Source: an uncultured Bacteroidales bacterium (GTDB taxonomy: Bacteria; Bacteroidota; Bacteroidia; Bacteroidales; FEN-979). From it: a stretch of 64,000 nt of DNA. Where the stretch lies: positions 124,001 through 188,000 of the forward strand of contig CAIVAT010000057.1 in NCBI GenBank assembly GCA_903903985.1. Direction: 5' to 3'. Below the pieces are notes generated by a model. The model ran no database searches and was not told the origin of the DNA. It was given only the letters and a program-made list of their open reading frames with translations. The position numbers and the translations under genes were made by a program. Shown here in pieces: positions 1-64,000 of the stretch (position 1 is its first letter; every line of letters starts with the position of its first letter).

Positions 1-998
1 TTGTTTTTTCCTGTGGTATTGGAAAAAAGTGCGAAGACCCCGCTGGCAGTATTTCTGGATCCGGCATTATTTGCATAAAGAGACTGGAACCCGAATGCCG
101 TATTATAGAGTCCTGAACTGTTGGATTTCAGGGATTGGTAACCCAGGGATGTAATGCCCTTTAACTCTTCAATTCTGCCCGACACCTGGTTATTTACCCT
201 GAAAGAAAGCGGGACATTATCGGTGGTCCCGATAAAATTCAAACCGTCAGAAGTGCCGTTGTTCCCTGCCAGGTTCCAGGTGCTGCTGCTGCCATTTGTC
301 CAGGAAGCCTTTCCGGCGGCATCCGATGTGAGTACCTTGCCGGCACCCTGGGTGCCATCCACCACGCTGAAAGTTCCATGTATGTCTAAACTCGCCGCCG
401 GATTATCCGTTCCAATACCCACCGCCTGGTTGCTTCCATTGATAAATAAAAGATTATGGCCCTGGGCGCCCAATGAAAGTACATTGTAACCCCCTGGTTG
501 TCCTGTTTGCATAATGCCAACTGCGCCAGCACCACTACCTGCCAGGGCCACGCCCATTTTAAGCCTGTACTGGCTGTTTCCAAGCCGGAAATCTCCGTCT
601 CCATTGATTACATCCCAATTATTCCCGCCGGTAATATCAAATACTGTTGCGGGAGCGGAAGTGCCAATGCCGACATTGCCCCCGCTGAAATATAAACCGG
701 ATCCGCTGGATAACCACTGGCTGCTCATCATTACCCAATTCGGGGCGCCAGGCGTTCCATGGTTGGAATAATACTGGTTGTTGTCCGTGCAGAAAATCAA
801 TAACCCGGTCGCCGGGCGGACGATTGCATCACGCCCCGTTGCATTCATCCGGGGAACAAGCATCCCTTTTGAAGATGATTTCACGTCAAGCATGGCCGAA
901 CTGTCGGGAGCGGTGCCGTCGGTGTTTACGGCTACCTGCGAAAACAACACCCTGCTGCTGAACAGGAATATAACGATGATATAAATTGCTTTTTTCAT
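1..998 (-). CDS. Secreted tail-fibre-like surface protein (3' end beyond window)
   Basis: An open frame runs on the minus strand from an ATG at 998 off the left edge, so 332 residues are visible and the C-terminus is missing. Residues 1-20 form a signal peptide (KKAIYIIVIFLF...FSQ). Residues 21-70 are the same module found in the neighbouring FISUMP proteins ([20 protein letters not shown], then a PRM motif). The middle contains NVGIGTSAP and VGIGTDNPAASLDI motifs, and the end of the visible part has the repeating pattern NTAFGFQSLYANN. Such repeats are known from Bacteroidota fibre-like proteins that often end in an S74 intramolecular chaperone domain, but that part lies outside the window. 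Surface location is inferred from the signal peptide and repeats. Confidence 0.75.
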   Translation of the reverse strand, partial: MKKAIYIIVIFLFSSRVLFSQVAVNTDGTAPDSSAMLDVKSSSKGMLVPRMNATGRDAIVRPATGLLIFCTDNNQYYSNHGTPGAPNWVMMSSQWLSSGSGLYFSGGNVGIGTSAPATVFDITGGNNWDVINGDGDFRLGNSQYRLKMGVALAGSGAGAVGIMQTGQPGGYNVLSLGAQGHNLLFINGSNQAVGIGTDNPAASLDIHGTFSVVDGTQGAGKVLTSDAAGKASWTNGSSSTWNLAGNNGTSDGLNFIGTTDNVPLSFRVNNQVSGRIEELKGITSLGYQSLKSNSSGLYNTAFGFQSLYANNAGSRNTASGVFALFSNTTGKN

Positions 999-1040
999 AA
1001 CTTATTTGTTTTGATTGGATTATTACTATTCAATGTTTGC

Positions 1041-2498
1041 TCAGTTTTTAATGATCTTTACGACCTCCGACCGTTCTCCCGACTGCACATGAACCAGGTA
1101 CATGCCGGCTGGCCTGCCTGAAAGTGAGAACTGCATTTTGGATTCGCCGTCCGATGTTTTTTTCAGGAGCTGGCTTCCCTGCATGCTGTAAACGGTTACA
1201 CTGGCACCCGCGTTTGCATCAGGTCCCAACAACTCAACATTGACGATATCCGTGGTGGGGTTCGGGTACACTTTAATAAACTGGTTCTTACCCGTTGTTT
1301 CGATCCCAACGGCATCCTCCTTTTGAATGCTGCCGGCAACCAATGAATTGAAGGAGGCGCCACAGTAGGTTCCGTTGGTGGTGATGTATCCGTGAAGATA
1401 ACCGCCGTTGTTGACCTTTGACCCGGCAAGCATCCGTATTTCACTGCCGGCCACGAGGGTTGCATTTCCTCCATTTTCAACCACGAACGTGGTTCCGTTT
1501 CCGGCCACGGTAAGTATTTGCGTGGCATCATAACAGGTCGACACCCCGTTTGGAAGGATGATGTTCGCCAGTTCCTGGTTTGCAGGCGGCGTGGTGCTTT
1601 TCACCCCGGTAAACGAGCTGAACGAACCAATTCCCTGTGCCGTTAACTGGTGGGTTGCCGTATTGGCCAGGGCGTAGGTGGTCCATGGCAACGGGTTTAC
1701 CCTGGTGCATGACAGTATGTTTTCATTCCCGGCCACATCCGCGGCAACATACTGAAATGCTGCATTGCAGGCGAAGCTGGTGATCCCCGACTGGGTGATC
1801 GTCCAGTAGCGGTTCAGGTAATTGCCGGTGATGTTCGGATCGGGATACGGGGTGTTTTTCAGGCTCACTCCGGCATAATTGCCCGATCCGAAGGTGCCGC
1901 CGGTAAAGGCCAGGGTAACCGGCGAATATTCAGGGGTGCCCGTATCATCTCCAACAGGATAGCTGAAAGTTCCCGTGAATCCTGACGGAAATTCTTTTCG
2001 AAGTTCGCCGGAACCGGTCGCGATAACCATGGCGCCGGCCGATGGGGTGCCCGAAATGGCACCAGATGGACCCAGAAGCAAATTGCTGGCGCCAAGGGTG
2101 ATCTTGCCGCTGGTTAAGGCAAGAATGCCATTTACAGCGGTATTCCCGCCAAGGACAATCCCTGAGGCATTGTTTGCAGTGAGGTTTTGAATGATGTTCT
2201 GCCCGCTGATGGTTTGACTGGCTGTTCCCGAAAATTCAGCTGTTCCATATCCGATAGCATTTGGCGATGCATTTTCGTTGGTGAGTCCCATGTTCAGGAT
2301 CAGTGTTCCTGCGTTGTCGAGGATTGCCCCTGTTTTTACGACCAGGTTTTGCGACGAAACAACCGTTGTTCCCGCCGTTACTTTAAAGGTGGTTCCGCTG
2401 GTGATCACGTTTTCGGCCATGGCGGGGGTTTGCCCCGTCAGAAAGAAGGAAAGCGCTGCGAAAATCGCTGGTATTATAAGGCTGATGTTGGTTTTCAT
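1041..2498 (-). CDS. T9SS-secreted protein with coathanger-like module and type A sorting domain
   Basis: 485 residues. A signal peptide ends near residue 28 (PAMAEN). Residues about 30-310 are a serine, glycine and threonine rich beta-type region without recognised catalytic motifs. Residues 322-379 hold a compact module bounded by two cysteines (CYDATQ to NGTYC) with the pattern AGNGTTF, GGNATLVAGSEIRMLAGS, LHGYITTNG; this resembles the '3-coathanger stack' modules of Bacteroidota surface proteins. Residues 410-485 are a type A T9SS sorting domain starting VYPNPTTDIVNVELL and ending VVKIIKN. The protein is therefore expected to be exported and attached to, or released from, the cell surface. 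The same module and tail occur in the multihaem cytochrome at 43078-44793. Function otherwise unknown. Confidence 0.8.
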   Translation of the reverse strand: MKTNISLIIPAIFAALSFFLTGQTPAMAENVITSGTTFKVTAGTTVVSSQNLVVKTGAILDNAGTLILNMGLTNENASPNAIGYGTAEFSGTASQTISGQNIIQNLTANNASGIVLGGNTAVNGILALTSGKITLGASNLLLGPSGAISGTPSAGAMVIATGSGELRKEFPSGFTGTFSYPVGDDTGTPEYSPVTLAFTGGTFGSGNYAGVSLKNTPYPDPNITGNYLNRYWTITQSGITSFACNAAFQYVAADVAGNENILSCTRVNPLPWTTYALANTATHQLTAQGIGSFSSFTGVKSTTPPANQELANIILPNGVSTCYDATQILTVAGNGTTFVVENGGNATLVAGSEIRMLAGSKVNNGGYLHGYITTNGTYCGASFNSLVAGSIQKEDAVGIETTGKNQFIKVYPNPTTDIVNVELLGPDANAGASVTVYSMQGSQLLKKTSDGESKMQFSLSGRPAGMYLVHVQSGERSEVVKIIKN

Positions 2499-2615
2499 AT
2501 AATTATGGTTAATGGTTAAGGTTGCATTTTATTTGGTTTAATATCTGGTTTATCAAGTCCCTCCCTTTGGCGGGAGAATTTCAGGGTGGTTAATGGGATT
2601 CAGGATGCGGGCCTT

Positions 2616-3518
2616 TCAATCCCGAACACAGCGAACGGAAAAACCGGACATCTTGTCATAATTGGGTCTGCCTAAACTTGCGCCTCCACACTGGAGGTAC
2701 CTGTACCATGCGTCGGACGTGGCGGACTCAGACGACGACCAGATGTAGGCGAAGGCGGAAAGATTGTAGAAATTGCCATCGTTGTCTCTGAGTCCGCCCG
2801 GAAGAGCAGTAAGCCCACTGAGGTTGGTAGCGCCGGCATTTGGAGAAGACCAATGTGTCGTACCGGTTTCTTTCATCTTCCCTCCGGCGACACTTTCTCC
2901 GCCAAGGTAGGTTGCAAGGGTAGTCCATTCTGCATCACTTGGCAAATGCCATCCTGCGGGACAAATCCCCTGTACATTCCCTGTAGGTAGGGGGTTCCAC
3001 GAAGTAGTGTTGGTCGCGCCGTTGAGGTATTGAACCATCTCCGCCCACTGGTATAAGCCGCCATACACATCACAGTTGGCTGAATTGTTATCATAGCAAT
3101 ATTTTTCGATCACCGCGTTGTTGGTCTGATCCTGGCTGCCCAGGATGGCGATGCCGATGTTCAGGTTTTCGGTCATCCAGCATTGCATCCCGATGACCAC
3201 GGAGTTGTAGGTCTTTCCGCCATAGGTGACCGTGCCGCAATTCTTGCCGTCGAGGGTGGAGGCGGTTTCCCATGAGTCGCCATTGAACCAGCAGATGGCG
3301 TGGATGGTGGTATTGTAAACCATCAATCCTGCAGCAGGAGCGGTGATGCCATTCATCTGCGTGGCGGTCATCCGGGGCGGCAGAATCCCCTTGCTGGTAG
3401 ATTTCACATCCAGCATCGCCGAATTATCCGGCGTGCTGTTGTCGGTATTGATGCCAACCTGCGCAAGCAGTGTGCAGGTAAAGAGCAGGAAACCAGTAAG
3501 AAAAGATATTTTTTTCAT
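2616..3518 (-). CDS. FISUMP-domain secreted protein, paralogue 1
   Basis: 300 residues. Signal peptide 1-19 (ending LLAQ), then the shared module ([25 protein letters not shown]) at 20-55 and a linker with [10 protein letters not shown]. From about residue 93 comes a FISUMP (Fibrobacter succinogenes major paralogous) domain: [71 protein letters not shown], and the closing [14 protein letters not shown] domains are widespread in secreted Fibrobacteres and Bacteroidota proteins; their role is not established, although they are related to C-type-lectin-like folds. This is the most downstream gene of a five-gene tandem set on the minus strand, 31 bp after paralogue 2, probably co-transcribed. Confidence 0.85.
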
Positions 3519-3549
3519 AATGCGTATGTAAAGTTGTTTGACAGGTCAA

Positions 3550-4461
3550 TTAATTCTTCAGGCACCGCGCAGCAAAGCCGTCACTCTTGTAATAACCTCC
3601 ACGGTAAAGGGTTTCATTGCTGGTGTTGAGGTTCCGGTACCATGCCTGGATGGAATTAGTCTCAGAAGCGGCCCAGAAGTCACCATAGATCGCCTGGAAG
3701 ATAAAGCTTCCGCTCACATCGCGGTCGCCCCCGGGCAGGCCCGTAAACCCGCTTGCATTGGTGGCGCCTGTATTCGGAGCGGCCCAATGCACGGTGCCCG
3801 TCTCCTTCATTTTTCCTCCTGCAACGCTTGCCCCGCCAAGATAGGTTGCCAGGCTGTTCCATTCTGCATCCGACGGCAAATGCCATCCTTCGGGACAAAT
3901 ACCCTGCACATTCCCCGTGGGCACCGGTTCCCATTTAGTGGTATTGGTTGCACCATTCAGGTATTGAACCACTTCGCCCCATTGGTACAAGCCGCCATAT
4001 ACATCGCAGTTGGCCGGAATGTTATTGTAGCAATACTTTTCGATGATGTTGTTGTTGGCCTGATCCTGGCTTCCCAGGACGGCCGTTCCGATGTTCAGGT
4101 TTTCATTCATCCAGCATTGCATCCCGATGATCACCGAGTTGTAGGTCTTTCCTCCATAAACAACAGAACCGCAGTTCTGCCCGTCATGGCTGATCCAATT
4201 GTACCATGAAGTGCCATTGAACCAGCAAATGGTGTTCAGTGTTGTATTGTAAATCGTCAACCCTTCAGGTGGCGATGAAATGCCGTACATCTGGGTGGTG
4301 GTCATCCGGGGAGGTAGCAGACCTCTGCTCGTTGATTTTACATCCAGCATCGCTGAATTATCCGGTGCGCTGTTGTCGGTATTGATGCCCACCTGGGCTA
4401 ACAATGTGCTGCCTGTCAGCAGAAGGAGAAGGATGGGTAAGATTATTTTTTTCATGGTCAA
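3550..4461 (-). CDS. FISUMP-domain secreted protein, paralogue 2
   Basis: Up to 303 residues; the start may be the third codon (4455), giving MKKIILP like its paralogues. Signal peptide ends STLLAQ. Module [20 protein letters not shown] is followed by a complete FISUMP domain ([42 protein letters not shown]). The C-terminal 60 residues are almost identical to paralogue 5 (GDRDVSGSFIFQ, SNETLYRGGYYKSDGFAARC), while the rest is less similar, which points to recent duplication or gene conversion between these two copies. Role unknown; secretion to the periplasm or surface is inferred from the signal peptide. No lipobox is present and no T9SS sorting domain is visible. Confidence 0.85.
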   Translation of the reverse strand: MTMKKIILPILLLLLTGSTLLAQVGINTDNSAPDNSAMLDVKSTSRGLLPPRMTTTQMYGISSPPEGLTIYNTTLNTICWFNGTSWYNWISHDGQNCGSVVYGGKTYNSVIIGMQCWMNENLNIGTAVLGSQDQANNNIIEKYCYNNIPANCDVYGGLYQWGEVVQYLNGATNTTKWEPVPTGNVQGICPEGWHLPSDAEWNSLATYLGGASVAGGKMKETGTVHWAAPNTGATNASGFTGLPGGDRDVSGSFIFQAIYGDFWAASETNSIQAWYRNLNTSNETLYRGGYYKSDGFAARCLKN

Positions 4462-4500
4462 CTTTTATGATGATGATTGCTGGTGATTTTCCAGGCCCCT

Positions 4501-5412
4501 TCAATCTTTGCAGCATCGGGCAGAGTACCCATTGGTCTCATTGATGCCGCTCCGGTTTACCTCGGCTTTGTTATAGGTCATATCGTGGTGCCAGCCTTTC
4601 CCTGCCGAACTCTCTGAAGCCGACCAGAAAAAAGCGAAATTTGTGCTGTTGAAGAAACTGCCACCACTTAACCTGCCACCTGGCAGGGCGGTGAAACCAC
4701 TGCGGTTGGTTGCACCGGTATTGGGAGTTGTCCAATGACTGATATCCGTTTCTTTAAGCTTTCCGCCTGCAGTTGTACCAAGCGATCCTGAATTGCCACA
4801 ATTTACAGTGGCATCCAGATAGGTTTCCATCTGACAAAATTCCGCATCCGAAGGCACATGCCAGCCGGCCGGGCATATTCCCTGGATGCCAGCGGGATTG
4901 GATTTGCCGGGTGGGGTGTAGTTCATCAGTTCATTCCACTGGTACAATCCACCGTAAACCTCACAGTTCGCCGGGTCGTTGTTGTAGCAATATTTTTCCA
5001 CAATTCCGTTGTCTGCCTGGTCCTGGCTTCCGTTGATCATGGTGCCGATGTTCAGGTTTTCGGCCATCCAGCATTGAAGTCCGATGATCACCGTGTGATA
5101 GGTCTGTCCTCCATACGAAATCATACCGCATCCCTGCCTGGCCTGGTGGGTCACGATATCCCATGAAGTTCCGTTAAAACAGCATATAATATTCAGGGAG
5201 GTGTTATACACCAACAATCCCGCGGCAGGGTTTGAAATGGCAAGCATCTGTGAAGTGGTCATCCGGGGCGTAAGCAACACCTTGCCTGATGACTTCACAT
5301 CGAGCATCGCCGAACCGTCCGGCGGACTGCCATCGTTATTTATAGCTACCTGCGAAAACAACAGGCTGCTACTGAACAGAAACAGAACTATAAATGGAGT
5401 TATCATTTTCAT
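4501..5412 (-). CDS. FISUMP-domain secreted protein, paralogue 3
   Basis: 303 residues. Signal peptide (IVLFLFSSSLLFSQ), module [20 protein letters not shown], then the FISUMP domain. It differs from its four neighbours in the middle: WNELMNYTPPGKSNPAGIQ and a longer insert DAEFCQMETYLDATVNCGNS with GTTAGGKLKETDISHW. This version is closer to the canonical FISUMP pattern with an extra cysteine pair and shows that the array is made of diverged rather than freshly copied genes. It ends GYSARCCKD. Gap to paralogue 4 upstream is 49 bp. Function not established. Confidence 0.85.
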   Translation of the reverse strand: MKMITPFIVLFLFSSSLLFSQVAINNDGSPPDGSAMLDVKSSGKVLLTPRMTTSQMLAISNPAAGLLVYNTSLNIICCFNGTSWDIVTHQARQGCGMISYGGQTYHTVIIGLQCWMAENLNIGTMINGSQDQADNGIVEKYCYNNDPANCEVYGGLYQWNELMNYTPPGKSNPAGIQGICPAGWHVPSDAEFCQMETYLDATVNCGNSGSLGTTAGGKLKETDISHWTTPNTGATNRSGFTALPGGRLSGGSFFNSTNFAFFWSASESSAGKGWHHDMTYNKAEVNRSGINETNGYSARCCKD

Positions 5413-5461
5413 GGTTCAATGGTTTTTAATTTGATTATCCTGGCGGATTTGCAACGTCCAT

Positions 5462-6376
5462 TCAATTCTTCAGGCACCGCACCGACTGCCCAACAATCTT
5501 TTCGAGGCCTCCCGCACCCACCATCTGAGTGATGTTTTGCATGGATCGGACCCATGCGAAAGTCCCACTGTTGTAACTGTACTGCGACGAAGACACGAAA
5601 CCGGTATAGCTGGCGAGATCGTAGAAACCGTCAGTTAAATAGCGTTCCCCTCCTGGAAGAGCAGTGAACCCGCTCGTGTTGGTGGCTCCGGTATTTGGTG
5701 AGAGCCAATGACTTGTTCCTGCTTCTTTCATCTTCCCTCCGGCAACACTTTCTCCGCCAAGAGAGGTTGTAAGCGCAGTCCATTCAGCATCGGCCGGCAA
5801 ATGCCATCCCGGCGGGCAAATTCCCTGCACATCACCCGTTGGCAAAGGGTTCCAGGAGGCTTGGTTGGTGGCGCCGTTCAGGTATTGTACCACTTCAGCC
5901 CATTGGTACATGCCGCCATATACATCACAGTTGGCCGGAATGTTATCATAGCAATATTTTTCGACGACTGCGTTGTTTGCCTGTTCCTGGCTACCGTTGA
6001 TCATGGTGCCGATGTTCAGGTTTTCTGCCATCCAGCATTGTGTTCCGATGACCACGGTTTGATAGGTTTGCCCTCCATACGAAATCGTACCGCATCCTTG
6101 TCCGGTTCCGTTGGTCATGGCGTCCCAGGAGGTGCCGTTAAAAGAGAAGAGGATATTCAGGGTCGTGTTGAAAACAATTAGCCCCGCGGAAGGCGACGCA
6201 ATGGCATTCATCTGCGAAGTGGTCATTCGCGGCGGAAGCAACCCCTTGCCTGTTGACTTCACATCGAGCATCGCCGAATTATCCGGCGCACTGTTATCAT
6301 CATTTATTCCTGCCTGGGCCAACAATACGCTGCTAAAGAGCAGAAAGACCACCGTAAGTACAGATAATTTTTTCAT
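5462..6376 (-). CDS. FISUMP-domain secreted protein, paralogue 4
   Basis: 304 residues. Signal peptide ends SVLLAQ, followed by [20 protein letters not shown] and LPPRM. FISUMP domain from about residue 95: [65 protein letters not shown]. The C-terminal variable part (ERYLTDGFYDLASYTGFVSS, then SMQNITQMVGAGG) is unlike the other copies, although the final VRCLKN is kept. Variation concentrated in the last 60 residues while the scaffold stays constant is the pattern expected of a binding scaffold with a variable face, but this is inference. It lies 34 bp downstream of paralogue 5. Confidence 0.85.
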   Translation of the reverse strand: MKKLSVLTVVFLLFSSVLLAQAGINDDNSAPDNSAMLDVKSTGKGLLPPRMTTSQMNAIASPSAGLIVFNTTLNILFSFNGTSWDAMTNGTGQGCGTISYGGQTYQTVVIGTQCWMAENLNIGTMINGSQEQANNAVVEKYCYDNIPANCDVYGGMYQWAEVVQYLNGATNQASWNPLPTGDVQGICPPGWHLPADAEWTALTTSLGGESVAGGKMKEAGTSHWLSPNTGATNTSGFTALPGGERYLTDGFYDLASYTGFVSSSQYSYNSGTFAWVRSMQNITQMVGAGGLEKIVGQSVRCLKN

Positions 6377-6410
6377 CGTTTAACTTTAATGTTGTTTGAC
6401 AGGCCAATCA

Positions 6411-7319
6411 TTACTTCAGGCACCGCGCTGCAAAGCCGTCGCTCTTGTAATAACCTCCACGATACAAGGTCTCGTTGCTGTTGTTCAGGTTCCGGTACCA
6501 TGCCTGGGTAGAATTACTCTCCGAAGCGGTCCAGAAGTCACCATAGATCGTTTGGAAGATGAAGCTTCCGCTCACATCGCGGTCGCCTGCGGGCATCCCC
6601 GTAAACCCGCTTGAGTTGGTAGCTCCGGCATTTGGAGCGGCCCAAAACCAGGTTGACTTCATCTTTCCTCCTGCAACGCTTGCCCCGCCAAGATAGGCTG
6701 CGAGGCTGCTCCATTCCGCATCATTCGCCAGATGCCATCCTGCGGGACAAATCCCCTGGACATCGCCTGTTGGCGCCGGGTTCCACGATGTGCCGTTGGT
6801 TGCGCCATTCAGATATTGGACGATTTCGGCCCATTGGTACAAGCCACCAAATATATCACAGTTGGCCGGCATGTCATCGTAGCAATATTTTTCGATGATC
6901 CCGTTGTCGGCCTGTTCCTGGGTTCCCGGGATGGCCGTGCCGATGTTCAGGTTTTCAGTCATCCAGCACTGCATCCCGATGATCACCGTGTTGTAAGTCT
7001 TTCCTCCGTAAACAACAGAACCGCAGCTTTGGCCGTCACGGGTTTCCCACATATCCCAGGCGGTGCCATTAAACAAACAGATTGAGTTCAATGATGTATT
7101 GTACACCATTGAACCTGCAACAGGTGAAGAAATGCCAATAATCTGGGCGTTGGTCATCCGGGGAGGAAGGAGGCCTTTTGTGGTTGATTTCACATCTATA
7201 AAAGCCGAAGGATCGGGCGGACTGCCATCGGTGTTGATGGCCACCTGGCTGTAGGTGCGAAAACAAGTGATCGTCATCATGAATGCGAACAATAAAAGGA
7301 GTTTATACATTTTTTTCAT
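6411..7319 (-). CDS. FISUMP-domain secreted protein, paralogue 5 (first of the array)
   Basis: 302 residues from the ATG at 7319 (MKKMYKLLLLFAFMM). An in-frame ATG at 7358 would add 13 residues without signal character, so 7319 is preferred because it gives the same length as the paralogues. Signal peptide ends CFRTYSQ; module VAINTDGSPPDPSAFIDVKS; FISUMP domain with [48 protein letters not shown] (three residues shorter than the others at this point) and SDGFAARCLK. The last third is nearly identical to paralogue 2. As the first gene of the minus-strand array it should carry the main promoter upstream, but no clear -7 / -33 pair was found there. Confidence 0.85.
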   Translation of the reverse strand: MKKMYKLLLLFAFMMTITCFRTYSQVAINTDGSPPDPSAFIDVKSTTKGLLPPRMTNAQIIGISSPVAGSMVYNTSLNSICLFNGTAWDMWETRDGQSCGSVVYGGKTYNTVIIGMQCWMTENLNIGTAIPGTQEQADNGIIEKYCYDDMPANCDIFGGLYQWAEIVQYLNGATNGTSWNPAPTGDVQGICPAGWHLANDAEWSSLAAYLGGASVAGGKMKSTWFWAAPNAGATNSSGFTGMPAGDRDVSGSFIFQTIYGDFWTASESNSTQAWYRNLNNSNETLYRGGYYKSDGFAARCLK

Positions 7320-7671
7320 GTTAAAACAGTTGTATTGGTATTGGAGGGTAAAAAACACCTCAACTTATGGTTTCCGTCATTTTATAAGAAGCATTCATTG
7401 GTCAATATTTTAGTACAAAAATGCATCAATCGGGTGCGATGAACGGTCTGAGTTGCCATGAATCAACCTGTTACCTTCCAAACAGATGGTTTTTTGTTTC
7501 TGACCTCCAGGCACACCGGGATTGACCCCTGTTGTCAATCCATTTCCGCGATCCGGATTTGAAACAAGAACAATGACTGATCAGTAAAAATTACAAGCGT
7601 GTATTGCTTACAGGGAACTTGCGGCATTTATGCCTGTATCAGGAAGCAACCAGGCCCTCTTTGTCCTGCAT
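7320..7671. other. Intergenic region without a gene; one small hairpin
   Basis: 352 bp between the FISUMP array and the first SnoaL-like gene. No plausible coding frame was seen. A perfect 8-bp inverted repeat (7519-7526 with 7534-7541, seven-base loop) is present but has no T-run on either strand, so it is only a weak candidate for a terminator of the SnoaL-like gene. The promoter of the FISUMP array must lie near 7340-7450; no good match to TAnnTTTG was found on the minus strand. Confidence 0.4.
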
Positions 7672-8055
7672 TTATCCGGGTGTGCTCATTACCCCCAGCT
7701 GTTCCATCACCGCCACCTGGTCGGCCATCAGCCAGTGATGCACGATTTTCCCGTTTTCAATCTCATAGCTGACCACAAAAGGAAATTCGACGTTCCGGTG
7801 TGTGGGGGGAATGCCGTTAAATTCTCCTTCATGAACACCTTTGGCCCGTGCACGAACAACGACCCGGTTACCTTCAGCCGTGATCTCATCCATAAACATT
7901 TCGTACCGCGGAAACACGGTGTCAAAAAAAGCAATATGCCCGATCAGCTCTTCGTCTGTAATATATTCTTCCATCAGTTCCCGTGTTTTGTAAACACCGC
8001 TGAGGGCGTTAATATAACGGATGACGAATTCCTTGTTTTGTCTGGTTTTTTCCAT
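7672..8055 (-). CDS. SnoaL-like / ester cyclase family protein, copy A
   Basis: 127 residues from the ATG at 8055 (MEKTRQNKEF), chosen over 8073 because the paralogue at 8429-8806 begins identically (MEQYRQNKEF). The sequence has the SnoaL-like hallmarks GVHEGEFNGIPPTHRNVEF, ENGKIVHHWLMAD and a closing QLGVM. Proteins of this fold (nuclear transport factor 2-like cone) include polyketide cyclases and many small proteins of unknown substrate. A -7 type box sits only about 16 bp upstream at 8071-8078. The copy is the downstream member of a duplicated regulator plus SnoaL unit; its own regulator has decayed (see 8121-8262). Substrate unknown. Confidence 0.75.
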   Translation of the reverse strand: MEKTRQNKEFVIRYINALSGVYKTRELMEEYITDEELIGHIAFFDTVFPRYEMFMDEITAEGNRVVVRARAKGVHEGEFNGIPPTHRNVEFPFVVSYEIENGKIVHHWLMADQVAVMEQLGVMSTPG

Positions 8056-8070
8056 GATGTTTTTTTTTAG

Positions 8071-8078
8071 CAAAGATA
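8071..8078 (-). promoter_or_regulatory. Possible -7 box of SnoaL-like copy A
   Basis: On the minus strand this reads TATCTTTG, a match to the Bacteroidota -7 consensus TAnnTTTG, 15 bp before the ATG at 8055. No matching -33 TTTG is at the usual spacing. The corresponding position before copy B (8806) lacks the box, so copy A may have acquired its own promoter after its upstream regulator was lost. Confidence 0.35.
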
Positions 8079-8120
8079 CCTGCCAAATTAGGGCTTTGTT
8101 AGTCCGTATGTTGCAATCTT

Positions 8121-8262
8121 TTATTCATTTGTTGCAGAATTATTGGCACGACGGGAAACAGAGGGCTGTATCCCGTATTGCTTATTAATAATTTTTGCGA
8201 ATGGGCTCATGCGCTGAAGACCCGACCTGAAGTCTATTTCGCTAAGGGTTAAATCTATTCTT
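8121..8262 (-). pseudogene. 3' remnant of an AraC-family regulator gene
   Basis: Reading the minus strand from 8262 to the TAA at 8121 gives DLTLSEIDFRSGLQ ... INKQYGIQPSVSRRANNSATNE, which aligns without gaps to the last 46 or so residues of the intact regulator at 8871-9737 (DLTVSEIAFKTGFQ ... FKKQYGVPPSVLRRSNKSVTNE). Similarity stops upstream of about 8262: the next 165 bp match neither AraC nor SnoaL sequence. The fragment holds only the second helix-turn-helix part of the AraC domain and has no start, so it is a relic. It lies in the same relation to SnoaL copy A as the intact AraC gene does to copy B, showing that the regulator plus SnoaL unit was duplicated in tandem. Confidence 0.8.
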
Positions 8263-8428
8263 ATAATCATCGTATGAATCTTCTGAGTAACGTAAACCAT
8301 AAAAGATATTTGGCAAAAAAAACACTGAAATAATAAATAGTATTGTGTTCAAATCCATGAATATCTGATGCGAAGGCACATGTACCAATGCAAAAATCAA
8401 TCAGGGATTTAGATTTCTTGACATAATC

Positions 8429-8806
8429 CTACTTGTTCATTACGCCCAGTTGCTCCATTAACACCATTGAATCCGCAATGAGCCAATGATGCACGATTTT
8501 TTCATTTTCAATCTGGTAGCTGATTACGAGCGGAAATTCAACAGTACGGTGAGTTGGTAAGATGCCATTAAATTCACCTTCATGGCGGCCTTTCATTCGC
8601 CCGCGAACGATTACCCGGTTTCCTTCGGCCATCAATTCGTCGACCAAAATTTCGTAATTGGGAAATACCGATTCAAAAAAAAGAATGTGCCCGATGAGTT
8701 CTTCATCAGCAATATATTTCTCCAGAAGTTCCCGTGTTACCACTGCTCCGGCCATTGCGTTAAAATAACGGATGATAAACTCCTTATTTTGTCTGTATTG
8801 TTCCAT
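8429..8806 (-). CDS. SnoaL-like / ester cyclase family protein, copy B
   Basis: 125 residues, about 70 percent identical by eye to copy A over the full length (RQNKEFIIRYFNAMAGAVVTRELLEKYIADEELIGHI is the counterpart of the copy A N-terminus). Conserved points are GRHEGEFNGILPTHRTVEF and IENEKIVHHWLIAD. It follows the AraC-type regulator at 8871-9737 by 64 bp on the same strand and is probably co-transcribed with it or controlled by it. No catalytic assignment is possible: SnoaL-like folds include cyclases, isomerases and non-enzymatic proteins. Confidence 0.75.
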   Translation of the reverse strand: MEQYRQNKEFIIRYFNAMAGAVVTRELLEKYIADEELIGHILFFESVFPNYEILVDELMAEGNRVIVRGRMKGRHEGEFNGILPTHRTVEFPLVISYQIENEKIVHHWLIADSMVLMEQLGVMNK

Positions 8807-8870
8807 CTTGTTTTTTTTAAAAAAGGAAATTGTCAGATTAAGACACCGTTAATCCGTTCGTTGCACTCTT

Positions 8871-9737
8871 TTATTCATTTGTTACAGATTTATTCGAACG
8901 ACGTAAAACTGAGGGTGGTACGCCGTATTGCTTTTTGAAAACTTTTGTGAAATGGCTTACGGTCTGGAACCCGGTTTTAAAGGCTATTTCGCTGACTGTT
9001 AAATCTGCAGTCTCAAGCATTTCCTTCGCCTTTTGCAGACGGATCGTTTTGATATAAATGGCAGGAGCTTGCCTGACAAGGGACTTCAACCGGCGGAATA
9101 ATTGCGTTCTGCTCATCGACATTGCTTTACATAAAGCATTGGAATCGAAATTTTCATTTTCCAGGTTCACTTTGATGAGGGTATTTATTTTTTGCATAAA
9201 AGCAGCTTCATGCGGGCGGCTCTTTTCAAGAGAAGCAATTAATTTTTCTGTTTGTGAAAAATGCGTATTGAACCGTTTTTGAATTTCCCTGTAAAACTGG
9301 GGAAGGTTGTAGGTTGGCATATTTTTCTGGTCCGGCTGTTTTGGCGTGAGGTCCGGCTGTTGTAAAGGAAGAACCAGGCGGTACATCGTGCCATGTGGCA
9401 ATGGGTATCCGCCAAATGAATAGGTCTTATGTTCAGAAACTTCGATTACGCGCATCAAATTAATTTTGGTGTTTTCAACTTCCACCTGTAAGGTTTGATT
9501 ATCGGCACCATAATATAACCTTACCATGATTTTGCTTTTTGGCGGTGCCAAATTGATAATGTTGCAAATCAGTTGAACCAGCGATTGGGAAAGCAAAAAT
9601 GGCTGGTATTGCACCATTTGCTTTTTTATATCGGATGAAAAGGAGATTTGTACTTCGTTGGCCTGGGCATAGGGATGCAGGCTTTGGGCCAAACCTTTCA
9701 AAAAAGGCACAATATCGGCTATAGAAGCATAAATCAT
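8871..9737 (-). CDS. AraC-family regulator with degenerate histidine-kinase ATPase-like N-terminus
   Basis: 288 residues. The C-terminal 105 residues form a typical AraC DNA-binding domain (NFDSNALCKAMSMSRTQLFR, then IRLQKAKEMLETADLTVSEI, AFKTGFQTVSHFTKVFKKQY). Residues about 5-130 resemble a HATPase_c domain of a sensor kinase: an N-box-like stretch (LLSQSLVQLICNIINLAPP), VEVENTKINL where V-x-D-T-G-x-G-I would be expected, and GTMYRLVLPL matching the terminal GTxFxxxLP motif. The aspartate and glycines needed for ATP binding are missing. No phospho-acceptor histidine domain and no receiver domain are present. In Bacteroidota, hybrid two-component systems join kinase, receiver and AraC domains; this looks like a derivative that lost the first and third of these functions. 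It precedes SnoaL copy B. Confidence 0.75.
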   Translation of the reverse strand: MIYASIADIVPFLKGLAQSLHPYAQANEVQISFSSDIKKQMVQYQPFLLSQSLVQLICNIINLAPPKSKIMVRLYYGADNQTLQVEVENTKINLMRVIEVSEHKTYSFGGYPLPHGTMYRLVLPLQQPDLTPKQPDQKNMPTYNLPQFYREIQKRFNTHFSQTEKLIASLEKSRPHEAAFMQKINTLIKVNLENENFDSNALCKAMSMSRTQLFRRLKSLVRQAPAIYIKTIRLQKAKEMLETADLTVSEIAFKTGFQTVSHFTKVFKKQYGVPPSVLRRSNKSVTNE

Positions 9738-9778
9738 ACGGGTCCTCCGGGCGAAATGCGATGATTAAAATTTGGCTA

Positions 9779-9815
9779 AATATATTGCAAAATATAATAT
9801 AATTTGCAATATATT
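9779..9815. promoter_or_regulatory. Perfect 13-bp inverted repeat upstream of the AraC-type gene (candidate operator)
   Basis: The arms AATATATTGCAAA (9779-9791) and TTTGCAATATATT (9803-9815) are exact inverted complements separated by an 11-bp AT spacer. The element ends 42 bp before the start codon at 9737, so it overlaps the expected promoter. A symmetric site of this spacing, with arm centres two helical turns apart, would suit a dimeric regulator and possibly autoregulation. A cruciform or transcript hairpin is an alternative reading. Confidence 0.5.
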
Positions 9816-10029
9816 AAGATGTTATCTTTGGAACAGCTGGAAATATTTCCGATCAGGGCAGCCAAAAACAGGTTATATTCTGTTTATCAGGCAGATTGGC
9901 AGGCTTCTGATCAGCCAAAGGATCATGGCTGATCTGTATATTTTATGTGTGTTAATTTAATAACGTGATTTTATCGAAGAACAAGCCAATAAAAGGCAAC
10001 CAAGAATGACCACCGGGGTGCGGATAAAA

Positions 10030-12186
10030 TCAGGAAACCCAGTCATAATCCATTTGTTTACGCGCAAGATCGATGCGTTTGACCCGTATTTTAAGTTTGT
10101 CCCCAAGCTTAAACCGGTAACCATGCCGCTGCCCGATGATCTGATAATTTTCTTCATCCAAATAATAATAGTCATCTTCAAGGTCACGCAGGCGGATCAT
10201 CCCTTCGCATTTGGTTCCGATGATTTCAGCAAAGATGCCCCATTTGCTCACCCCCGAAATCAGGGCGTCAAACTGCTGGCCCACCTTGTCAAGCATGTAT
10301 TCGGCCTGCTTGTATTTCACCGACATCCGTTCAGCATCCACTGCACGGCGTTCCATCTCCGAGGCGTGTTCGCACATCGGTTCGTATACCTCCTTTGAAA
10401 CCGATGGTGCGTTGTGCATGTAATCAAACAACAAACGGTGAACCATCAGGTCGGGATAGCGGCGGATCGGCGAGGTGAAATGCGAATAAAACTGGAATGC
10501 CAGTCCGTAATGGCCGATGTTGTTCGTCGAATAATAGGCTTTCGACATCGTGCGGATGGCAATGGTCTCAATCATCGTCTCGGTGCCGGTACCCTTGATG
10601 TCGTTGAATAGTTTATTGAAAGAGTCGGCAAGGGATTTTTTTGAACTGATTTTGATTTTATAACCCAGCCGTTCGACGAATTGAGTGAAATTTTCAAGCT
10701 TCTCCGGGTTCGGGGTATCATGAACCCTGTAAACAAATGCCTTCACTGCCTGGTTTTCTCTTTTTTTGCCGATAAATTCGGCTACTTTGCGGTTGGCCAG
10801 CAACATGAAATCTTCGATGAGTTTGTTGGCATCTTTCATCTCCCTGAGATAAATGTTTAACGGCCTTCCCTGCTCATCGAGTTTAAAACGTACCTCCTGG
10901 GTTTCAAAGTTAAAAGAACCTTTCCTGAACCGTTCATCACGCAGTTTAAAAGCAATTTTATTCAGGATGACGATCTCTGCGGCATATTCCCCTGTTCCCG
11001 ATTCAATGATCGTTTGAACCTCCTCATAGGAAAAACGGCGGTTCGATTTGATGACCGTCTTTCCAAACCACTCCGAATAGATTTTCGCATTTTCATCCAT
11101 CTCAAAAACCGCGGAAAAGCACAACCGCTCTTCATCCTGTTTCAGGGAACACAATCCGTTCGACAACCGTTCGGGAAGCATCGGGATGGTGCGGCCCACC
11201 ATGTAAACCGATGTTCCACGCTCCACCGCTTCCTCTTCGATGGCCGATCCGGGTTTGACATAATAGGATACGTCGGCAATGTGAACCCCGATTTCCCAAT
11301 GCCCGTTGTCCAGCACCTTCAGTGAAATTGCATCGTCAAAATCCTTGGCGTCTTCCGGGTCGATGGTGATGGTAAAAACCTGCCGGAAATCCTTGCGTTT
11401 GGCTATTTCCGGCTCCGGGATTGTGTCGGGGAAGGAAGCAGCTTCCTTTTCCGCTTTGGGGGAGAACGACAACGGAAAATCAATTTCTGCCAGGATCGAT
11501 TGCATTTCCACCTTGTTATCGCCCGGTTTCCCGAGCACCTCCTTCACTTCGCCAAACGGGTTGGCCGACTGCTCAGGCCATTCAGTGATCACCACCACAA
11601 CCTTCTGCCCGTTTTTTGCACCGTTCAGTTTTGAATTGGGGATGAAAATATCGACCGGCATGGTTGCGTTATCCGGCCTGAGAAAAGCAAAATTTTTTGA
11701 AGTCTCGATCGTGCCAACGAATTGCTTTTTATTCCGCCTGATGATCTCGGCAATCTCCCCTTCCAGCTTATGGCCTTTCCGCCTGGGGAAAATAAAAACC
11801 TTCACTTTGTCTCCGTGCAGGGCGTGATTTGTATTTGTCGCGGCAATGAAAACATCTTCCGATTTATCCTCCGGGATCACATAGGCTTTCCCGGTCTGTT
11901 TCATATCCACCGTACCGGTCAGCGATGTTTTTACCTCCTTTGCATAACGCGGGCTCTCCTGGTTGATCTGGTATTTCCCCCGTTTGCTCATGGCGAGTTC
12001 CTGGTTTTTGAACAACTGCCCGATGATCAGGCCGATCAGGTCCTTGCTTGCCCGGTCTTTGATGCCAAGCCTTGCTGCAACCTGCTTGTAATTGAAACTG
12101 CTGTACGGATTGTTCTGGAAAACATCCAGCACCGATTTTACGAAGGTGTTCTTCTCACTGCCGCTCAAACTCTTTTTCTTTGACAT
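10030..12186 (-). CDS. rnr: Ribonuclease R (RNase II/R family 3'-5' exoribonuclease)
   Basis: 718 residues, the usual length for the family. The N-terminal 60 residues form a helix-turn-helix-like region (FNYKQVAARLGIKDRASKDL); cold-shock-type OB folds follow up to about residue 230; the catalytic RNB domain spans about 255-590 with the metal-binding motif TIDPEDAKDFDDAISL and a conserved HFTSPIRRYPDLMVHR; an S1 RNA-binding domain closes the protein (GVSKWGIFAEIIGTKCEG to LKIRVKRIDLARKQMDYDW). It degrades structured RNA processively from the 3' end in the cytoplasm, for example in rRNA quality control. It lies on the minus strand 52 bp after the peptide ABC ATPase. Confidence 0.95.
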   Translation of the reverse strand: MSKKKSLSGSEKNTFVKSVLDVFQNNPYSSFNYKQVAARLGIKDRASKDLIGLIIGQLFKNQELAMSKRGKYQINQESPRYAKEVKTSLTGTVDMKQTGKAYVIPEDKSEDVFIAATNTNHALHGDKVKVFIFPRRKGHKLEGEIAEIIRRNKKQFVGTIETSKNFAFLRPDNATMPVDIFIPNSKLNGAKNGQKVVVVITEWPEQSANPFGEVKEVLGKPGDNKVEMQSILAEIDFPLSFSPKAEKEAASFPDTIPEPEIAKRKDFRQVFTITIDPEDAKDFDDAISLKVLDNGHWEIGVHIADVSYYVKPGSAIEEEAVERGTSVYMVGRTIPMLPERLSNGLCSLKQDEERLCFSAVFEMDENAKIYSEWFGKTVIKSNRRFSYEEVQTIIESGTGEYAAEIVILNKIAFKLRDERFRKGSFNFETQEVRFKLDEQGRPLNIYLREMKDANKLIEDFMLLANRKVAEFIGKKRENQAVKAFVYRVHDTPNPEKLENFTQFVERLGYKIKISSKKSLADSFNKLFNDIKGTGTETMIETIAIRTMSKAYYSTNNIGHYGLAFQFYSHFTSPIRRYPDLMVHRLLFDYMHNAPSVSKEVYEPMCEHASEMERRAVDAERMSVKYKQAEYMLDKVGQQFDALISGVSKWGIFAEIIGTKCEGMIRLRDLEDDYYYLDEENYQIIGQRHGYRFKLGDKLKIRVKRIDLARKQMDYDWVS

Positions 12187-12238
12187 GGTTTTATGATTAA
12201 CGTAACATTTTGATATTGATCATCCCGCACCCGTCCGC

Positions 12239-13921
12239 CTATCTCCCCGGAATCGCCTCCAGCAACTTTCTCGTATATTCCGACCGGGGATTCGAATACA
12301 CTTCGTCCGCTTCTCCCATTTCTTCGATTTTTCCGTTTTTCATGACGATCAGGCGGTCAGACATGAATTTAACCACCGACAGGTCATGAGAAATAAAAAT
12401 ATAGGTCAGCCCAAAATCCTTTTTTAAATCGTTCAGCAAATTCAGCACCTGCGCCTGGATGGAAACATCAAGCGCTGAAACCGACTCATCGCAGATGATC
12501 AGCCTGGGTTCAACCGCCAGCGCACGGGCAATGCAGATCCGCTGCCGCTGCCCACCGGAAAACTCGTGCGGGTACCTGTAAAAATGATCGGGGTTCAACC
12601 CGACTTTTTCAAGGAGTTCCATTACCTTCGCTTTTCTGCCCGATTCATGATCATGCAGCCCGTGAACTTTCATCGGTTCCATGATGGACGGGCCAATGGC
12701 GATCCTGGGATTCAAGGATGAATAGGGGTCCTGGAAGATGATCTGAAGATCTTTACGCAGCTTTTTCAGTTTTGCTGCGGTCAGCTTCGTGATGTCATGG
12801 CCCTGGTACATGATTTTTCCCGCTGTGGCAGGGATGAGTTCAAGGACAACCCTTGCGAGCGTTGTTTTCCCGCTTCCCGATTCACCAACGATTCCAAGCG
12901 TTTCGCCGGGATATACCTGGAAACTTGCCTGATCAAGGGCGACAAATGATCCGAATTTCCTGCCGAGTTGTTCAACTTTCAGGATGGAATCATGGGCATA
13001 AAGCTTTTCGTGATCTGCTTTTCTTTGAAAAGGGGTGATCACTCCTTCCTGCCCGGTGTTTTCGTCCCTCATGTATTTTTCAATGGTCGGCAAGCGCTTC
13101 AGCCGTATATTGAGCGGGGGGCGGCATGCCAGCAATCCGCGTGTATAAGGATGCAGGGGGTTGTTAAAAATATCATCAACGGATCCTGCCTCTACAATGG
13201 CTCCTTTGTTCATCACCAGCACCCTGTCGGCAAAACCCGCAACGATCCCCAGGTCGTGGGTGATAAAAAGAATGCTCATTTTCCTGGAGACCTGGAGGTT
13301 TTTCAACAGTTCCAGGATGGTTTTCTGAACGGTTACATCGAGCGCCGTGGTTGGCTCATCGGCGATGAGCAGAGCCGGATTGCAGGAAATCGCCATGGCG
13401 ATCATCACCCGCTGTTTCTGCCCGCCCGATAACTGATGCGGATACGCTTTGAAAACCTCTTCCGGCCTGGCCAGCATCACCTCCCCGAAGAGTTCGAGCA
13501 CTTTCTTCCGTGCCTGCTTTCTGGTGAATGCAAGATGAACCCTGAGGCTTTCCATCACCTGATCCCCGCAGGTAAAAACCGGGTTTAAAGAGGTCATGGG
13601 CTCCTGGAAGATCATGGAAATCGATCGCCCCCTGATCTTTTGCATCTTTCTTTCATCCAGCTGTAAAAGATCTGTTTCTTTGCCATCGGCGGCCCTGAAT
13701 AATATTTTCCCGCCTGAAATTTTTCCCGGAGGCGTCGGGAGGAGCCTCAGCACAGCCAGGGCGCTTACCGTTTTACCGGAACCTGATTCTCCCACCACGG
13801 CCAGTGTTTCCGATTCGTCGAGGCTGAAAGATACATGATCAACCACGGTCAGTTCCCGAAAATCCGAGGTAAAACGTATTGTCAGATCCCGGACATCCAA
13901 AAGGGGAAGATTTTTCATCAT
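12239..13921 (-). CDS. Dipeptide/oligopeptide ABC transporter, fused double ATPase (DppDF / YejF type)
   Basis: 560 residues with two complete ABC nucleotide-binding domains. The first (about 5-265) has Walker A GESGSGKT, signature LSGGQKQRV and Walker [14 protein letters not shown]; the second (about 315-555) has Walker [10 protein letters not shown], signature FSGGQRQRI and [13 protein letters not shown]. Both end with an oligopeptide-type extension ([17 protein letters not shown] and [16 protein letters not shown]). The family energises import of short peptides or nickel through DppBC-type permeases; no permease or binding protein is next to it, so partners must be encoded elsewhere. Either the first or second of two adjacent ATG codons may be the start. 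It is divergent from comF. Confidence 0.9.
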
Positions 13922-14006
13922 CCGGCCAAATTTTAATCAAACCTACGTCTTTTTTTTTACCTGTATTACCTTTCCCGGTTTTTCCGATTAAGCATAAACC
14001 TTCGTC

Positions 14007-14696
14007 ATGCGTTATATCAGCGACTTCATTTCACTTATTTTTCCGAGAATCTGCGCCGGATGCGGCAATAGCCTGTGGAAAAATGAAGAGGTGATTTGCC
14101 AGTTTTGCGAACATCATCTCCCGAAAACAAATTTTCATCTTGATCCGGAGAATCCCGTCACACGGATCTTCTGGGGAAGAGTACGGGTTGAAACCGGGAC
14201 TGCTTTTCTCTATTTCAACAAAGGAGGCGTGGTTCAGCGATTGGTGCACCAGTTGAAATACAAGGGCAGGAAAGATATTGGAATTTTCCTGGGCAGCCGT
14301 TATGGACTGTCCTTAAAAGATTCCCCCGGATTCAATTCGGCCGACCTGATAGTCCCTGTTCCCCTTCACAGGAAAAAATTCACGAAGCGGGGATACAACC
14401 AAAGCGAACAATTTGCGATCGGACTGGCCGGGACCATGGAGATTCCGGTGAATACCCACCTGGTAGCCCGCATAAAAGCCACAGAGACGCAAACCCGGAA
14501 ATCCCGGTTCACCCGATATCAGAATGTGAAAGAAATCTTTTCAGTTGATTCCCCGCAAAATTGGAGAGGCAAACACCTGGTGATTGTTGATGATGTAATC
14601 ACCACGGGGGCAACGCTTGAGTCGTGCATACAGGCGCTGAATGCGATTCCTGAGGTTAGAATCAGCGTGGTATGTATTGCGGCGGCAATGATTTAG
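14007..14696 (+). CDS. ComF family phosphoribosyltransferase-like protein
   Basis: 229 residues. The N-terminus has a four-cysteine zinc-finger-like motif (CAGCGN, then CQFCEHH). The C-terminal part is a PRT fold with the PRPP-binding motif VIVDDVITTGATLESC and the ComF signature VPLHRKKFTKRGYNQSEQFA. ComF proteins are needed for DNA uptake in naturally competent bacteria, where they support single-stranded DNA entry in the cytoplasm; in Bacteroidota the role is inferred by homology. Divergent from the ABC ATPase with 85 bp between the starts; it ends just before a perfect 15-bp hairpin. Confidence 0.88.
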   Translation: MRYISDFISLIFPRICAGCGNSLWKNEEVICQFCEHHLPKTNFHLDPENPVTRIFWGRVRVETGTAFLYFNKGGVVQRLVHQLKYKGRKDIGIFLGSRYGLSLKDSPGFNSADLIVPVPLHRKKFTKRGYNQSEQFAIGLAGTMEIPVNTHLVARIKATETQTRKSRFTRYQNVKEIFSVDSPQNWRGKHLVIVDDVITTGATLESCIQALNAIPEVRISVVCIAAAMI

Positions 14697-14706
14697 CAAA
14701 TGCAAA

Positions 14707-14744
14707 ATGAACAGTGCAAAATGCAAAATTTTTGCACTGTTCAT
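14707..14744. terminator. Bidirectional hairpin between comF and the four-helix-bundle gene
   Basis: ATGAACAGTGCAAAA (14707-14721) and its exact complement TTTTGCACTGTTCAT (14730-14744) flank an eight-base loop. The stem begins 10 bp after the comF stop and overlaps the stop codon of the oppositely oriented gene at 14741. A-runs and T-runs lie inside the stem rather than after it, so it may act as a weak bidirectional terminator or be a repeat element. Confidence 0.5.
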
Positions 14745-15127
14745 GCGGGAGGTCGGGATTTTTGGGATTTTGATCCTGCAGTAATAACAGATTTTGCAGT
14801 TATGTTTGCCAGTTCTGCTGATTCATTGAAAAGAAATGTTACAACTTCATCGTTGGAATTAACCAAAGTGGATTCAATGATGAGTTTTATCCAGAATTTT
14901 GATTCGCGCATCTCTTTCAATACAATTTGCATTTTATGAATAAAATCAGCCCGGCTCTCTCCAGCCTTTGCTTCCTCATAATTTGCACCGGAAGATGTAC
15001 CGGCACGAAAAAGCTGGATGTAAACATGACGGCCGGAATGCGTCGCACAAAGCTGCTTTTCAAGTTTCATGATATTAACGACAAAAACCATGAAACGATT
15101 GGACATTTTATCAGAAAAACCATCCAT
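14741..15127 (-). CDS. Four-helix-bundle protein (23S rRNA intervening-sequence family)
   Basis: 128 residues with the family pattern SNRFMVFVVNIMKLEKQL, GTSSGANYEEAKAGESRADF, HKMQIVLKEMRESKFWIKLI. This small all-helical family was first described as ORFs in intervening sequences of 23S rRNA genes and is now found scattered singly in Bacteroidota, cyanobacteria and others; its function is unknown. The gene sits alone between a perfect hairpin at its 3' end and a 7-bp tandem repeat upstream (15166-15204), a setting suggestive of mobility. Confidence 0.75.
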   Translation of the reverse strand: MDGFSDKMSNRFMVFVVNIMKLEKQLCATHSGRHVYIQLFRAGTSSGANYEEAKAGESRADFIHKMQIVLKEMRESKFWIKLIIESTLVNSNDEVVTFLFNESAELANITAKSVITAGSKSQKSRPPA

Positions 15128-15165
15128 AGTTCCCTTATTTTAAACTGTTTTGTTTGTACTTTTCA

Positions 15166-15204
15166 TTTTGAATTTTGAATTTTGAATTTTGAATTTTGAA
15201 TTTT
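15166..15204. repeat. Tandem repeat, five copies of TTTTGAA
   Basis: Five exact 7-bp copies followed by TTTT, running into the stop codon of the lamin-tail gene at 15203. It is a low-complexity microsatellite between two minus-strand genes; slippage here could change spacing to the four-helix-bundle gene. Confidence 0.8.
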
Positions 15205-17821
15205 AATATAGCTTCCCTCCCAAAACAGCCGTCTTTCTAATTTTCTTCACGGTCCCATCCGGCCGTGTCAGTTCAATCAGCAGAATGTAATAACCCATCG
15301 GGGCTTTATTCCGCGCCATGGTGGTTCCATCCCAATAGAAAACACCTTCGCTCCCTATCAGCACATTGTTGGCAAGTTGCCTGATCAACCTGCCCCTGGA
15401 ATCATAAACCACGATATTTACTGAACAATCTGCTGCATACCTGCTGATGGAAACCATCAATAAATCATCCCGGCCATCGTTATCGGGTGAAAATATTTGC
15501 GGGCAAACCTTTGCCTCCTCATCCGTATCATCCGGTTCGATCCAATGAGAATTCCGGTAACCCGGGGTAGCAAACCCGGCAGTTTCTGCAGCCGAATGCC
15601 AGTTGTTGTGATCACTCGAAGGCAATTCGGGGTTGGTCCTTTCCAGGGAAACCCCTTCTGCCGTCACCAGCAACGGATAATGCATTTCAGGGTCATACTG
15701 CATCCTGTCGATGATCGCCTGGTTATCCTTTCGTGCGATGATTACCGTTCCCGTATCATCTCCAAGTACCGGAAATCCGTCCATCCAGGCAATGGCTTCA
15801 GGATTGCCGGGGTGATATCTTTCGTTCAGATCTTGTGTGTTTGAGGTCAAAGCGATATAATCACCCGGAAATAAAAGATAGCCGCCTGCAGTCAATGGCA
15901 TTGCATTGGGAAGTATTCCCGATGCGGTATCCCTGTTCGCAATAACCATTGTTTGAAGATCGATGACCTTTTCCGACCGGTTATACAATTCCACAAACCT
16001 GGCTCCCCCGGTGGCAGGATTGGATAAGAGTTCATTTATAACAACATCTTGTTTATCAACCTGTTGTGGCAACGCAAACCGGATGGAACGGGAGGTGTCG
16101 CAACTGTTCCCGGCACAATCTTGTCTCTTCCCCGAAATATTCAATGTATAGGTCACTCCGTTCTCGAACGAGTTATTAAAAATCAAATTTGCTGAAATGA
16201 ATCCCGGCTGAACCGGTGCGACCCTGACGGGGTGTGCCACCCCGTCAGGGTCGCCGACGGCTGGATGAATGGTCCAACCTGCCGGGGAAAGGAGGGACGT
16301 ACTATCCATCATCTCAGAGAATGTCACTTCCAGCAAGGCCGAATCGGAGATAACAGCCCTGAGTGCTTTGGGTTCACACAGATCCGGGGTGGCTTTTCTG
16401 ATGGAATTTTCCCTTCCTGGCGTGCCGCCGGACCCATCTGTCGAGGGGCCCCAGTTTTCACTGCAACCGCATGGATTGGAGGAATCCATCATTTCAATCG
16501 ACCATCCTCCCTCCTCTTTGAAGGAGCCCCGGTACCAGTCAGGTTGATAGGAAACAGCATGAATGACATGATGCAAGGGGTCTTTTAAAACAAGGGTTGT
16601 GCCTTCATTTGACAACGAGGTTGACGAGGTAAACAGCATGGCACATTTTGCAACATTCAAATAGGCAGAGTCCTTCACAATTAACAGGTATCCTTGCGCG
16701 GGAATGATCATCCGGGGAAAAACCTTTGAATAACTCCCGTATTTAAAGGTCCAGTCCTGCAGATTAACAGGAAAGGCAGACCGGTTGTACAATTCAACAT
16801 ATTCCCGGCTTGGCAGTGCGACCGGAGGATCGGGATTGGCCATGATTTCGCTGATCAGGATATCATATGGCTTCGGTTGGTGAAAACAGACCGGGACAAT
16901 CGTATCCTTCAGGCGATTCCCGGATAAATCTACCACATCCCGGACCAACATCGAATCCTTGACCTCTTCTGGCAACGGCTCAGGCAGGAATAAGGAAACG
17001 AAATCCGGCCGGAGAACATCCTGGCGGCTTGAATCGGGTTTGACTCCATGCGTCAGGAGCAGGTAGTTTCCGGGGTTTTCAGCACCTTGCTTTTGTACGG
17101 GTTCTGAAAAACCAATCTGTAGAACACTCGGAGTGGCTGCCTCCACGGAAAGAATCTCAGGCGGCAATGAATCATGAACAATCCTGCCGACATAAAAATC
17201 ATCGAAATAGAATTTTGTCGCATTGCTTGAGGTGTAACGGCACATCAGTCCAAACCATCGGGTGGCGCTGAATGAATCATCAAAAAATGTCCCTTCAGAA
17301 AAGTATCGGCTCCCCCCGGTCGTGTCAATCATCCCCTCCCAGTTTCCCGACTCATCGCGCGTGATTTTAATCCGGATGGTGTTGGTGGAATGTGCCATGC
17401 GGTAAGATTTGAAACTGAACAGTCTGGCTACAGCCGCACCCGTCTGCTTCATGATGCAAATAGAATCGTCACTACCTCCGGCCTGAAGATAATAACCATT
17501 CATGGGCAATACAACCCCGCCTGTATCCGCTGTTAAATAGATCCTTGCATGATTGTTGGAGGAGGTATTGAACGAGAGTTTTATCAGGAAACTCCATTCG
17601 GTGTTTAAAATCCTTGAATTCCGTGTAAACAGGATGGAGGTATCGCTGCCGGACGAATATAAATGAAGCTGCCTGGACGAATTGATTTCGAAATGCGTTG
17701 TATCGCCTGTCCATTTAGGATTGCGCGTAAAATTTCCGTCTGAAAAATCATCTGTTACCTGGCCCAGGGCAATGGAGGAAATGCAGACAATGCAAATAAT
17801 ACAGGAAGAAAAAGTTTTCAT
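15203..17821 (-). CDS. Secreted lamin-tail-domain protein with C-terminal FlgD/gliding-type domain
   Basis: 872 residues. Signal peptide 1-20 (ISSIALGQ). Residues about 25-210 are a beta-sandwich-like region (DDFSDGNFTRNPKW). Two lamin tail domains follow: the first near 320-480 (ILISEIMANPDPP, REYVELYNRSAFPVNLQDW, STDGSGGTPGRENS), the second near 615-760 (VVINELLSNPATGGARFVEL, FATPGYRNS). The last 95 residues form a FlgD-like / gliding-motility-type C-terminal domain (PQIFSPDNDGRDDLLMVSIS, VVYDSRGRLIRQL) consistent with T9SS export. Such proteins are large surface adhesins or nuclease-associated scaffolds in Bacteroidota; no catalytic motif is visible here. A perfect 17-bp palindrome lies inside the gene (16218-16254). 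Confidence 0.82.
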   Translation of the reverse strand: MKTFSSCIICIVCISSIALGQVTDDFSDGNFTRNPKWTGDTTHFEINSSRQLHLYSSGSDTSILFTRNSRILNTEWSFLIKLSFNTSSNNHARIYLTADTGGVVLPMNGYYLQAGGSDDSICIMKQTGAAVARLFSFKSYRMAHSTNTIRIKITRDESGNWEGMIDTTGGSRYFSEGTFFDDSFSATRWFGLMCRYTSSNATKFYFDDFYVGRIVHDSLPPEILSVEAATPSVLQIGFSEPVQKQGAENPGNYLLLTHGVKPDSSRQDVLRPDFVSLFLPEPLPEEVKDSMLVRDVVDLSGNRLKDTIVPVCFHQPKPYDILISEIMANPDPPVALPSREYVELYNRSAFPVNLQDWTFKYGSYSKVFPRMIIPAQGYLLIVKDSAYLNVAKCAMLFTSSTSLSNEGTTLVLKDPLHHVIHAVSYQPDWYRGSFKEEGGWSIEMMDSSNPCGCSENWGPSTDGSGGTPGRENSIRKATPDLCEPKALRAVISDSALLEVTFSEMMDSTSLLSPAGWTIHPAVGDPDGVAHPVRVAPVQPGFISANLIFNNSFENGVTYTLNISGKRQDCAGNSCDTSRSIRFALPQQVDKQDVVINELLSNPATGGARFVELYNRSEKVIDLQTMVIANRDTASGILPNAMPLTAGGYLLFPGDYIALTSNTQDLNERYHPGNPEAIAWMDGFPVLGDDTGTVIIARKDNQAIIDRMQYDPEMHYPLLVTAEGVSLERTNPELPSSDHNNWHSAAETAGFATPGYRNSHWIEPDDTDEEAKVCPQIFSPDNDGRDDLLMVSISRYAADCSVNIVVYDSRGRLIRQLANNVLIGSEGVFYWDGTTMARNKAPMGYYILLIELTRPDGTVKKIRKTAVLGGKLY
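16218..16254. repeat. Perfect 17-bp palindrome inside the lamin-tail gene
   Basis: The arms GCGACCCTGACGGGGTG (16218-16234) and CACCCCGTCAGGGTCGC (16238-16254) are exact inverted complements with a three-base loop. It is much more GC-rich than its surroundings, keeps the reading frame and encodes GDPDGVAHPVRVA in a linker between domains. It resembles a REP-type palindrome that inserted in frame. Confidence 0.75.
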
Positions 17822-17893
17822 AAACCATCTTTTTCTGCTTAATCGGAAAAGAACAAAAAGGTAATACGCCTGTTGATAAGAACTTCAATATGA

Positions 17894-17929
17894 ATTTCGC
17901 TGTTTCGCCATTTCACCATTTCGCTGTTT
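17894..17929. repeat. Short direct repeat ATTTCGCTGTTT
   Basis: The same 12 bases occur at 17894-17905 and 17918-17929, with a related stretch between (CGCCATTTCACC). It lies just upstream of the asd promoter and includes the expected -33 position. It is probably a micro-repeat typical of intergenic DNA; a role in regulation is unproven. Confidence 0.5.
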
Positions 17930-17935
17930 TTCTTT

Positions 17936-17943
17936 TATCTTTG
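17936..17943 (+). promoter_or_regulatory. -7 promoter box of asd
   Basis: TATCTTTG matches the Bacteroidota -7 consensus TAnnTTTG and lies 16 bp before the asd ATG at 17960. No exact -33 TTTG is present; TTTCG of the upstream repeat is at about the right distance. Confidence 0.55.
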
Positions 17944-17959
17944 CCGAAAATCTAAAACC

Positions 17960-18976
17960 ATGAAACTGGCAGTTGTCGGAGCCACCGGGCTTGTCGGAAG
18001 GGAAATCCTCAAGGTACTGGATGAACACAAAATATATCCTGATCCGTTCATCCCTGTTGCATCTTCAAAATCGGCCGGGCTTCCGCTCCTTTTCAATCAC
18101 CATCGTTACTTTATTCATACACACGAACAGGCGATAGAAGCAAAACCCGACGTTGCAATCTTTTCTGCAGGAGCCGCTGCTTCCAGGGAATGGGCTCCCC
18201 GCTATGCAGCGGCAGGCATTACCGTGATTGATAATTCTTCGGCCTGGCGAATGGACCCGGAAATTCCACTGATCGTTCCCGAAATTAATGCATCCATCCT
18301 GACAAAGCACCATAAAATCATTGCCAATCCAAACTGTTCAACCATTCAGCTGGTTCTGGCCCTGGCCCCGCTTCATGCAAAATACCACATTAAAAGGATC
18401 GTTGCATCCACCTACCAGTCGGTTACCGGCACCGGAGCCAAGGCCGTCCGTCAACTTGAAAATGAACGCAATGGCATTAAAGGGGAGATGGCCTATCCAT
18501 ACCCGATCGACCTGAATCTTTTCCCGCACGGGGGAGATTTTCTTGAAAACGGATACACTTCAGAGGAGATGAAGCTGGTGAGGGAAACACAAAAGATTCT
18601 CAATGATTATTCCATCCGGATCACTGCAACCATCGTCAGGGTCCCTGTATTGGGAGGACATTCCGAGGCGGTCAACCTGGAATTCGAACATGATTTCGAA
18701 ATCGGAGAAGTTGTTCAGCTGCTCGCAAACACGCCGGGGATTGTCATTCTCGATGATGTTAAAAACAACATCTACCCCATGCCGATCAATGCGGCAGGCA
18801 AAGACGAAGTTTTTGTCGGAAGGATCAGGCGCGATGAATCACAGCCCAATTCCCTGAACCTCTTTATTGTCGCAGACAACCTGCGAAAAGGCGCAGCCAC
18901 CAATGCCGTGCAGATTGCCGAATACCTTGAATCGGAAAATCTTTCAGGGGTTGATATTTCTCAACAATATCGTTGA
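17960..18976 (+). CDS. asd: Aspartate-semialdehyde dehydrogenase
   Basis: 338 residues, normal family length. The N-terminal Rossmann motif is VVGATGLVGREIL; the catalytic cysteine is Cys126 in ANPNCSTIQ; the substrate-binding and dimer regions include GTGAKAV and RVPVLGGHSEAVNLEF. The enzyme reduces aspartyl-4-phosphate with NADPH to aspartate semialdehyde, the branch point to lysine, diaminopimelate, threonine and methionine, in the cytoplasm. It stands alone, with its own -7 box upstream, and is followed by the promoter of the Crp/Fnr gene. Confidence 0.95.
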   Translation: MKLAVVGATGLVGREILKVLDEHKIYPDPFIPVASSKSAGLPLLFNHHRYFIHTHEQAIEAKPDVAIFSAGAAASREWAPRYAAAGITVIDNSSAWRMDPEIPLIVPEINASILTKHHKIIANPNCSTIQLVLALAPLHAKYHIKRIVASTYQSVTGTGAKAVRQLENERNGIKGEMAYPYPIDLNLFPHGGDFLENGYTSEEMKLVRETQKILNDYSIRITATIVRVPVLGGHSEAVNLEFEHDFEIGEVVQLLANTPGIVILDDVKNNIYPMPINAAGKDEVFVGRIRRDESQPNSLNLFIVADNLRKGAATNAVQIAEYLESENLSGVDISQQYR

Positions 18977-18993
18977 CAAAAATGTTCCTAAAA

Positions 18994-19024
18994 TTTGTTT
19001 TATATCAGTTTAGTACTATCTTTG
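18994..19024 (+). promoter_or_regulatory. Promoter of the Crp/Fnr regulator gene
   Basis: A -33 TTTG (18994-18997) and a -7 TATCTTTG (19017-19024) are separated by 19 bp, a full Bacteroidota-type promoter. Transcription would begin near 19031, after the first in-frame ATG at 18995, which is why the start codon at 19064 is preferred for the gene. Confidence 0.65.
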
Positions 19025-19063
19025 TCTGCTTATCCAAAAATCAGGCCCAAGCAGCCATATCCG

Positions 19064-19759
19064 ATGGTAAATAAAACACAACATTCCTCCAATTGCGCTG
19101 CCTGTAATTGCAAAGCATCCATCTTTAAAAATTTATCCCCGCTTGAAATCGAGCTGATCAACAGCAGCAGGTTCCAGGTAAGTTATAAAGCCGGAGAAAT
19201 CATCTTTAAGCAGGGAACCCCTTCCCCGTATTTCGTTTGCGTCACCTCCGGTCTTGCCAAAATATACATTGAGGGTTACGGAAAAAATCTGATCCTGGCT
19301 TTGATCAAACCCGTTGATTATATTTTTGGTCCCGGGATCTATGTCGATAACCGCCACTATTATTCTGCTGCTGCTGTTGAAGATTGTACCGCCTGCCTTG
19401 TGGATGTGACCGTATTTAAAAAGCTCATTCGCGAAAATCCTGATTTTGCCGAAGAATTCATCAAACGGGTTTCACTCCAGTCCATCTTTAATTTTGACCA
19501 GGTGATCAGCCTGACCCAAAAACAGATGCACGGCCGGATAGCGGATGTTATATTTTATCTTTCCGATAAAATATACTGCCAGAACCCTTTTGAAATGACC
19601 ATTTCCAGGCAGGACCTGGCCGACCTTTCCGGGATGTCGAAGGAAAGCGCCATCCGGATTTTGAAAGAATTCAAGGAAGAAGGCATTCTCACCATTTCTT
19701 CCAATACCATGGAGGTCCTGAATACCAAACAGCTCCGCCAGATCAGCGAAACCGGCTGA
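19064..19759 (+). CDS. Crp/Fnr family transcription regulator with N-terminal cysteine cluster
   Basis: 231 residues from the ATG at 19064; the promoter at 18994-19024 rules out the in-frame ATG at 18995. Residues 11-16 read CAACNC, three cysteines close to the N-terminus as in oxygen-sensing FNR proteins, and Cys111 (DCTACLVDV) aligns with the fourth cluster ligand of E. coli FNR (MVCEIP). A cNMP-binding-type beta roll spans about 20-130 and the helix-turn-helix is at the end (TISRQDLADLSGMSKESAIR). The spacing CX2CX1C differs from E. coli FNR, so a 4Fe-4S cluster is plausible but unproven. It directly precedes two FNR-like boxes and the cytochrome cluster, which it probably controls. Confidence 0.85.
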   Translation: MVNKTQHSSNCAACNCKASIFKNLSPLEIELINSSRFQVSYKAGEIIFKQGTPSPYFVCVTSGLAKIYIEGYGKNLILALIKPVDYIFGPGIYVDNRHYYSAAAVEDCTACLVDVTVFKKLIRENPDFAEEFIKRVSLQSIFNFDQVISLTQKQMHGRIADVIFYLSDKIYCQNPFEMTISRQDLADLSGMSKESAIRILKEFKEEGILTISSNTMEVLNTKQLRQISETG

Positions 19760-19850
19760 TACAATAATCACAAACCCTCCTTTTCTTTTCCTTTTTATTG
19801 CTGCTTTCTACTCAGAAAATCACTTTTCTCCGTTTCCTTTTCTACACATA

Positions 19851-19885
19851 TTGATATATGTCAATGAAGAATTGAGATATGTCAG
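19851..19885. promoter_or_regulatory. Two FNR/CRP-like operator boxes before the cytochrome cluster
   Basis: TTGATATATGTCAA (19851-19864) and TTGAGATATGTCAG (19872-19885) both follow the form TTGA-N6-TCAA, close to the FNR consensus TTGATnnnnATCAA. They are exactly 21 bp apart, two helical turns, so dimers would bind on one face. They lie upstream of the promoter at 19912-19939, centred near -88 and -67 from the inferred start of transcription, positions suited to activation. Confidence 0.6.
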
Positions 19886-19911
19886 TTATTATATTAACAA
19901 ATCTCACCAAC

Positions 19912-19939
19912 TTGTTAACAGCACCCTTCATTATCTTTG
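19912..19939 (+). promoter_or_regulatory. Promoter of the multihaem cytochrome cluster
   Basis: The -7 box TATCTTTG is at 19932-19939 and a -33-like TTG at 19912-19914 is 17 bp upstream. The predicted transcript starts near 19946, about 68 bases before the first cytochrome gene. Confidence 0.55.
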
Positions 19940-20013
19940 ATATTTTTGTTCCCGAAACAATTTGCACAAGTTGTCTGCTGCATAAACGTATTTATTAACA
20001 AAAACTGTAAGAT

Positions 20014-21375
20014 ATGAAAAATTTACAAAAATTCTTTTTCACTGCCGGATTGATGTTCGCGGCAGCGTGTTTATTTTTAGCTTCCTGTACCAAAGAAGGT
20101 CCGGTCGGCGCCACGGGCCCGGCAGGGAAAGACGGAACTAATGGCAAAGATGCAAGTGAAACCTGCAAACAGTGCCACGCTAAAGCTGTTGTTGATGCAA
20201 TTGCAACAGAATTTGAAATGTCAAAGCACAATTGGGGAACAACGGCATTTGAAGAAGCCGGAAACACAGGCTGTACTCCATGCCATACCCAGAAAGCTTT
20301 CATTTATGTTTGCGAAAACAACACTCCGGTTGAATTTACATTTGCTGGCGGCAAATGGTCGAATCCTTATGCAACAAATGATGCCAATGCAATTGGCGCT
20401 ATCAGTTGTTTTACCTGCCACAGTCAGTTACACACCACCTATGGTATGTCCGATCTGATCCTGACCAACACTGCCCCGGTTAACATGACCATGTGGGGAG
20501 CTCCCGGTAAAGGCAAAACCATCGACTTCACTCAGGATGGCAGCAAAGGCAACTTGTGCGTAAAATGCCACCAGCCTCGTCCGCTCACCTGCGGATATGA
20601 CCCTGCAGGACGCGTTCTTGATTATGACTCAGTGGCACAATATCCAGCCGTCGTGATGTATGACAGCACTGCCGGTGTAAAAAACAAATACCTGAAGCCT
20701 TCCTACAGAATGCACATTCATTACGGCGCCGTTGGTGCTGTCGTTGCAGGGAAGGGTGCTATCGAATTCGCGGGCACCTATTCTTATGCGAGTTCTGCAC
20801 ATACCACGGTTGCTTCATGCCAGGACTGCCACATGGCCGGTCCGATGACGGGTATTGCCGGTGGTCACTCATTTAACGTGAGGAATGCAAAAGAATCTGC
20901 TTTAAGCTCCAGCACAACCTGGAACTTCAATGGTTGTAATGTGGCTACCTGCCACGGTGCAAGCCCGCTCGATGCAAATTCTGCCAAATTTAAGGATACC
21001 AGGGCTGCCGTAAAAACACTCCTCGATGCATTGGCTGTGAAAATCAATGCCTGTGGGTTAGGCCATGATATTCTCCACAAGAATGCCGATCCTCTGACAA
21101 ACGCCTGGGCTGGTATCGCTACAGGAAACCAGGATGGTTACCTAGATATCTACAGTGCAGGCACCAACGATGCTGGTTATTGGAGAGATCCTAGCTCCAC
21201 AAGCGCCATCAACATGGCAAAACCAAAGTTCCCGAAATTAACAAATGGTCAGACTGGTGCGATCATCAACTTCCAGTTCTGCTTAAGGGAATACAGTTTG
21301 GGTATTCACAACACCAATTATGTGAAAGCTCTCTTAAACAACTCTATTGCTGTTTTGGCTGCTCAGGGCTGGTAA
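20014..21375 (+). CDS. Hexahaem c-type cytochrome lipoprotein
   Basis: 453 residues. A lipoprotein signal ends LFLASC, so the mature protein is lipid-anchored. Six collagen-like G-x-x triplets (GPVGATGPAGKDGTNGKD) follow the anchor as a spacer. Haem motifs: CKQCH, CTPCH, CFTCH, CVKCH, CQDCH and one non-canonical CNVATCH with four residues between the cysteines. No enzymatic signature is seen. It is the first gene of the electron-transfer cluster, with an FNR-like controlled promoter before it and a strong terminator after it, so it is probably made in larger amount than the rest. A terminal outer-membrane electron carrier or reductase is inferred. Confidence 0.85.
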   Translation: MKNLQKFFFTAGLMFAAACLFLASCTKEGPVGATGPAGKDGTNGKDASETCKQCHAKAVVDAIATEFEMSKHNWGTTAFEEAGNTGCTPCHTQKAFIYVCENNTPVEFTFAGGKWSNPYATNDANAIGAISCFTCHSQLHTTYGMSDLILTNTAPVNMTMWGAPGKGKTIDFTQDGSKGNLCVKCHQPRPLTCGYDPAGRVLDYDSVAQYPAVVMYDSTAGVKNKYLKPSYRMHIHYGAVGAVVAGKGAIEFAGTYSYASSAHTTVASCQDCHMAGPMTGIAGGHSFNVRNAKESALSSSTTWNFNGCNVATCHGASPLDANSAKFKDTRAAVKTLLDALAVKINACGLGHDILHKNADPLTNAWAGIATGNQDGYLDIYSAGTNDAGYWRDPSSTSAINMAKPKFPKLTNGQTGAIINFQFCLREYSLGIHNTNYVKALLNNSIAVLAAQGW

Positions 21376-21391
21376 AATACAGTTCATTATC

Positions 21392-21430
21392 AAAAAAGGC
21401 TTCCGGGAGTTATCCTTGAAGCCTTTTTTT
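21392..21430 (+). terminator. Rho-independent terminator after the hexahaem cytochrome
   Basis: A perfect 12-bp stem (AAAAAAGGCTTC at 21392-21403 with GAAGCCTTTTTT at 21418-21429) with a 14-base loop and a T-run. It separates the first cytochrome gene from the remaining cluster. Confidence 0.85.
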
Positions 21431-21662
21431 AAATTTAACAACCGTTTCCCTGAAAATTGTATATCTTTATGATTGTTTTTTGCATCAGATAATTCATTAT
21501 TGCAAGATTAACAACATAAACAAAAACGGAATACATCCCGGAAAACAGATTCAGCCGGGTAAATACAGACCATTGTTAAATATTTAGCCGACTTTCCTTC
21601 TGGTAAAATTGTTTTGTTTCGGACTGCCGGTATAAAATCAGAAACCATTAAAAATTAAATAT

Positions 21663-22043
21663 ATGCGCAAAATTAAATTGATCAACCTGATCGCTGTTCT
21701 GTTAGGACTGTTTCTGTTTGGGGCATGTGAATACGCCTCCATTCAGCCGGAAGCCCCTCCCCCTCCTCCGCCTCCGGGAGATTCAACCAGTTTTTCACTT
21801 AAAGTTCAGCCGATCTTCAATTCCAACTGTATCGGATGCCATAACGGCTCTACCAATCCCGACCTGAGAGAGAATAAATCGTACCAGAGTCTTTTCGATA
21901 ACAACCTGGTCGTCAAATCTAATCCAGAGGGAAGTGTTTTATACACCTGCCTTCAGTCAGGCGGCGTAATGGCCAACTATGGAAACTCGACCAACAATGC
22001 CACGATCTATAACTGGATCAAAGAAGGAGCAAAGAACAATTAA
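21663..22043 (+). CDS. Monohaem cytochrome c-like lipoprotein
   Basis: 126 residues. Lipoprotein signal (LLGLFLFGAC), then a proline stretch (EAPPPPPPPGD) as linker and one haem motif CIGCH within VQPIFNSNCIGCHNGS. The pattern up to WIKEGAKNN is typical of small planctomycete/Bacteroidota-type cytochrome c modules that sit in the outer membrane. No methionine ligand is obvious other than that in GGVMANYG. It overlaps nothing and is followed 61 bp later by the barrel gene, suggesting joint transcription. Likely role: electron shuttle beside the DUF5777 barrel. Confidence 0.8.
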   Translation: MRKIKLINLIAVLLGLFLFGACEYASIQPEAPPPPPPPGDSTSFSLKVQPIFNSNCIGCHNGSTNPDLRENKSYQSLFDNNLVVKSNPEGSVLYTCLQSGGVMANYGNSTNNATIYNWIKEGAKNN

Positions 22044-22104
22044 TTCCGGCATGATTTTAGTATTCACGATAAATTTGAAACCAATGCATACAATGATATC
22101 TTCC

Positions 22105-23025
22105 ATGAAAAAAATCTTACTTGGTCTGGTCTTGCTTGTTTCCGGAATGGGTTATTCCTTTGCACAGGACTCGATCCCGGCCGAACCCGTAGTTACCCAG
22201 AAACCTCTTGCGAAGGCTGCCTTTGAAAGCGGCATTTGCATGGACAATATTACAGTGGCCATGCCACCTGCCAAAACCCTCGAATTTGTTTTGCAGCACC
22301 GCTTCGGTACCATCCAGAATGGCTGGTCCGACCTGGCCGGGATCTGGGGGGTCTCCAACATCCGCCTGGGATTGAACTTCACTGTTAATAAAAATGTGAT
22401 GGTCGGCCTCGGAACTACAAAAAATAATCGTCTCCAGGACCTGCAGGTTAAATATACATTCCTGCACCAGCGCAAAGAGGGATTTCCCCTTACCATTGCC
22501 TATTACCTGGATGTTTCCCTGAATGCCCTGGATAAGGATAAATTCGGAACCAATTATAAATTCGTCGACCGGTTTGCCTATTACAATGAATTCTTATTCG
22601 CCCGCAGGTTCAACAACATGTTCTCGGCCCAGCTCGGCATCAGCTATACCCATTTCAACAAGGTTGACCGGAGTGTCGATTCAACAGCCAAGAATGACGC
22701 CCTCGCGATCTCCTTGCTTGTCAGGGCCAAGATCAGCCCCCAGTCATCCATCGTACTTGCCTACCAGCAGCCCATCATTATAAACTATGATCCGGCATTC
22801 ATTGTCAGGTCTCCGGATAACTGGATGGAAATCCCGAAAAACAAAGCTCCCTATGCCAATATATCACTGGGATGGGAACTTTCGACGAGTACCCACACTT
22901 TTCATGTGTTCATGACTGCGGCACAGGGTATCCTTCCTTCGGAAATCGTGATGCACAATACAAATAATTTTTTCAATGGCTATATCCTTCTTGGGTTTAA
23001 TCTTACCCGTTTATGGAGCTTATAA
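22105..23025 (+). CDS. DUF5777-family outer-membrane beta-barrel protein
   Basis: 306 residues from the ATG at 22105 (MKKILLGLVLLVSGMGYSFAQ), which gives a clean signal peptide; in-frame ATGs further upstream overlap the preceding gene and lack signal character. The body alternates short beta strands (FVLQHRFGTIQNGWSDL, IRLGLNFTVNKNVMVGLG, FNGYILLGFNLTRLW with an aromatic end), typical of a small outer-membrane barrel. DUF5777 proteins commonly sit beside cytochromes in Bacteroidota; function is not established. Here a porin-like sheath for electron transfer across the outer membrane is a reasonable inference. Confidence 0.8.
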   Translation: MKKILLGLVLLVSGMGYSFAQDSIPAEPVVTQKPLAKAAFESGICMDNITVAMPPAKTLEFVLQHRFGTIQNGWSDLAGIWGVSNIRLGLNFTVNKNVMVGLGTTKNNRLQDLQVKYTFLHQRKEGFPLTIAYYLDVSLNALDKDKFGTNYKFVDRFAYYNEFLFARRFNNMFSAQLGISYTHFNKVDRSVDSTAKNDALAISLLVRAKISPQSSIVLAYQQPIIINYDPAFIVRSPDNWMEIPKNKAPYANISLGWELSTSTHTFHVFMTAAQGILPSEIVMHNTNNFFNGYILLGFNLTRLWSL

Positions 23026-23062
23026 TTAATTAATAATTGTTTAACCTAAATTCAAATTGATT

Positions 23063-23476
23063 ATGAAAACATCACAAAAAATTGCAACGATTTTAGTAAC
23101 AGTGATCATTGCTGTCGTATTCCTGTTTGGCAATGCAGTTCATGCGCAGGCAAAAGCAAAACCATGGCCGGTACCTGATAAAGACAAAGCCATGAAAGCA
23201 CCTGCCAAAGTTGACGCTGCTACCGGCAAAGACCTTTGGGCAAAGCATTGCAAATCATGCCATGGAAGCAAAGGCCTTGGCGATGGCCCAAAAGCCGCAT
23301 CACTGAAAACTGCAGCCGGCGACTTCTCCTCTGCTACTTTCCAGGCATTTACGGATGGTGAACTTTTCTATCGTACAAGCAAAGGCCGCGATGAAATGCC
23401 CGCATACGAAAAGAAAATTCCCGAGGCCAACGATCGCTGGGCACTGGTCGCCTTCATGCGTACAATGAAAAAATAA
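23063..23476 (+). CDS. Class I cytochrome c, periplasmic
   Basis: 137 residues from the ATG at 23063 (MKTSQKIATILV); an ATG two codons earlier is also possible. A signal peptide ends AVHAQA. A single haem motif CKSCH is followed by GSKGLGDGPKA and a likely methionine ligand in RDEMPAYEKKI, then the C-terminal helix RWALVAFMRTMKK. This is the usual layout of a soluble class I cytochrome c that shuttles single electrons in the periplasm. A strong terminator follows at 23504-23549. Confidence 0.88.
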   Translation: MKTSQKIATILVTVIIAVVFLFGNAVHAQAKAKPWPVPDKDKAMKAPAKVDAATGKDLWAKHCKSCHGSKGLGDGPKAASLKTAAGDFSSATFQAFTDGELFYRTSKGRDEMPAYEKKIPEANDRWALVAFMRTMKK

Positions 23477-23503
23477 AGGCATGATCAAGTGAAAATGATT
23501 CGT

Positions 23504-23549
23504 GAAAAGGGTGTATTTGGGATTTTCCCCAATCACCCTTTTCTTTTTT
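23504..23549 (+). terminator. Rho-independent terminator after the class I cytochrome c
   Basis: The stem GAAAAGGGTG (23504-23513) pairs exactly with CACCCTTTTC (23534-23543), with a shorter inner helix (TGGG / CCCA), and is followed by TTTTTTCC. It marks the end of the first half of the cluster. Confidence 0.8.
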
Positions 23550-23586
23550 CCTTTCCCAACCCGATTATCAAACTACATTCATTACT

Positions 23587-24609
23587 ATGGTTTACAAAGC
23601 AAATATCCGACCAGCGTGGGTTGTCCTGATTATGCTGTTGCTTTTTACCCTTGCCTTCACCCTGGTAAAAACATCAGACACACCTTCTTCAAAAACAATC
23701 CAGGCTGAACAGGAAAAACCTGACAAAATTGATCTTTCCAGGTTTAAAAATGCCGCAGAAAATGAAGTTTGCCTGAAGTGTCACGGCCAGTCAAAATATA
23801 CTTACGAAAACCCGGAATCAAAAAAAACAGTCACAAAGCGGATGTTCGCCGAATTGGTCATGAACCGGGATGTCTTTTATGTTTCAAATCATCGTGAATT
23901 CAAATGTACCGACTGCCATTCCGAGGATTACAGTACATTCCCCCATGCCGGAAATCTGCGTATGGAGGCCAAGGCCAACTGTATTGACTGTCATGGCGGA
24001 GATGAAAAATATGCCAAATTCAAATTCGAACAAATTGAGTCGGAATTTCAGGCAAGCGTTCACTCGGAAAAACATAGCGAAGATTTTACCTGCTGGATGT
24101 GCCATAACGCACATACGTATAAAATCAACGCCCGCACAAACGAAAACCTCAAAGAAACAATCCTTTACGACAACCTGATTTGCCTCAATTGCCATGGAGA
24201 TGTGAAAAATTATCAGTTGCTCACCAACAAAATCAAACCCAATATTTTACAAAAGCACGAATGGCTGCCGAACCAGGCTTCCCACTTCACCAATGTGCGT
24301 TGCATCGAATGCCACGCCAGGAATGAAGACACGCTGGTCGTTGCCCATCATGTGGTCGCTAAAAATCAGGCTGTCAGAAAATGTGAAGCCTGCCATTCAA
24401 AAAACTCCATCCTTTATGCCTCCTTGTACAAATATCAGGTGAGCCTAAAGATCCAGAAAGAAGGATTTATCAAAGGGCTGCTGATGGGAGAAACCACCAC
24501 CATCGGGCCCGATAAAAGCAACCGGTTGAATATCATCAGCCTGGTTATTTTCAGCCTTACCATCCTGGTTATCATGATCCATGCGATCCTGCGCATTAAA
24601 AATAAGTAA
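23587..24609 (+). CDS. Membrane-anchored heptahaem c-type cytochrome
   Basis: 340 residues. An N-terminal membrane segment (PAWVVLIMLLLFTLAFTLV) works as an uncleaved anchor or signal, and a second one lies near the C-terminus (IISLVIFSLTILVIMIHAIL). Between them are seven CXXCH motifs: CLKCH, CTDCH, CIDCH, CWMCH, CLNCH, CIECH and CEACH. The periplasmic haem domain would thus be tethered at both ends. Two-anchor multihaem cytochromes occur next to NrfD-type quinone modules and accept electrons from the quinol pool. It overlaps nothing and is 4 bp before the cytochrome b gene, so the two are very likely translated together. Confidence 0.85.
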   Translation: MVYKANIRPAWVVLIMLLLFTLAFTLVKTSDTPSSKTIQAEQEKPDKIDLSRFKNAAENEVCLKCHGQSKYTYENPESKKTVTKRMFAELVMNRDVFYVSNHREFKCTDCHSEDYSTFPHAGNLRMEAKANCIDCHGGDEKYAKFKFEQIESEFQASVHSEKHSEDFTCWMCHNAHTYKINARTNENLKETILYDNLICLNCHGDVKNYQLLTNKIKPNILQKHEWLPNQASHFTNVRCIECHARNEDTLVVAHHVVAKNQAVRKCEACHSKNSILYASLYKYQVSLKIQKEGFIKGLLMGETTTIGPDKSNRLNIISLVIFSLTILVIMIHAILRIKNK

Positions 24610-24613
24610 TCCT

Positions 24614-25237
24614 ATGAACCACGAAAATCAACGATTCTATCTGTATCCTGTCTGGATCAGGATCTGGCATATGGTCAATGCCCTTCTCTGCCTTATCCTG
24701 ATCATCACCGGGTTAAGTATCCAGTTTTCCAATCCGGGGACAATGGTTAAATTCAGTGCTGCCGTTTCAGTGCATAACATCGCAGGAATAATATTGTCAA
24801 TCAGTTACGCACTGTTTTTTCTTGGCAACCTTTTTACTCCCAACGGAGCCTATTATGTGATCCCGGTCAAAGGATTTATCACCCGGCTTAAAAAACAGTT
24901 CATTTACTATACGATCGGGATTTTTAAGAAGGAGGATGCACCATTTCCGGTGAATGAGGAAAGTAAATTCAACCCCCTGCAACAGGTCACCTATGTTGTT
25001 TTAATGTACGGATTTGTTCCGGTTATTGTCCTTACAGGCTGGGGGCTGCTTTACCCGGAAATTACCGTTAACAGTTTTGTTGGCTTTAGTGGACTTGATC
25101 TTACAGACCTGCTCCATATTTTTGCAGGCTTTACAATCAGCATCATTATGTGTGTACATGTCTATTTTTGCACCATCGGAAAAAGTCCGGTAAGCAATTT
25201 TATCAGCATGATCAATGGTTATCATGAATCTCACTAA
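24614..25237 (+). CDS. Cytochrome b, four-helix membrane subunit (thiosulfate reductase / hydrogenase b type)
   Basis: 207 residues from the ATG at 24614 (MNHENQRFYLYPVWIRIWH). Four hydrophobic segments are seen, with candidate haem-b histidines in RIWHMVNALLC, VSVHNIAGIIL, LLHIFAGF and CVHVYF. This matches the PF01292-type diheme cytochrome b that links the quinone pool with periplasmic redox proteins. It is 4 bp after the heptahaem cytochrome and 11 bp before the iron-sulfur protein, strong evidence for one complex. Confidence 0.82.
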   Translation: MNHENQRFYLYPVWIRIWHMVNALLCLILIITGLSIQFSNPGTMVKFSAAVSVHNIAGIILSISYALFFLGNLFTPNGAYYVIPVKGFITRLKKQFIYYTIGIFKKEDAPFPVNEESKFNPLQQVTYVVLMYGFVPVIVLTGWGLLYPEITVNSFVGFSGLDLTDLLHIFAGFTISIIMCVHVYFCTIGKSPVSNFISMINGYHESH

Positions 25238-25248
25238 AATTTTAAAAC

Positions 25249-26211
25249 GTGGAAGAAGAATTGAATAAAAACCAGAAAAACTCACGTCGACAATTCATTA
25301 AAAAGGGACTCATTGCCGGTGCAGGGGTTGCTGTGGGAAGCGGCCTCATTGCGGCTTACGTTGACTCCACTGCAGCAGAAACCGGGGAAAAAGTGAAGGT
25401 TCTTACCACCGGTGGCGAAATCATGGAGGTGGACAGGGGCTTGTTGAAATTGCCCAGGGTCTCCCGCGAAGAGTCGCACAAAGGTATTCCCGGCAGGAAA
25501 TTTGTAATGGTCATCGACCTCGGAAAATGTAAAAATGCCAGGAAATGTGTGCAGGCCTGTCAAAAAGGCCATCACCTTCCGAAAAGCCAGGAATTCATGA
25601 AGGTCTACCTGCTGCAGGATTCGGAAAAAACTGCCCCGTACTGGTTTCCAAAACCCTGCTTTCACTGCGACAACCCTTTGTGCGTCAGCGTGTGCCCTGT
25701 CGGGGCAACCTTCAAGCGCAGCGATGGAATTGTTCTGATTGATAACGAACGGTGCATTGGCTGTAAATTTTGCATGACCGGATGCCCCTACTCAACCCGC
25801 GTTTTTGCCTGGAAACATTATCCGGAATTCGATGTAGACAAAGAGCCTTATTCTCCTGAAGCCAGCAGCCCCGGAAAAGAAGGAACCGTTTCGAAATGTG
25901 ATTTCTGTCCCGACCTGATCCGGGTTGGCAAAATCCCATATTGCGCCTCCGCTTGTCCGATGGGAGTTATTTATTTTGGCGATGTCGACGAGGACACGGT
26001 CACCAATGGTACGGAAACTTTTCAATTCAGCCAGCTTATTCACGACCGGGCCGGATACCGCTATCTGGAAACGCTCGGAACACGACCCTGCGTTTACTAC
26101 TTACCGCCTGTCGACCGCCAGTTTGAAGTTGACCGGGGATTCGGCGATCTGGATGAAAACATTAAGGAAAGATACAAAGACACACCATACAGTAAAAAAA
26201 ATAAACCGTAA
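25249..26211 (+). CDS. Tat-exported 4Fe-4S ferredoxin-like subunit (NrfC/PsrB/HmcB type)
   Basis: 320 residues starting with GTG at 25249. The N-terminus carries a twin-arginine signal (SRRQFIKKGLIAGAGVAVG), so the folded, cofactor-loaded protein is moved to the periplasm. Cysteine groups: CKNARKCVQAC, CFHCDNPLCVSVCP, CIGCKFCMTGCP and CDFCPDLIRVGKIPYCASACP, as in four-cluster DmsB-like subunits, although the first group has an unusual CX5CX3C spacing. It relays electrons between the NrfD membrane subunit and the haem proteins. It is 3 bp before the NrfD gene. Confidence 0.88.
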   Translation: MEEELNKNQKNSRRQFIKKGLIAGAGVAVGSGLIAAYVDSTAAETGEKVKVLTTGGEIMEVDRGLLKLPRVSREESHKGIPGRKFVMVIDLGKCKNARKCVQACQKGHHLPKSQEFMKVYLLQDSEKTAPYWFPKPCFHCDNPLCVSVCPVGATFKRSDGIVLIDNERCIGCKFCMTGCPYSTRVFAWKHYPEFDVDKEPYSPEASSPGKEGTVSKCDFCPDLIRVGKIPYCASACPMGVIYFGDVDEDTVTNGTETFQFSQLIHDRAGYRYLETLGTRPCVYYLPPVDRQFEVDRGFGDLDENIKERYKDTPYSKKNKP

Positions 26212-26214
26212 ACC

Positions 26215-27528
26215 ATGGAACTGCAACAAAAAAATCCACTGAAAGAGTTTGCGCCACAACTCGAGCGGACCAGCATTCAGGGTTATGCCTGGATCCTTTT
26301 CCTGCTGATGGTTATCGGAGTAGGCGTTTATGCCTTTCTTCAGCAAGTAATACATGGCCATGAAGTTACCGGAATGCGCGACAATGTCGTTTGGGGGGTG
26401 TATATCGTAAACTTCATTTTTTTCATGGGGGTCAGTTATGCCGGTGCACTCATTTCGGGGACGCTACACCTTTTCAAAACAGCATGGCGTAAACCGATCA
26501 TCCGCATGGCCGAATTCATTACCATCATTGCACTGCTGATCGGGCCCTGCTTTATCCTCCTCTGCATTGGCCGGCTTGATAAGCTGCACTACCTGGTTAT
26601 TTTTGGAAGAATCCAGTCGCCCATCACCTGGGACGTCATCGCCATTTCAACGGATATTTTCGGATGCTTTATCTTCCTCTACCTTTCCTTGCTGCGCGAC
26701 CTGGCAACACTCCGCGATTACGAACTGCTGCAGCTTCCAAACTGGAGGAAAAAGATTTACAAGGCACTTGCATTGGGTTATACCGGCACTCCCGAACAAC
26801 AGGAACGATTAAACAGAGCTACAGACATCATGGCCGCCATGGTCATTGCCATTGCCATCATTGTTTACTCCGTTTTGGCCTGGATCTTCAGCGTGACCCT
26901 GCAACCCGGCTGGCACAGTACCATTTTTGGGCCCTATTTCGTTATTGCTGCGGTCTATTCCGGAAGTGCAGTGCTGATCCTCTGCATGTGGGTTTTCAGA
27001 AAAGTTTATCATCTCGAAGAATATATTACGAAAAAACATTTTGTTTCCGTCGGGGTGATCATGCTCGTTCTTGCCGCCTTTTTCGGCTACTTTACCTTCA
27101 GCGATTACCTTACAAAATGGTATGGCAGCGAAAAGAATGATGAACTGCTGATCCAACTGCTCTTTAAGAAATTTTACTGGCCATTCATCATTTCAAATTA
27201 CGTGGGGGTGCTTTTACCATTGCTGGTAGTCGGCATTGCAAAATTCAGGACCATAACGAACATCACGCTTACTTCCATCGTTGTTGTCATTGCCCTGTGG
27301 CTGAACCGGTACATCATCGTCGTACCCACACTTGAATCTCCCTACCTGCCAATCCAGGATTCACGGCCCGAATGGCTGAACTATTCGGCAACATGGGTCG
27401 AATGGAGCCTCACTGCAACCGGGGTTGCTGTATTTTGCCTGCTTTTTACCCTGGCTTCAAAATTCATTAACATTGTTCCGGTCACCGGATTGCAAAAAGA
27501 AGAGAAAAAAGAAGATATTTTAGTTTAG
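26215..27528 (+). CDS. NrfD/PsrC-type quinone-interacting membrane subunit
   Basis: 437 residues with about ten hydrophobic segments (for example YAWILFLLMVIGVGVYAFL and VWGVYIVNFIFFMGVSYAG). The pattern of the first third is typical of the NrfD family, which binds menaquinone/menaquinol in the cytoplasmic membrane and passes electrons to a periplasmic ferredoxin-like partner, here the preceding gene. No catalytic molybdopterin subunit is found near, which separates this cluster from Psr, Dms and Qrc systems and brings it closer to Hmc, Tmc or Geobacter Cbc-type complexes. Confidence 0.88.
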   Translation: MELQQKNPLKEFAPQLERTSIQGYAWILFLLMVIGVGVYAFLQQVIHGHEVTGMRDNVVWGVYIVNFIFFMGVSYAGALISGTLHLFKTAWRKPIIRMAEFITIIALLIGPCFILLCIGRLDKLHYLVIFGRIQSPITWDVIAISTDIFGCFIFLYLSLLRDLATLRDYELLQLPNWRKKIYKALALGYTGTPEQQERLNRATDIMAAMVIAIAIIVYSVLAWIFSVTLQPGWHSTIFGPYFVIAAVYSGSAVLILCMWVFRKVYHLEEYITKKHFVSVGVIMLVLAAFFGYFTFSDYLTKWYGSEKNDELLIQLLFKKFYWPFIISNYVGVLLPLLVVGIAKFRTITNITLTSIVVVIALWLNRYIIVVPTLESPYLPIQDSRPEWLNYSATWVEWSLTATGVAVFCLLFTLASKFINIVPVTGLQKEEKKEDILV

Positions 27529-27558
27529 TTATTCACCGGATTTCCTCATCCCACACTT

Positions 27559-28458
27559 ATGAAAAGAGTTTTCGCGTTTTTTATCTTTCTTGTCTCCATG
27601 GTTTCGTTGGTTCTTCCGCCATTGAACGCATATTCGGAGGAAAAAACCGACTCCACCGCGGCGCCGGCCGAATCACGGTTGGCGATGGCTTATTTGTGCA
27701 GCTCCGATTCGGTCATATTGACGGCAACCCTTAGCATTAAAAAAGGAGAATCAACCCTCGCCCTCGAAAATGCATCCATCGAATTTACCGTGTCAACGGG
27801 GGCAGATAGCAAATTTTTAGGCAAGGCCATGACCAACCAGGAGGGAATTGCAGTTTGTTCATTTCCTTACACAGGATTGCCGGCTGGTACCGACGGAATG
27901 ATTTCCTATACGGCAAGATTCACCGGTAGTGATAAATATCCGGGTGCAGAATCATCCTTCCATGCCAAACCGGCAAAAATCAGACTCTCCTTCAGTATTG
28001 AAGATTCTCTCAGGATATTAAAGGTGACAGCTACCCAGAAAAATGAAAAAGGCGAAGAGGTTGCCATTCCCGGTGAAACCGTGCTCATTTATGTTCCCAG
28101 GTTGTTCAGTTTGTTGAAAATCGGTGAAATTGCCCTTGATGCAAAGGGTTCCGGAACACTTGAGTTCCCTAAAGCAATTGTTGGAGACACGCTTGGAAAC
28201 CTGGTGGTGATGGCTAAAATCGAAGAACATGATAAATTTGGCTTCGTTCTGGGCAAGAACACCATCAATTGGGGTGTTCACAAGCAATATTACAAGGCTG
28301 AAGTTCCTTCCCGTGAGCTGTGGACGCCGATCGCCCCGCTTTGGATGATCATCACCCTTCTCATTATGCTCGCAGGCGTATGGGCCCATTATATGTATGC
28401 CGTTTATGAACTGGTCATGATCAAACGACTCAGTAAAAAAGACAAACCGCTTTTTTAA
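27559..28458 (+). CDS. Unknown secreted protein with C-terminal membrane anchor, in the cytochrome cluster
   Basis: 299 residues, not recognised. Signal peptide ends PPLNAYSEE. Residues about 45-150 and 150-245 look like two immunoglobulin-like beta domains (VILTATLSIKKGESTLAL, then ISYTARFTGSDKYPGAESSF, RLSFSIEDSLRILKVTATQK). A single membrane helix lies near the C-terminus (LWMIITLLIMLAGVWAHYMY) followed by a short basic tail. No haem motif and no cysteine pair are present. It follows the NrfD gene by 30 bp and is likely a structural or assembly subunit of the same complex; this is inferred from position only. Confidence 0.65.
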   Translation: MKRVFAFFIFLVSMVSLVLPPLNAYSEEKTDSTAAPAESRLAMAYLCSSDSVILTATLSIKKGESTLALENASIEFTVSTGADSKFLGKAMTNQEGIAVCSFPYTGLPAGTDGMISYTARFTGSDKYPGAESSFHAKPAKIRLSFSIEDSLRILKVTATQKNEKGEEVAIPGETVLIYVPRLFSLLKIGEIALDAKGSGTLEFPKAIVGDTLGNLVVMAKIEEHDKFGFVLGKNTINWGVHKQYYKAEVPSRELWTPIAPLWMIITLLIMLAGVWAHYMYAVYELVMIKRLSKKDKPLF

Positions 28459-28489
28459 CCCGGGTTTGTTTTATCATTAGTTTTGCTGC

Positions 28490-28945
28490 ATGGTTCAGCC
28501 AATACTTTACTCCACTGAAATCCTGAAGGCCTTGTCGGGTGGAGACATCCGTAAAGCCAATGAATTGATGGGAAAGGCCTATTCGATACAGGCCCTGGTT
28601 GTTCATGGAAACCATCTTGGCAAAAGCCTCGGTTTTCCCACTGCAAATCTTGAACTGCCTGAAAATAATCCGTTTCTGCTGGCCAATGGCGTTTATGCCG
28701 TTACCGCCAGGGTAAATGACATCCTTTATCAAGGCATGGCTAATGCCGGCGTTCGCCCCACCATGCATGGCAAATCACTGACCATCGAAATCAATTTGTT
28801 TGATTTTACAGGAAATCTTTATGGGATGACCCTTTCAGTTAATTTTTATCATCGTATCCGTGATGAAAAAAAATTCGAAAGCCTCGACCAGCTGGTTCAG
28901 CAAATTCGCCTTGATAAAACAGAGGCCCTGAGGTTACTTTCCTGA
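28490..28945 (+). CDS. Stand-alone riboflavin kinase domain
   Basis: 151 residues. The sequence matches only the C-terminal part of bifunctional RibF: it begins within the end of the FAD-synthetase domain (STEILKALSGGDIRKANELM) and continues with the complete flavokinase domain (GKSLGFPTANLEL, GVYAVTARVN, GVRPTM, EINLFDF). The nucleotidyltransferase motifs of the N-terminal half are absent. It should phosphorylate riboflavin to FMN. Either a full ribF exists elsewhere, or FAD synthesis uses another protein. A -7-like TAGTTTTG sits at 28478-28485, close to the ATG. It ends overlapping the 3' end of the convergent gldH. Confidence 0.78.
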   Translation: MVQPILYSTEILKALSGGDIRKANELMGKAYSIQALVVHGNHLGKSLGFPTANLELPENNPFLLANGVYAVTARVNDILYQGMANAGVRPTMHGKSLTIEINLFDFTGNLYGMTLSVNFYHRIRDEKKFESLDQLVQQIRLDKTEALRLLS

Positions 28946-29437
28946 TTTTACAAGCCTGATGCCAATCCCCAGAACATCTTCCGTTGTTAAACGTGGGGTC
29001 AGGTTTTCAATTTCAATTTTTAAAACACCCGGTTTGGCAATATTGATTTCCTTTTTCAACAATATGCTGCCCTGGCAGGAATCTTTACTGCATTCAATAC
29101 AAAATTCACCCGATTTTGATTTTACCGACATTTGGTACTCATGGATGCGCTCCTCCCCTGCCGGTGTATTCAATATCATATTGAAATCAAGCGTTTCATA
29201 GTGAAAACCCGGAGTAAACCGGGCGAATAAGTAAACATTATACGCGTTTGCTTTTTCAACCGGTATCTCAAAACTTAGCAAATTGAACCTCCCCCACGAT
29301 CGGCCCGGAAACTGGTGGTATAATTCTCTTGTTTCGCCTTTTCCGCAGGCCGATACAAGAAAGGCAACCATTGATAAAACAATGACCATCCGCAAGATCG
29401 GGATAACCCGGCCTGCCCGTTTATTCATTTTCTTCAT
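28934..29437 (-). CDS. gldH: GldH-family gliding-motility lipoprotein
   Basis: 167 residues. The lipoprotein signal ends VAFLVSAC (a start at the fourth codon is also possible). The family pattern is visible in YHQFPGRSWGRFNLLSFEIP, YNVYLFARFTPGFHYETLDF and GIGIRLVKSG. GldH is one of the outer-membrane lipoproteins needed for gliding and T9SS function in flavobacteria; homologues are kept in non-gliding Bacteroidales too. Its first 17 bp overlap the end of the large kinase gene, so it is the last gene of that transcription unit; it also overlaps the convergent riboflavin kinase gene by 12 bp. Confidence 0.75.
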   Translation of the reverse strand: MKKMNKRAGRVIPILRMVIVLSMVAFLVSACGKGETRELYHQFPGRSWGRFNLLSFEIPVEKANAYNVYLFARFTPGFHYETLDFNMILNTPAGEERIHEYQMSVKSKSGEFCIECSKDSCQGSILLKKEINIAKPGVLKIEIENLTPRLTTEDVLGIGIRLVKSGK

Positions 29438-32400
29438 TTGCAGGAAATTTCATGGTGAAAGTTGTTCCTTCCAGTTCTTCAGACGTAAAGGCAATCTCTC
29501 CGTTCATTGCCTCTACCAGGCCCTTTACAATTGCAAGCCCCAGTCCCATTCCCCCGGTTTTGGTGGTAAAATCAGGTTGGAAAATTCTGGTGGTCCGCTC
29601 GGCAGAAATCCCGCAACCGGTATCCGAGATCTTCACGACAACCCACCCTTGGTCTTTTGTGATCACAATCCGGATAACTCCATCATCCCGGTCCCCGATT
29701 GCCTGAACCGCATTGTTTAACAAATTGGTAAAAACACGAATGAGCTGAGACCTGTCTGCCAGGATAACCGGTTTCAAAACATCAGATCGAAAATGATATT
29801 GAATTCGTGTCGTATCCTGATACAATGAAAGGACAAACCTGATTACCTCTTCCATGTCGATCCTGGCCAACTCGACAGTCTGCATTTTCGCAAAATCAGA
29901 GAAGTCTGAGGCAACGACCGACAAAGCATCTATTTGTGCGACCATTGTTTTTGTGAACCGGGCAAGCCGCTGATCCCAGTCGGGAGCCTTGTCATTCCAT
30001 GCTTTTTCAAGATACTGTGTGCTGAGTTTCATGGGTGTGAGCGGGTTTTTAATCTCATGGGCCACTTGCCTGGCCATCTCCCTCCATGCCCCTTCGCGTT
30101 CCGACATGGCAAGCAATTCAGCACTCTTTCCCAACTCATCAATCATCCTGTTGTAATCAGCTACCAATTGCCCGATCTCATCATTTTTATTCCACGAAAT
30201 CTTCTCATTGGCGATGCCCAGCCGGAGTCTCGACATTTTTTCTGCCAACATGGCCAATGGCGCAGTTATATAGTTGGATATCAGCACTGTAACGAAAACG
30301 CCAAACAGGATCAGCAGGATATAAACATTCAAAAAGGTTACCAGGAAAGATGAAATTTCCTTTTTCGACTCATCCTGCTTCGCGAAATAGGGCAGGTTCA
30401 CAAAACCAAGAAGTTTGTCGTACCCATTGTAAAATGGTATATATGCTGAATTGAATTGCATGCTTCCGATCGATTCGTTGTGTATGAAAACAGAATTTTT
30501 CTCCACAACCAGTTTTTGGAAAGCCATGGCGTTCATCCTTCCCGACAACAATCCCTCTTCAAATATTTCCGGCCGGCTCGATGAAATGAGCATCCCGTGG
30601 TCATCATAAACATTTATGTCAGTAAAGAAAACATTTGACAATTTGATCAGGAAATCCTCCAGGTCGGTTTTTTCACCCTCCCCCATTCCCTGGTTGTTGC
30701 TATATTTATGCTGAACCTCAACGACAACTGAATATGCCCTGTCACGCAAATTGTCCAGATTCTTCTTCGCATTTATCTGAATAATGTTGATCACCTGCAC
30801 AATCCCGATGGCAAGCAACGTCACCACCAGGACCCCTATCAAGGAGAAGTGTAACCGGTTTCTCAGACTTGCCGGAACGGTATGGCGATTTCCATGGATA
30901 TGGACCGCCGCTGAAGCAAACAATGCCATGATGGCAAACAAAATGAACAGGTATGAAAACGGCATCGCGAATGACAGAAAATCACCCTCCTTTTTACTGA
31001 TGAGTAACAGGTCGGTACTGCTTATCCGGTATTGAAAATGGACCATCTGGTCCTCAGAGAAAAAAGGCTTTTGTGGTGAATAGTTTTTATATTTTTTCAG
31101 ATCCATTTTGTAGTTGCTGGCCCCTACTGAACGAATTAAAAGTCCGTTCTGAAAAAAACCGTAAGTATAATCCGAAAGTTCCGGAAGGTCTGCCCTGGTT
31201 TTGTCTATTAACAACCCTGGATATCCCGGGCCGGAATTTGCATTCTTTAAATTTAATTCAATGAAAATTGCCGCCTCCGGCTTGGCGGTTTGCTCGAATC
31301 CGTTTGCTGAAAGTATCGCCAGATAATATTCTTTTCCAAAACCATAATTCAAAAAAAACAGGCTTTCAAGTGATGTGGACGCGCCATAATTTTGAATGAT
31401 CTCGTGAAAATAGTTATTGCAGTTTACAAAATACCCTTGGGGCTGTATCCGCAATTCCTTTGATGGATCACAAAATGTGATCTGGATTTGATATTTTTTC
31501 CAGTAATCTTTGAAATACCTTTTTTTCATGTAATTATTAAGGCTGTCCTGGCTGGGTATATTGTCCCTGGATTCCTGGTTTATCCATTGATTTAAAACTG
31601 AATCAGCATGAAACCTGTGCTCAAGTTGTTCGTAAAGTACTTCCGTGACCGGATTTCTCCGGGAAATTACTTTTCCTGCCAGGAGCGATAATTTATCGGT
31701 TTCCTTTGTTTGATTGGATATATTCAGCAAACAGGTTCCAAAAAACGTATAATAACAAAGAAAAAACAGGAGATGCTGAACTGAAAGGGATCGTCTTTCA
31801 TTTACGTTGAAGTACCCGTATGAGACCAGGGATCCAAGAAAAAACAGGATGATCATGAAATGAATGTCCCACCCCGCCATCAGGCAGGCCAAAATGTACC
31901 CGCCGGCAGCAATAATCACAGACGACATTACCCAAAAGAACTTAAGCCTGAATGCAAAGACAAATTCGAATACCTTTACGGAAATCAACCAAAGGGAGAA
32001 GAAGAGTGCGGTCAAAATGAGCAGTCCAAATCCGCTTTGGAACGTTAACCCTGATATATTCTGTAGATCAAGAGATATCGAAGAATTAATCACAAGGCTG
32101 GTAATAAAATATCCGATGGCCTGGAACAGGGAAAGAACAAAAAACAGGGATATTGTTGTCCGGATGAATTGTATGCCTTGAAGCGCAGTACCCCTTACCG
32201 CCTTTAATGAATATTTTTTATAAAAAACCAATGATATTAAGGCCAATACTATTGAATTCAGGGTGAAATCACCCAGTGTCGGAAGAAAAGAGGAGGAAGA
32301 ATAATAGGCTGGGCTGAAGAGTGCCGATTGATACAGTTCGGCCGGAAAACCCGACATCCCCTGGGCAACTCTTATCAAAACGATAAGGCTGGCATAGAAA

Positions 32401-33146
32401 AACACAAGAAAATTCCCCCTGGTTTGAAACCAGAACAAAACCGATAAAATGCGATACAGAAAATAATAAAAGCAGAGGGCGCCCAGGATAAACAATAAAA
32501 AAATCATATAGGACCAACCATTTGTATCGGGTTGGGCTTTGTCAAAAACCAAACTGAATAAAAAGGATCCGTTGTTTGAATAGACCGGATAGGCGTCTTT
32601 TTTCTCTGAAATCAGGATGGATGCCGGAAGACTGAACTTTGAAGAAAACTGGTTTTTGACAAATTCATTCTGGAAGGGAAAGTCGCTCTTTATCAGGAAC
32701 CCTCCGTAAAAAAGGAATGATTTTCTCCGGACACGTGTAAATTCATACCAGCCATTCTTCAGCCGGCAGGTAAAAGTCGCCTCTTTTTTCGTTTTATCGA
32801 TATCCGGCGAAAGAACAACTTTATTGTTGTTCCAATATATGAGCGAGTCGTTTTGATAAACAAAAAGAAAAAACGCACCGTCATCCTTTGCCTCACCCGG
32901 CGGTGCAAAACTGTGGAAGCCCTCTGGATTTGAATTTGTGTCAAAACTCATCATGAATGATTCAACCCTTGATTTTGACTCCGACTCCATCGCATGCATT
33001 TCTTTTTGAAACTCCCGGGAAATATGTTGCGGCGTTTCCTGGTGTTGAATATAGATGCGAATACCAAAGATGGAAAAGAACAGCAGGGCTGCCAGCAATA
33101 AATAGGGAAATCCCCCAAAATAGGAACCGCTTTGACGTGATTTCAC
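29421..33146 (-). CDS. Large multi-pass NtrY-like sensor histidine kinase
   Basis: 1241 residues, far longer than most kinases. One membrane helix is near residues 12-33, a long periplasmic part follows, then a cluster of about eight helices (roughly 205-470), a second extracytoplasmic part, and helices near 745, 790 and 940. A HAMP linker follows (SNYITAPLAMLAEKMSRLRL). The kinase core has the phospho-acceptor His1030 in VAHEIKNPLTPMK, an N-box TNLLNNAVQAIGD, G1 ISDTGCGIS and G2 GGMGLGLAIVKG, all intact. No receiver domain is fused and no response regulator is nearby. The stimulus is unknown; the link to gldH (17-bp overlap) suggests an envelope signal. Confidence 0.88.
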   Translation of the reverse strand: MKSRQSGSYFGGFPYLLLAALLFFSIFGIRIYIQHQETPQHISREFQKEMHAMESESKSRVESFMMSFDTNSNPEGFHSFAPPGEAKDDGAFFLFVYQNDSLIYWNNNKVVLSPDIDKTKKEATFTCRLKNGWYEFTRVRRKSFLFYGGFLIKSDFPFQNEFVKNQFSSKFSLPASILISEKKDAYPVYSNNGSFLFSLVFDKAQPDTNGWSYMIFLLFILGALCFYYFLYRILSVLFWFQTRGNFLVFFYASLIVLIRVAQGMSGFPAELYQSALFSPAYYSSSSFLPTLGDFTLNSIVLALISLVFYKKYSLKAVRGTALQGIQFIRTTISLFFVLSLFQAIGYFITSLVINSSISLDLQNISGLTFQSGFGLLILTALFFSLWLISVKVFEFVFAFRLKFFWVMSSVIIAAGGYILACLMAGWDIHFMIILFFLGSLVSYGYFNVNERRSLSVQHLLFFLCYYTFFGTCLLNISNQTKETDKLSLLAGKVISRRNPVTEVLYEQLEHRFHADSVLNQWINQESRDNIPSQDSLNNYMKKRYFKDYWKKYQIQITFCDPSKELRIQPQGYFVNCNNYFHEIIQNYGASTSLESLFFLNYGFGKEYYLAILSANGFEQTAKPEAAIFIELNLKNANSGPGYPGLLIDKTRADLPELSDYTYGFFQNGLLIRSVGASNYKMDLKKYKNYSPQKPFFSEDQMVHFQYRISSTDLLLISKKEGDFLSFAMPFSYLFILFAIMALFASAAVHIHGNRHTVPASLRNRLHFSLIGVLVVTLLAIGIVQVINIIQINAKKNLDNLRDRAYSVVVEVQHKYSNNQGMGEGEKTDLEDFLIKLSNVFFTDINVYDDHGMLISSSRPEIFEEGLLSGRMNAMAFQKLVVEKNSVFIHNESIGSMQFNSAYIPFYNGYDKLLGFVNLPYFAKQDESKKEISSFLVTFLNVYILLILFGVFVTVLISNYITAPLAMLAEKMSRLRLGIANEKISWNKNDEIGQLVADYNRMIDELGKSAELLAMSEREGAWREMARQVAHEIKNPLTPMKLSTQYLEKAWNDKAPDWDQRLARFTKTMVAQIDALSVVASDFSDFAKMQTVELARIDMEEVIRFVLSLYQDTTRIQYHFRSDVLKPVILADRSQLIRVFTNLLNNAVQAIGDRDDGVIRIVITKDQGWVVVKISDTGCGISAERTTRIFQPDFTTKTGGMGLGLAIVKGLVEAMNGEIAFTSEELEGTTFTMKFPANEENE

Positions 33147-33264
33147 TAAGTTGCAGATTTACAGAACAATGTGCCCACGCTTTCCGGGCACCTATAAACT
33201 CATTTCAAGGGGTGGTTGATGAAATGTATCAAATCGCCCCTTGCGTTCATTCTAAGGGCTAAAA

Positions 33265-34158
33265 TTACGGTTTTTTTCGTGAAAGAACGAAAATCTGGCT
33301 CGAAAAGCCCCTTCCTTTCCGTCCCGCCATGAAATTCGACCAAAAACCAAAAATCAGGGCCCTGAAATAATTATTTTGCCCGGTCCTGTATTTCTCACTT
33401 AACATTGAAACGTAATACGCATCAAGTTTCTGGGGAATCAAATTCCTGATCTCAAACCCATGGTTTGAAATCAGGAGATCCAATGAAGAATAATCAAAAT
33501 GGTAAAGGTGCCTTGGCACGTCGTATGCCGCCCAGAAATTACCATATTTTTTTGCATCCCACGAATTGCAGTTCGGAACCGCAACGATAAAGATTCCATC
33601 AGGGGTTAAGAGTCCTTTCACCATCCTGATTGTTTCATTCAGGTCGTGCACATGCTCGAGCACATGCCACATGGTGATGCAGTCGAATGAATTGCCGGCC
33701 GGTAGCAAATCAGTCAGATCCTTGTTCACAGAAACTTTATTCACTTGCCTGGCAAATGCCCTGGCCTTCTCGTTTGGTTCCACTCCTTCAACCTCAAAAC
33801 CCCTGGAATTACAATAATTAAGAAATTCACCGGTACCGCATCCGATGTCAAGAATTTTGCCCTTGTGTGCGGATGTTTCAACTATTTTGAATTTATTTTT
33901 AATAGAAAACATGCGCGCAACTTTATATATCCGGTTAAAAAGGCTCATCTTTTTTGTGTCGTGGGAAATATAATCATCTGATTGATAATATCGTCCGATC
34001 TCTTTTTGATCCGGTCTCGGGTTCACAAATTTCAGTCCGCACGCATCGCATTGTTGAATGGAAAAGTCTTCCCTGGTCAGAAAATAATCTTTGACCTCAA
34101 GAAAAGGTGAAAAGCCGGTGGCCCCACAAACAGGACATTTGAGCAATTTTTCTGTCAT
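33265..34158 (-). CDS. Class I SAM-dependent methyltransferase with N-terminal zinc-ribbon-like motif
   Basis: 297 residues. The N-terminus has two CxxC pairs (CPVCGATGF and CDACGLKFVNPRP). The methyltransferase core has the SAM motif GKILDIGCGTGEFL, an acidic residue region VEGVEPNEKA, and a post-I motif DCITMWHVLEHVHDL. Such proteins often modify sugars or lipids in surface polymer synthesis; the substrate here is unknown. It lies between mnmG and the kinase on the minus strand. A parS-type palindrome ends only 9 bp before its start codon, so its leader contains this site. Confidence 0.82.
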   Translation of the reverse strand: MTEKLLKCPVCGATGFSPFLEVKDYFLTREDFSIQQCDACGLKFVNPRPDQKEIGRYYQSDDYISHDTKKMSLFNRIYKVARMFSIKNKFKIVETSAHKGKILDIGCGTGEFLNYCNSRGFEVEGVEPNEKARAFARQVNKVSVNKDLTDLLPAGNSFDCITMWHVLEHVHDLNETIRMVKGLLTPDGIFIVAVPNCNSWDAKKYGNFWAAYDVPRHLYHFDYSSLDLLISNHGFEIRNLIPQKLDAYYVSMLSEKYRTGQNNYFRALIFGFWSNFMAGRKGRGFSSQIFVLSRKKP

Positions 34159-34166
34159 TTTATGTT

Positions 34167-34182
34167 TGTTTCACGTGAAACA
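34167..34182. promoter_or_regulatory. parS site (ParB-binding centromere-like palindrome), perfect match
   Basis: The 16 bases are TGTTTCACGTGAAACA, identical to the conserved bacterial parS consensus (TGTTNCACGTGAAACA). The site lies between mnmG and the methyltransferase. parS sites bind ParB, mark the origin-proximal chromosome and help segregation. A second copy is 2 kb away (36120-36135). Confidence 0.85.
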
Positions 34183-34237
34183 CTTCATCTCTCAACATCG
34201 ATATCCTTCAGCCGATTCGTTCAGAGGCCGGAGGAGG

Positions 34238-36106
34238 TTACCGCCCTAAATATACAATTAATACTGAAATATCTGCAGGTGAAACACCGCTTATCCGGGA
34301 AGCCTGGCCAATTGTCCTGGGTTTGACTTTATTCAGTTTCTCCCTCGCCTCAAATGACAGGGAGACCAATTTTGAATAATCAAAGTTGTCTGCCAGGGTC
34401 AAATTTTCCAGGTTTGACAGCTTTGTAACCAGTTCCTGTTCCTTGCCAATATAACTTTCGTATTTGATGATCAGTTCCACCTCTTCTATGATATCATCAT
34501 GAATCAGGTCCTTTTCCAGGGCATAATTCCTGATCTCCTCGATGCTGAGGATCATGTCCTTTAAAAACACCTGGGGCCGGAGTAAAATGGATGCTGCTTT
34601 CTGCCTTTGTACGATCGTGTTGGTCATTTTTTCAGAGAGCATCCCATTGATTTGCGCCGGTTGTATCTTCAGCTTGTTCAGGAATTCAATGAAAACAGTC
34701 ACCTTCCGGTACTTTTCTGCAACAATATCAAGCCGTTCTTTTGACGCAAGGCCAATATCATGTGACAATGGTGTTAGCCGCTGATCAGCATTATCCTGTC
34801 TCAGCAAAATACGATATTCCGCCCTGGAAGTAAACATGCGATAAGGTTCTTCCGTGCCTTTTGTAATCAAATCATCGATCAACACACCGATATAGGCGTC
34901 GGAACGTTTCAGGATGAATTCCTTTTCTTTCCGTATTTTTAAATGTGCGTTAATTCCAGCAATTAGGCCCTGGGCCGCCGCTTCTTCGTAACCGGTTGTG
35001 CCATTGATCTGCCCTGCAAAATACAGATTCTCAATGAGCTTTGTTTCCAGGGAGAAATTCAATTGATCCGGCGGGAAGTAATCATATTCGATGGCATATC
35101 CGGGCCTGAAGAATTTTGCCTTTTCAAACCCCTTTACCATTCTCAATGCTTTGAACTGAACATCTTCCGGAAGTGAGGAGGAAAAACCATTGATATAATA
35201 TTCAACCGTATTCCAGCCTTCCGGTTCAATAAATAACTGGTGCCTTTCCTTGGTTGAAAACCGGTCAATTTTATCCTCGATGGAAGGACAATATCTTGGT
35301 CCTCTGCCCTGAATTCTTCCAGAAAACATCGGGGATTTATCAAACCCCGTCCTGAGAATATCATGAACCTGGGTACTTGTGTATGCAAGCCAGCAACTCC
35401 TTTGTTTGGTCAAAACCGGGGTTTCCGTATAAGAAAATTTACCTGGTATAGCATCGCCCGGTTGCTCGATCATTTTCCTGAAATCAAGCGATCTTCCGTC
35501 GACCCTGGCAGGAGTCCCGGTTTTCATCCTGTTCGATGAAAAGCCTAAGTTCTGCAGTTTTTGGGTCAAATTAAAGGATGCCCCATCCCCCATCCTGCCG
35601 CCAGAAAAATGTTTTTCTCCAATGTGGATCATTCCATTCAGGAATGTTCCGTTGGCCAGGATGAGCGCTTTGCATTTAAAGTCCATGCCAAGCGTTGTCC
35701 TGACCCCAACGACCCCGCCCTTTTTCACAATAATGTCGGTAACAGAATCCTGCCAAAAATGAACATTTTTGGTTTTTTCCAACAGTTCGCGCCACTCCAC
35801 AGAAAAAAGCACCCTGTCATTTTGGGCCCGCGGACTCCACATTGCCGGACCTTTTGAACGGTTCAACATCCTGAACTGCAGCATGGTTTTATCGGTCACA
35901 ATGCCAGAATAACCGCCTAACGCATCAATCTCACGCACAATTTGTCCTTTCGCAATCCCTCCCATTGAAGGATTACATGACATTTGCGCCATGTTCATCA
36001 TGTTCATCGTGATCAGCAGAACCTTAGAACCCATATTGGCGGCTGCGGCAGAAGCTTCGCATCCTGCGTGACCTGCTCCAACAACGATAATATCATATTT
36101 TAGCAT
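34238..36106 (-). CDS. mnmG: tRNA uridine-5-carboxymethylaminomethyl modification enzyme MnmG
   Basis: 622 residues from the ATG at 36106 (MLKYDIIVVGAGHAG). A longer frame begins at 36151, but those added codons read through a parS palindrome (MFHVKR) and are not conserved. The FAD-binding Rossmann motif VGAGHAGCEAS is at the N-terminus; PSMGGIAKGQIVREIDALGG, GRMGDGASF and the C-terminal helical region (SYIGKEQE, ASRISGVSPADISVLIVYL) match the family along the full length. With MnmE it builds the cmnm5U34 modification of certain tRNAs. It sits near oriC in many bacteria, which fits the flanking parS sites. Confidence 0.95.
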   Translation of the reverse strand: MLKYDIIVVGAGHAGCEASAAAANMGSKVLLITMNMMNMAQMSCNPSMGGIAKGQIVREIDALGGYSGIVTDKTMLQFRMLNRSKGPAMWSPRAQNDRVLFSVEWRELLEKTKNVHFWQDSVTDIIVKKGGVVGVRTTLGMDFKCKALILANGTFLNGMIHIGEKHFSGGRMGDGASFNLTQKLQNLGFSSNRMKTGTPARVDGRSLDFRKMIEQPGDAIPGKFSYTETPVLTKQRSCWLAYTSTQVHDILRTGFDKSPMFSGRIQGRGPRYCPSIEDKIDRFSTKERHQLFIEPEGWNTVEYYINGFSSSLPEDVQFKALRMVKGFEKAKFFRPGYAIEYDYFPPDQLNFSLETKLIENLYFAGQINGTTGYEEAAAQGLIAGINAHLKIRKEKEFILKRSDAYIGVLIDDLITKGTEEPYRMFTSRAEYRILLRQDNADQRLTPLSHDIGLASKERLDIVAEKYRKVTVFIEFLNKLKIQPAQINGMLSEKMTNTIVQRQKAASILLRPQVFLKDMILSIEEIRNYALEKDLIHDDIIEEVELIIKYESYIGKEQELVTKLSNLENLTLADNFDYSKLVSLSFEAREKLNKVKPRTIGQASRISGVSPADISVLIVYLGR

Positions 36107-36119
36107 CGGTATACCCTGG

Positions 36120-36135
36120 CGTTTCACGTGAAACA
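36120..36135. promoter_or_regulatory. Second parS site, 15 of 16 matches
   Basis: CGTTTCACGTGAAACA differs from the consensus only at the first base and keeps the whole 14-bp palindrome GTTTCACGTGAAAC. It ends 14 bp upstream of the mnmG start codon, so ParB binding could also affect mnmG expression. Confidence 0.8.
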
Positions 36136-36365
36136 TTGGTTCGTTTATCAATGATTCCCGTCAGATATTTTAATGAAACCATTAAATTTAAATCTATCCG
36201 GGCCGTAAGCATTTTGAACCTTCTTTTTGTTTGTAAATAGGCTTAAAACAGCAATGCCTTTCACCCATAAATCATTCGCTGCTGAATTCGCTCCTCGTCA
36301 TACTTATATTTGAAAAATCAAGAAAACGCGAAATGCAGGGTACCTTGGCAGGGAATGGTAGCTGG

Positions 36366-36785
36366 TTATAGAACAGAGAGGTAGAAATCCTCTTTCCGCC
36401 TCATGAATTCCTTTTCCCGTTTTGAGGAGTCACGGTAACCAATTAAATGCATGATGCCATGAATCATTACCCGATGCAACTCCTCTTCGATTCGCTGATC
36501 AAATAAAATTGCATTCTCCCTGACCCGTGTTAAACTGATGAAAATATCGCCGCATAACAAACCGGATTCCTCATCGGTCGGGAAGGTAAGAATATCCGTT
36601 AATGATTTATGCTTGAGGTATTTAAGGTTCATTGCTGACAAATAATCATCATCGCAAAGAATAAAATTGAGGCTCCCTGCTACCCTTCCTTCCATTTCAA
36701 TTGTTTTCGATATCCAATTCCTGAGCGCTTTCTTCTTCCTGATCACATAGGAGATATTTTCATTGAAAAAATTTATTTCGCACAT
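36366..36785 (-). CDS. ybeY: Endoribonuclease / rRNA maturation factor YbeY
   Basis: 139 residues. The metal-binding region is HRVMIHGIMHLIGYRDSSKREKEF... with two histidines (HGIMH) but RD in place of the usual DH, so the third histidine ligand is missing; this is common in Bacteroidota members as far as I recall. The N-terminal half matches the family (SLTDILTFPTDE, GDIFISLTRV). YbeY takes part in 16S rRNA 3' end maturation and ribosome quality control. It overlaps the preceding ATP-binding protein gene by one base. Confidence 0.88.
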   Translation of the reverse strand: MCEINFFNENISYVIRKKKALRNWISKTIEMEGRVAGSLNFILCDDDYLSAMNLKYLKHKSLTDILTFPTDEESGLLCGDIFISLTRVRENAILFDQRIEEELHRVMIHGIMHLIGYRDSSKREKEFMRRKEDFYLSVL

Positions 36786-37270
36786 TACTTCCGATGGATA
36801 ACGATGTCCTTTTTATTCCAGTATTCCTTTAATTCGTTGATTCGCTGCAATGACTTTTCATAATTCATACTGGAGACATAAAATACAAGAATAATGCTTT
36901 TTGCATTCACCGAAATGGTAATTTCATCGGTCAGCGCCTTGATGATAAATATGTCCCTTGAGAGTTTATGTTTCCTGATTTCCCGGTCGAGCAAATCCTC
37001 ATTGTCAATATGAAGACCTTCGTTTGAGCCCAGTTTTATTTTAAATACCAGTCCTTTGGGGCTTCTGTCGAAATTTATAATTACCTGGCCATTCTCTGAA
37101 TTCTCATTCAGGGCAAATAAGATGCCTGCAGCCTCGGTTGTGGCCAACAGGATATTTCCGAAATATTCGTTGTTTATATTATAATAATCGCAAATTTCCT
37201 CAACAAACCGTTCCAGTTTCGTAATTTCCTTTTTTCCGGTTATGGCCAGTTCTCTGAAATCCCGTTTCAT
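36785..37270 (-). CDS. Small HATPase-type ATP-binding protein (anti-sigma-factor-kinase-like)
   Basis: 161 residues. The stretch NEYFGNILLATTEAAGILFAL resembles the N-box of RsbW-type serine kinases, and KGLVFKIKLGSNEGL corresponds to the region that would hold the D-x-G-x-G motif, here degraded. The C-terminus has no further domain. Proteins like this are regularly found between DUF4175 and ybeY genes in Bacteroidales; their function is unknown. One base overlaps ybeY and one base separates it from the DUF4175 gene, so the three are almost certainly co-translated. Confidence 0.7.
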   Translation of the reverse strand: MKRDFRELAITGKKEITKLERFVEEICDYYNINNEYFGNILLATTEAAGILFALNENSENGQVIINFDRSPKGLVFKIKLGSNEGLHIDNEDLLDREIRKHKLSRDIFIIKALTDEITISVNAKSIILVFYVSSMNYEKSLQRINELKEYWNKKDIVIHRK

Positions 37271-37271
37271 A

Positions 37272-40200
37272 TCAGTTTTCTATTTTAACAATATAACTGT
37301 TCACTTTATTCTTAAAAAACGAATTGATGCCCGGCAATATCAATTGAATATTATCCTGACTCGCTCTTTTTTTTGTGTTATACTGAAAATTTTGTCCAGG
37401 GTTACTGTTTTGTTGAGTTTTTGCTTCTGTAGACTCTCTTTTTTCTTCCTGATCGCGCATCTGTTCTGCTTTCTCCGATTCCAGGAGCCTTGTCATGATA
37501 TTTTGCTGTCTTCTGATTGTCTCCTGGGTAATGCGTTTATTGACCAGGTCTTTTTCAATTTGCTCCATGTCTTTTGCTGCCTCATTCAAAGATCCCTGAT
37601 CTTTCACTCCTTTGGAACCCATTTCATCCTGATATTTTTGCATTTCGTTTCGTAACGCTTCCTGCTGCGCGGCCAGCCTTGCAAGTTCCTTTGTCATGCC
37701 CTTTTGTCCCTGATTATCTCCTTTCCCATCCTTTTTTGATGCTTCCATTCCGGCTTTCAGCTTTTCGAGCTGCTGGCCGATGCTATTCTGCAAATCCTTC
37801 ATATTCTTGGATCCCATTTTGCCTTTTCCTTTCCCGGATGGATTCTTACATGCCTTGTTGCCTGCTTTTGCCTTGGCATCCATTGACATTTGCTCGTTCA
37901 TTTTCTGCAGGGATTCATTCAGCAACAAGGCAAGGTTATTGATGGCGGTCATGGTGTATTGCTGTTTAGCCACGGCATTGTTAATATTTCGTACATCCAG
38001 GGCCTCCATGGTCAGTTCCACATTCCGGTTGATCGCTGCGATTTCTTTGGAGATAACCGGTTTGATCATGATCTGCCTTTTGGCAATGGCATTCAGTGAG
38101 TCCTGAACAACTTTCATCTTCCCGCTGAATTCTTTCTGCCTGTAAACAAGTTCTGTATACCTGGGGTCGCTCCTTGCCATCTGACTTGTGATGTTAATCA
38201 TTTCTTCCTGATCAAAAGACAACCTGACCAGGTTTTCCAGGATCATCCTGATATTCGCTGCATCTTCCTGCATCTGTTCATCTTCACCACCCTCCTGTGA
38301 ATCTTCCATCTGACTGGCCAGCTCTTTCATTTGCTTTGACGCTTTTTTTTGAGCACCTGCGGATTCTTTATTTTTCTTTTCCTTCAGATTTTTTGAACTT
38401 TCGCCAATGCTTTTCTGAATACTATCCTGTTTTTCCTTTGTATTTCCTAATTCTGCCGGGGTTTCCAGTTCCTTTCCTTCTTTTTCAAGCTCCTTTATCT
38501 TATTGAAAATACTGTCAGCCTTTTGTGATATCTCATTTTGCTTTTCCTCTAATTTTTCATTTCCCTGGGCCTGCTTTTCCGTTGCTTCGGCTAATTTGTC
38601 CTGGTTTTCAGCATTTTTACGCAAGTCGGCAACCGCAGTTTCAAGTTTCCGGTCGAATTCGATCTGTTTCATCAAGGCAAGGTTCCGGTCTAACTGTGTC
38701 TCCAGTTCCTTATTGGACATTTTCATTTTCTCGAGCAGGTTCCCGAGTTTGTCTTTATCCAATTGATTCAGCATATCCCTCATCTCCTGGATCATCTTTT
38801 TCATCTCCTCCGAAAGCATCTGGTCCATCATTTCATTCAATTGCTTCTGCTTTTCAATGATCCTTTCGCTGGTTCCAAGATATTTTTCCTCAGCTGCAAT
38901 ATTTTCACTGTTTTTCTTCTTTATTTGTTCGACTTTATCTTCGATGGCCTGGTTTGCTTTTATCAGATCTTCTATTTTCTTTTTCTCCTGCCAGGATATG
39001 GATGTTTGATCCACCAGCTTTTTATTCAATTCCTCCATCGTTTTCTTGATGGCTTTCGCATCCATCAGGCTTTTTTCGAGGTCCTGGTTTACCAATTCCT
39101 CATTCTGATCGGTATGATGCGCTATTTCTTCAAGCGTAGGGGTCGAAATGGTCTTCATTTCCGATTTTGTCGACTTTGGCCCATGAATACCGTCATTGTC
39201 CCAAACCTCAAAATAATACTGGATATTCAGACCGGCTGCCGGTAAAAGCTTCAGGAGATCCGCTGCGTAATAGAACACCTGGTTGTTGATGGATTTCTCG
39301 ATCGGTATCGATTCGGAGTTTATCTTGTGCAAAACAGTGTCACCCTTGGAAAAAACGGTATAATTAAAGGTTAATTTTGTAAAGCCGTAATCATCCTTGA
39401 CGGTACCTTTAAAGAAGAGATTCGTCGGCATGGCGGAATCAGCCGACTCGGTAATAAAAATGGACGGAAAGCCATCAGTGACCATGTTCACACGGTACTT
39501 CAGTGAATCGGCAAGATAGGTATTCGTATTTACCGGGGTGATGCTGTAAGATGATGATTTTGATATTTTAACCGAATAGCCGAATGTGTTCTTGTTTTCT
39601 TTCGATAAAATTGCCAGGTCATTATCAAACCGCATTTTGATGGCGGTCACATCCTTTGTGTATATTTTCCACGAAAGCGTTGAGCCTTCGGGGACGACAA
39701 AATCACCCTGGTTTTCATATTTTTCGGCCGGTTTGCCGATGTATCCGGGATAATTGACAACTACATCAAAATTCAGGATGGTCGGCTTTGGAAATACCTT
39801 TAATTCGAATTCCTCCGATTTAAAATCACCGGCAACAATCCTGAAAGGAATGCTGACCTGCAGCGACTTGAACAAATATGAAAAATTAAATCCCTTGCCC
39901 CTGACCATTTTGAAGGTGCCTTCGTTTGTTTTAATAAAAATTTCTGAAGGGATTTCCGTACCGGTAACTTTGACCAGCAATTCAAAATCTTCCTGCTGAA
40001 GGGCGTTCAGGTTTTTATTTTGTATCTCAATCCTGAAAGACAATGGGGGGGTAAATACCCTGTTAAACTCAATAATCCGCCGGGTCGGCTCAGAAATTAT
40101 ATCGGGAGAAAATACAACAAGTGCCAGGATAATGATCAGCGGCACAAGCAAATATCTTAAAAATTTCAGGTTTTTCCGAAAATCAACCACCACGCTGAAC

Positions 40201-40628
40201 CGGAAAATCTTCAGGGAGTTTGTTTTTTGTTCGATGCTTGCAGCAAGCAGCGCAGGGCTGTCTCCAGGATTTCGTTGCTGGTTGATAAGCTGTAGTGTAT
40301 TCAGCAGCTTATCCTGGATCTCAGAAAAATGGGTTCCGATGATCTTCGCAGCCTGATCATAGGATATAATTTTCCCGATCTTCACCAATTGAAGGATCGG
40401 AATGAGTATCAGCCGGGTTACAAGAAAAAATGAAAGAACAAGGAAGGTGAAAAACAAGACCATTCGCACCGCCTGGCTGAAATGAAAAAAATATTCCAGG
40501 GAAACAAATGCAAGATAGGAGACCATCAATAGGGTCAGTGACCAGAGCACACCACGGATCAGCCGGTTTTTATAATACTTCCGGATAAAATGATCAAGTT
40601 TTTTGATGAGTACCTGGTTTTCTGCCAT
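37272..40628 (-). CDS. DUF4175-family membrane protein with long coiled coil
   Basis: 1118 residues. Three membrane helices lie in the first 190 residues (LWSLTLLMVSYLAFVSLEYF, VLFFTFLVLSFFLVTRLILI, FLRYLLVPLIIILALVVFSP). Residues about 200-490 form beta-rich domains, and about 500-1080 are a long charged coiled coil with many E, K, Q and M residues (EMMDQMLSEEMKKMIQEMRD and similar), which makes it the dominant alpha-helical protein in the window. The family is restricted mainly to Bacteroidota and alphaproteobacteria and is of unknown function, with an envelope role suggested. It is the first gene of the block that continues to gldH. Confidence 0.82.
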   Translation of the reverse strand: MAENQVLIKKLDHFIRKYYKNRLIRGVLWSLTLLMVSYLAFVSLEYFFHFSQAVRMVLFFTFLVLSFFLVTRLILIPILQLVKIGKIISYDQAAKIIGTHFSEIQDKLLNTLQLINQQRNPGDSPALLAASIEQKTNSLKIFRFSVVVDFRKNLKFLRYLLVPLIIILALVVFSPDIISEPTRRIIEFNRVFTPPLSFRIEIQNKNLNALQQEDFELLVKVTGTEIPSEIFIKTNEGTFKMVRGKGFNFSYLFKSLQVSIPFRIVAGDFKSEEFELKVFPKPTILNFDVVVNYPGYIGKPAEKYENQGDFVVPEGSTLSWKIYTKDVTAIKMRFDNDLAILSKENKNTFGYSVKISKSSSYSITPVNTNTYLADSLKYRVNMVTDGFPSIFITESADSAMPTNLFFKGTVKDDYGFTKLTFNYTVFSKGDTVLHKINSESIPIEKSINNQVFYYAADLLKLLPAAGLNIQYYFEVWDNDGIHGPKSTKSEMKTISTPTLEEIAHHTDQNEELVNQDLEKSLMDAKAIKKTMEELNKKLVDQTSISWQEKKKIEDLIKANQAIEDKVEQIKKKNSENIAAEEKYLGTSERIIEKQKQLNEMMDQMLSEEMKKMIQEMRDMLNQLDKDKLGNLLEKMKMSNKELETQLDRNLALMKQIEFDRKLETAVADLRKNAENQDKLAEATEKQAQGNEKLEEKQNEISQKADSIFNKIKELEKEGKELETPAELGNTKEKQDSIQKSIGESSKNLKEKKNKESAGAQKKASKQMKELASQMEDSQEGGEDEQMQEDAANIRMILENLVRLSFDQEEMINITSQMARSDPRYTELVYRQKEFSGKMKVVQDSLNAIAKRQIMIKPVISKEIAAINRNVELTMEALDVRNINNAVAKQQYTMTAINNLALLLNESLQKMNEQMSMDAKAKAGNKACKNPSGKGKGKMGSKNMKDLQNSIGQQLEKLKAGMEASKKDGKGDNQGQKGMTKELARLAAQQEALRNEMQKYQDEMGSKGVKDQGSLNEAAKDMEQIEKDLVNKRITQETIRRQQNIMTRLLESEKAEQMRDQEEKRESTEAKTQQNSNPGQNFQYNTKKRASQDNIQLILPGINSFFKNKVNSYIVKIEN

Positions 40629-40680
40629 GTCTTGTTTTTCTCGAAGGATAACGATGCCTGCATTTATTTAGTATCCTTTG

Positions 40681-40688
40681 CAAAAGTA
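40681..40688 (-). promoter_or_regulatory. Candidate -7 box of the DUF4175-ybeY block
   Basis: On the minus strand the bases read TACTTTTG, matching TAnnTTTG, 53 bp upstream of the DUF4175 start at 40628. No clear -33 box is at the expected distance. Confidence 0.45.
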
Positions 40689-40731
40689 CGAATATAAGCT
40701 ATTGATGGGTTTATTTTTGGCCGGAATAGCT

Positions 40732-40739
40732 TATTTTTG
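40732..40739 (+). promoter_or_regulatory. -7 promoter box of gltX
   Basis: TATTTTTG matches TAnnTTTG, 23 bp before the gltX ATG. A TTTA sequence about 18 bp upstream could act as a weak -33 box. Together with 40681-40688 it forms a divergent promoter region. Confidence 0.5.
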
Positions 40740-40762
40740 CGACTTCCTAAATAAAATTTCCG

Positions 40763-42292
40763 ATGAAAACCCAACCTGTTCGTGTTCGTTTTGCCCCCAG
40801 TCCAACCGGCCCTTTGCATATTGGCGGAGTAAGGACAGCCTTGTATAATTTCCTGTTTGCCCGAAAACATGGCGGAACGATGATTCTCAGGATTGAGGAT
40901 ACCGACCAGAACCGGTTTGTTCCTGGAGCAGAAGATTATATTGTGAAGTCGCTTGCCTGGTGCGGCCTTGATTTTGATGAGAGTCCAGAGAAAGGAGGGC
41001 CCGATGCCCCGTACCGCCAGTCGGAGCGATCGGAAATCTACAGGGATCACATCCATCGTTTGATCGAAAAAGGCCATGCCTACTATGCCTTCGATACGGA
41101 GGAAGAATTAAGCACCTTGCGTGAAACGTCAAAAGTCAGCGGGGGACATTCCTTTCAATATGATCAGCAAACGCGGAAATCTTTATGTAATTCGATCTCC
41201 CTTCCCGAAGCGGAATGGAAAAGGAGGCTGGAAGAAGGAGCTCCGTTCGTCGTGCGCATCAAAATTCCGGAAAATGAACAGGTCGTGGTTCATGACCTGA
41301 TCAGGGGCGAGGTTGTGGTAAGTACCTCAAACCTGGATGATAAAGTCTTGTTTAAATCCGACGGGCTTCCAACCTATCACCTTGCCAATGTGGTGGATGA
41401 TTACCTGATGAAGATCTCCCATGTGATCAGGGGTGAGGAGTGGCTTCCGTCGGCGCCCCTTCATGTGTTGCTTTACCGCTTTTTCGGATGGGAAAGCCAA
41501 ATGCCTCAGTTCGCTCATCTTCCGCTGATCCTGAAACCTGACGGGAACGGCAAGTTGAGCAAGCGGGATGGCGACAGGCTGGGTTTCCCGGTATTTCCTA
41601 CAGCGTGGAAAGATCCGAAAACCGATGAGATCTATTCCGGTTACCGCGAGTCGGGGTATCTGCCTGAAGCGGTCATCAACATCCTCGCCCATCTTGGCTG
41701 GAACCCGGGAACGGAGCAGGAACTGTTCTCTACTGCTGAATTAATTCAGCAGTTCTCACTCGAGCGGGTGGGGAAACACGGTGCCAAATTTGATCCTGAA
41801 AAGGCAAAATGGTTCAACCATCAATACATCCAGCAAAAATCTGATGAGGATCTTGCTCTTTTTCTTAAGCCCTCACTCGATAAAAATGGTGTATCCCCTT
41901 CTTCCGATTATTTGCGCAAGGTCATTCACCTTGTAAAAGAGCGCGCTTTCCTGGTCCCTGACTTATGGGCTAATTCCTGGTTTTTCTTTCTGCGTCCCGG
42001 CCAATATGACCAGCAGGTTTACCAGAAAATATGGCAGGCAGGAACCACCTTGCTGATCACTGAAATTGCAAATGAAATAAAACTGCTGGAAGATTTTAAC
42101 AAAGATTCCTTTCACACCCTCGTGCAAAACTACACGATAAGAACAGGCGTGAAGATGGGACAGGTGATGAACCCTTTGCGACTGCTGACGGTCGGTTCCA
42201 ACCAGGGGCCCGGGATGATGGATATGGCGGATGTTCTGGGGAAGGATGAGTTTCTGGCGAGGATTGCCACGGGGCTGGAGCAATTAAGATGA
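40763..42292 (+). CDS. gltX: Glutamate--tRNA ligase
   Basis: 509 residues, normal length. The class I HIGH motif is FAPSPTGPLHIGGVRTALYN and the KMSKS motif is KLSKRDGDR; a catalytic-domain signature LRIEDTDQNRFV follows the HIGH region. The enzyme charges tRNA-Glu in the cytoplasm. A glutaminyl-tRNA synthetase gene (frameshifted in this assembly) lies 9 kb away, so the type of GltX (discriminating or not) matters for Gln-tRNA formation. Its stop overlaps the ATG of the next, frameshifted lipoprotein gene (ATGA). Confidence 0.95.
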   Translation: MKTQPVRVRFAPSPTGPLHIGGVRTALYNFLFARKHGGTMILRIEDTDQNRFVPGAEDYIVKSLAWCGLDFDESPEKGGPDAPYRQSERSEIYRDHIHRLIEKGHAYYAFDTEEELSTLRETSKVSGGHSFQYDQQTRKSLCNSISLPEAEWKRRLEEGAPFVVRIKIPENEQVVVHDLIRGEVVVSTSNLDDKVLFKSDGLPTYHLANVVDDYLMKISHVIRGEEWLPSAPLHVLLYRFFGWESQMPQFAHLPLILKPDGNGKLSKRDGDRLGFPVFPTAWKDPKTDEIYSGYRESGYLPEAVINILAHLGWNPGTEQELFSTAELIQQFSLERVGKHGAKFDPEKAKWFNHQYIQQKSDEDLALFLKPSLDKNGVSPSSDYLRKVIHLVKERAFLVPDLWANSWFFFLRPGQYDQQVYQKIWQAGTTLLITEIANEIKLLEDFNKDSFHTLVQNYTIRTGVKMGQVMNPLRLLTVGSNQGPGMMDMADVLGKDEFLARIATGLEQLR

Positions 42293-42791
42293 TCAGAAAA
42301 CTGGTTTTTTGTATACTGGCTGGCTGCCAGCTCCTTCAGGCGGCTGCAACATCATCAAGGTCGATTATGCCTGTGAATATGCGTATGCCGTTGAAAACAG
42401 GCTTTCACAGCGGATCATCGTTCTCCACCAGGATTACCATTCCGGGCCAATGGTTTCTGATACGATTCAATCACATAAAAGCAGGGTACTATTATCTGAA
42501 TCCGGAATGTGCGAAAAGAATTATGTTCCGGCATTCAGGCCTCTTCCCTTCGACTCGATTGAAGTATATCATGATGATACGGTAAAGATCAACCGGAATT
42601 GCACAGCAGGACTGTTATACACTTCATCGGCCCGGGATCTCTCAATTTGGAATAAATCTAAATTTAATAATTTTCACTCGTCTTCTGCAGGAAATCATAT
42701 GCTGATATGTATCTTTGTATATGTTTATCTGACTGGTCACCATGGTACCGGGGCTTTGTTCAACGGTAGCAGAAATTTAACCAGGGTGTAA
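42289..42791 (+). pseudogene. Frameshifted small lipoprotein-like gene after gltX
   Basis: A start ATG overlaps the gltX stop and begins MIRKLVF, then the frame breaks at a run of six T (42305-42310). Adding one T would join it to the next frame, giving MIRKLVFLYTGWLPAPSGGC followed by NIIKVDYACEYAYAVENRLS, a lipoprotein-like signal and a short mature part with the phrase FRPLPFDSIEVYHDDTVKIN typical of small Bacteroidota envelope proteins. The last 50 residues before the stop at 42791 look non-conserved. The break may be a sequencing or assembly error in the homopolymer, or a real decayed gene. Function unknown. Confidence 0.45.
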
Positions 42792-42802
42792 TGATTCCAC
42801 AG

Positions 42803-42971
42803 ATGAATTACCCCGGACTTCAGGCCGGGGGTCATGGTAAAGCCCTGACTGAATCGGCTTTAGCCAATCATAGTAAAAAAGGGCCTTCGTTGACCAGGCT
42901 TGTATTTCGGGCTGAAGCCCGTGGGAACAGATGCAGTCTTTTGACCCCGGCCTGAAGTCCGGGTAATTCAT
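42803..42971. repeat. MITE-like element, 169 bp with about 30-bp terminal inverted repeats
   Basis: The left end (42804-42834, TGAATTACCCCGGACTTCAG and onward) is complementary to the right end (42943-42970) except for two single-base gaps. Inside is a second small palindrome, GGGCTGAAGCCC (42910-42921). No coding frame lies within it. The whole could fold as a long hairpin. A degenerate copy of the right half is found near 50226-50300. Non-autonomous transposable element or REP-like repeat is the best reading. Confidence 0.65.
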
Positions 42972-43077
42972 GGATTTTATGATCCGGCATTATACCCGGT
43001 GAATCGTATGCATATTGAAAATATTTGGCACAATTGCTCCATCAAATATAATTATCCAATTTAAGACCCGACCCATG

Positions 43078-44793
43078 AAAAAAACCATCCGCCTGATCTT
43101 GCTGGGAATGATACTCCCGGTTCTTATTATGTCCTTTGCTCCCGGATCAAAAGAGAAATCCGCTCCAACCACGCAGGATTATATCGTGGTTGCATGGAAC
43201 GACCTGGGCATGCACTGTGCCAACCTTGATTTTTCAAACATGTGCATTCTGCCTCCTTACAACAACCAGGTGGCACAGGTGATCATGAAGGGAAGTTCCA
43301 CGGCGCTGCCGGTTGTCATGACGGGTGCAAGCGGCATGTATGTTACGTATGAAATCCCGGGGAATACCGAATCGGCGACCAAGACCAATTTCTGGAATTA
43401 TTCAGCTCAGCTTTTCGGGGTTGTTTTGGCGCCAAATATGGGATTGGCAGGTTTCGGGATGACGGGGACCATGGCGCCGGGTACGGGCAACTATTACCGG
43501 GCAGAGGGCATCCCCATCACGGCATTCCCTGATTCAACACCCACGGTGGCCGATCCTTACCAGCTCACCCTCATCAAGGCTTATCTGCCCAATAATCAAC
43601 TGGTGGCTACAACGCAAAGCGTCATTCCCGTTTCTCATGAAATCAATTGTGTAAGTTCAGGATGCCATTCGAGCGAGATGAACATTCTTCAGGAACACGA
43701 GGAGGTTTCCGGCTTCAATATCAACAACAGGCCTATTTTCTGTGCAACCTGCCATTCCGACAATGCACTTGGAATGCCGGGCAAGCCGGGTGTTCCACCA
43801 TTTTCGCAGGTAATCCACGAAAAGCATGGCGAGTTTATAAACTCAGGGACCAGCAACGACTGCTATAAATGCCATCCGGGCCCGAACACACAGTGCTGGA
43901 GGGATGTCATGCACGATTCTCCCGGCGGGATCACAAAATGCCAGGATTGCCATGGCAGTGTTTCGCACGTGGGCCACAGCATTGACCAGGGCAGAAATCC
44001 ATGGCTGCAGGAACCTTCGTGTGGCGCGACCTCCTGTCATGGGCCTAACTATGCGGAAGAGCCCGGAAAATTGTTCCGTAATTCCAAAGGCCATGGCGGA
44101 TTGTTCTGCAGCACCTGTCATGGTTCGCCGCATGCGATATTACCGACAAGCAACCCCCGCGACAATGCACAGAACATCGCCTTGCAGGGTTTTGCAGGAA
44201 CCTTGTCTGACTGCTCCGTTTGCCATGGTTATATTCCGGCAGGGGCAGGACCGCATGGCCTTCATAGTGTTGCAGTACAAAATGTCACGATCCCCAATGC
44301 CCAGACAAGTTGTTACAATGCCACCAGTGCCCTGTTTGTTGCCGGCGGAGGAACAACCTTTAACGTGCAAAGCGGGGGAAGCGCCACGTTCATTGCCGGA
44401 CAAAGGATCGATTTTCTTCCCGGCACCCTGGCCGATACGGGCAGTTACATGCATGGCTATATCACCACCAATGGCCAGTACTGCGTTACACCAGCATTCC
44501 CGCAGGCTGGAAATGAAAGCATACCCGGGAGGACCCAATCGCTTTCAGCATCTTCATTTTTCAGCGTATATCCGAATCCCACCACCGGAACCCTTATGAT
44601 ATCGGGTTCCGACGGGCAATCCCCTGATAAAATAGTGGTTGAAATATATAAATCACAGGGAGAAAAACTGATGACCAGAGAGCTCACCGGAAATGGAAAT
44701 CATGAGATCATGCTTGACGGGCCGGCAGGATTTTATTTTGTCAGGCTGGTTTCCGGCAGCAGGGCGGAGACATTTAAAATCATCAAACAATAA
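43078..44793 (+). CDS. T9SS-secreted heptahaem cytochrome with coathanger-like module
   Basis: 571 residues from the ATG at 43078 (MKKTIRLILLGMILPVLIM), which gives a proper signal peptide; an in-frame ATG at 43015 does not. Seven haem motifs are visible: CVSSGCH (non-canonical CX4CH), CATCH, CYKCH, CQDCH, CGATSCH (CX4CH), CSTCH and CSVCH, in roughly residues 200-410. A two-cysteine module follows (CYNATSALFVAGGGTTF to ITTNGQYC), highly similar to that of the protein at 1041-2498. The last 75 residues are a type A T9SS sorting domain (FFSVYPNPTTGTLMISG to ETFKIIKQ). The cytochrome should therefore be carried across the outer membrane to the cell surface. Its enzymatic role, if any, is unknown. 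Confidence 0.85.
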   Translation, partial: KKTIRLILLGMILPVLIMSFAPGSKEKSAPTTQDYIVVAWNDLGMHCANLDFSNMCILPPYNNQVAQVIMKGSSTALPVVMTGASGMYVTYEIPGNTESATKTNFWNYSAQLFGVVLAPNMGLAGFGMTGTMAPGTGNYYRAEGIPITAFPDSTPTVADPYQLTLIKAYLPNNQLVATTQSVIPVSHEINCVSSGCHSSEMNILQEHEEVSGFNINNRPIFCATCHSDNALGMPGKPGVPPFSQVIHEKHGEFINSGTSNDCYKCHPGPNTQCWRDVMHDSPGGITKCQDCHGSVSHVGHSIDQGRNPWLQEPSCGATSCHGPNYAEEPGKLFRNSKGHGGLFCSTCHGSPHAILPTSNPRDNAQNIALQGFAGTLSDCSVCHGYIPAGAGPHGLHSVAVQNVTIPNAQTSCYNATSALFVAGGGTTFNVQSGGSATFIAGQRIDFLPGTLADTGSYMHGYITTNGQYCVTPAFPQAGNESIPGRTQSLSASSFFSVYPNPTTGTLMISGSDGQSPDKIVVEIYKSQGEKLMTRELTGNGNHEIMLDGPAGFYFVRLVSGSRAETFKIIKQ

Positions 44794-45271
44794 TGAACAC
44801 CCCGGATTTCTTTGATCACGCATTTTAAGAATCTGGTTAAAGGATTGTTAAAATTCAGTGATTAAACCAATATTAACGGATCAATAGGAAAATCCGGGGG
44901 GAGTATTATGATGTCACCACTTCGTGGTTTATGATGTTTAATAAGGCCTGATTCTATAAAAATGTCAACCCTTCGGGTTTAAAAATCAACCCTTGATTTG
45001 CATTATTGGAATCAAGAATCATTACTTTATTCTGTTTTCGTTCAGTATTGGATTGCTTGCATGGAGAATGTTCCTCGTTCCTCGTTTTTCGCCCCCCCCA
45101 GGTTTTCCTCTTGATCCATATTAACCTCAATGACACCATGAAGGCACCATGGACACAAAGAAAACCAGGGTGAACGTTGTGGTTAAATAAACGAATTGAT
45201 AGTTCCGGCAGGATTTTAACGAAGAAAAAAACAAATTGAAACAGACTCTAAGTTGCAAACGGGTAACCGGA
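44794..45271. other. Intergenic region with small inverted repeats and no gene
   Basis: 478 bp. CCCCGGATTT (44800-44809) is complementary to AAATCCGGGG (44890-44899), and two very short hairpins with TTCG-type loops lie near 44910 (CCACTTCGTGG) and 44970 (AACCCTTCGGGTT). A purine-rich stretch near 45125-45165 (GACACCATGAAGGCACCATGG) is a common non-coding repeat type. No coding frame looks convincing. Confidence 0.4.
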
Positions 45272-45583
45272 TCACTTTTTGAATGAAGTCAGCTTCCTGA
45301 CCAGCTTTATCCTGAATTTGCCGTCTGTTACCTGTTTTGTGAGACCGGTCATGCTATGGACCGATCCTGAAAAGGTACCGGTTAAAACATCATCTGTTTT
45401 ATCGGTGATGATCACCTCCATGCGCTGGTCAATAGAACTCCCGGTATAGTTGCAGGAATCATTGGACCCAAAAGTGGTATCCGCCGGATTTTTGTAATTA
45501 TTGAACTGCAATTCACAAAAGGGAACGGGTGCGTCAAGGGGGAGTGATTCCATTCCCGTGCCCATGATAAACAGGGCGCACAA
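45272..45583 (-). pseudogene. Fragment of a secreted envelope protein, no proper start
   Basis: 103 codons from a TTG, with no ATG before an in-frame stop at about 45601. The C-terminal half (MEVIITDKTDDVLTGTFSGS, then VTDGKFRIKLVRKL) has the look of small Bacteroidota lipoproteins that end in a GTFSG...ItdGkF pattern. The N-terminal half of such a protein is missing. A weaker copy of the last 20 codons lies at about 50093-50169 on the same strand. Truncated gene is the best reading; a short functional protein from an internal ATG is possible. Confidence 0.4.
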
Positions 45584-45842
45584 CCATTTTGATTTGATTT
45601 ATATATGTAATCTCAAGTCATATAGATGCTTACCATGGTTTATTCAAGCGGATATCCTGGTCCATTCCTTCTTCCGGTTCCCTAGAACCCTTTGTCTCCC
45701 CAGTAAACATTGGTTAACCTGTATCTATGGAGTAGCTATGTACTATCGATGGAGTAACTGATGACCTGTGTTGGGCAAAGGTCCGGGAGCGTTCATGGTG
45801 CTTGCAAAAACGACCCTTTCATAAATCGATTCCGGGTTTGTA

Positions 45843-48629
45843 TTACGGTTTAGGCCGTTTGGCCTTCTTCTCCACCGCAAACAACCCGGCCGTGTATTTG
45901 TCATACAACTCAAAAAGGAACTCTATCCGCCTGGTCTCATTGATGAAGGGCTGGGGCCGGTAACACAGGTCAACCGCCTTATCAAGCTCCTGGTGCGCTT
46001 TCACCAGGACGGACGGCATGGTTAGGGGATCATACAGATCGGCCAGGCTGCTGCCGGGAAATTTTAACCGGGTATCCAGTACTTTTTGTGCTGCCTCCTC
46101 GACAGTTTTTACTTGCTTTTCGGAGGGGTTTTCAGGCCAGGGGAAATTGTTGTAAACTATGTCTTTGGAATACCTGAAATCGCTCTTTAACCTACCACAA
46201 ACGTATTTCACCCAGGCCATGTGCATTGCAGACATAAGCACTCCGAAATGATATACTGACCCATTAGGGATAGACATGCAGGTATCGCCTATAATACTGT
46301 CATGAGTAAAAAAGCCTAAAGGGATGTATTTTCTATTTTCACTTGAAACCCTCGGAACAACAATACAAGTTTCAGGGTTATTTTTGTCTCGAAATAAACT
46401 GGGAGTTGAAGCAAATTTTTGCGTTGATGGAGCAATACTTGATAGGCGGAACTGTTTTACTCCCTCAATTCGCCTTAAGATTTCTGGATACTTACGAAGC
46501 TCTGTAGGGTCTGCACCCACCAGCCAGATACACCACCTTTTCTCATTATTGAGAAATTCCTTGGCACTAATTAAGGGCAAAATAAATTTTTCTAATTCCG
46601 GCTCATCGGACACAAGGCTGATTTTTTCCTTATTGGATAAAAGGAGATTGCCGCCATCCAGAGGCATGTTTCCAAAACTCATCCCAGGCACATTAGAAAG
46701 AGCATGTTGTCTGTTTCTAATAAAAACATTTTTGCCATCAACTAAATACGGGTTAATATTAGTGGCGGATATTTCATAAGGGTCAGCCTTAATATCATTG
46801 TACAAAAAGAGTCTTTTGTTTGTCAGCACTTGGCTAAAGCCGATAATTACGCAATAAACTGCTGCGTTCCCTTTTGCCTCATTACTCCAACGAAAGGTGC
46901 TATGGGCAAAATTTATTGTGATGCCATGCTTAAGCATTAAGAATTGCCATAAGATGCCCACCTGCTCCCCTTGAACAATGGAGTTGGTTGAAACAAAGGC
47001 AACCTTAGGGTTTTGAAATGCATACAAATGCTCAGTACTGAAAGACTTGTCTATGTATTTCGCAGCCTTTGCATACCAGGCTGTCACATAGTCCATCACG
47101 CCGCACCCATCAATGTTGTCGAATAATTCAGTTACCTCCTTTCGTTGGTCCTGAGTCATCATTTTTGAACCAACAAACGGCGGATTACCATAAATATAAT
47201 CAAACCGCTGTTCTCCCTGCTCCCAGGGAACTGGGTCAATGAGGCTTTGCCAGTCGGTGCGCAGGGCATTGGCGCAGATGATATTGGGACTTTTCCGCAG
47301 GGGAAGCCTTACAAAGTACTGGCCGAACTCTTCGCTTACCCGCATGTTCATCTGGTGGTCCATGAGCCACATGGCCACCTGGGCGATCTGGGAGGGGAAT
47401 TCTTCAATCTCGATGCCGTAAAAGCGGTCAACGTCGAGCTTCAACAGATCATGGATATCAAACACCTGCTGTCCTTTCTGGAGGGTTTTGATGATCTTCA
47501 GCTCCAGCAATCTCAGCTCACGGTAGGAGATCACCAGGAAATTCCCGCAGCCGCAGGCGGGATCGAGGAAACGCAACAGAGAAATCTTTTCCTGTAAGCG
47601 AACCAGCTTGTTCCGGTTGTCTTTGACGGATTCATATTCTTTCCAGAGATCATCGAGGAACAGGGGTTTGATCACCTTCAGGATGTTTTTTTCGGAAGTG
47701 TAGTGGGCGCCAAGGTTCCTGCGTTCCACCGGGTTCATGACGCTCTGGAAAAGGGAGCCGAAAATAGCAGGGGAAATAGCGCCCCAGTTCAAAGCGGTAC
47801 ATTCCAGCAGGATATCCCGCATTTTGCTGTCGAAGGAGGCCGGGGGAAGGGTCTCTTCAAACAATTTGCCGTTCACGTAATGAAAAGTGGCCATCTCTTC
47901 GTCGAGGTTGGTAAGCCGTTTATCCCTGGGGGTATTCAGCACATAAAACAGGGTGGCGAGGTGGTGGGCCAGGTCGCTGCCATCCTCTTTGGTTTTGTTT
48001 ACGATATAATCGCGGAACTGGTCTTTCTCAAAGATGCTGGTATCCTCGGCAAACAAACAGAAAAGCAGGCGTACCAGGTACAATTCAAGCGGATGGCCGG
48101 TGTAGCCGATCGCTTCGAGCCGGTCATGGAGTTTCCCCATGAGTTCGGCGGCCTTGATGTTAACGGGGTCCTGCTCCCGGAATTCATGTTTCTGGTACCC
48201 GGCAATGAACCCGAAATGTTTGACATTCTTGTAAAGATCGGGCAGGTCAAATTCCAGGTGGGTGTCTGTATCAAGGTCATGAAGCCGGAACCGGGCAAAA
48301 TCTGACACCAGGACGTACTTCGGGAGTTCGTAGTCCTTCAGTCCCGGGAAGTAGTCAAGCGCTTGTTTGTAGGCTTTATCTAAATCCCTGCCCTTTGATT
48401 TATGTTCGACCAGGATCGTGCCTTTCCAGAGCAGGTCAATGTAGCCGGTGGATTCATCTAGCCGTTTTACCGGTTTTTCAAAGCTGGCGACCTTCCGCCG
48501 GTTGATGCCGAACACATTGAAAAAGCTATCCCAGAACGATTTTGCTTCGGCATCTTCGGAGGTCTCATTTTCCCATTCTTTGGAGAAATGGATCGCGCGG
48601 TCTTTGATTTCGTTCCAGGAAAGGGGCAT
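45843..48629 (-). CDS. Solo type IIL (MmeI-like) restriction-modification enzyme
   Basis: 928 residues, typical for single-chain type IIL enzymes. N-terminal nuclease motif: YIDLLWKGTILVEHKSKG (D, then E-x-K, PD-ExK type). A helical linker follows, then the N6-adenine methyltransferase with motif I LDPACGCGNFL, motif IV YGNPPFVG, and AHYTSEKNIL upstream. A target-recognition region follows (residues about 620-860). One protein would both cut and methylate DNA; the other strand is protected by the recognition domain's asymmetric site. No partner genes are present. Base composition is more mixed than its neighbours, and it is flanked by gene fragments, so horizontal arrival is likely. Confidence 0.85.
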   Translation of the reverse strand: MPLSWNEIKDRAIHFSKEWENETSEDAEAKSFWDSFFNVFGINRRKVASFEKPVKRLDESTGYIDLLWKGTILVEHKSKGRDLDKAYKQALDYFPGLKDYELPKYVLVSDFARFRLHDLDTDTHLEFDLPDLYKNVKHFGFIAGYQKHEFREQDPVNIKAAELMGKLHDRLEAIGYTGHPLELYLVRLLFCLFAEDTSIFEKDQFRDYIVNKTKEDGSDLAHHLATLFYVLNTPRDKRLTNLDEEMATFHYVNGKLFEETLPPASFDSKMRDILLECTALNWGAISPAIFGSLFQSVMNPVERRNLGAHYTSEKNILKVIKPLFLDDLWKEYESVKDNRNKLVRLQEKISLLRFLDPACGCGNFLVISYRELRLLELKIIKTLQKGQQVFDIHDLLKLDVDRFYGIEIEEFPSQIAQVAMWLMDHQMNMRVSEEFGQYFVRLPLRKSPNIICANALRTDWQSLIDPVPWEQGEQRFDYIYGNPPFVGSKMMTQDQRKEVTELFDNIDGCGVMDYVTAWYAKAAKYIDKSFSTEHLYAFQNPKVAFVSTNSIVQGEQVGILWQFLMLKHGITINFAHSTFRWSNEAKGNAAVYCVIIGFSQVLTNKRLFLYNDIKADPYEISATNINPYLVDGKNVFIRNRQHALSNVPGMSFGNMPLDGGNLLLSNKEKISLVSDEPELEKFILPLISAKEFLNNEKRWCIWLVGADPTELRKYPEILRRIEGVKQFRLSSIAPSTQKFASTPSLFRDKNNPETCIVVPRVSSENRKYIPLGFFTHDSIIGDTCMSIPNGSVYHFGVLMSAMHMAWVKYVCGRLKSDFRYSKDIVYNNFPWPENPSEKQVKTVEEAAQKVLDTRLKFPGSSLADLYDPLTMPSVLVKAHQELDKAVDLCYRPQPFINETRRIEFLFELYDKYTAGLFAVEKKAKRPKP

Positions 48630-48814
48630 GGGGAGAAATAAAAACTCAAAGCTAATGAAAGTTAGGCAATGATCATCTTTAATTCTCGTTTATAAAAAAT
48701 GCCAACACCATTTTGCCCTATGCACTTGGTCGCGTTTCAAAACTTTTTCATATTTTCGCTCCCCCTTCCTTTTTTATTATTTATTTAAGGCTATTCATTA
48801 AAAAATTCCATTCC

Positions 48815-49969
48815 ATGAATAAAACCCTTCTCTTAATTTCCCTGTTATTGTTAGCTACGATTAGGATATTTGCCCAGGTTGGCATCAATGGTGATAATAG
48901 TCTACCCGATAATTCGGCAATGCTTGATGTAAAATCTTCTACCCAGGGGATGCTTGTCCCGCGAATGACTTTCGACGAGCGCAACGCCATTGTGACTCCA
49001 GCGGAAGGTCTTCAGGTTATTTGCACAAACTGCAATCAGGATGGCACAGCCGTTTTATCCGTGTACCTTGGCGGAAAATGGGTGAACCTGGCTGTCGCCT
49101 GCCCAATTCCGAATGCACCGTTTCCGGGCATCCCAGTTCAGGACAATGGACAAATTACCTGGAATTGGACAGGCGCTCCCATCTCAGCGGGGTTCAAATG
49201 GAACACTATCAACGATCCTACTTCGGCAACAGACATGGGAGCAAGTACCACAACAATAGAATCCGGGCTCACTGTCGGTAGCGTTTATAATCGGTATGTC
49301 TGGGCGTATAACATGTGCGGGACATCCGGTGTTACTGTGCTCACCGCTCAGGCATTGGCCTGTGGAACATCCTTTGCAGCCAGCCATGTGGCAGGAAGTA
49401 TTGCTCCTGTTTCCAAAACAACCACGTATGGAACAGTTACGAACATTCCGGGCGAAACATCAAAGTGCTGGATCACCAGCAACCTGGGTTCGGACCACCA
49501 GGCAGCTGTTGTGAATGAAACCACTGAACCTTCCGCAGGCTGGTACTGGCAGTTTAACCAGACGCGGGGTTATAAATTCGATGATAGTTATACCCGAACA
49601 CCCAGTGGCCTATGGAACACCGGTATCAATACAAATTCAGATTGGTTAACGGAAAACGATCCCTGCAACCTCCTGTTAGGAAGCATGTGGCGAATCCCTA
49701 CCTATACAGAGTGGAATAATGTAAGCACGGCAGGAGGCTGGGTAAACTGGACCGATACATGGAATTCAGGGTTAAAGCTTCACGCTGCCGGTGAACTGGA
49801 ATGGAGCTATGGTTTATTAGCCTGGCGAGGTACATGGGGCGTTTATTGGAGCAGTACGCAGGTTTCTGTGACGGTTGGCTGGAACCTGACTTTTGGCAGT
49901 GGCCTTTGCGGCATGTATGCCAACAGCATGCCTTACGCCTTCCCGCTCCGTTGCATCAGCGACAATTGA
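48815..49969 (+). CDS. FISUMP-like secreted protein with fibronectin-like insert
   Basis: 384 residues from the ATG at 48815 (MNKTLLLISLLLLATIRIFAQ); the in-frame ATG at 48713 gives no signal peptide at the N-terminus. After the shared module ([20 protein letters not shown] and LVPRM) there is a beta-sandwich-like insert near residues 115-200 (GQITWNWTGAPISAGFKWNT). The C-terminal part is a diverged FISUMP domain (SKCWITSNLGSD, GSMWRIPTYTEWNN, YWSSTQVS, FPLRCISDN). It is the only member away from the array at 2616-7319 and lies on the opposite strand. Role unknown, secretion inferred. Confidence 0.8.
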   Translation: MNKTLLLISLLLLATIRIFAQVGINGDNSLPDNSAMLDVKSSTQGMLVPRMTFDERNAIVTPAEGLQVICTNCNQDGTAVLSVYLGGKWVNLAVACPIPNAPFPGIPVQDNGQITWNWTGAPISAGFKWNTINDPTSATDMGASTTTIESGLTVGSVYNRYVWAYNMCGTSGVTVLTAQALACGTSFAASHVAGSIAPVSKTTTYGTVTNIPGETSKCWITSNLGSDHQAAVVNETTEPSAGWYWQFNQTRGYKFDDSYTRTPSGLWNTGINTNSDWLTENDPCNLLLGSMWRIPTYTEWNNVSTAGGWVNWTDTWNSGLKLHAAGELEWSYGLLAWRGTWGVYWSSTQVSVTVGWNLTFGSGLCGMYANSMPYAFPLRCISDN

Positions 49970-50485
49970 GCGCAGCGAAAGCATAACAACGAAGGGCGCA
50001 CACCCTTTAAACTGTGTAGTTTGTCGATGCGCTTGAATTTAATGATATAGATCGACCCCGGCCCGATTAAAAAGAAAAACGGGCCCTATGAGGTCACCGG
50101 GTCACTTTTTATGAAATTTGAAACCCTTTGCAATGAAGCGTTGATTACTTCACCGTTAACTGCACGCTTTGAACTTGATTGTCCACGTGAATTATTTATA
50201 AATGTGTAGCAATATATCCGCTCTGGCCATTTTGGGCCAAAGCCCGTTCTGTCAATTATTTGCCGCCATCCCCGGCCTGAGGTCCAGGATGATTCACGGG
50301 TTGGTTCAACCACCCCCCCCTTTTTTTCCTGAAGGAGAAGGGGGAGGGCGTGGGATGAGGCAATTAAATGAAATGTTCGTGTTGTTCAGGCGACGGGTTG
50401 TAATTTTGAGTGTTTTTCCATTCACCTGCCGGAGGTAAGATAGAATTTGTGTATCTTCCGCTGCCGATCAATAAAAAACACTGCC
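49970..50485. other. Intergenic region with decayed repeat and gene fragments
   Basis: 516 bp. Near 50093-50169 the minus strand reads VNGEVINASLQRVSNFIK, similar to the end of the fragment at 45272-45583, with DNA similarity running past the stop (17 of 20 bases). Near 50226-50300 is a degenerate copy of the right half of the element at 42803-42971 (GGGCCAAAGCCCG, then CCCCGGCCTGAGGTCCAGG). No intact gene is seen. Confidence 0.45.
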
Positions 50486-51598
50486 ATGAAAGAACAACAG
50501 ATCACAAAAAAAACCGGGCGAATCGTTTCCATCGACGCACTCAGGGGATTTGATATGTTCTGGATAACGGGCGGGGATGCCTTTTTCATTGCCCTGTTGA
50601 CCCTGGTCAATACTCCTTTCTGTCTGAAACTGGCTACCCAGCTTGACCATCCTGCATGGGCAGGATTCCATTTTTACGATCTTATTTTCCCGCTCTTCCT
50701 GTTCATTATGGGTGTTGCAATGCCGCTTTCGATCACACGCAGGCTCGAACGCGGAGATTCACGAAAGAAACTCTATTTCCATGTGATAAGGCGCACCTTG
50801 TTGCTCTTCCTGCTCGGGCTCATTTACAACGGACTGTTTAATTTTGATTTTGACCAGCAGCGGTGGACGGGTGTGTTGCAGCGCTTTGCCATCACATACC
50901 TCTTTGCCTCGCTCATCGTCATGAATTTCAAAAACAAAGGTCAGCTGATCTGGGCCGGGGGTATCCTCATTGCCTACTGGCTCGTACTTCTGCTTGTGCC
51001 TGCGCCCGGATACCACGCCTATGACCTCAGCCCGGAAGGTAACCTTTGCGGGTATCTCGACAGGTGTTTCCTCCCGGGATCCTTTTGCTGCTATCAGCTG
51101 GGCGACAATGAAGGAATTCTTACCATGTTCCCTGCCATCGCCAATGTGCTTTTCGGGGTACTAGCAGGCCGTTGGCTTCTTGGAACCCACAGGGAAACGA
51201 TCAAAATCAGAAACCTGTCTGTAACAGGAGCCTGTTTTATTGCAGGGGGCCTGCTGTGGGGCCTGGTATTCCCTGTAAACAAGTATTTATGGACGGGATC
51301 TTATGTGCTGCTTACCACCGGGATCTCTTTCCTCCTGCTCTGTTTGTTTTTCTGGGTGATCGATGTGAAAGGATATAAAAAATGGGCATTCCCTTTTGTG
51401 GTCATTGGACTGAATCCCATCACAATTTATGTATTGCAGGGTATTTTTGATTTCGGGATCATTGCCAATATTTTCATCCATGGCTTTGTCAACAATCTCG
51501 GGAGCTTTATACCGGTATTCACCGCTTTTTGCGTGATCCTTGTCAAATGGTTCTTCCTGTATTTCCTTTACCGGAAAAATATTTTTCTTAAGGTATAA
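50486..51598 (+). CDS. DUF5009 / heparan-acetyltransferase-like multi-pass membrane protein
   Basis: 370 residues from the ATG at 50486 (MKEQQITKKTGRIVSIDALRG). The family motif SIDALRGFDMFWI is followed by FHFYDLIFPLFLFIMGVAMP and about ten to eleven membrane helices; RTLLLFLLGLIYNG and a late GLNPITIYVLQG are also typical. Relatives transfer acetyl groups from cytoplasmic acetyl-CoA to sugars such as N-acetylglucosamine-type amines on the other side of the membrane, but many members are uncharacterised. Histidine residues needed for transfer are not clearly assigned here. It stands alone and converges with the tRNA-Gln / glnS unit. Confidence 0.78.
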   Translation: MKEQQITKKTGRIVSIDALRGFDMFWITGGDAFFIALLTLVNTPFCLKLATQLDHPAWAGFHFYDLIFPLFLFIMGVAMPLSITRRLERGDSRKKLYFHVIRRTLLLFLLGLIYNGLFNFDFDQQRWTGVLQRFAITYLFASLIVMNFKNKGQLIWAGGILIAYWLVLLLVPAPGYHAYDLSPEGNLCGYLDRCFLPGSFCCYQLGDNEGILTMFPAIANVLFGVLAGRWLLGTHRETIKIRNLSVTGACFIAGGLLWGLVFPVNKYLWTGSYVLLTTGISFLLLCLFFWVIDVKGYKKWAFPFVVIGLNPITIYVLQGIFDFGIIANIFIHGFVNNLGSFIPVFTAFCVILVKWFFLYFLYRKNIFLKV

Positions 51599-51624
51599 TG
51601 CAGACGGGAATACAATTAAGCCAC

Positions 51625-51654
51625 GGGTTATGATTTTACAGTCCCCCATAACCC
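51625..51654 (+). terminator. Possible hairpin after the DUF5009-like gene
   Basis: GGGTTATG (51625-51632) pairs exactly with CATAACCC (51647-51654), with a 14-base loop. There is no T-run, so termination is only possible. Confidence 0.3.
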
Positions 51655-51750
51655 TACGATAGGATCAAGAAAGTGTATGTAAAATTGTATGCGAGTAAAA
51701 CAAAACAGGCCGCAAACACGTGGTCTACAGCCTGTTATTGACTTTGAAAG

Positions 51751-51823
51751 TTGTCCGACTAGGGGTCGAACCTAGACTCTAATGATCCAGAATCATTTGT
51801 GTTGCCAGTTACACCATCGGACA
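51751..51823 (-). tRNA. tRNA-Gln (anticodon CTG)
   Basis: On the minus strand a full cloverleaf can be drawn: seven-base acceptor stem TGTCCGA with TCGGACA, D-arm, anticodon stem AATGA/TCATT with loop TTCTGGA (anticodon CTG), and T-arm CTAGG TTCGACC CCTAG, discriminator A. No CCA is encoded. It lies 44 bp downstream of glnS on the same strand, so the synthetase and its substrate tRNA may share a transcript. Confidence 0.92.
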
Positions 51824-51867
51824 ATCTGACTGCAAAATTAATACATTTTTTGCAAAAATGTCAAGTT

Positions 51868-53573
51868 TTATTTAACTTTTTCAGCTTTTGCCCATGAATC
51901 TCTCAGGGGCACGACCCGGTTAAAGACAAGGTTTCCGGGGGTGGAGTCTTTGTCAACAGAAAAATAGCCCAGCCGCTCAAACTGGTATTTATCCAGGATC
52001 CCGGCGGTTAAAACCGCCGGTTCGATCATCGCCGTGATGGTTTTCAGAGAATCGGGATTCAGATAATCCTTATACGATTTTTCCTCTTCTGATTCATCCG
52101 GATTTTCTTTGGTGAACAACCGGTCGTACAACCGGATTTCGGCTTTTACGGCCTGCTTTGCAGAGACCCAATGCAGGGTGCCCTTTACTTTCCGGTTGCT
52201 TTCGGGCATCCCGCTTTTGGTTTGCGGGTCGTAGGTGCAATGTATTTCCGTGATCTCACCCGTTTCCGGGTCCTTTACGACACTTTCGCACCGGATGATG
52301 TATGCAGCCTTCAACCGCACCTCGCGGCCGGGAGCGAGGCGGAAAAACTTATCTGGCGGATTTTCCATGAAATCTTCCCTTTCGATGAAGAGAGTTTTTG
52401 AAAACGGCATTTTCCGCTTCCCTTTTGACTCATCCTCTGGATTGTTTATGGATTCCATCTCCTCCACGAGGTCATCCGGATAGTTACCGATGATCACCTT
52501 TACCGGATTGAGCACCGCCATCAGCCGGTTGGCGCGCTTGTTGAGGTCCTCGCGGATGCAGAATTCGAGCAGGCTTACGTCGATCACATTGTCGCGCTTG
52601 GCAACGCCGATCGTTTCGGCGAAATTCCGTATCGATTCGGGGGTAAACCCGCGCCGGCGCAAACCACAGATGGTGGGCATCCGGGGATCGTCCCAGCCTT
52701 TGACATGGCCATCGCGCACCAACTCGAGCAATTTCCGTTTGCTCATTACAGTGTACGTCACGTTCAGCCGCGCAAATTCAATTTGCCTGGGGGCATAGAT
52801 CCCGATTTCGCGGATAAACCATTCATAAAGCGGCCGGTGCACTTCAAACTCCAGGGTACAGATTGAATGGGTGATCCGTTCGATGGAATCAGATTGTCCG
52901 TGGGCGAAATCATACATCGGGTAAATGCACCACTGGTCACCGGTACGGTGATGATGCGCATGAAGGATACGGTAAAGCACCGGATCGCGCATGTGCATGT
53001 TGGGAGAGAGGCCATGTCGATTTTGGCACGGAGAACCCTGGAGCCATCAGGGAATTCTCCCTGGCGCATGCGTGAAAAAAGATCAAGGTTCACATCAACA
53101 GTCCGGCCCCGGTATTCGCTTTCCTTCCCCGGCCGGGTAGGGGTACCGCGCGTTTCACTGATCTCCTCGGCCGTCATGTCGCAAACGTAGGCCTTCTCCT
53201 TCCGGATCAGGATCAAAGCATATTCATATAGCTGTTCAAAATAATCGGAGGCATAGAAAAGGCGGTCCTCCCAGTCAAATCCGAGCCACCTTACATCTTC
53301 CATGATCGAATCGACATATTCCACATCCTCTTTCACCGGGTTTGTATCATCAAACCTGAGGTTTGTTTTCCCGTTGTATTTCTTTCCCAGGCCAAAGTTG
53401 AGGCAAATGGACTTGGCATGGCCAATGTGCAGATAACCATTGGGTTCGGGGGGGAAACGGGTATGTACACGCCCTTCGTTGACTCCCGTCCGGATATCCT
53501 CTTCAATAATTTCCTCAATGAAATTGAGCGACCGGGATGCTTTTTCTTCTTCCGGTATTTTTGGTTCTTCCAT
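51868..53573 (-). pseudogene. glnS: Glutaminyl-tRNA synthetase, interrupted by a 2-base frameshift
   Basis: Two overlapping frames cover one GlnRS: the first from 53573 carries the HIGH motif ([15 protein letters not shown]) and ends out of frame after RAKIDMASL; the second, to 51868, resumes with [11 protein letters not shown] and carries the KMSKS-like [10 protein letters not shown] and the anticodon-binding beta-barrels. The expected joint is [16 protein letters not shown]; on the coding strand the sequence has TCTCTCCC where TCTCCC would keep frame, an extra CT in a dinucleotide run (53003-53010). Repaired length is 567 residues, normal for the family. Either an assembly/sequencing error or a real mutation; the latter would need a GatCAB route for Gln-tRNA. 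A CAAGGTTA element at 53599-53606 (minus-strand TAACCTTG) may be the -7 box. Confidence 0.85.
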
Positions 53574-53726
53574 GGGTTGAAAATAAAATAGATTGGTGCA
53601 AGGTTAAATAAATAAAAAAGTCCACGCAGATTTGCGTGAAACCATCCTGCAAACTTACTACAATTTAAAAAAACTTGCGCCGGTTCACGGGAATTCGATA
53701 ATTTCACCGTTCGAAAACGAAAAATT

Positions 53727-54083
53727 ATGGGAACGATTCTGCTTGAAGGAATGGAGTTCTTTGCCTTTCACGGGTGCTTCAAAGAGGAACAGATCATCGG
53801 AACGAAATTTATTGTCGACCTTTATGTAGAGGTTGATACTGCCGTATCGGAAGATTCGGACCATCTCAGGGATACGGTCGATTATGTAGGGCTTTACCGG
53901 TGTGTTAAAAGTGAAATGGAAAAGAAATCCCATTTGCTTGAACACGTTGCAAAAAGGATTTTAACCAGTTTGCAAACCCATTTCCCGTCGATTGACTCCA
54001 TGGAACTCAAGATTGCCAAAATCAATCCTCCGATGGGCGGGAAAATGCAACAGGTGAGCTACAAAACCCAATGGAAGAAATGA
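53727..54083 (+). CDS. folB: Dihydroneopterin aldolase
   Basis: 118 residues, typical length. The family motifs ILLEGMEFFAFHGCF, EEQIIGTKFIVDLYVEVD, DTVDYVGLY and LLEHVAKRI are all visible, including the catalytic glutamate near the N-terminus (KEEQ) and the active-site lysine near the end (LKIAKINPP). It cleaves dihydroneopterin to 6-hydroxymethyl-dihydropterin in folate synthesis. It is divergent from glnS and followed by tRNA-Cys on the same strand. Confidence 0.92.
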   Translation: MGTILLEGMEFFAFHGCFKEEQIIGTKFIVDLYVEVDTAVSEDSDHLRDTVDYVGLYRCVKSEMEKKSHLLEHVAKRILTSLQTHFPSIDSMELKIAKINPPMGGKMQQVSYKTQWKK

Positions 54084-54117
54084 TTTGGTGGTAATTTCAA
54101 AAATAATAGTACTTTTG
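54084..54117 (+). promoter_or_regulatory. Promoter of tRNA-Cys
   Basis: A -33 TTTG (54084-54087, overlapping the folB stop) and a -7 TACTTTTG (54110-54117) are 22 bp apart, and transcription would start about 9 bp before the mature tRNA. Confidence 0.6.
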
Positions 54118-54132
54118 CACACCTATTTCATT

Positions 54133-54203
54133 GGTTTCGTGGCCGAGTGGCTAGGCAGCGGTCTGCAAAACCGTGTACAGCGGTTCGAATCCGCTCGAAA
54201 CCT
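54133..54203 (+). tRNA. tRNA-Cys (anticodon GCA)
   Basis: Acceptor stem GGTTTCG/CGAAACC, anticodon loop CTGCAAA (GCA), T-arm AGCGG TTCGAAT CCGCT, discriminator T73, the known identity base of tRNA-Cys. No CCA is encoded. It has its own promoter and a strong terminator. Confidence 0.95.
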
Positions 54204-54207
54204 CTCC

Positions 54208-54237
54208 AACCCGTTTCTTGACGAAACGGGTTTTTAT
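54208..54237 (+). terminator. Rho-independent terminator after tRNA-Cys
   Basis: AACCCGTTTC (54208-54217) pairs exactly with GAAACGGGTT (54223-54232), five-base loop, followed by a T-run. It reaches 4 bp into the 3' end of the convergent mreD. Confidence 0.88.
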
Positions 54238-54749
54238 TTTCCCTGCGGATAGAGCAAATATTCGCTGATCAGCACCAGCAAAAGTGTAAAAGCGCTGCTT
54301 AACATGACACGAACGAACGTGGCCAAAAACTCGCTGAAACGAAAAATCTCGAGATAGAAAAATGCGAAATGGTGAATGAGGATCAGGATGATGGAATAGT
54401 AAAGAAACCATTTTACCCCCTGGTTTCTGAGCGAGGGTGTCTCCCCAAAGAGCGATTCGGGCCCCGAGGAAATGGCGGAGATCACAAAGGGGCGTGCAAA
54501 AGCCATCAAAACGCAGGCGGCGGCATTCAATCCGATTGAATTTGTAAAGATATCGATGCTCCATCCCAGGATAAAGGCAGCGACCAGCAATAACCATTTG
54601 GGGGTATCAAACGGCAACAGAAGGATAAAATAGATGTAAAAGTACGGGTTGATGTATCCGCTCAGGTTGATATGGTTCAGGATCAGGACCTGAAAGAAGA
54701 TCAGAAAGAAAAACCGGATGACGTTAAAAAATACGGTTCTTGAGGTCAT
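54234..54749 (-). CDS. mreD: Rod shape-determining membrane protein MreD
   Basis: 171 residues with five or so hydrophobic helices (FFNVIRFFFLIFFQVLILNH, YFILLLPFDTPKWLLLVAAF, WFLYYSIILILIHHFAFFYL). The N-terminal part (VLILNHINLSGYINPYFYIY) and GWSIDIFTNSIGLNAAACVL match the family. MreD is the inner-membrane partner of MreC and MreB in the rod elongation complex. Its start overlaps the mreC stop by one base (54749). The usual next genes in Bacteroidota, mrdA and rodA, are not here: tRNA-Cys and folB follow in the opposite direction. Confidence 0.85.
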   Translation of the reverse strand: MTSRTVFFNVIRFFFLIFFQVLILNHINLSGYINPYFYIYFILLLPFDTPKWLLLVAAFILGWSIDIFTNSIGLNAAACVLMAFARPFVISAISSGPESLFGETPSLRNQGVKWFLYYSIILILIHHFAFFYLEIFRFSEFLATFVRVMLSSAFTLLLVLISEYLLYPQGK

Positions 54750-55579
54750 TACTGTGGTTTGAAGGAGGCTTTTAAATCTTCTTTTTCTTTGCGCATCATG
54801 TCGACAACCACTTCAATGTATCCGAGGCTGTTAAAATCGGTTGAAAACAAGATCTCTCCGTAGTTAAAGTTCTCATCCTGCGGGTTATTAAAACCGGAGA
54901 TGGTACCGATCATCAATCCTTCCGGGAAGATATCCGAATTCCCGCTGGTGATGATCGTATCACCTTTCACCATCACCACATGTTTTGGAATTTCCTTCAC
55001 CTGGCCTTTCCGGTAATTCCCGCCATTCCACTCCACGTTCACCAGCTGGTTGTTCTTTTTAAATTTTCCTGAAATCCGGCTGTCTTTATTCAGCATGGAC
55101 ATGATCCAGCTGAAATGGGATGAAACACTGACCACCTGTCCAACGATTTTATTCCCGATGATCACGCCCATGTGATTTTCAACTCCGTGCAGCGACCCCT
55201 TGTTGATCATCAGGAAGTTGTTCCGTTTGTTGGTCGAATTGCTGATCACCTTGGCGCTGATGTACTTGTATTCGAGTTTGACGATGGAATCTTTTTTCTC
55301 CAGGATATTCACATCGGTGATGTAGTATGCTTCCGGTATGCGGGAATGGAGTTTTGCCATTTCTTCGATCAGCACCCTGTTTGTTTTCTGGAGGGAAAAA
55401 TATTCGGAGATCCCGTTGAACATGCTGTTGACGGATCCTGAAACAGCGTTTGAAACAGCGTAGAGGGAACTTCCCTGGAATTCATTGTAATTGAAAAGAA
55501 GGATCAGCGAAAAAGTTTCCAGGAACAGGAAAAGAAAATAGAAATAGTGCTCCCGGAAAAACAGGAAAAGATTCCGCAT
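54749..55579 (-). CDS. mreC: Rod shape-determining protein MreC
   Basis: 276 residues. An N-terminal membrane helix (YFYFLFLFLETFSLILLFNY) is followed by a coiled-coil dimerisation segment (residues about 60-85) and two beta-barrel domains (GSLHGVENHMGVIIGNKIVG, then VMVKGDTIITSGNSDIFPEG). MreC links the cytoplasmic MreB filament with the periplasmic peptidoglycan synthases. It is 8 bp downstream of mreB and overlaps mreD by one base. Confidence 0.9.
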   Translation of the reverse strand: MRNLFLFFREHYFYFLFLFLETFSLILLFNYNEFQGSSLYAVSNAVSGSVNSMFNGISEYFSLQKTNRVLIEEMAKLHSRIPEAYYITDVNILEKKDSIVKLEYKYISAKVISNSTNKRNNFLMINKGSLHGVENHMGVIIGNKIVGQVVSVSSHFSWIMSMLNKDSRISGKFKKNNQLVNVEWNGGNYRKGQVKEIPKHVVMVKGDTIITSGNSDIFPEGLMIGTISGFNNPQDENFNYGEILFSTDFNSLGYIEVVVDMMRKEKEDLKASFKPQ

Positions 55580-55587
55580 GGTACCTC

Positions 55588-56601
55588 TTACTTAATGAGG
55601 AACGTAAATTTATCAAAGTTTTTCAACGCGATCCCGGTTCCCCGGGCCACGGCGCGCAAAGGATCTTCGGCAACATGAACTTTCAGTTTGGTTTTCAGGT
55701 GGATCCGTTTATCCAGGCCGCGCAGCAAGGCTCCGCCTCCCGTAAGATAGATACCGGTTTCAAAAATATCGGAAGCGAGTTCCGGAGGGGTCATTTCAAG
55801 CGCATTCAAAACGGCGGCTTCAATTTTTGCAACGGATTTATCCAGGCAATGTGCAATTTCCGCATGATTGACGATCACCTCCTTGGGGATCCCGGTAAGC
55901 AGGTCGCGTCCGTGAACGGCGTAGTCGGGGGGAGGATTGTCAATATCGGCCAGGGCAGCGCCGACTTCAATTTTTATTCGTTCCGCGGTACGTTCGCCGA
56001 CATTGATATTGTGCTGTTTGCGCATGTATTCTTCGATGTCGGCATTGAACTCATCGCCGGCAATCCGGATGGATTTGTTGTTCACAATTCCCCCGAGCGC
56101 GATGACCGCAATTTCACTGGTTCCCCCGCCGATGTCGATGACCATGTTGCCGATGGGTTCCAGCACATCGATTCCGATCCCGATGGCGGCAGCCATGGGT
56201 TCATGAATAAGACGGACCTCCTTGGCGCCGGCCTGTTCTGCGGAGTCCTTTACCGCACGTTCCTCCACCTCTGTAATCCCCGACGGGATACAAATAACCA
56301 TCTTGAGGGCAGGGGGGAACCATGATTTGCGAAGATCGATCATTTTGATCATGGCCCTGATCATGTGCTCGGCAGCCTGAAAATCGGCAATCACCCCGCC
56401 CCGCAACGGGCGGATCGTCTTGATGTTCTCATGGGTTTTCCCATGCATCATCTGTGCCTTCTTTCCCACTGCGATGATCTTGCCCGAGCTGCGTTCAATG
56501 GCAACAATGGAAGGTTCATCAACCACTACTTTGTCATTGTATATGATGATGGTATTTGCGGTACCAAGGTCTATTGCGATTTCTTTTGTAAACAATCCCA
56601 T
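55588..56601 (-). CDS. mreB: Rod shape-determining actin-like protein MreB
   Basis: 337 residues from the ATG at 56601 (MGLFTKEIAIDLGTANT); in-frame ATGs upstream run into purH. Actin-fold nucleotide motifs are present: DLGTANTIIIY (phosphate 1), VIDIGGGTSEIAVIALG (phosphate 2) and YLTGGGALLRGLDK (adenosine). It polymerises under the cytoplasmic membrane and steers peptidoglycan synthesis. It sits 10 bp after the purH stop, a conserved arrangement in Bacteroidota. Confidence 0.95.
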   Translation of the reverse strand: MGLFTKEIAIDLGTANTIIIYNDKVVVDEPSIVAIERSSGKIIAVGKKAQMMHGKTHENIKTIRPLRGGVIADFQAAEHMIRAMIKMIDLRKSWFPPALKMVICIPSGITEVEERAVKDSAEQAGAKEVRLIHEPMAAAIGIGIDVLEPIGNMVIDIGGGTSEIAVIALGGIVNNKSIRIAGDEFNADIEEYMRKQHNINVGERTAERIKIEVGAALADIDNPPPDYAVHGRDLLTGIPKEVIVNHAEIAHCLDKSVAKIEAAVLNALEMTPPELASDIFETGIYLTGGGALLRGLDKRIHLKTKLKVHVAEDPLRAVARGTGIALKNFDKFTFLIK

Positions 56602-56611
56602 GGGTTCAATT

Positions 56612-58138
56612 TTAATGTTTAAAGTGTCGTGTCCCGGTAAAAACCATGGACATATCGTGTTCATTGCAGTACTTCACCGAATCGGCATCCCTGATGGAAC
56701 CACCCGGTTGAATTACTGCTGTAATGCCCGCTTCATGTGCGATTTCCACGCAATCGGCGAAAGGAAAAAACGCATCCGAAGCCATTACAGCTCCGGAGGT
56801 ATCAAACCCGAAGGCCTGTGCCTTGGCGATTGCCTGGCGCAATGCATCCACGCGAGAAGTCTGGCCCAACCCACAGCCAACAAGCTGGCTGTTTTTAATC
56901 AGGACAATCGTGTTAGATTTCAAATGTTTAACAATTTTATTTGCAAAGACCAAGGCATCCGTTTCCCGTGGGGTTGGCCGTTTACTTGTAACGTATTGAA
57001 AATCTGTCTTTTGTTCTGTTTTTAAATCCTTTTCCTGTTCAAGTACGCCATTGAGGATGGACTTAAATTGCCGTTGTGGAAACACAAACGAATTTTTCTG
57101 CAAAATTATTCTATTTTTCTTTGATTTTAAGAGTTCAAGGGCATCATTTTCATAACGGTCTGCAATTATTATTTCGAAAAACAGCTTGTTGACTTCAAGG
57201 GCTGCCTCTATTTCCATGTTTCCATTGGCAATGATGATGCCTCCGAAGGCAGAAACAGGGTCGCAGGCAAGTGCATCCATGTAGGCGGCCCTGAAGGAAG
57301 GGCGGCTGGCAATGCCGCAGGGATTTGTATGTTTGATTATTGCGACGGTCGGTTCAGAAAATTCACCGATGAGGTTGATTGCAGCATCCACGTCGACCAG
57401 GTTGTTGTATGACAACTCTTTTCCGCAGAGCCGGGTAAAAACATCACCGGGGTTCCCATAAAAAGTGCCTTGCTGATGCGGGTTTTCCCCGTAACGCATG
57501 GGGTAAGGGCTCAGAATGCTTTGCTTGAAAACCTGGATATTTTCCTGCCGGTTGAAGTAGCTGAAAATCTGGGTATCGTAATGCGAGGAGATGTTAAACG
57601 CCTGTGCTGCAAGCTTCCTGCGGTCAGCAAGGCCGGTATAACCACTGTTCTTTGACAGGATATCCAGTAATTCCTGGTATGAACCTGCGGAGGGCACCAC
57701 GGTCACGTGTGCATAATTTTTTGCGGCAGCGCGGATCAGGGAGATACCGCCAATGTCTATTTTTTCAATGATCTCCTCTTCATTGCCTGAGGCCGCAACT
57801 GTTTTTTCAAAAGGATAAAGGTCTACGATCACCAGGTCGACCGAGGGGATCTCATATTTTTCAACATCGCCGACATCGGCAAGCTGGTTGCGGCGCCAGA
57901 GGATACCCCCGAAGATTTTCGGATGCAGGGTTTTTACCCTTCCGCCCAGGATGGATGGATAGGAGGTGATGGATTCAACGGAGATGGCGTGAATTCCCTT
58001 GCTGGTCAGGTAATCGTACGTGCCCCCGGTTGAAATGATCTGAATGCCGAAGGATTCCAGTTTATGAGCCAGATCTTCGATGCCTTCTTTGGAGTAAACA
58101 GAGATCAGGGCTGATTTAATTTTAATCTGGTCAATCAT
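56612..58138 (-). CDS. purH: Bifunctional AICAR formyltransferase / IMP cyclohydrolase
   Basis: 508 residues from the ATG at 58138 (MIDQIKIKSALISVYSKEG). A longer open frame to 58387 reads through a 14-bp tandem repeat and is not conserved. The MGS-like IMP cyclohydrolase domain is N-terminal (ISTGGTYDYLTSKG, GRVKTLHPKIFGGIL); the AICAR transformylase domain follows (NPHQQGTFY, YNNLVDVDAA, IKHTNPCGIA, ending GGSIRDADSV). It catalyses the last two steps of purine synthesis to IMP. It is the first gene of the purH-mreBCD unit. Confidence 0.95.
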   Translation of the reverse strand: MIDQIKIKSALISVYSKEGIEDLAHKLESFGIQIISTGGTYDYLTSKGIHAISVESITSYPSILGGRVKTLHPKIFGGILWRRNQLADVGDVEKYEIPSVDLVIVDLYPFEKTVAASGNEEEIIEKIDIGGISLIRAAAKNYAHVTVVPSAGSYQELLDILSKNSGYTGLADRRKLAAQAFNISSHYDTQIFSYFNRQENIQVFKQSILSPYPMRYGENPHQQGTFYGNPGDVFTRLCGKELSYNNLVDVDAAINLIGEFSEPTVAIIKHTNPCGIASRPSFRAAYMDALACDPVSAFGGIIIANGNMEIEAALEVNKLFFEIIIADRYENDALELLKSKKNRIILQKNSFVFPQRQFKSILNGVLEQEKDLKTEQKTDFQYVTSKRPTPRETDALVFANKIVKHLKSNTIVLIKNSQLVGCGLGQTSRVDALRQAIAKAQAFGFDTSGAVMASDAFFPFADCVEIAHEAGITAVIQPGGSIRDADSVKYCNEHDMSMVFTGTRHFKH

Positions 58139-58230
58139 ATACCTCCCTTTTGTAACAATAACTGAATGGCCGCGTCTAAGACCGCATGGTGCGAAGCTTT
58201 GCAATGTTACCAAAAAATAGCGGAGAAAAC

Positions 58231-58281
58231 AAGGGACAATTGACAAGGGACAATTGACAAGGGACAATTGACAAGGGACAA
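58231..58281. repeat. Tandem repeat of a 14-bp unit upstream of purH
   Basis: Three full copies of AAGGGACAATTGAC (58231, 58245, 58259) and a partial fourth (58273-58281). Each unit contains the palindrome CAATTG. It sits between purH and the divergent permease gene, 93 bp before the purH start, inside the likely promoter region. Confidence 0.85.
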
Positions 58282-58348
58282 ATAAACGGCAGCATGTGCA
58301 TGGCTTGTTTGCTAAATTGATTCGCCTGTTCATGCAATCATAAATATA

Positions 58349-58356
58349 TCTATCTT
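58349..58356 (+). promoter_or_regulatory. Candidate -7 box of the ABC permease gene
   Basis: TATCTTTA matches seven of the eight bases of the form TATCTTTG seen repeatedly in this window, 29 bp before the permease ATG. Confidence 0.35.
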
Positions 58357-58385
58357 TACTTTTTAAAAAGGAAATAACCCAATCC

Positions 58386-59630
58386 ATGATATTGATCTTA
58401 CGATTGATACGCGAAAGCTATCTGTTTGCTTTTCAGGCAATTATAGTAAATAAAGTAAGAACAATCCTGTCCCTTCTGGGGATTACCATCGGGATTTTCT
58501 GTGTTATTTCTGTTTTTACTGTTTTTGATTCCATGGAAAATGCCATCCGCAAGAGCATTGCCTCGCTTGGCAGCAATGTGCTTTATGTTCAGAAGTGGCC
58601 CTGGTCCATGGGCGGTGATTATCCATGGTGGAAATACTGGCAGCGCCCTGAAACTTCGCTGGATGACATGCGCGAAATTGAAAAACGCAGCAATCTTGCA
58701 GAATCTGTTGCATTCATGGTGCAGGTAAACAAAACGGTAAAATACCAGAATAACTATATTGAAAATATAGGCGTGATGGGTGTTTCACAGGATTTCGACA
58801 GAGTCTGGAAATTTGAACTGGGGCAGGGCCGCTATTTCTCCGCGACCGAATCGGTCAGCGGCAATAATATTGCCATCATCGGTGCCGAAATTGCCAGTGA
58901 CCTTTTTCGTGAAGGCGATCCTGTCGGAAAGAAAATAAAGATCTTTGGACGAAATATCGAAGTGATTGGCGTGATCACGAAAGAAGGAGAAGATTTCTTC
59001 GGGAATTCAAACGATAAAGTGGTTTATCTTCCCGTGAATTTTTTTAAAACGGTTGTTGATCTGCGCGACATGGATGCAACCATCGTGGTCAAGGCGAAAC
59101 CCCTGGTTTCCAATGATGAGTTGCGGGATGAACTGACCGGCCTCATGCGGTCGATCAGAAAGCAAAAACCATCGGCTGAGGATAATTTCGCCATCAATGA
59201 AACGGATATTATTTCGAAGGGCTTCGACAGTTTATTCCAGGTCATCGCCACTGTTGGATGGATCATCGGGGGATTTTCACTGCTGGTAGGAGGGTTTGGG
59301 ATCGCAAACATCATGTTTGTGTCGGTCAGGGAGCGGACCAACATCATCGGAATTCAGAAAGCCCTTGGTGCCAAGAACTACTTTATCCTGCTTCAATTTC
59401 TTTTTGAAGCCATTTTTCTTTCACTGATCGGGGGAATATTCGGGCTTTTAATTATCCTGATCCTGACTATTATCGTAAATTACACAACCGGCTTTCATCT
59501 GATGCTCACACAGGGAAATATCATCCTTGGAATAGGTGTTTCAGCAATCATTGGCCTTATTTCAGGTATTTTACCGGCCTATTCCGCTTCAAAACTCGAT
59601 CCGGTAGAGGCGATGCGAACAGGAACGTAG
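58386..59630 (+). CDS. MacB/FtsX-type ABC transporter permease
   Basis: 414 residues. One N-terminal membrane helix (ILSLLGITIGIFCVISVFTV), a large extracytoplasmic MacB-type domain (residues about 45-280, with SVAFMVQVNKTVKYQNNYIE and FGRNIEVIGVI), and three C-terminal helices of an FtsX domain (GWIIGGFSLLVGGFGIANIM, then FEAIFLSLIGGIFGLLIILI). MacB-type permeases use an ATPase partner for mechanotransmission-driven export across the envelope rather than transport through the membrane; no ATPase gene is adjacent. It is convergent with the ferritin-like gene, one base apart. Confidence 0.88.
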   Translation: MILILRLIRESYLFAFQAIIVNKVRTILSLLGITIGIFCVISVFTVFDSMENAIRKSIASLGSNVLYVQKWPWSMGGDYPWWKYWQRPETSLDDMREIEKRSNLAESVAFMVQVNKTVKYQNNYIENIGVMGVSQDFDRVWKFELGQGRYFSATESVSGNNIAIIGAEIASDLFREGDPVGKKIKIFGRNIEVIGVITKEGEDFFGNSNDKVVYLPVNFFKTVVDLRDMDATIVVKAKPLVSNDELRDELTGLMRSIRKQKPSAEDNFAINETDIISKGFDSLFQVIATVGWIIGGFSLLVGGFGIANIMFVSVRERTNIIGIQKALGAKNYFILLQFLFEAIFLSLIGGIFGLLIILILTIIVNYTTGFHLMLTQGNIILGIGVSAIIGLISGILPAYSASKLDPVEAMRTGT

Positions 59631-59631
59631 G

Positions 59632-60135
59632 TCAGAACGGCCAGAATTGGTTGTCGTTCCAGATCTTTTCCTTCAATTCATTGTCCATATCACTGAGGAT
59701 CTTCAGGTGTCCGCTTTCCCATGCTGCAAGCCAGCGATACAATTCCTTTTCATTGGGATCGGCGGATATTTCCGCCTGTTTGGAATAGACATCCACGGCT
59801 TTTTTCTCAAAATCAATGGCGGCTGAGATTGCGGCCGCTTCAAACCCCGCGGAAGAGATTTTATCCCTCATCTCTTCGGTGAGGATCAGCCTGGCAAAGC
59901 CTTCATTGGCCAGATCGGGCAGCTCCACCCTGGTGAATGCATGGTTTTTTTCATATCCGATGTACTGTTCCGAAAGAAATTTAACATGCTGTGTCTCTTC
60001 ATCAGCCATGGTCAGAAAAATGTGCTTGATCTCAGGATCCGGCGTTTGTTCGGCAACTTTTGCATAAAAAGCATGGCCTCTCTTTTCCATAAGAATCGCC
60101 ATTTTAAGAATTTCGAGGGCTTTCTGGGTTTCCAT
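59632..60135 (-). CDS. Ferritin-like / rubrerythrin-type diiron protein
   Basis: 167 residues, all helical. Diiron-ligand patterns are visible: E in MEKRGHAFY, MADEETQHVKFL (E..H), IDFEKKAVDVYSK and WESGHLKIL (E..H). No C-terminal rubredoxin domain is present, unlike classical rubrerythrin. Such proteins reduce peroxide or handle iron, often in anaerobes. A -7-type box (TAAGTTTG on the minus strand, 60157-60164) lies 22 bp upstream of the start. Confidence 0.8.
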   Translation of the reverse strand: METQKALEILKMAILMEKRGHAFYAKVAEQTPDPEIKHIFLTMADEETQHVKFLSEQYIGYEKNHAFTRVELPDLANEGFARLILTEEMRDKISSAGFEAAAISAAIDFEKKAVDVYSKQAEISADPNEKELYRWLAAWESGHLKILSDMDNELKEKIWNDNQFWPF

Positions 60136-60156
60136 GATATTGGGGTTTTAATTTTT

Positions 60157-60164
60157 CAAACTTA
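60157..60164 (-). promoter_or_regulatory. -7 box of the ferritin-like gene
   Basis: The minus strand reads TAAGTTTG, matching TAnnTTTG, 22 bp before the start at 60135. No -33 TTTG is evident. Confidence 0.4.
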
Positions 60165-60171
60165 CAACAAT

Positions 60172-60301
60172 TTCACCACAGCAGGCACATGGAACACAAT
60201 AGAATTTTAAAATCCGGAGGCGGGATCATCATCCAGGGTGGTTGATTCGGGAGAAGTTAACTGCCTTCCTCCTGTGTCCTGTTGTGCCTGTTGTGGTGAG
60301 A
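60172..60301. repeat. Imperfect long inverted repeat (MITE-like), 130 bp
   Basis: The left end TTCACCACAGCAGGCACATG (60172-60191) is largely complementary to the right end, which reads CCTGTTGTGCCTGTTGTGGTGA (60278-60299). The middle contains GAATTTTAAAATCC. It ends just before the stop codon of the YyaL-type gene (60304). Similar caccacaa-rich repeats are known as intergenic fillers. Confidence 0.45.
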
Positions 60302-60303
60302 AA

Positions 60304-62310
60304 TCAAGGAATTCGTACCATTTGCAATGCCTCCTGAACGGTTTCAACCGGGCTGAAACAGGTTTTTCCATGGCAGACATAAATCAGGGTTTTTTCATCG
60401 GCAGACACACTCCCGGATGAAAAGATGACCCCTGGCAAATAAAATCCTGAAAATTCATGTAACCGCAACAACCTGTCAGCCCCGGTAATTTTCACTACGG
60501 TCGGGCCTGAAAGCAGATCAACAAGCAAACAGGCCCAATTGGCGTGGAAAGAAGGATTGCGTATAATTTGCGGCGCCATGGTCTTCAACATTGTTGCTGC
60601 CCGCTGGGTATACAGTTCATTTTCAAGCAGATGACCTAAAATAAAACAATTTCTTGCCACCTGCGAATTTGATGAAGGAATGACATTGTCGGAGAGTTCG
60701 ATTGTTTCCTGCACCAAACGAGGTTCCTCGTCAGATGACAAATTGAAAAACGGACCATCACCGGCAGTGAAATGAACCAGAACCTGCTGCGTTAAAAAGT
60801 CAGCCGCAGCCAACCACGAATTGTCGAAGGTTGACTGGTAGATATCGAGAAACGATTTGATCAGAAATCCGTAATCGTCCAGAAATCCTGAAATGGCAAA
60901 AGAACCCGCCTGTGAGTTACGCCAAAGTTTCCCTTTGCGTTCATAGGCATGATCGCGGTAATAGGTCGCTGCGGCAATTGCTTTTTCCAGCCACCCGGGC
61001 CTGCCGAATGCTTTTGCGGCATCGGCCAGCGCACTGATCATGAGTGCATTCCAGCAGGTCAGGATTTTAATATCGGTTCCCGGCCGGATCCTGTTGCCGC
61101 GATCCTTCAATAACAAGTGTTTATGATGTTCGATGATGGCGGTCAGCTGACCTGGCGTCAGGTGATGATTGGTGGCAAACTCCGCCTCATCCATCGATTT
61201 GTACAACACATTCCTTCCGTTTTCCCAGTTGCCGTTCTCTTCACAGGAATAAAAGGCAAGGAATAATTCAGGATCGTCGTCCGGATATTTGCGTATCTCT
61301 TCATTGGTCCAGGCATAATAGGCACCCTCCGTTCCTCCGCTGTCGGCATCGAGGGAAGCATAATAAAGACCATCCTGACCGGTCAGTTCACGTTCGATGA
61401 AAGCAACCGACTCCTCTGCAACTTTCCGGTAAGCCTCCTTTCCTGACACGGCAAAACCGTGTGAATAAAGGGAGATCAGCTGGGCATTGTCATAAAGCAT
61501 TTTCTCAAAATGGGGCACATGCCAGAACTGATCGACCGAATAGCGGCAGAATCCTCCCCCGAGATGATCATAAATGCCGCCCATGGCCATTCTATCCAAT
61601 GAAAGCAATGCATGTTCCAGCGCCTTTTGATTCTGAAATTGGGAACCATATTTCAGCAGGTAGCCGATGTTTGCCGGCATCGGGAATTTCGGTGCGCCCA
61701 GTGTTCCGCCATTTTTAAAATCAAGATCCACTTCCCATGAGGCAAAGATCTCATCGGGGATCAGGGTACCCAATGAAACTTTTTCTTCAGCGAACTTCTG
61801 GAAATTCTGCCGTGTCATGCCTTTCCCGATCTCGGAAGCCTGCTGTAGAAGCGCTTCAGGATGAGCATGATGAAGGTCTGCAAAGTACTTCAGGATGTGA
61901 AGCCAGTCATGCCTGGAAAAATAGGTTCCGGCAAAGAGAGGACGCTGGTCATTCAGCGCGATCACATTCAGCGGCCATCCTCCCCGGCCGGTGGAGGCAT
62001 AGGCCGCTTTCATGTAAAGCTGATCGATATCCGGACGTTCCTCACGATCAACCTTAATCGAAATGAAATCGCGGTTCATGGCCATTGCAACTTCATCATC
62101 TTCAAACGATTCATGTTCCATCACATGACACCAGTGGCAAGCTGCATATCCAATGCTGATGACCAGCAATTTATGCTGGCCAATGGCCAATTTCAACGCC
62201 TCATTGCCCCAGGGATGCCAATCCACCGGGTTATACGCATGCTGAAGCAGGTACGGGCTATTTTCCTTTAGGAGATGATTTGGTTTTTTTTCCGTCGGTT
62301 TGACCATCAC
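60304..62310 (-). CDS. YyaL/DUF255-type protein: thioredoxin domain plus glycosidase-like barrel
   Basis: 668 residues. The N-terminal DUF255 thioredoxin-like domain starts NHLLKENSPYLLQHAYNPVD and has the redox motif YAACHWCHVMEHESF; the rest is an alpha/alpha-barrel-like region (GGIYDHLGGGFCRYSVDQFW, then EKMLYDNAQLISLYSHGF, DADSGGTEGAYYAW). Relatives include human SPATA20; the reaction is unknown, although N-acylglucosamine epimerase-like folds suggest a sugar substrate. The start at 62310 overlaps the end of udk by 53 bp, and the conserved N-terminus makes a later start unlikely, so the overlap is real. Confidence 0.88.
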   Translation of the reverse strand: MMVKPTEKKPNHLLKENSPYLLQHAYNPVDWHPWGNEALKLAIGQHKLLVISIGYAACHWCHVMEHESFEDDEVAMAMNRDFISIKVDREERPDIDQLYMKAAYASTGRGGWPLNVIALNDQRPLFAGTYFSRHDWLHILKYFADLHHAHPEALLQQASEIGKGMTRQNFQKFAEEKVSLGTLIPDEIFASWEVDLDFKNGGTLGAPKFPMPANIGYLLKYGSQFQNQKALEHALLSLDRMAMGGIYDHLGGGFCRYSVDQFWHVPHFEKMLYDNAQLISLYSHGFAVSGKEAYRKVAEESVAFIERELTGQDGLYYASLDADSGGTEGAYYAWTNEEIRKYPDDDPELFLAFYSCEENGNWENGRNVLYKSMDEAEFATNHHLTPGQLTAIIEHHKHLLLKDRGNRIRPGTDIKILTCWNALMISALADAAKAFGRPGWLEKAIAAATYYRDHAYERKGKLWRNSQAGSFAISGFLDDYGFLIKSFLDIYQSTFDNSWLAAADFLTQQVLVHFTAGDGPFFNLSSDEEPRLVQETIELSDNVIPSSNSQVARNCFILGHLLENELYTQRAATMLKTMAPQIIRNPSFHANWACLLVDLLSGPTVVKITGADRLLRLHEFSGFYLPGVIFSSGSVSADEKTLIYVCHGKTCFSPVETVQEALQMVRIP

Positions 62311-62917
62311 GGGTGATGTGTGTTTTTATCCGGGAGGAGAGTATATCGATCGCAACCTTGTTCTGTCCTCCCTGGGGCACAATGATGTCAGCATAACGTT
62401 TGGTAGGCTCGATAAATTGCAGGTGCATGGGTTTTACAAAACTATCATAGTGTTCAAGTACCTGCTGGAACGAGCGGCCCCGTTCTTCGAGGTCACGCCG
62501 GATGATGCGCATCAGCCGGTCATCGCCATCGGCATCGACATAGACCTTGATGTCCATTTTTTTTCGCAGGCGGGGGTTGGTCAGGATGAGGATTCCTTCC
62601 ACGATGATTACCTGGGCTGGGTTAATGGTCACGGTTTCCTTTGAACGGGCGCAGGTAACATACGAATAAATCGGCATTTCGATGGGGACTCCTGTTTTCA
62701 GGGTTTCCAATTGCTTGATCAGCAATCCCCACTCAATGGAGGTAGGGTGGTCGAAATTGATTTTTGCCCGTTCTTCGGCCGATTTATGTCCATTGTCCTT
62801 GTAATAGGCATCCTGGGGGACAACGGTAACAGCTTCCTTCGGCAGATGTTTGATCACCTGCTTCACAACTGTTGATTTTCCCGAGCCGGATCCTCCGGCA
62901 ATTCCTATGATCAGCAT
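62258..62917 (-). CDS. udk: Uridine kinase
   Basis: 219 residues. Walker A motif GIAGGSGSGKSTVVKQ at the N-terminus, then NFDHPTSIEWGLL, PIYSYVTCARS and VIIVEGILILTNPRLR, all family hallmarks. It phosphorylates uridine and cytidine in the pyrimidine salvage pathway. It lies 5 bp downstream of the decarboxylase beta gene and its last 53 bp overlap the YyaL-type gene; all three are on the minus strand and probably one transcript. Confidence 0.93.
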   Translation of the reverse strand: MLIIGIAGGSGSGKSTVVKQVIKHLPKEAVTVVPQDAYYKDNGHKSAEERAKINFDHPTSIEWGLLIKQLETLKTGVPIEMPIYSYVTCARSKETVTINPAQVIIVEGILILTNPRLRKKMDIKVYVDADGDDRLMRIIRRDLEERGRSFQQVLEHYDSFVKPMHLQFIEPTKRYADIIVPQGGQNKVAIDILSSRIKTHITRDGQTDGKKTKSSPKGK

Positions 62918-62922
62918 CGTTT

Positions 62923-64000
62923 TTACAATAAGAAACCAAGTAACAATCCGGCCGTAACCGCACTACCGATCAAACCGGCAATATTGGGCGCCATGGCATG
63001 TGTGATGAGGTGGTTGGTCGGATCTTCCTTCATGCCCATTTCATGCGCGATCTTAGCGCTGTCGGGAACTGCAGCAACACCTGCCGCGCCTATCAGCGGG
63101 TTGATCCGGTTCTCGTTTTTCAGAAAAATATTCATGACCTTGGCAAAAATGACTCCACCGGCGGTCGCCACCATAAAGGCGATGGCACCGAGGACAAAGA
63201 TAAGAATAGATTCCCACTTTAAAAAAACATCGGCCTGTGTGGAGGCGCCAACCGTCAGGCCGATCAGGATCAGCACCACATCAATGATGATGGTGCTTGC
63301 AGTTGCAGCAAGTTGTTTGGTGAGGCCGGATTCTTTCAGGATATTTCCAAAAAAGAACATGCCCAACAGCGGGAGGGAGGCTGGTGCAACAAATGTGGTC
63401 AACAACAATCCAAGCAACGGGAAGAGTATTTTCTCAAATTTGCTGACGGTTCTCGGGGGTTTCATCCGGATAAGCCGTTCCTTTTTGGTTGTAAGCAGTT
63501 TCATGATCGGAGGCTGGATCACCGGCACCAGCGACATGTATATATATGCAGCAATGGCAATCGGACCGATGAGATTTTGAATCGCCATGCCATTCCCGGA
63601 GGCACGCAACCCGTTTGCAAGCTGGGAGGTCAGAAATATAGCCGTATTGCCATCAGCACCTCCGATGATCGCAATGGCGGCAGATTCGGCCATCGGGAAG
63701 CCAAATACCATTGCCCCGATGAACGAGGCAAAAATACCCACCTGGGCGGCGGCGCCAAGCAACATCAGTTTTGGATTGGAGATGAGCGGTGAAAGATCGG
63801 TCATCGCTCCCAGGCCAAGAAAAATCAAGGCCGGGTAAATGCCTTTCAGCACACCAAAGAACAAATAGTTCAGGACGCTGCCTTCCTGGTATATCCCCGT
63901 ATGGTATGCTGCCTCATGCAGAAAAGGAATATTTCCAAGCATGATGCCCATTCCAAGCGGGATCAGCAGCAGCGGTTTATAACTATAACGTATGGCAAGA
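62923..64000 (-). CDS. Sodium-pumping decarboxylase beta subunit (5' end beyond window)
   Basis: The open frame continues to the right edge (LAIRYSYKPLLLIPLG precedes the ATG at 63951), so the true start is outside the window; 359 codons are visible. The many hydrophobic segments and motifs (GYKPLLLIP-like start, PALIFLGLGAMTDLSPLI, AAIAIIGGADGNTAIFLTSQ, GAAGVAAVPDSAKIAHEM) match OadB/MmdB/GcdB beta subunits. This subunit carries out decarboxylation of carboxybiotin coupled to sodium export through the cytoplasmic membrane. The substrate (oxaloacetate, methylmalonyl-CoA or glutaconyl-CoA) depends on the alpha subunit, not visible here. Confidence 0.9.
   Translation of the reverse strand, partial: LAIRYSYKPLLLIPLGMGIMLGNIPFLHEAAYHTGIYQEGSVLNYLFFGVLKGIYPALIFLGLGAMTDLSPLISNPKLMLLGAAAQVGIFASFIGAMVFGFPMAESAAIAIIGGADGNTAIFLTSQLANGLRASGNGMAIQNLIGPIAIAAYIYMSLVPVIQPPIMKLLTTKKERLIRMKPPRTVSKFEKILFPLLGLLLTTFVAPASLPLLGMFFFGNILKESGLTKQLAATASTIIIDVVLILIGLTVGASTQADVFLKWESILIFVLGAIAFMVATAGGVIFAKVMNIFLKNENRINPLIGAAGVAAVPDSAKIAHEMGMKEDPTNHLITHAMAPNIAGLIGSAVTAGLLLGFLL

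Follow-up and report, generated by a model that had tools for sequence, protein, structure and literature searches.

A candidate menaquinol-to-surface electron conduit encoded by a ten-gene operon of an uncultured Bacteroidales bacterium

The locus considered here spans positions 19064-28458 of a 64,000-nt stretch of DNA (the window) from an uncultured Bacteroidales bacterium (FEN-979; assembly GCA_903903985.1, contig CAIVAT010000057.1). It holds ten open reading frames (ORFs), all on the + strand (Table 1). Their content and order had been proposed in an earlier note, and the ORF listing together with Pfam and NCBIfam matches bears them out. Sequence comparison argues against a chance arrangement, since this gene order is found again in named Bacteroidota loci. 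The likely true starts of the regulator, barrel, cytochrome c and cytochrome b genes (19064, ~22105, ~23063 and ~24614) were deduced from those of orthologues; the first coincides with the start given earlier.

Table 1. Genes and features of the locus, with positions in the window.
Feature	Position	Strand	Basis or remark
Crp/Fnr-family regulator	19064..19759	+	Pfam PF00027/PF13545 (cNMP_binding, HTH_Crp_2)
FNR-like box TTGATATATGTCAA	19851..19864	+	5' of hexahaem gene; 1 mismatch to TTGATN4ATCAA
MHC6, hexahaem lipoprotein with collagen-like N-terminal stretch	20014..21375	+	Haem motifs, lipobox
c1lipo, monohaem lipoprotein, LIC11213-like	21663..22043	+	Family match below model cut-off
DUF5777 outer-membrane beta-barrel (predicted)	22105..23025	+	PF19089, E 8e-65; start inferred
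Class I His/Met cytochrome c, periplasmic	23063..23476	+	PF13442/PF00034; start inferred, ORF opens 23057
MHC7, heptahaem cytochrome, NrfH/c3-like, N- and C-terminal membrane segments	23587..24609	+	
Di-haem cytochrome b561/PhsC-like subunit	24614..25237	+	PF01292, E 5e-23; start inferred, ORF opens 24581
Tat-exported FeS protein without molybdopterin domain, 320 aa	25249..26211	+	Pfam/NCBIfam matches
NrfD-family quinol-site subunit, ActC type	26215..27528	+	PF03916, E 1e-30
IgMem, Ig-like periplasmic domain and C-terminal TM	27559..28458	+	Ig-like match below Pfam cut-off
Stand-alone riboflavin kinase, possible eleventh gene	28490..28945	+	PF01687, E 6.9e-41

Relatives were collected as the best 80 of at least 563 confirmed stretches. 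Among these 80, 78 bear Bacteroidota names; the other two are an unassigned bacterium and a locus labelled Alphaproteobacteria. This agrees with the restriction to Bacteroidota suggested earlier. Flanks sufficient for neighbourhood counts were available for 48 of the 80; many loci are near relatives, so that counts do not represent independent events. The DUF5777 barrel is present in 42 of these 48 loci and c1lipo in 41, the two genes being adjacent in 41/42 loci. MHC7 is present in 26, each time with cytochrome b and the barrel (26/26). On these figures, the idea that the halves are unlinked was rejected. The linkage of the 20-23.5 and 23.6-28.5 kb parts proposed earlier is conserved in the flanked loci, but the two units are separable, and the natural break lies between cytochrome b and the FeS protein rather than at 23.5 kb. 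MHC6 is absent from 16 flanked loci, the regulator from 24 and the barrel from 6. The set MHC6-c1lipo-DUF5777-(cytc)-MHC7-cytb is also found, sometimes with parts missing, without an adjacent FeS-NrfD unit, and DUF5777-MHC7 adjacency is kept in 18 of the 20 order-level heptahaem loci of this kind; genome searches scored part of the candidates, so that a missing FeS match may be an overlooked one. In flavobacteria, FeS-NrfD-IgMem-cytc occurs together with the barrel and without MHC7-cytb. From such comparisons, the operon system is modular, with surface tips that vary among relatives. In locus L201, a 431-aa single haem-plus-barrel-like protein occupies the c1lipo/DUF5777 place, and in L199, which lacks a barrel, a fusion of MHC7 and cytb neighbours an octahaem tetrathionate-reductase-like protein. 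Upstream genes of the same run encode ETF and acyl-CoA dehydrogenase in L137 and L162, and also a membrane Fe-S protein in L137; these genes can be read as a putative reductant supply.

In a PDB profile search, the best match of NrfD is ActC (6f0k, 260 bits), and the four highest-scoring of its eight matches are all ActC chains. An NrfD tree agrees with the ActC type (82 rows, of which 18 bear no context label because of short contigs or because neither marker is on the contig; the row ActC_L016, with a branch >7 and evidently a wrong ORF, was ignored). In the FeS protein, 15 Cys are invariant in 90/90 sequences, and the second Cys of motif I is replaced by Ala97. Its sequence is nearer to 2vpw_B (PsrB, 122 bits) and to 6cz7_B (118 bits), which we take to be ArrB, than to ActB of ACIII (90 bits); HmcB is a sub-cutoff NCBIfam match. 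The search with IgMem gave three weak matches and no lead; elsewhere, IgMem forms fusion proteins with NrfD or with cytochrome c, as in L039 and L040. In the source genome, a paralogous FeS-NrfD-cytc core adjoins COX1 and COX2 genes on contig C34, so that the core plausibly oxidises quinol.

The known relatives had previously been listed as Hmc, Tmc, Qrc and Cbc. Hmc and Tmc have a large HmcA/TmcA cytochrome and a cytoplasmic HdrD-like subunit. Judged by NrfD in the PDB profile search, the list has to be corrected in that ACIII (ActC) is the nearest known complex. An ActC-type NrfD, an FeS protein, a monohaem cytochrome c and a proposed quinol:cytochrome c role are common to both. However, the molybdopterin-like domain of ActB has no counterpart in the operon, where the FeS protein stands alone, nor do the pentahaem ActA and ActF, and there is a single NrfD. 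With E values up to 1 allowed, the MHC7 profile retrieved no ActA chain from the PDB. The Cys loss concerns motif I in the operon FeS protein but motif III in ActB of L050, the one ActB compared. As described in PMC11434368, Geobacter Cbc4 (CbcSTU) and SirCD combine FeS and NrfD/PsrC-type or b-type membrane subunits in anaerobic respiration, Cbc4 also with a multihaem c; by this subunit description they are alike, but the operon also encodes a cytochrome b of its own, a monohaem c and outer-membrane parts. In Table 1 of PMC8076601, QrcABCD is alike in its hexahaem cytochrome, its FeS protein with one 3Fe cluster and its NrfD, but the molybdopterin-like QrcB has no operon counterpart, and the operon adds a barrel and lipoproteins.

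The absence of a molybdopterin enzyme, also claimed earlier, extends to the relatives: two molybdoprotein BLAST queries matched one of 1,314 ORFs, ActB of an adjacent ACIII in L181. No catalytic molybdoenzyme in the same operon was found with these queries in the 1,314 ORFs, and a hidden molybdoenzyme was rejected. Among ORFs with at least three CXXCH in the 80 loci (best 80 of at least 563), none has a CXXCK motif; as two BLAST queries and this pattern were used, other enzyme kinds are less well excluded. No Mo enzyme or NrfA is among the 25 listed of the 87 Pfam families matched (65/103 complete unlabelled run neighbours).

Class I cytochrome c keeps CXXCH in 84/84 sequences and Met114 in 83/84. 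MHC7, which carries two TM segments, has seven haem motifs invariant in 26 aligned sequences, as are His 102, 120, 159, 176, 224, 233, 254 and 332. Cytochrome b keeps His 30, 65, 179 and 193 in 36/36. MHC6 has five CXXCH motifs, one CX4CH and a lipobox, with Pfam cytochrome matches below cut-off. Its six haem motifs and six further His are invariant in 36 aligned proteins, a pattern that would suit bis-His wiring. By sequence, its best solved relative is OcwA of Thermincola potens (6i5b, 62.7 bits in a PDB profile search; 6qvm is also a top match). According to PMC6703420 and PMC7829351, OcwA is a nonahaem protein from a Gram-positive and, in the former, a cell-surface terminal reductase; MHC6 differs by its six haems, collagen-like stretch and lipid anchor. 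MHC6 is likely the outer, surface-side tip. From its lipid Cys the sequence reads CTKEGP in 12/35 proteins, a partial fit to the full lipoprotein export signal C-X-K-(D/E)2 (PMC5080379). Foldseek with the MHC6 model (pLDDT 68) gave no match at E <0.001 and only 13 weak NrfA/ONR matches. In relatives the tip position is taken by EB_dh lipoproteins and, in the single locus L091, by a haem-motif protein that bears a T9SS Por_Secre_tail.

The c1lipo match to the LIC11213-like family scores 55 bits, where the cut-off is 100; its haem-motif Cys/His and lipobox Cys are kept in 51/51 length-filtered rows. The DUF5777 protein is predicted to have 12 main strands (AlphaFold2, pLDDT 85.6, pTM 0.79), and Foldseek likens this model to NanC and other small porins. 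By sequence it has no match in the PDB, and a literature search returned no paper naming DUF5777. MtrB-type sheath geometry needs a barrel larger than 12 strands. The modelled barrel appears too narrow for an MtrB-like sheath, so that an MtrAB-style layout does not fit. As laid out in PMC6344600, MtrCAB and OmbB-OmaB-OmcB combine an outer-membrane barrel with a lipid-anchored multihaem cytochrome, to which the predicted barrel and the putative surface lipoprotein MHC6 would correspond. However, their large barrel sheaths a periplasmic octa/decahaem partner, whereas the partner of the putative 12-strand barrel is monohaem. In the same source, Cyc2 places one haem next to a barrel within a single protein; in the operon, haem and barrel belong to separate genes.

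In the regulator, Cys34, Cys37 and Cys134 (numbering of the 254-aa ORF from 18995) are invariant in 36/36 aligned sequences, window included, and no fourth Cys at >=80% conservation was found among these 36. In FNR regulators, four Cys hold a [4Fe-4S] cluster. FNR-like boxes with at most one mismatch precede 37/79 first genes of named loci, against 8/223 control genes, and exact TTGATN4ATCAA boxes 13 of the 79, against none of the 223; given the near relatives, the p value of this enrichment is descriptive only. None of the nine flavobacterial loci opening with MHC6 is among the matches. The boxes would fit an anaerobically induced export.

Gene content, conservation, cofactor ligands, modularity and FNR-like boxes, all read from the sequence, suggest that the operon probably encodes an anaerobically induced menaquinol-to-surface electron conduit. 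The ActC-type NrfD would oxidise menaquinol and pass electrons to the FeS protein (three [4Fe-4S] and one [3Fe-4S]) and then to the His/Met cytochrome c. A further entry point, for quinol or for electrons, into the same pool in the periplasm may be the membrane pair of MHC7 and di-haem b. The onward path would cross the outer membrane via the monohaem lipoprotein at the DUF5777 barrel and lead to MHC6, which could reduce metals, humics or flavins, or else a partner cell. Localisation, direction, acceptor and the one-haem, 12-strand membrane crossing are what we infer here. The conserved order, the paralogous core beside COX1 and COX2, the ActC-type NrfD without Mo subunit, the OcwA likeness, the six extra His of MHC6, the varied tips, the putative reductant-supplying neighbours and the FNR-like boxes argue for a conduit; the predicted 12-strand barrel, the partial export signal, the weak MHC6 fold matches, the NrfA-like profile matches of MHC6, the missing parts, the nine flavobacterial loci outside the box matches and L199 count against it. 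So does the presence of the core in flavobacterial isolates that are aerobes.

The main alternative, which we regard as rather unlikely, is that DUF5777 is a small porin admitting a soluble acceptor and that MHC6, of the OcwA/NrfA/ONR superfamily, is a periplasmic or outer-membrane reductase. The modelled likeness to NanC and the octahaem neighbour in L199 point this way, and NrfA and octahaem nitrite reductases are further matches of the MHC6 profile, so that MHC6 might itself be catalytic; OcwA is described as serving both soluble and insoluble substrates (PMC6703420). However, CXXCK is lacking as described above, the six extra invariant His would let all six MHC6 haems be six-coordinate, and unrelated proteins take the tip position, one with a T9SS tail. 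It is still less probable that the conduit works inward, with Fe(II), minerals or a partner as electron donor and menaquinone or an oxidase on the receiving side: such wiring is reversible in principle, the paralogous core lies beside oxidase genes and NrfD-like subunits may translocate ions (PMC8076601), but FNR-like control and reductant-supplying neighbours fit export better. That a mini-ACIII merely happens to lie next to an outer-membrane cytochrome/barrel unit with which it has nothing to do is highly improbable, for although either unit occurs alone (C34 and C187 in the source genome), they are joined in 42/48 flanked loci, in several families and more than one NrfD clade, with gaps of 11 and 3 bp at the seam in the window.

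More tentatively, the monohaem lipoprotein and 12-stranded DUF5777 might form a phylum-wide, modular outer-membrane redox port, that is, a split Cyc2-like wire with a single-haem crossing. Its swappable outer tips would include the OcwA-like hexahaem, the EB_dh lipoprotein, the T9SS-secreted haem protein and YceI, and its inner entries the Mo-free ActC-type NrfD complex, a NapC-like cytochrome and a 19-haem cytochrome b.

Anoxic lakes, sediments and guts are rich in Bacteroidota, a phylum for which we know of no characterised extracellular electron route. Unnamed Bacteroidetes conduits have been suspected in lake water (PMC6344600). A conduit of the kind favoured here would give Bacteroidota a way to dispose of electrons outside the cell, and would offer a testable gene set, a function for DUF5777 and a small-barrel, one-haem crossing of the outer membrane; in lake water, humic or mineral acceptors could then be linked to reductant from acyl-CoA dehydrogenase/ETF. 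Cultured carriers of a form of the gene set include Lutibacter maritimus DSM 24450, Maribacter arenosus CAU 1321 and Seonamhaeicola sediminis W255. The ActC-type NrfD without ActB domain, the OcwA-like hexahaem, the predicted 12-strand barrel, the FNR-like boxes, the modularity and the extra riboflavin kinase are new here.

Scans of the DNA found 24 promoter-like sites (17.0 expected, sd 4.1) and 9 terminator-like sites (11.7 expected), and neither gave a lead. The earlier note listed neither the FNR-like box nor the riboflavin kinase gene. The latter starts 31 bp downstream of IgMem and is the second of two Flavokinase loci in the source genome; its relatives were found in 15 loci.

All ten ORFs that the earlier note had proposed are present in the window, at the places and in the order claimed, and nine of them could be assigned via a domain or haem motif. 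The last gene product, the Ig-like membrane protein IgMem, has two membrane segments and an Ig-like match below threshold. Invariant residues predict six c haems in the hexahaem lipoprotein MHC6, one each in the monohaem lipoprotein c1lipo and in cytochrome c, and seven in the membrane cytochrome MHC7. Cytochrome b, whose four histidines are invariant (36/36), is predicted to hold two b haems, and the FeS protein keeps 15 cysteines (90/90). The genome itself comprises 5.2 Mb in 195 contigs (87% complete).

Scanning with 17 aligned NrfDs confirmed at least 563 stretches. Within the best 80 of these, which were retained, the nearest named NrfD relatives show 88-92% identity and include lake-named MAGs (Loclat, LacPavin, AlinenLipids). 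The gene order that the earlier note suggested seeking in relatives does recur as core plus barrel. In the 48 of these best 80 (of at least 563) loci that are flanked by at least 6 kb left and 2.5 kb right of NrfD, we found FeS in 48, IgMem in 47, cytochrome c in 45, the DUF5777 barrel in 42, c1lipo in 41 (always adjoining DUF5777), MHC6 in 32, MHC7 in 26 (each with cytochrome b and DUF5777), the Crp/Fnr regulator in 24 and a 15-TM protein in five, never with DUF5777. The proportionally lower counts over all 80 (DUF5777 54, MHC7 35) are partly due to contig ends; the NrfD call is absent in L174. Isolates carrying barrel and core are Lutibacter agarilyticus DSM 29150, L. oceani 325-5, L. maritimus DSM 24450, L. 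litoralis JCM 13034, Seonamhaeicola sediminis W255, Yeosuana aromativorans JCM 12862 and Maribacter arenosus CAU 1321. Of seven regions taken from 148 evenly drawn phylum genomes, six (G146, G086, G103, G033, G126, G099) have the barrel; the seventh (G120) is an alternative complex III (ACIII).

The system is modular. MHC7 occurs in 5/296 genomes of the phylum and in 40/198 of the order, the window's own included. Twenty order-level MHC7 loci were inspected; for 19, the genome had given no FeS match at E 1e-50. DUF5777 adjoins MHC7 in 18, the two exceptions (L211, L212) being contigs of about 5 kb, and FeS-NrfD-IgMem is found in none of the 20 within up to eight genes either side; L216 has a distant FeS match only. 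Seven (L203, L204, L208, L214, L216-L218) have in view a 3-TM cytochrome, NapC/NirT-like as read on L081. In three (L206, L208, L213), MHC7-cytochrome b adjoins a 19-haem protein with a cytochrome-b-like membrane C-terminus, which is split in two in L221; L202 has such a protein too, and the unsplit ones measure 928-935 aa (Pfam was run on those of L206 and L202). Two arrangements count against a simple modular picture: in L199, fused MHC7 and cytochrome b adjoin an octahaem tetrathionate-reductase-like protein, and in L200-L202, from another family, the MHC7 relatives carry 13 haem motifs instead of seven, with no DUF5777 in view. In L201, c1lipo and DUF5777 are replaced, between MHC6 and the 13-haem protein, by a single protein of 431 aa whose N-terminal part carries a CXXCH and whose remainder is barrel-like by eye, a layout like that of Cyc2. 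It gave no family match and was matched in 27/119 genomes of its class, often through its C-terminal part only.

The FeS-NrfD-cytochrome c-IgMem core is present three times in the window's genome, once within the window itself. On contig C187, NrfD is fused to IgMem; next come cytochrome c and a 560-aa protein that has some 15 TM segments and a weak DUF2339 match. On C34, FeS-NrfD accompanies a cytochrome c fused to IgMem, near SCO1, COX1 and COX2-cytochrome c. The fusions suggest that IgMem is part of the complex, and the nearby oxidase genes that the core is a quinol:cytochrome c oxidoreductase; the C34 set would be a compact Mo-free ACIII-like unit adjoining an oxidase, apparently of caa3 type. 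In several loci (L044, L046, L049 and others) a Tat-signal protein of about 88 aa precedes FeS, and its tail (MLTxDGxxVEV) resembles, by eye, the FeS protein's own N-terminal stretch. In L107, a 25-haem protein and a 6-haem OmpA-domain protein lie a few genes from a core.

Positions of features in the window and in compared loci
Feature	Locus	Position	Strand
FNR-like box	window	19851	
Stand-alone riboflavin kinase domain	window	28490-28945	+
Core copy on C187	L039	8718-14034	
Core copy on C34	L040	7770-16792	
Short Tat-signal protein	L044	8741-9010	
Short Tat-signal protein	L046	8625-8891	
Short Tat-signal protein	L049	12111-12377	
25-haem and 6-haem OmpA-domain proteins	L107	15072-18625	-
Tetrahaem protein	L137	14162-16985 (with Tat and 8-TM proteins)	-
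Tetrahaem protein	L172	14659-15111	-
Partial ACIII-like set	L181	0-5.4 kb	
431-aa protein	L201	10571-11860	-
19-haem protein	L202	4897-7698	
19-haem protein	L206	9152-11950	

Among eight PDB matches of the NrfD profile, the best are ActC chains of ACIII (260 bits for 6f0k), followed by ActF (43 bits). The FeS protein is nearer to 2vpw_B (PsrB, 122 bits) and 6cz7_B (presumably ArrB, 118 bits) than to ActB (90 bits). The cysteine it lacks is motif I's second, replaced by Ala97; in the ActB of L050 the loss is in motif III. The 15 cysteines thus predict one [3Fe-4S] and three [4Fe-4S] clusters, as many of each as Table 1 of PMC8076601 gives for ActB, but the 3Fe cluster would sit elsewhere than in ActB. 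In molybdoenzymes, the motif-I cluster faces the catalytic subunit; its alteration here would suit a complex that no longer has such a subunit and passes electrons on to a cytochrome. In a tree of 82 NrfD rows, barrel-linked NrfDs form no single group: some cluster with oxidase-linked rows, and the window's group stands apart. Starred branches force 13 changes, a figure inflated by 18 unlabelled rows. In L181, an incomplete ACIII-like set, comprising an ActB-like domain, an ActC-like NrfD and a monohaem protein, lies directly 5' of MHC6-c1lipo-DUF5777-FeS-NrfD.

Computation shows the parts of the system, how far they are conserved, which cofactor ligands they keep and how modular they are; its place at the surface, the outward flow of electrons and the acceptor are inferred. 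The confident barrel model (pLDDT 85.6) has 12 main strands, and its Foldseek matches are porins, FapF and NanC (TM 0.65 on target) among them. By textbook geometry, 12 strands leave too little room for a cytochrome domain. In 36 aligned MHC6 rows, the six haem motifs and six further histidines (72, 140, 236, 263, 285, 432) are all kept, enough for putative bis-His ligation of every haem. The MHC6 profile best matches 6i5b (OcwA, 62.7 bits), then 6qvm (which we take to be OmhA, 57 bits), octahaem nitrite reductases (52 and about 40-38 bits) and NrfA (43 bits and below). The Pfam MtrC/MtrF cut-off (30 bits) is passed by a Lutibacter MHC6 (39.9) and missed by that of the window (25.6). The place 5' of c1lipo is variable, with EB_dh lipoproteins (L184, L187; alongside MHC6 in L159; sub-threshold in L158), PSCyt1 (L171) or YceI (L158; sub-threshold in L183). 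In L091 it holds a one-haem-motif protein with a T9SS Por_Secre_tail (32.8 bits, cut-off 27), and this protein alone hints directly at secretion.

Cys34, Cys37 and Cys134 of the regulator are invariant (36/36). FNR-like boxes, allowing a single mismatch, precede 37 of the 79 genes that open core runs versus 8 of 223 control genes (exact boxes, 13 versus 0). Separate MHC6 genes next to the regulator have their own box in L138, L139, L151, L170, L180 and L192. The flavobacterial loci opening with MHC6 (L144, L150, L152, L153, L160, L161, L172, L179, L189) are absent from the box matches; FNR-like control is thus not common to all carriers. Genes 5' of the barrel agree with reductant flowing outward: in the same run, ETF alpha, a membrane Fe-S protein, a CCG protein and acyl-CoA dehydrogenase (L137) or ETF and acyl-CoA dehydrogenase (L162), and beyond the run, FeFe-hydrogenase and a NuoF-like gene (L156).

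Directly 3' of the operon lies a riboflavin kinase gene, additional to a 309-aa frame with a Flavokinase match on C119 of the same genome. Its relatives occur in 15 compared loci, all among closer NrfD relatives; since the chromosomal flanks are likewise syntenic there, the link to the operon may be positional only.

No mention of DUF5777 was found in the literature searched. The sole match there for NrfD, extracellular electron transfer, Bacteroidota and cytochrome concerns Desulfovibrionaceae, and that for Lutibacter, extracellular electron transfer and cytochrome concerns mud volcanoes. Unnamed putative porin-cytochrome genes were reported in Bacteroidetes of a humic lake (PMC6344600) and may include relatives of the system. 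A complete operon (NrfD identity 83%) also occurs in L124, a record named Alphaproteobacteria (INTA.CYC.164) that is probably a misnamed MAG. Finally, a tetrahaem protein adjoins the operon on the opposite strand in L137 and L172, accompanied in L137 by two proteins, one Tat and one with 8 TM segments, that resemble another FeS/NrfD set.
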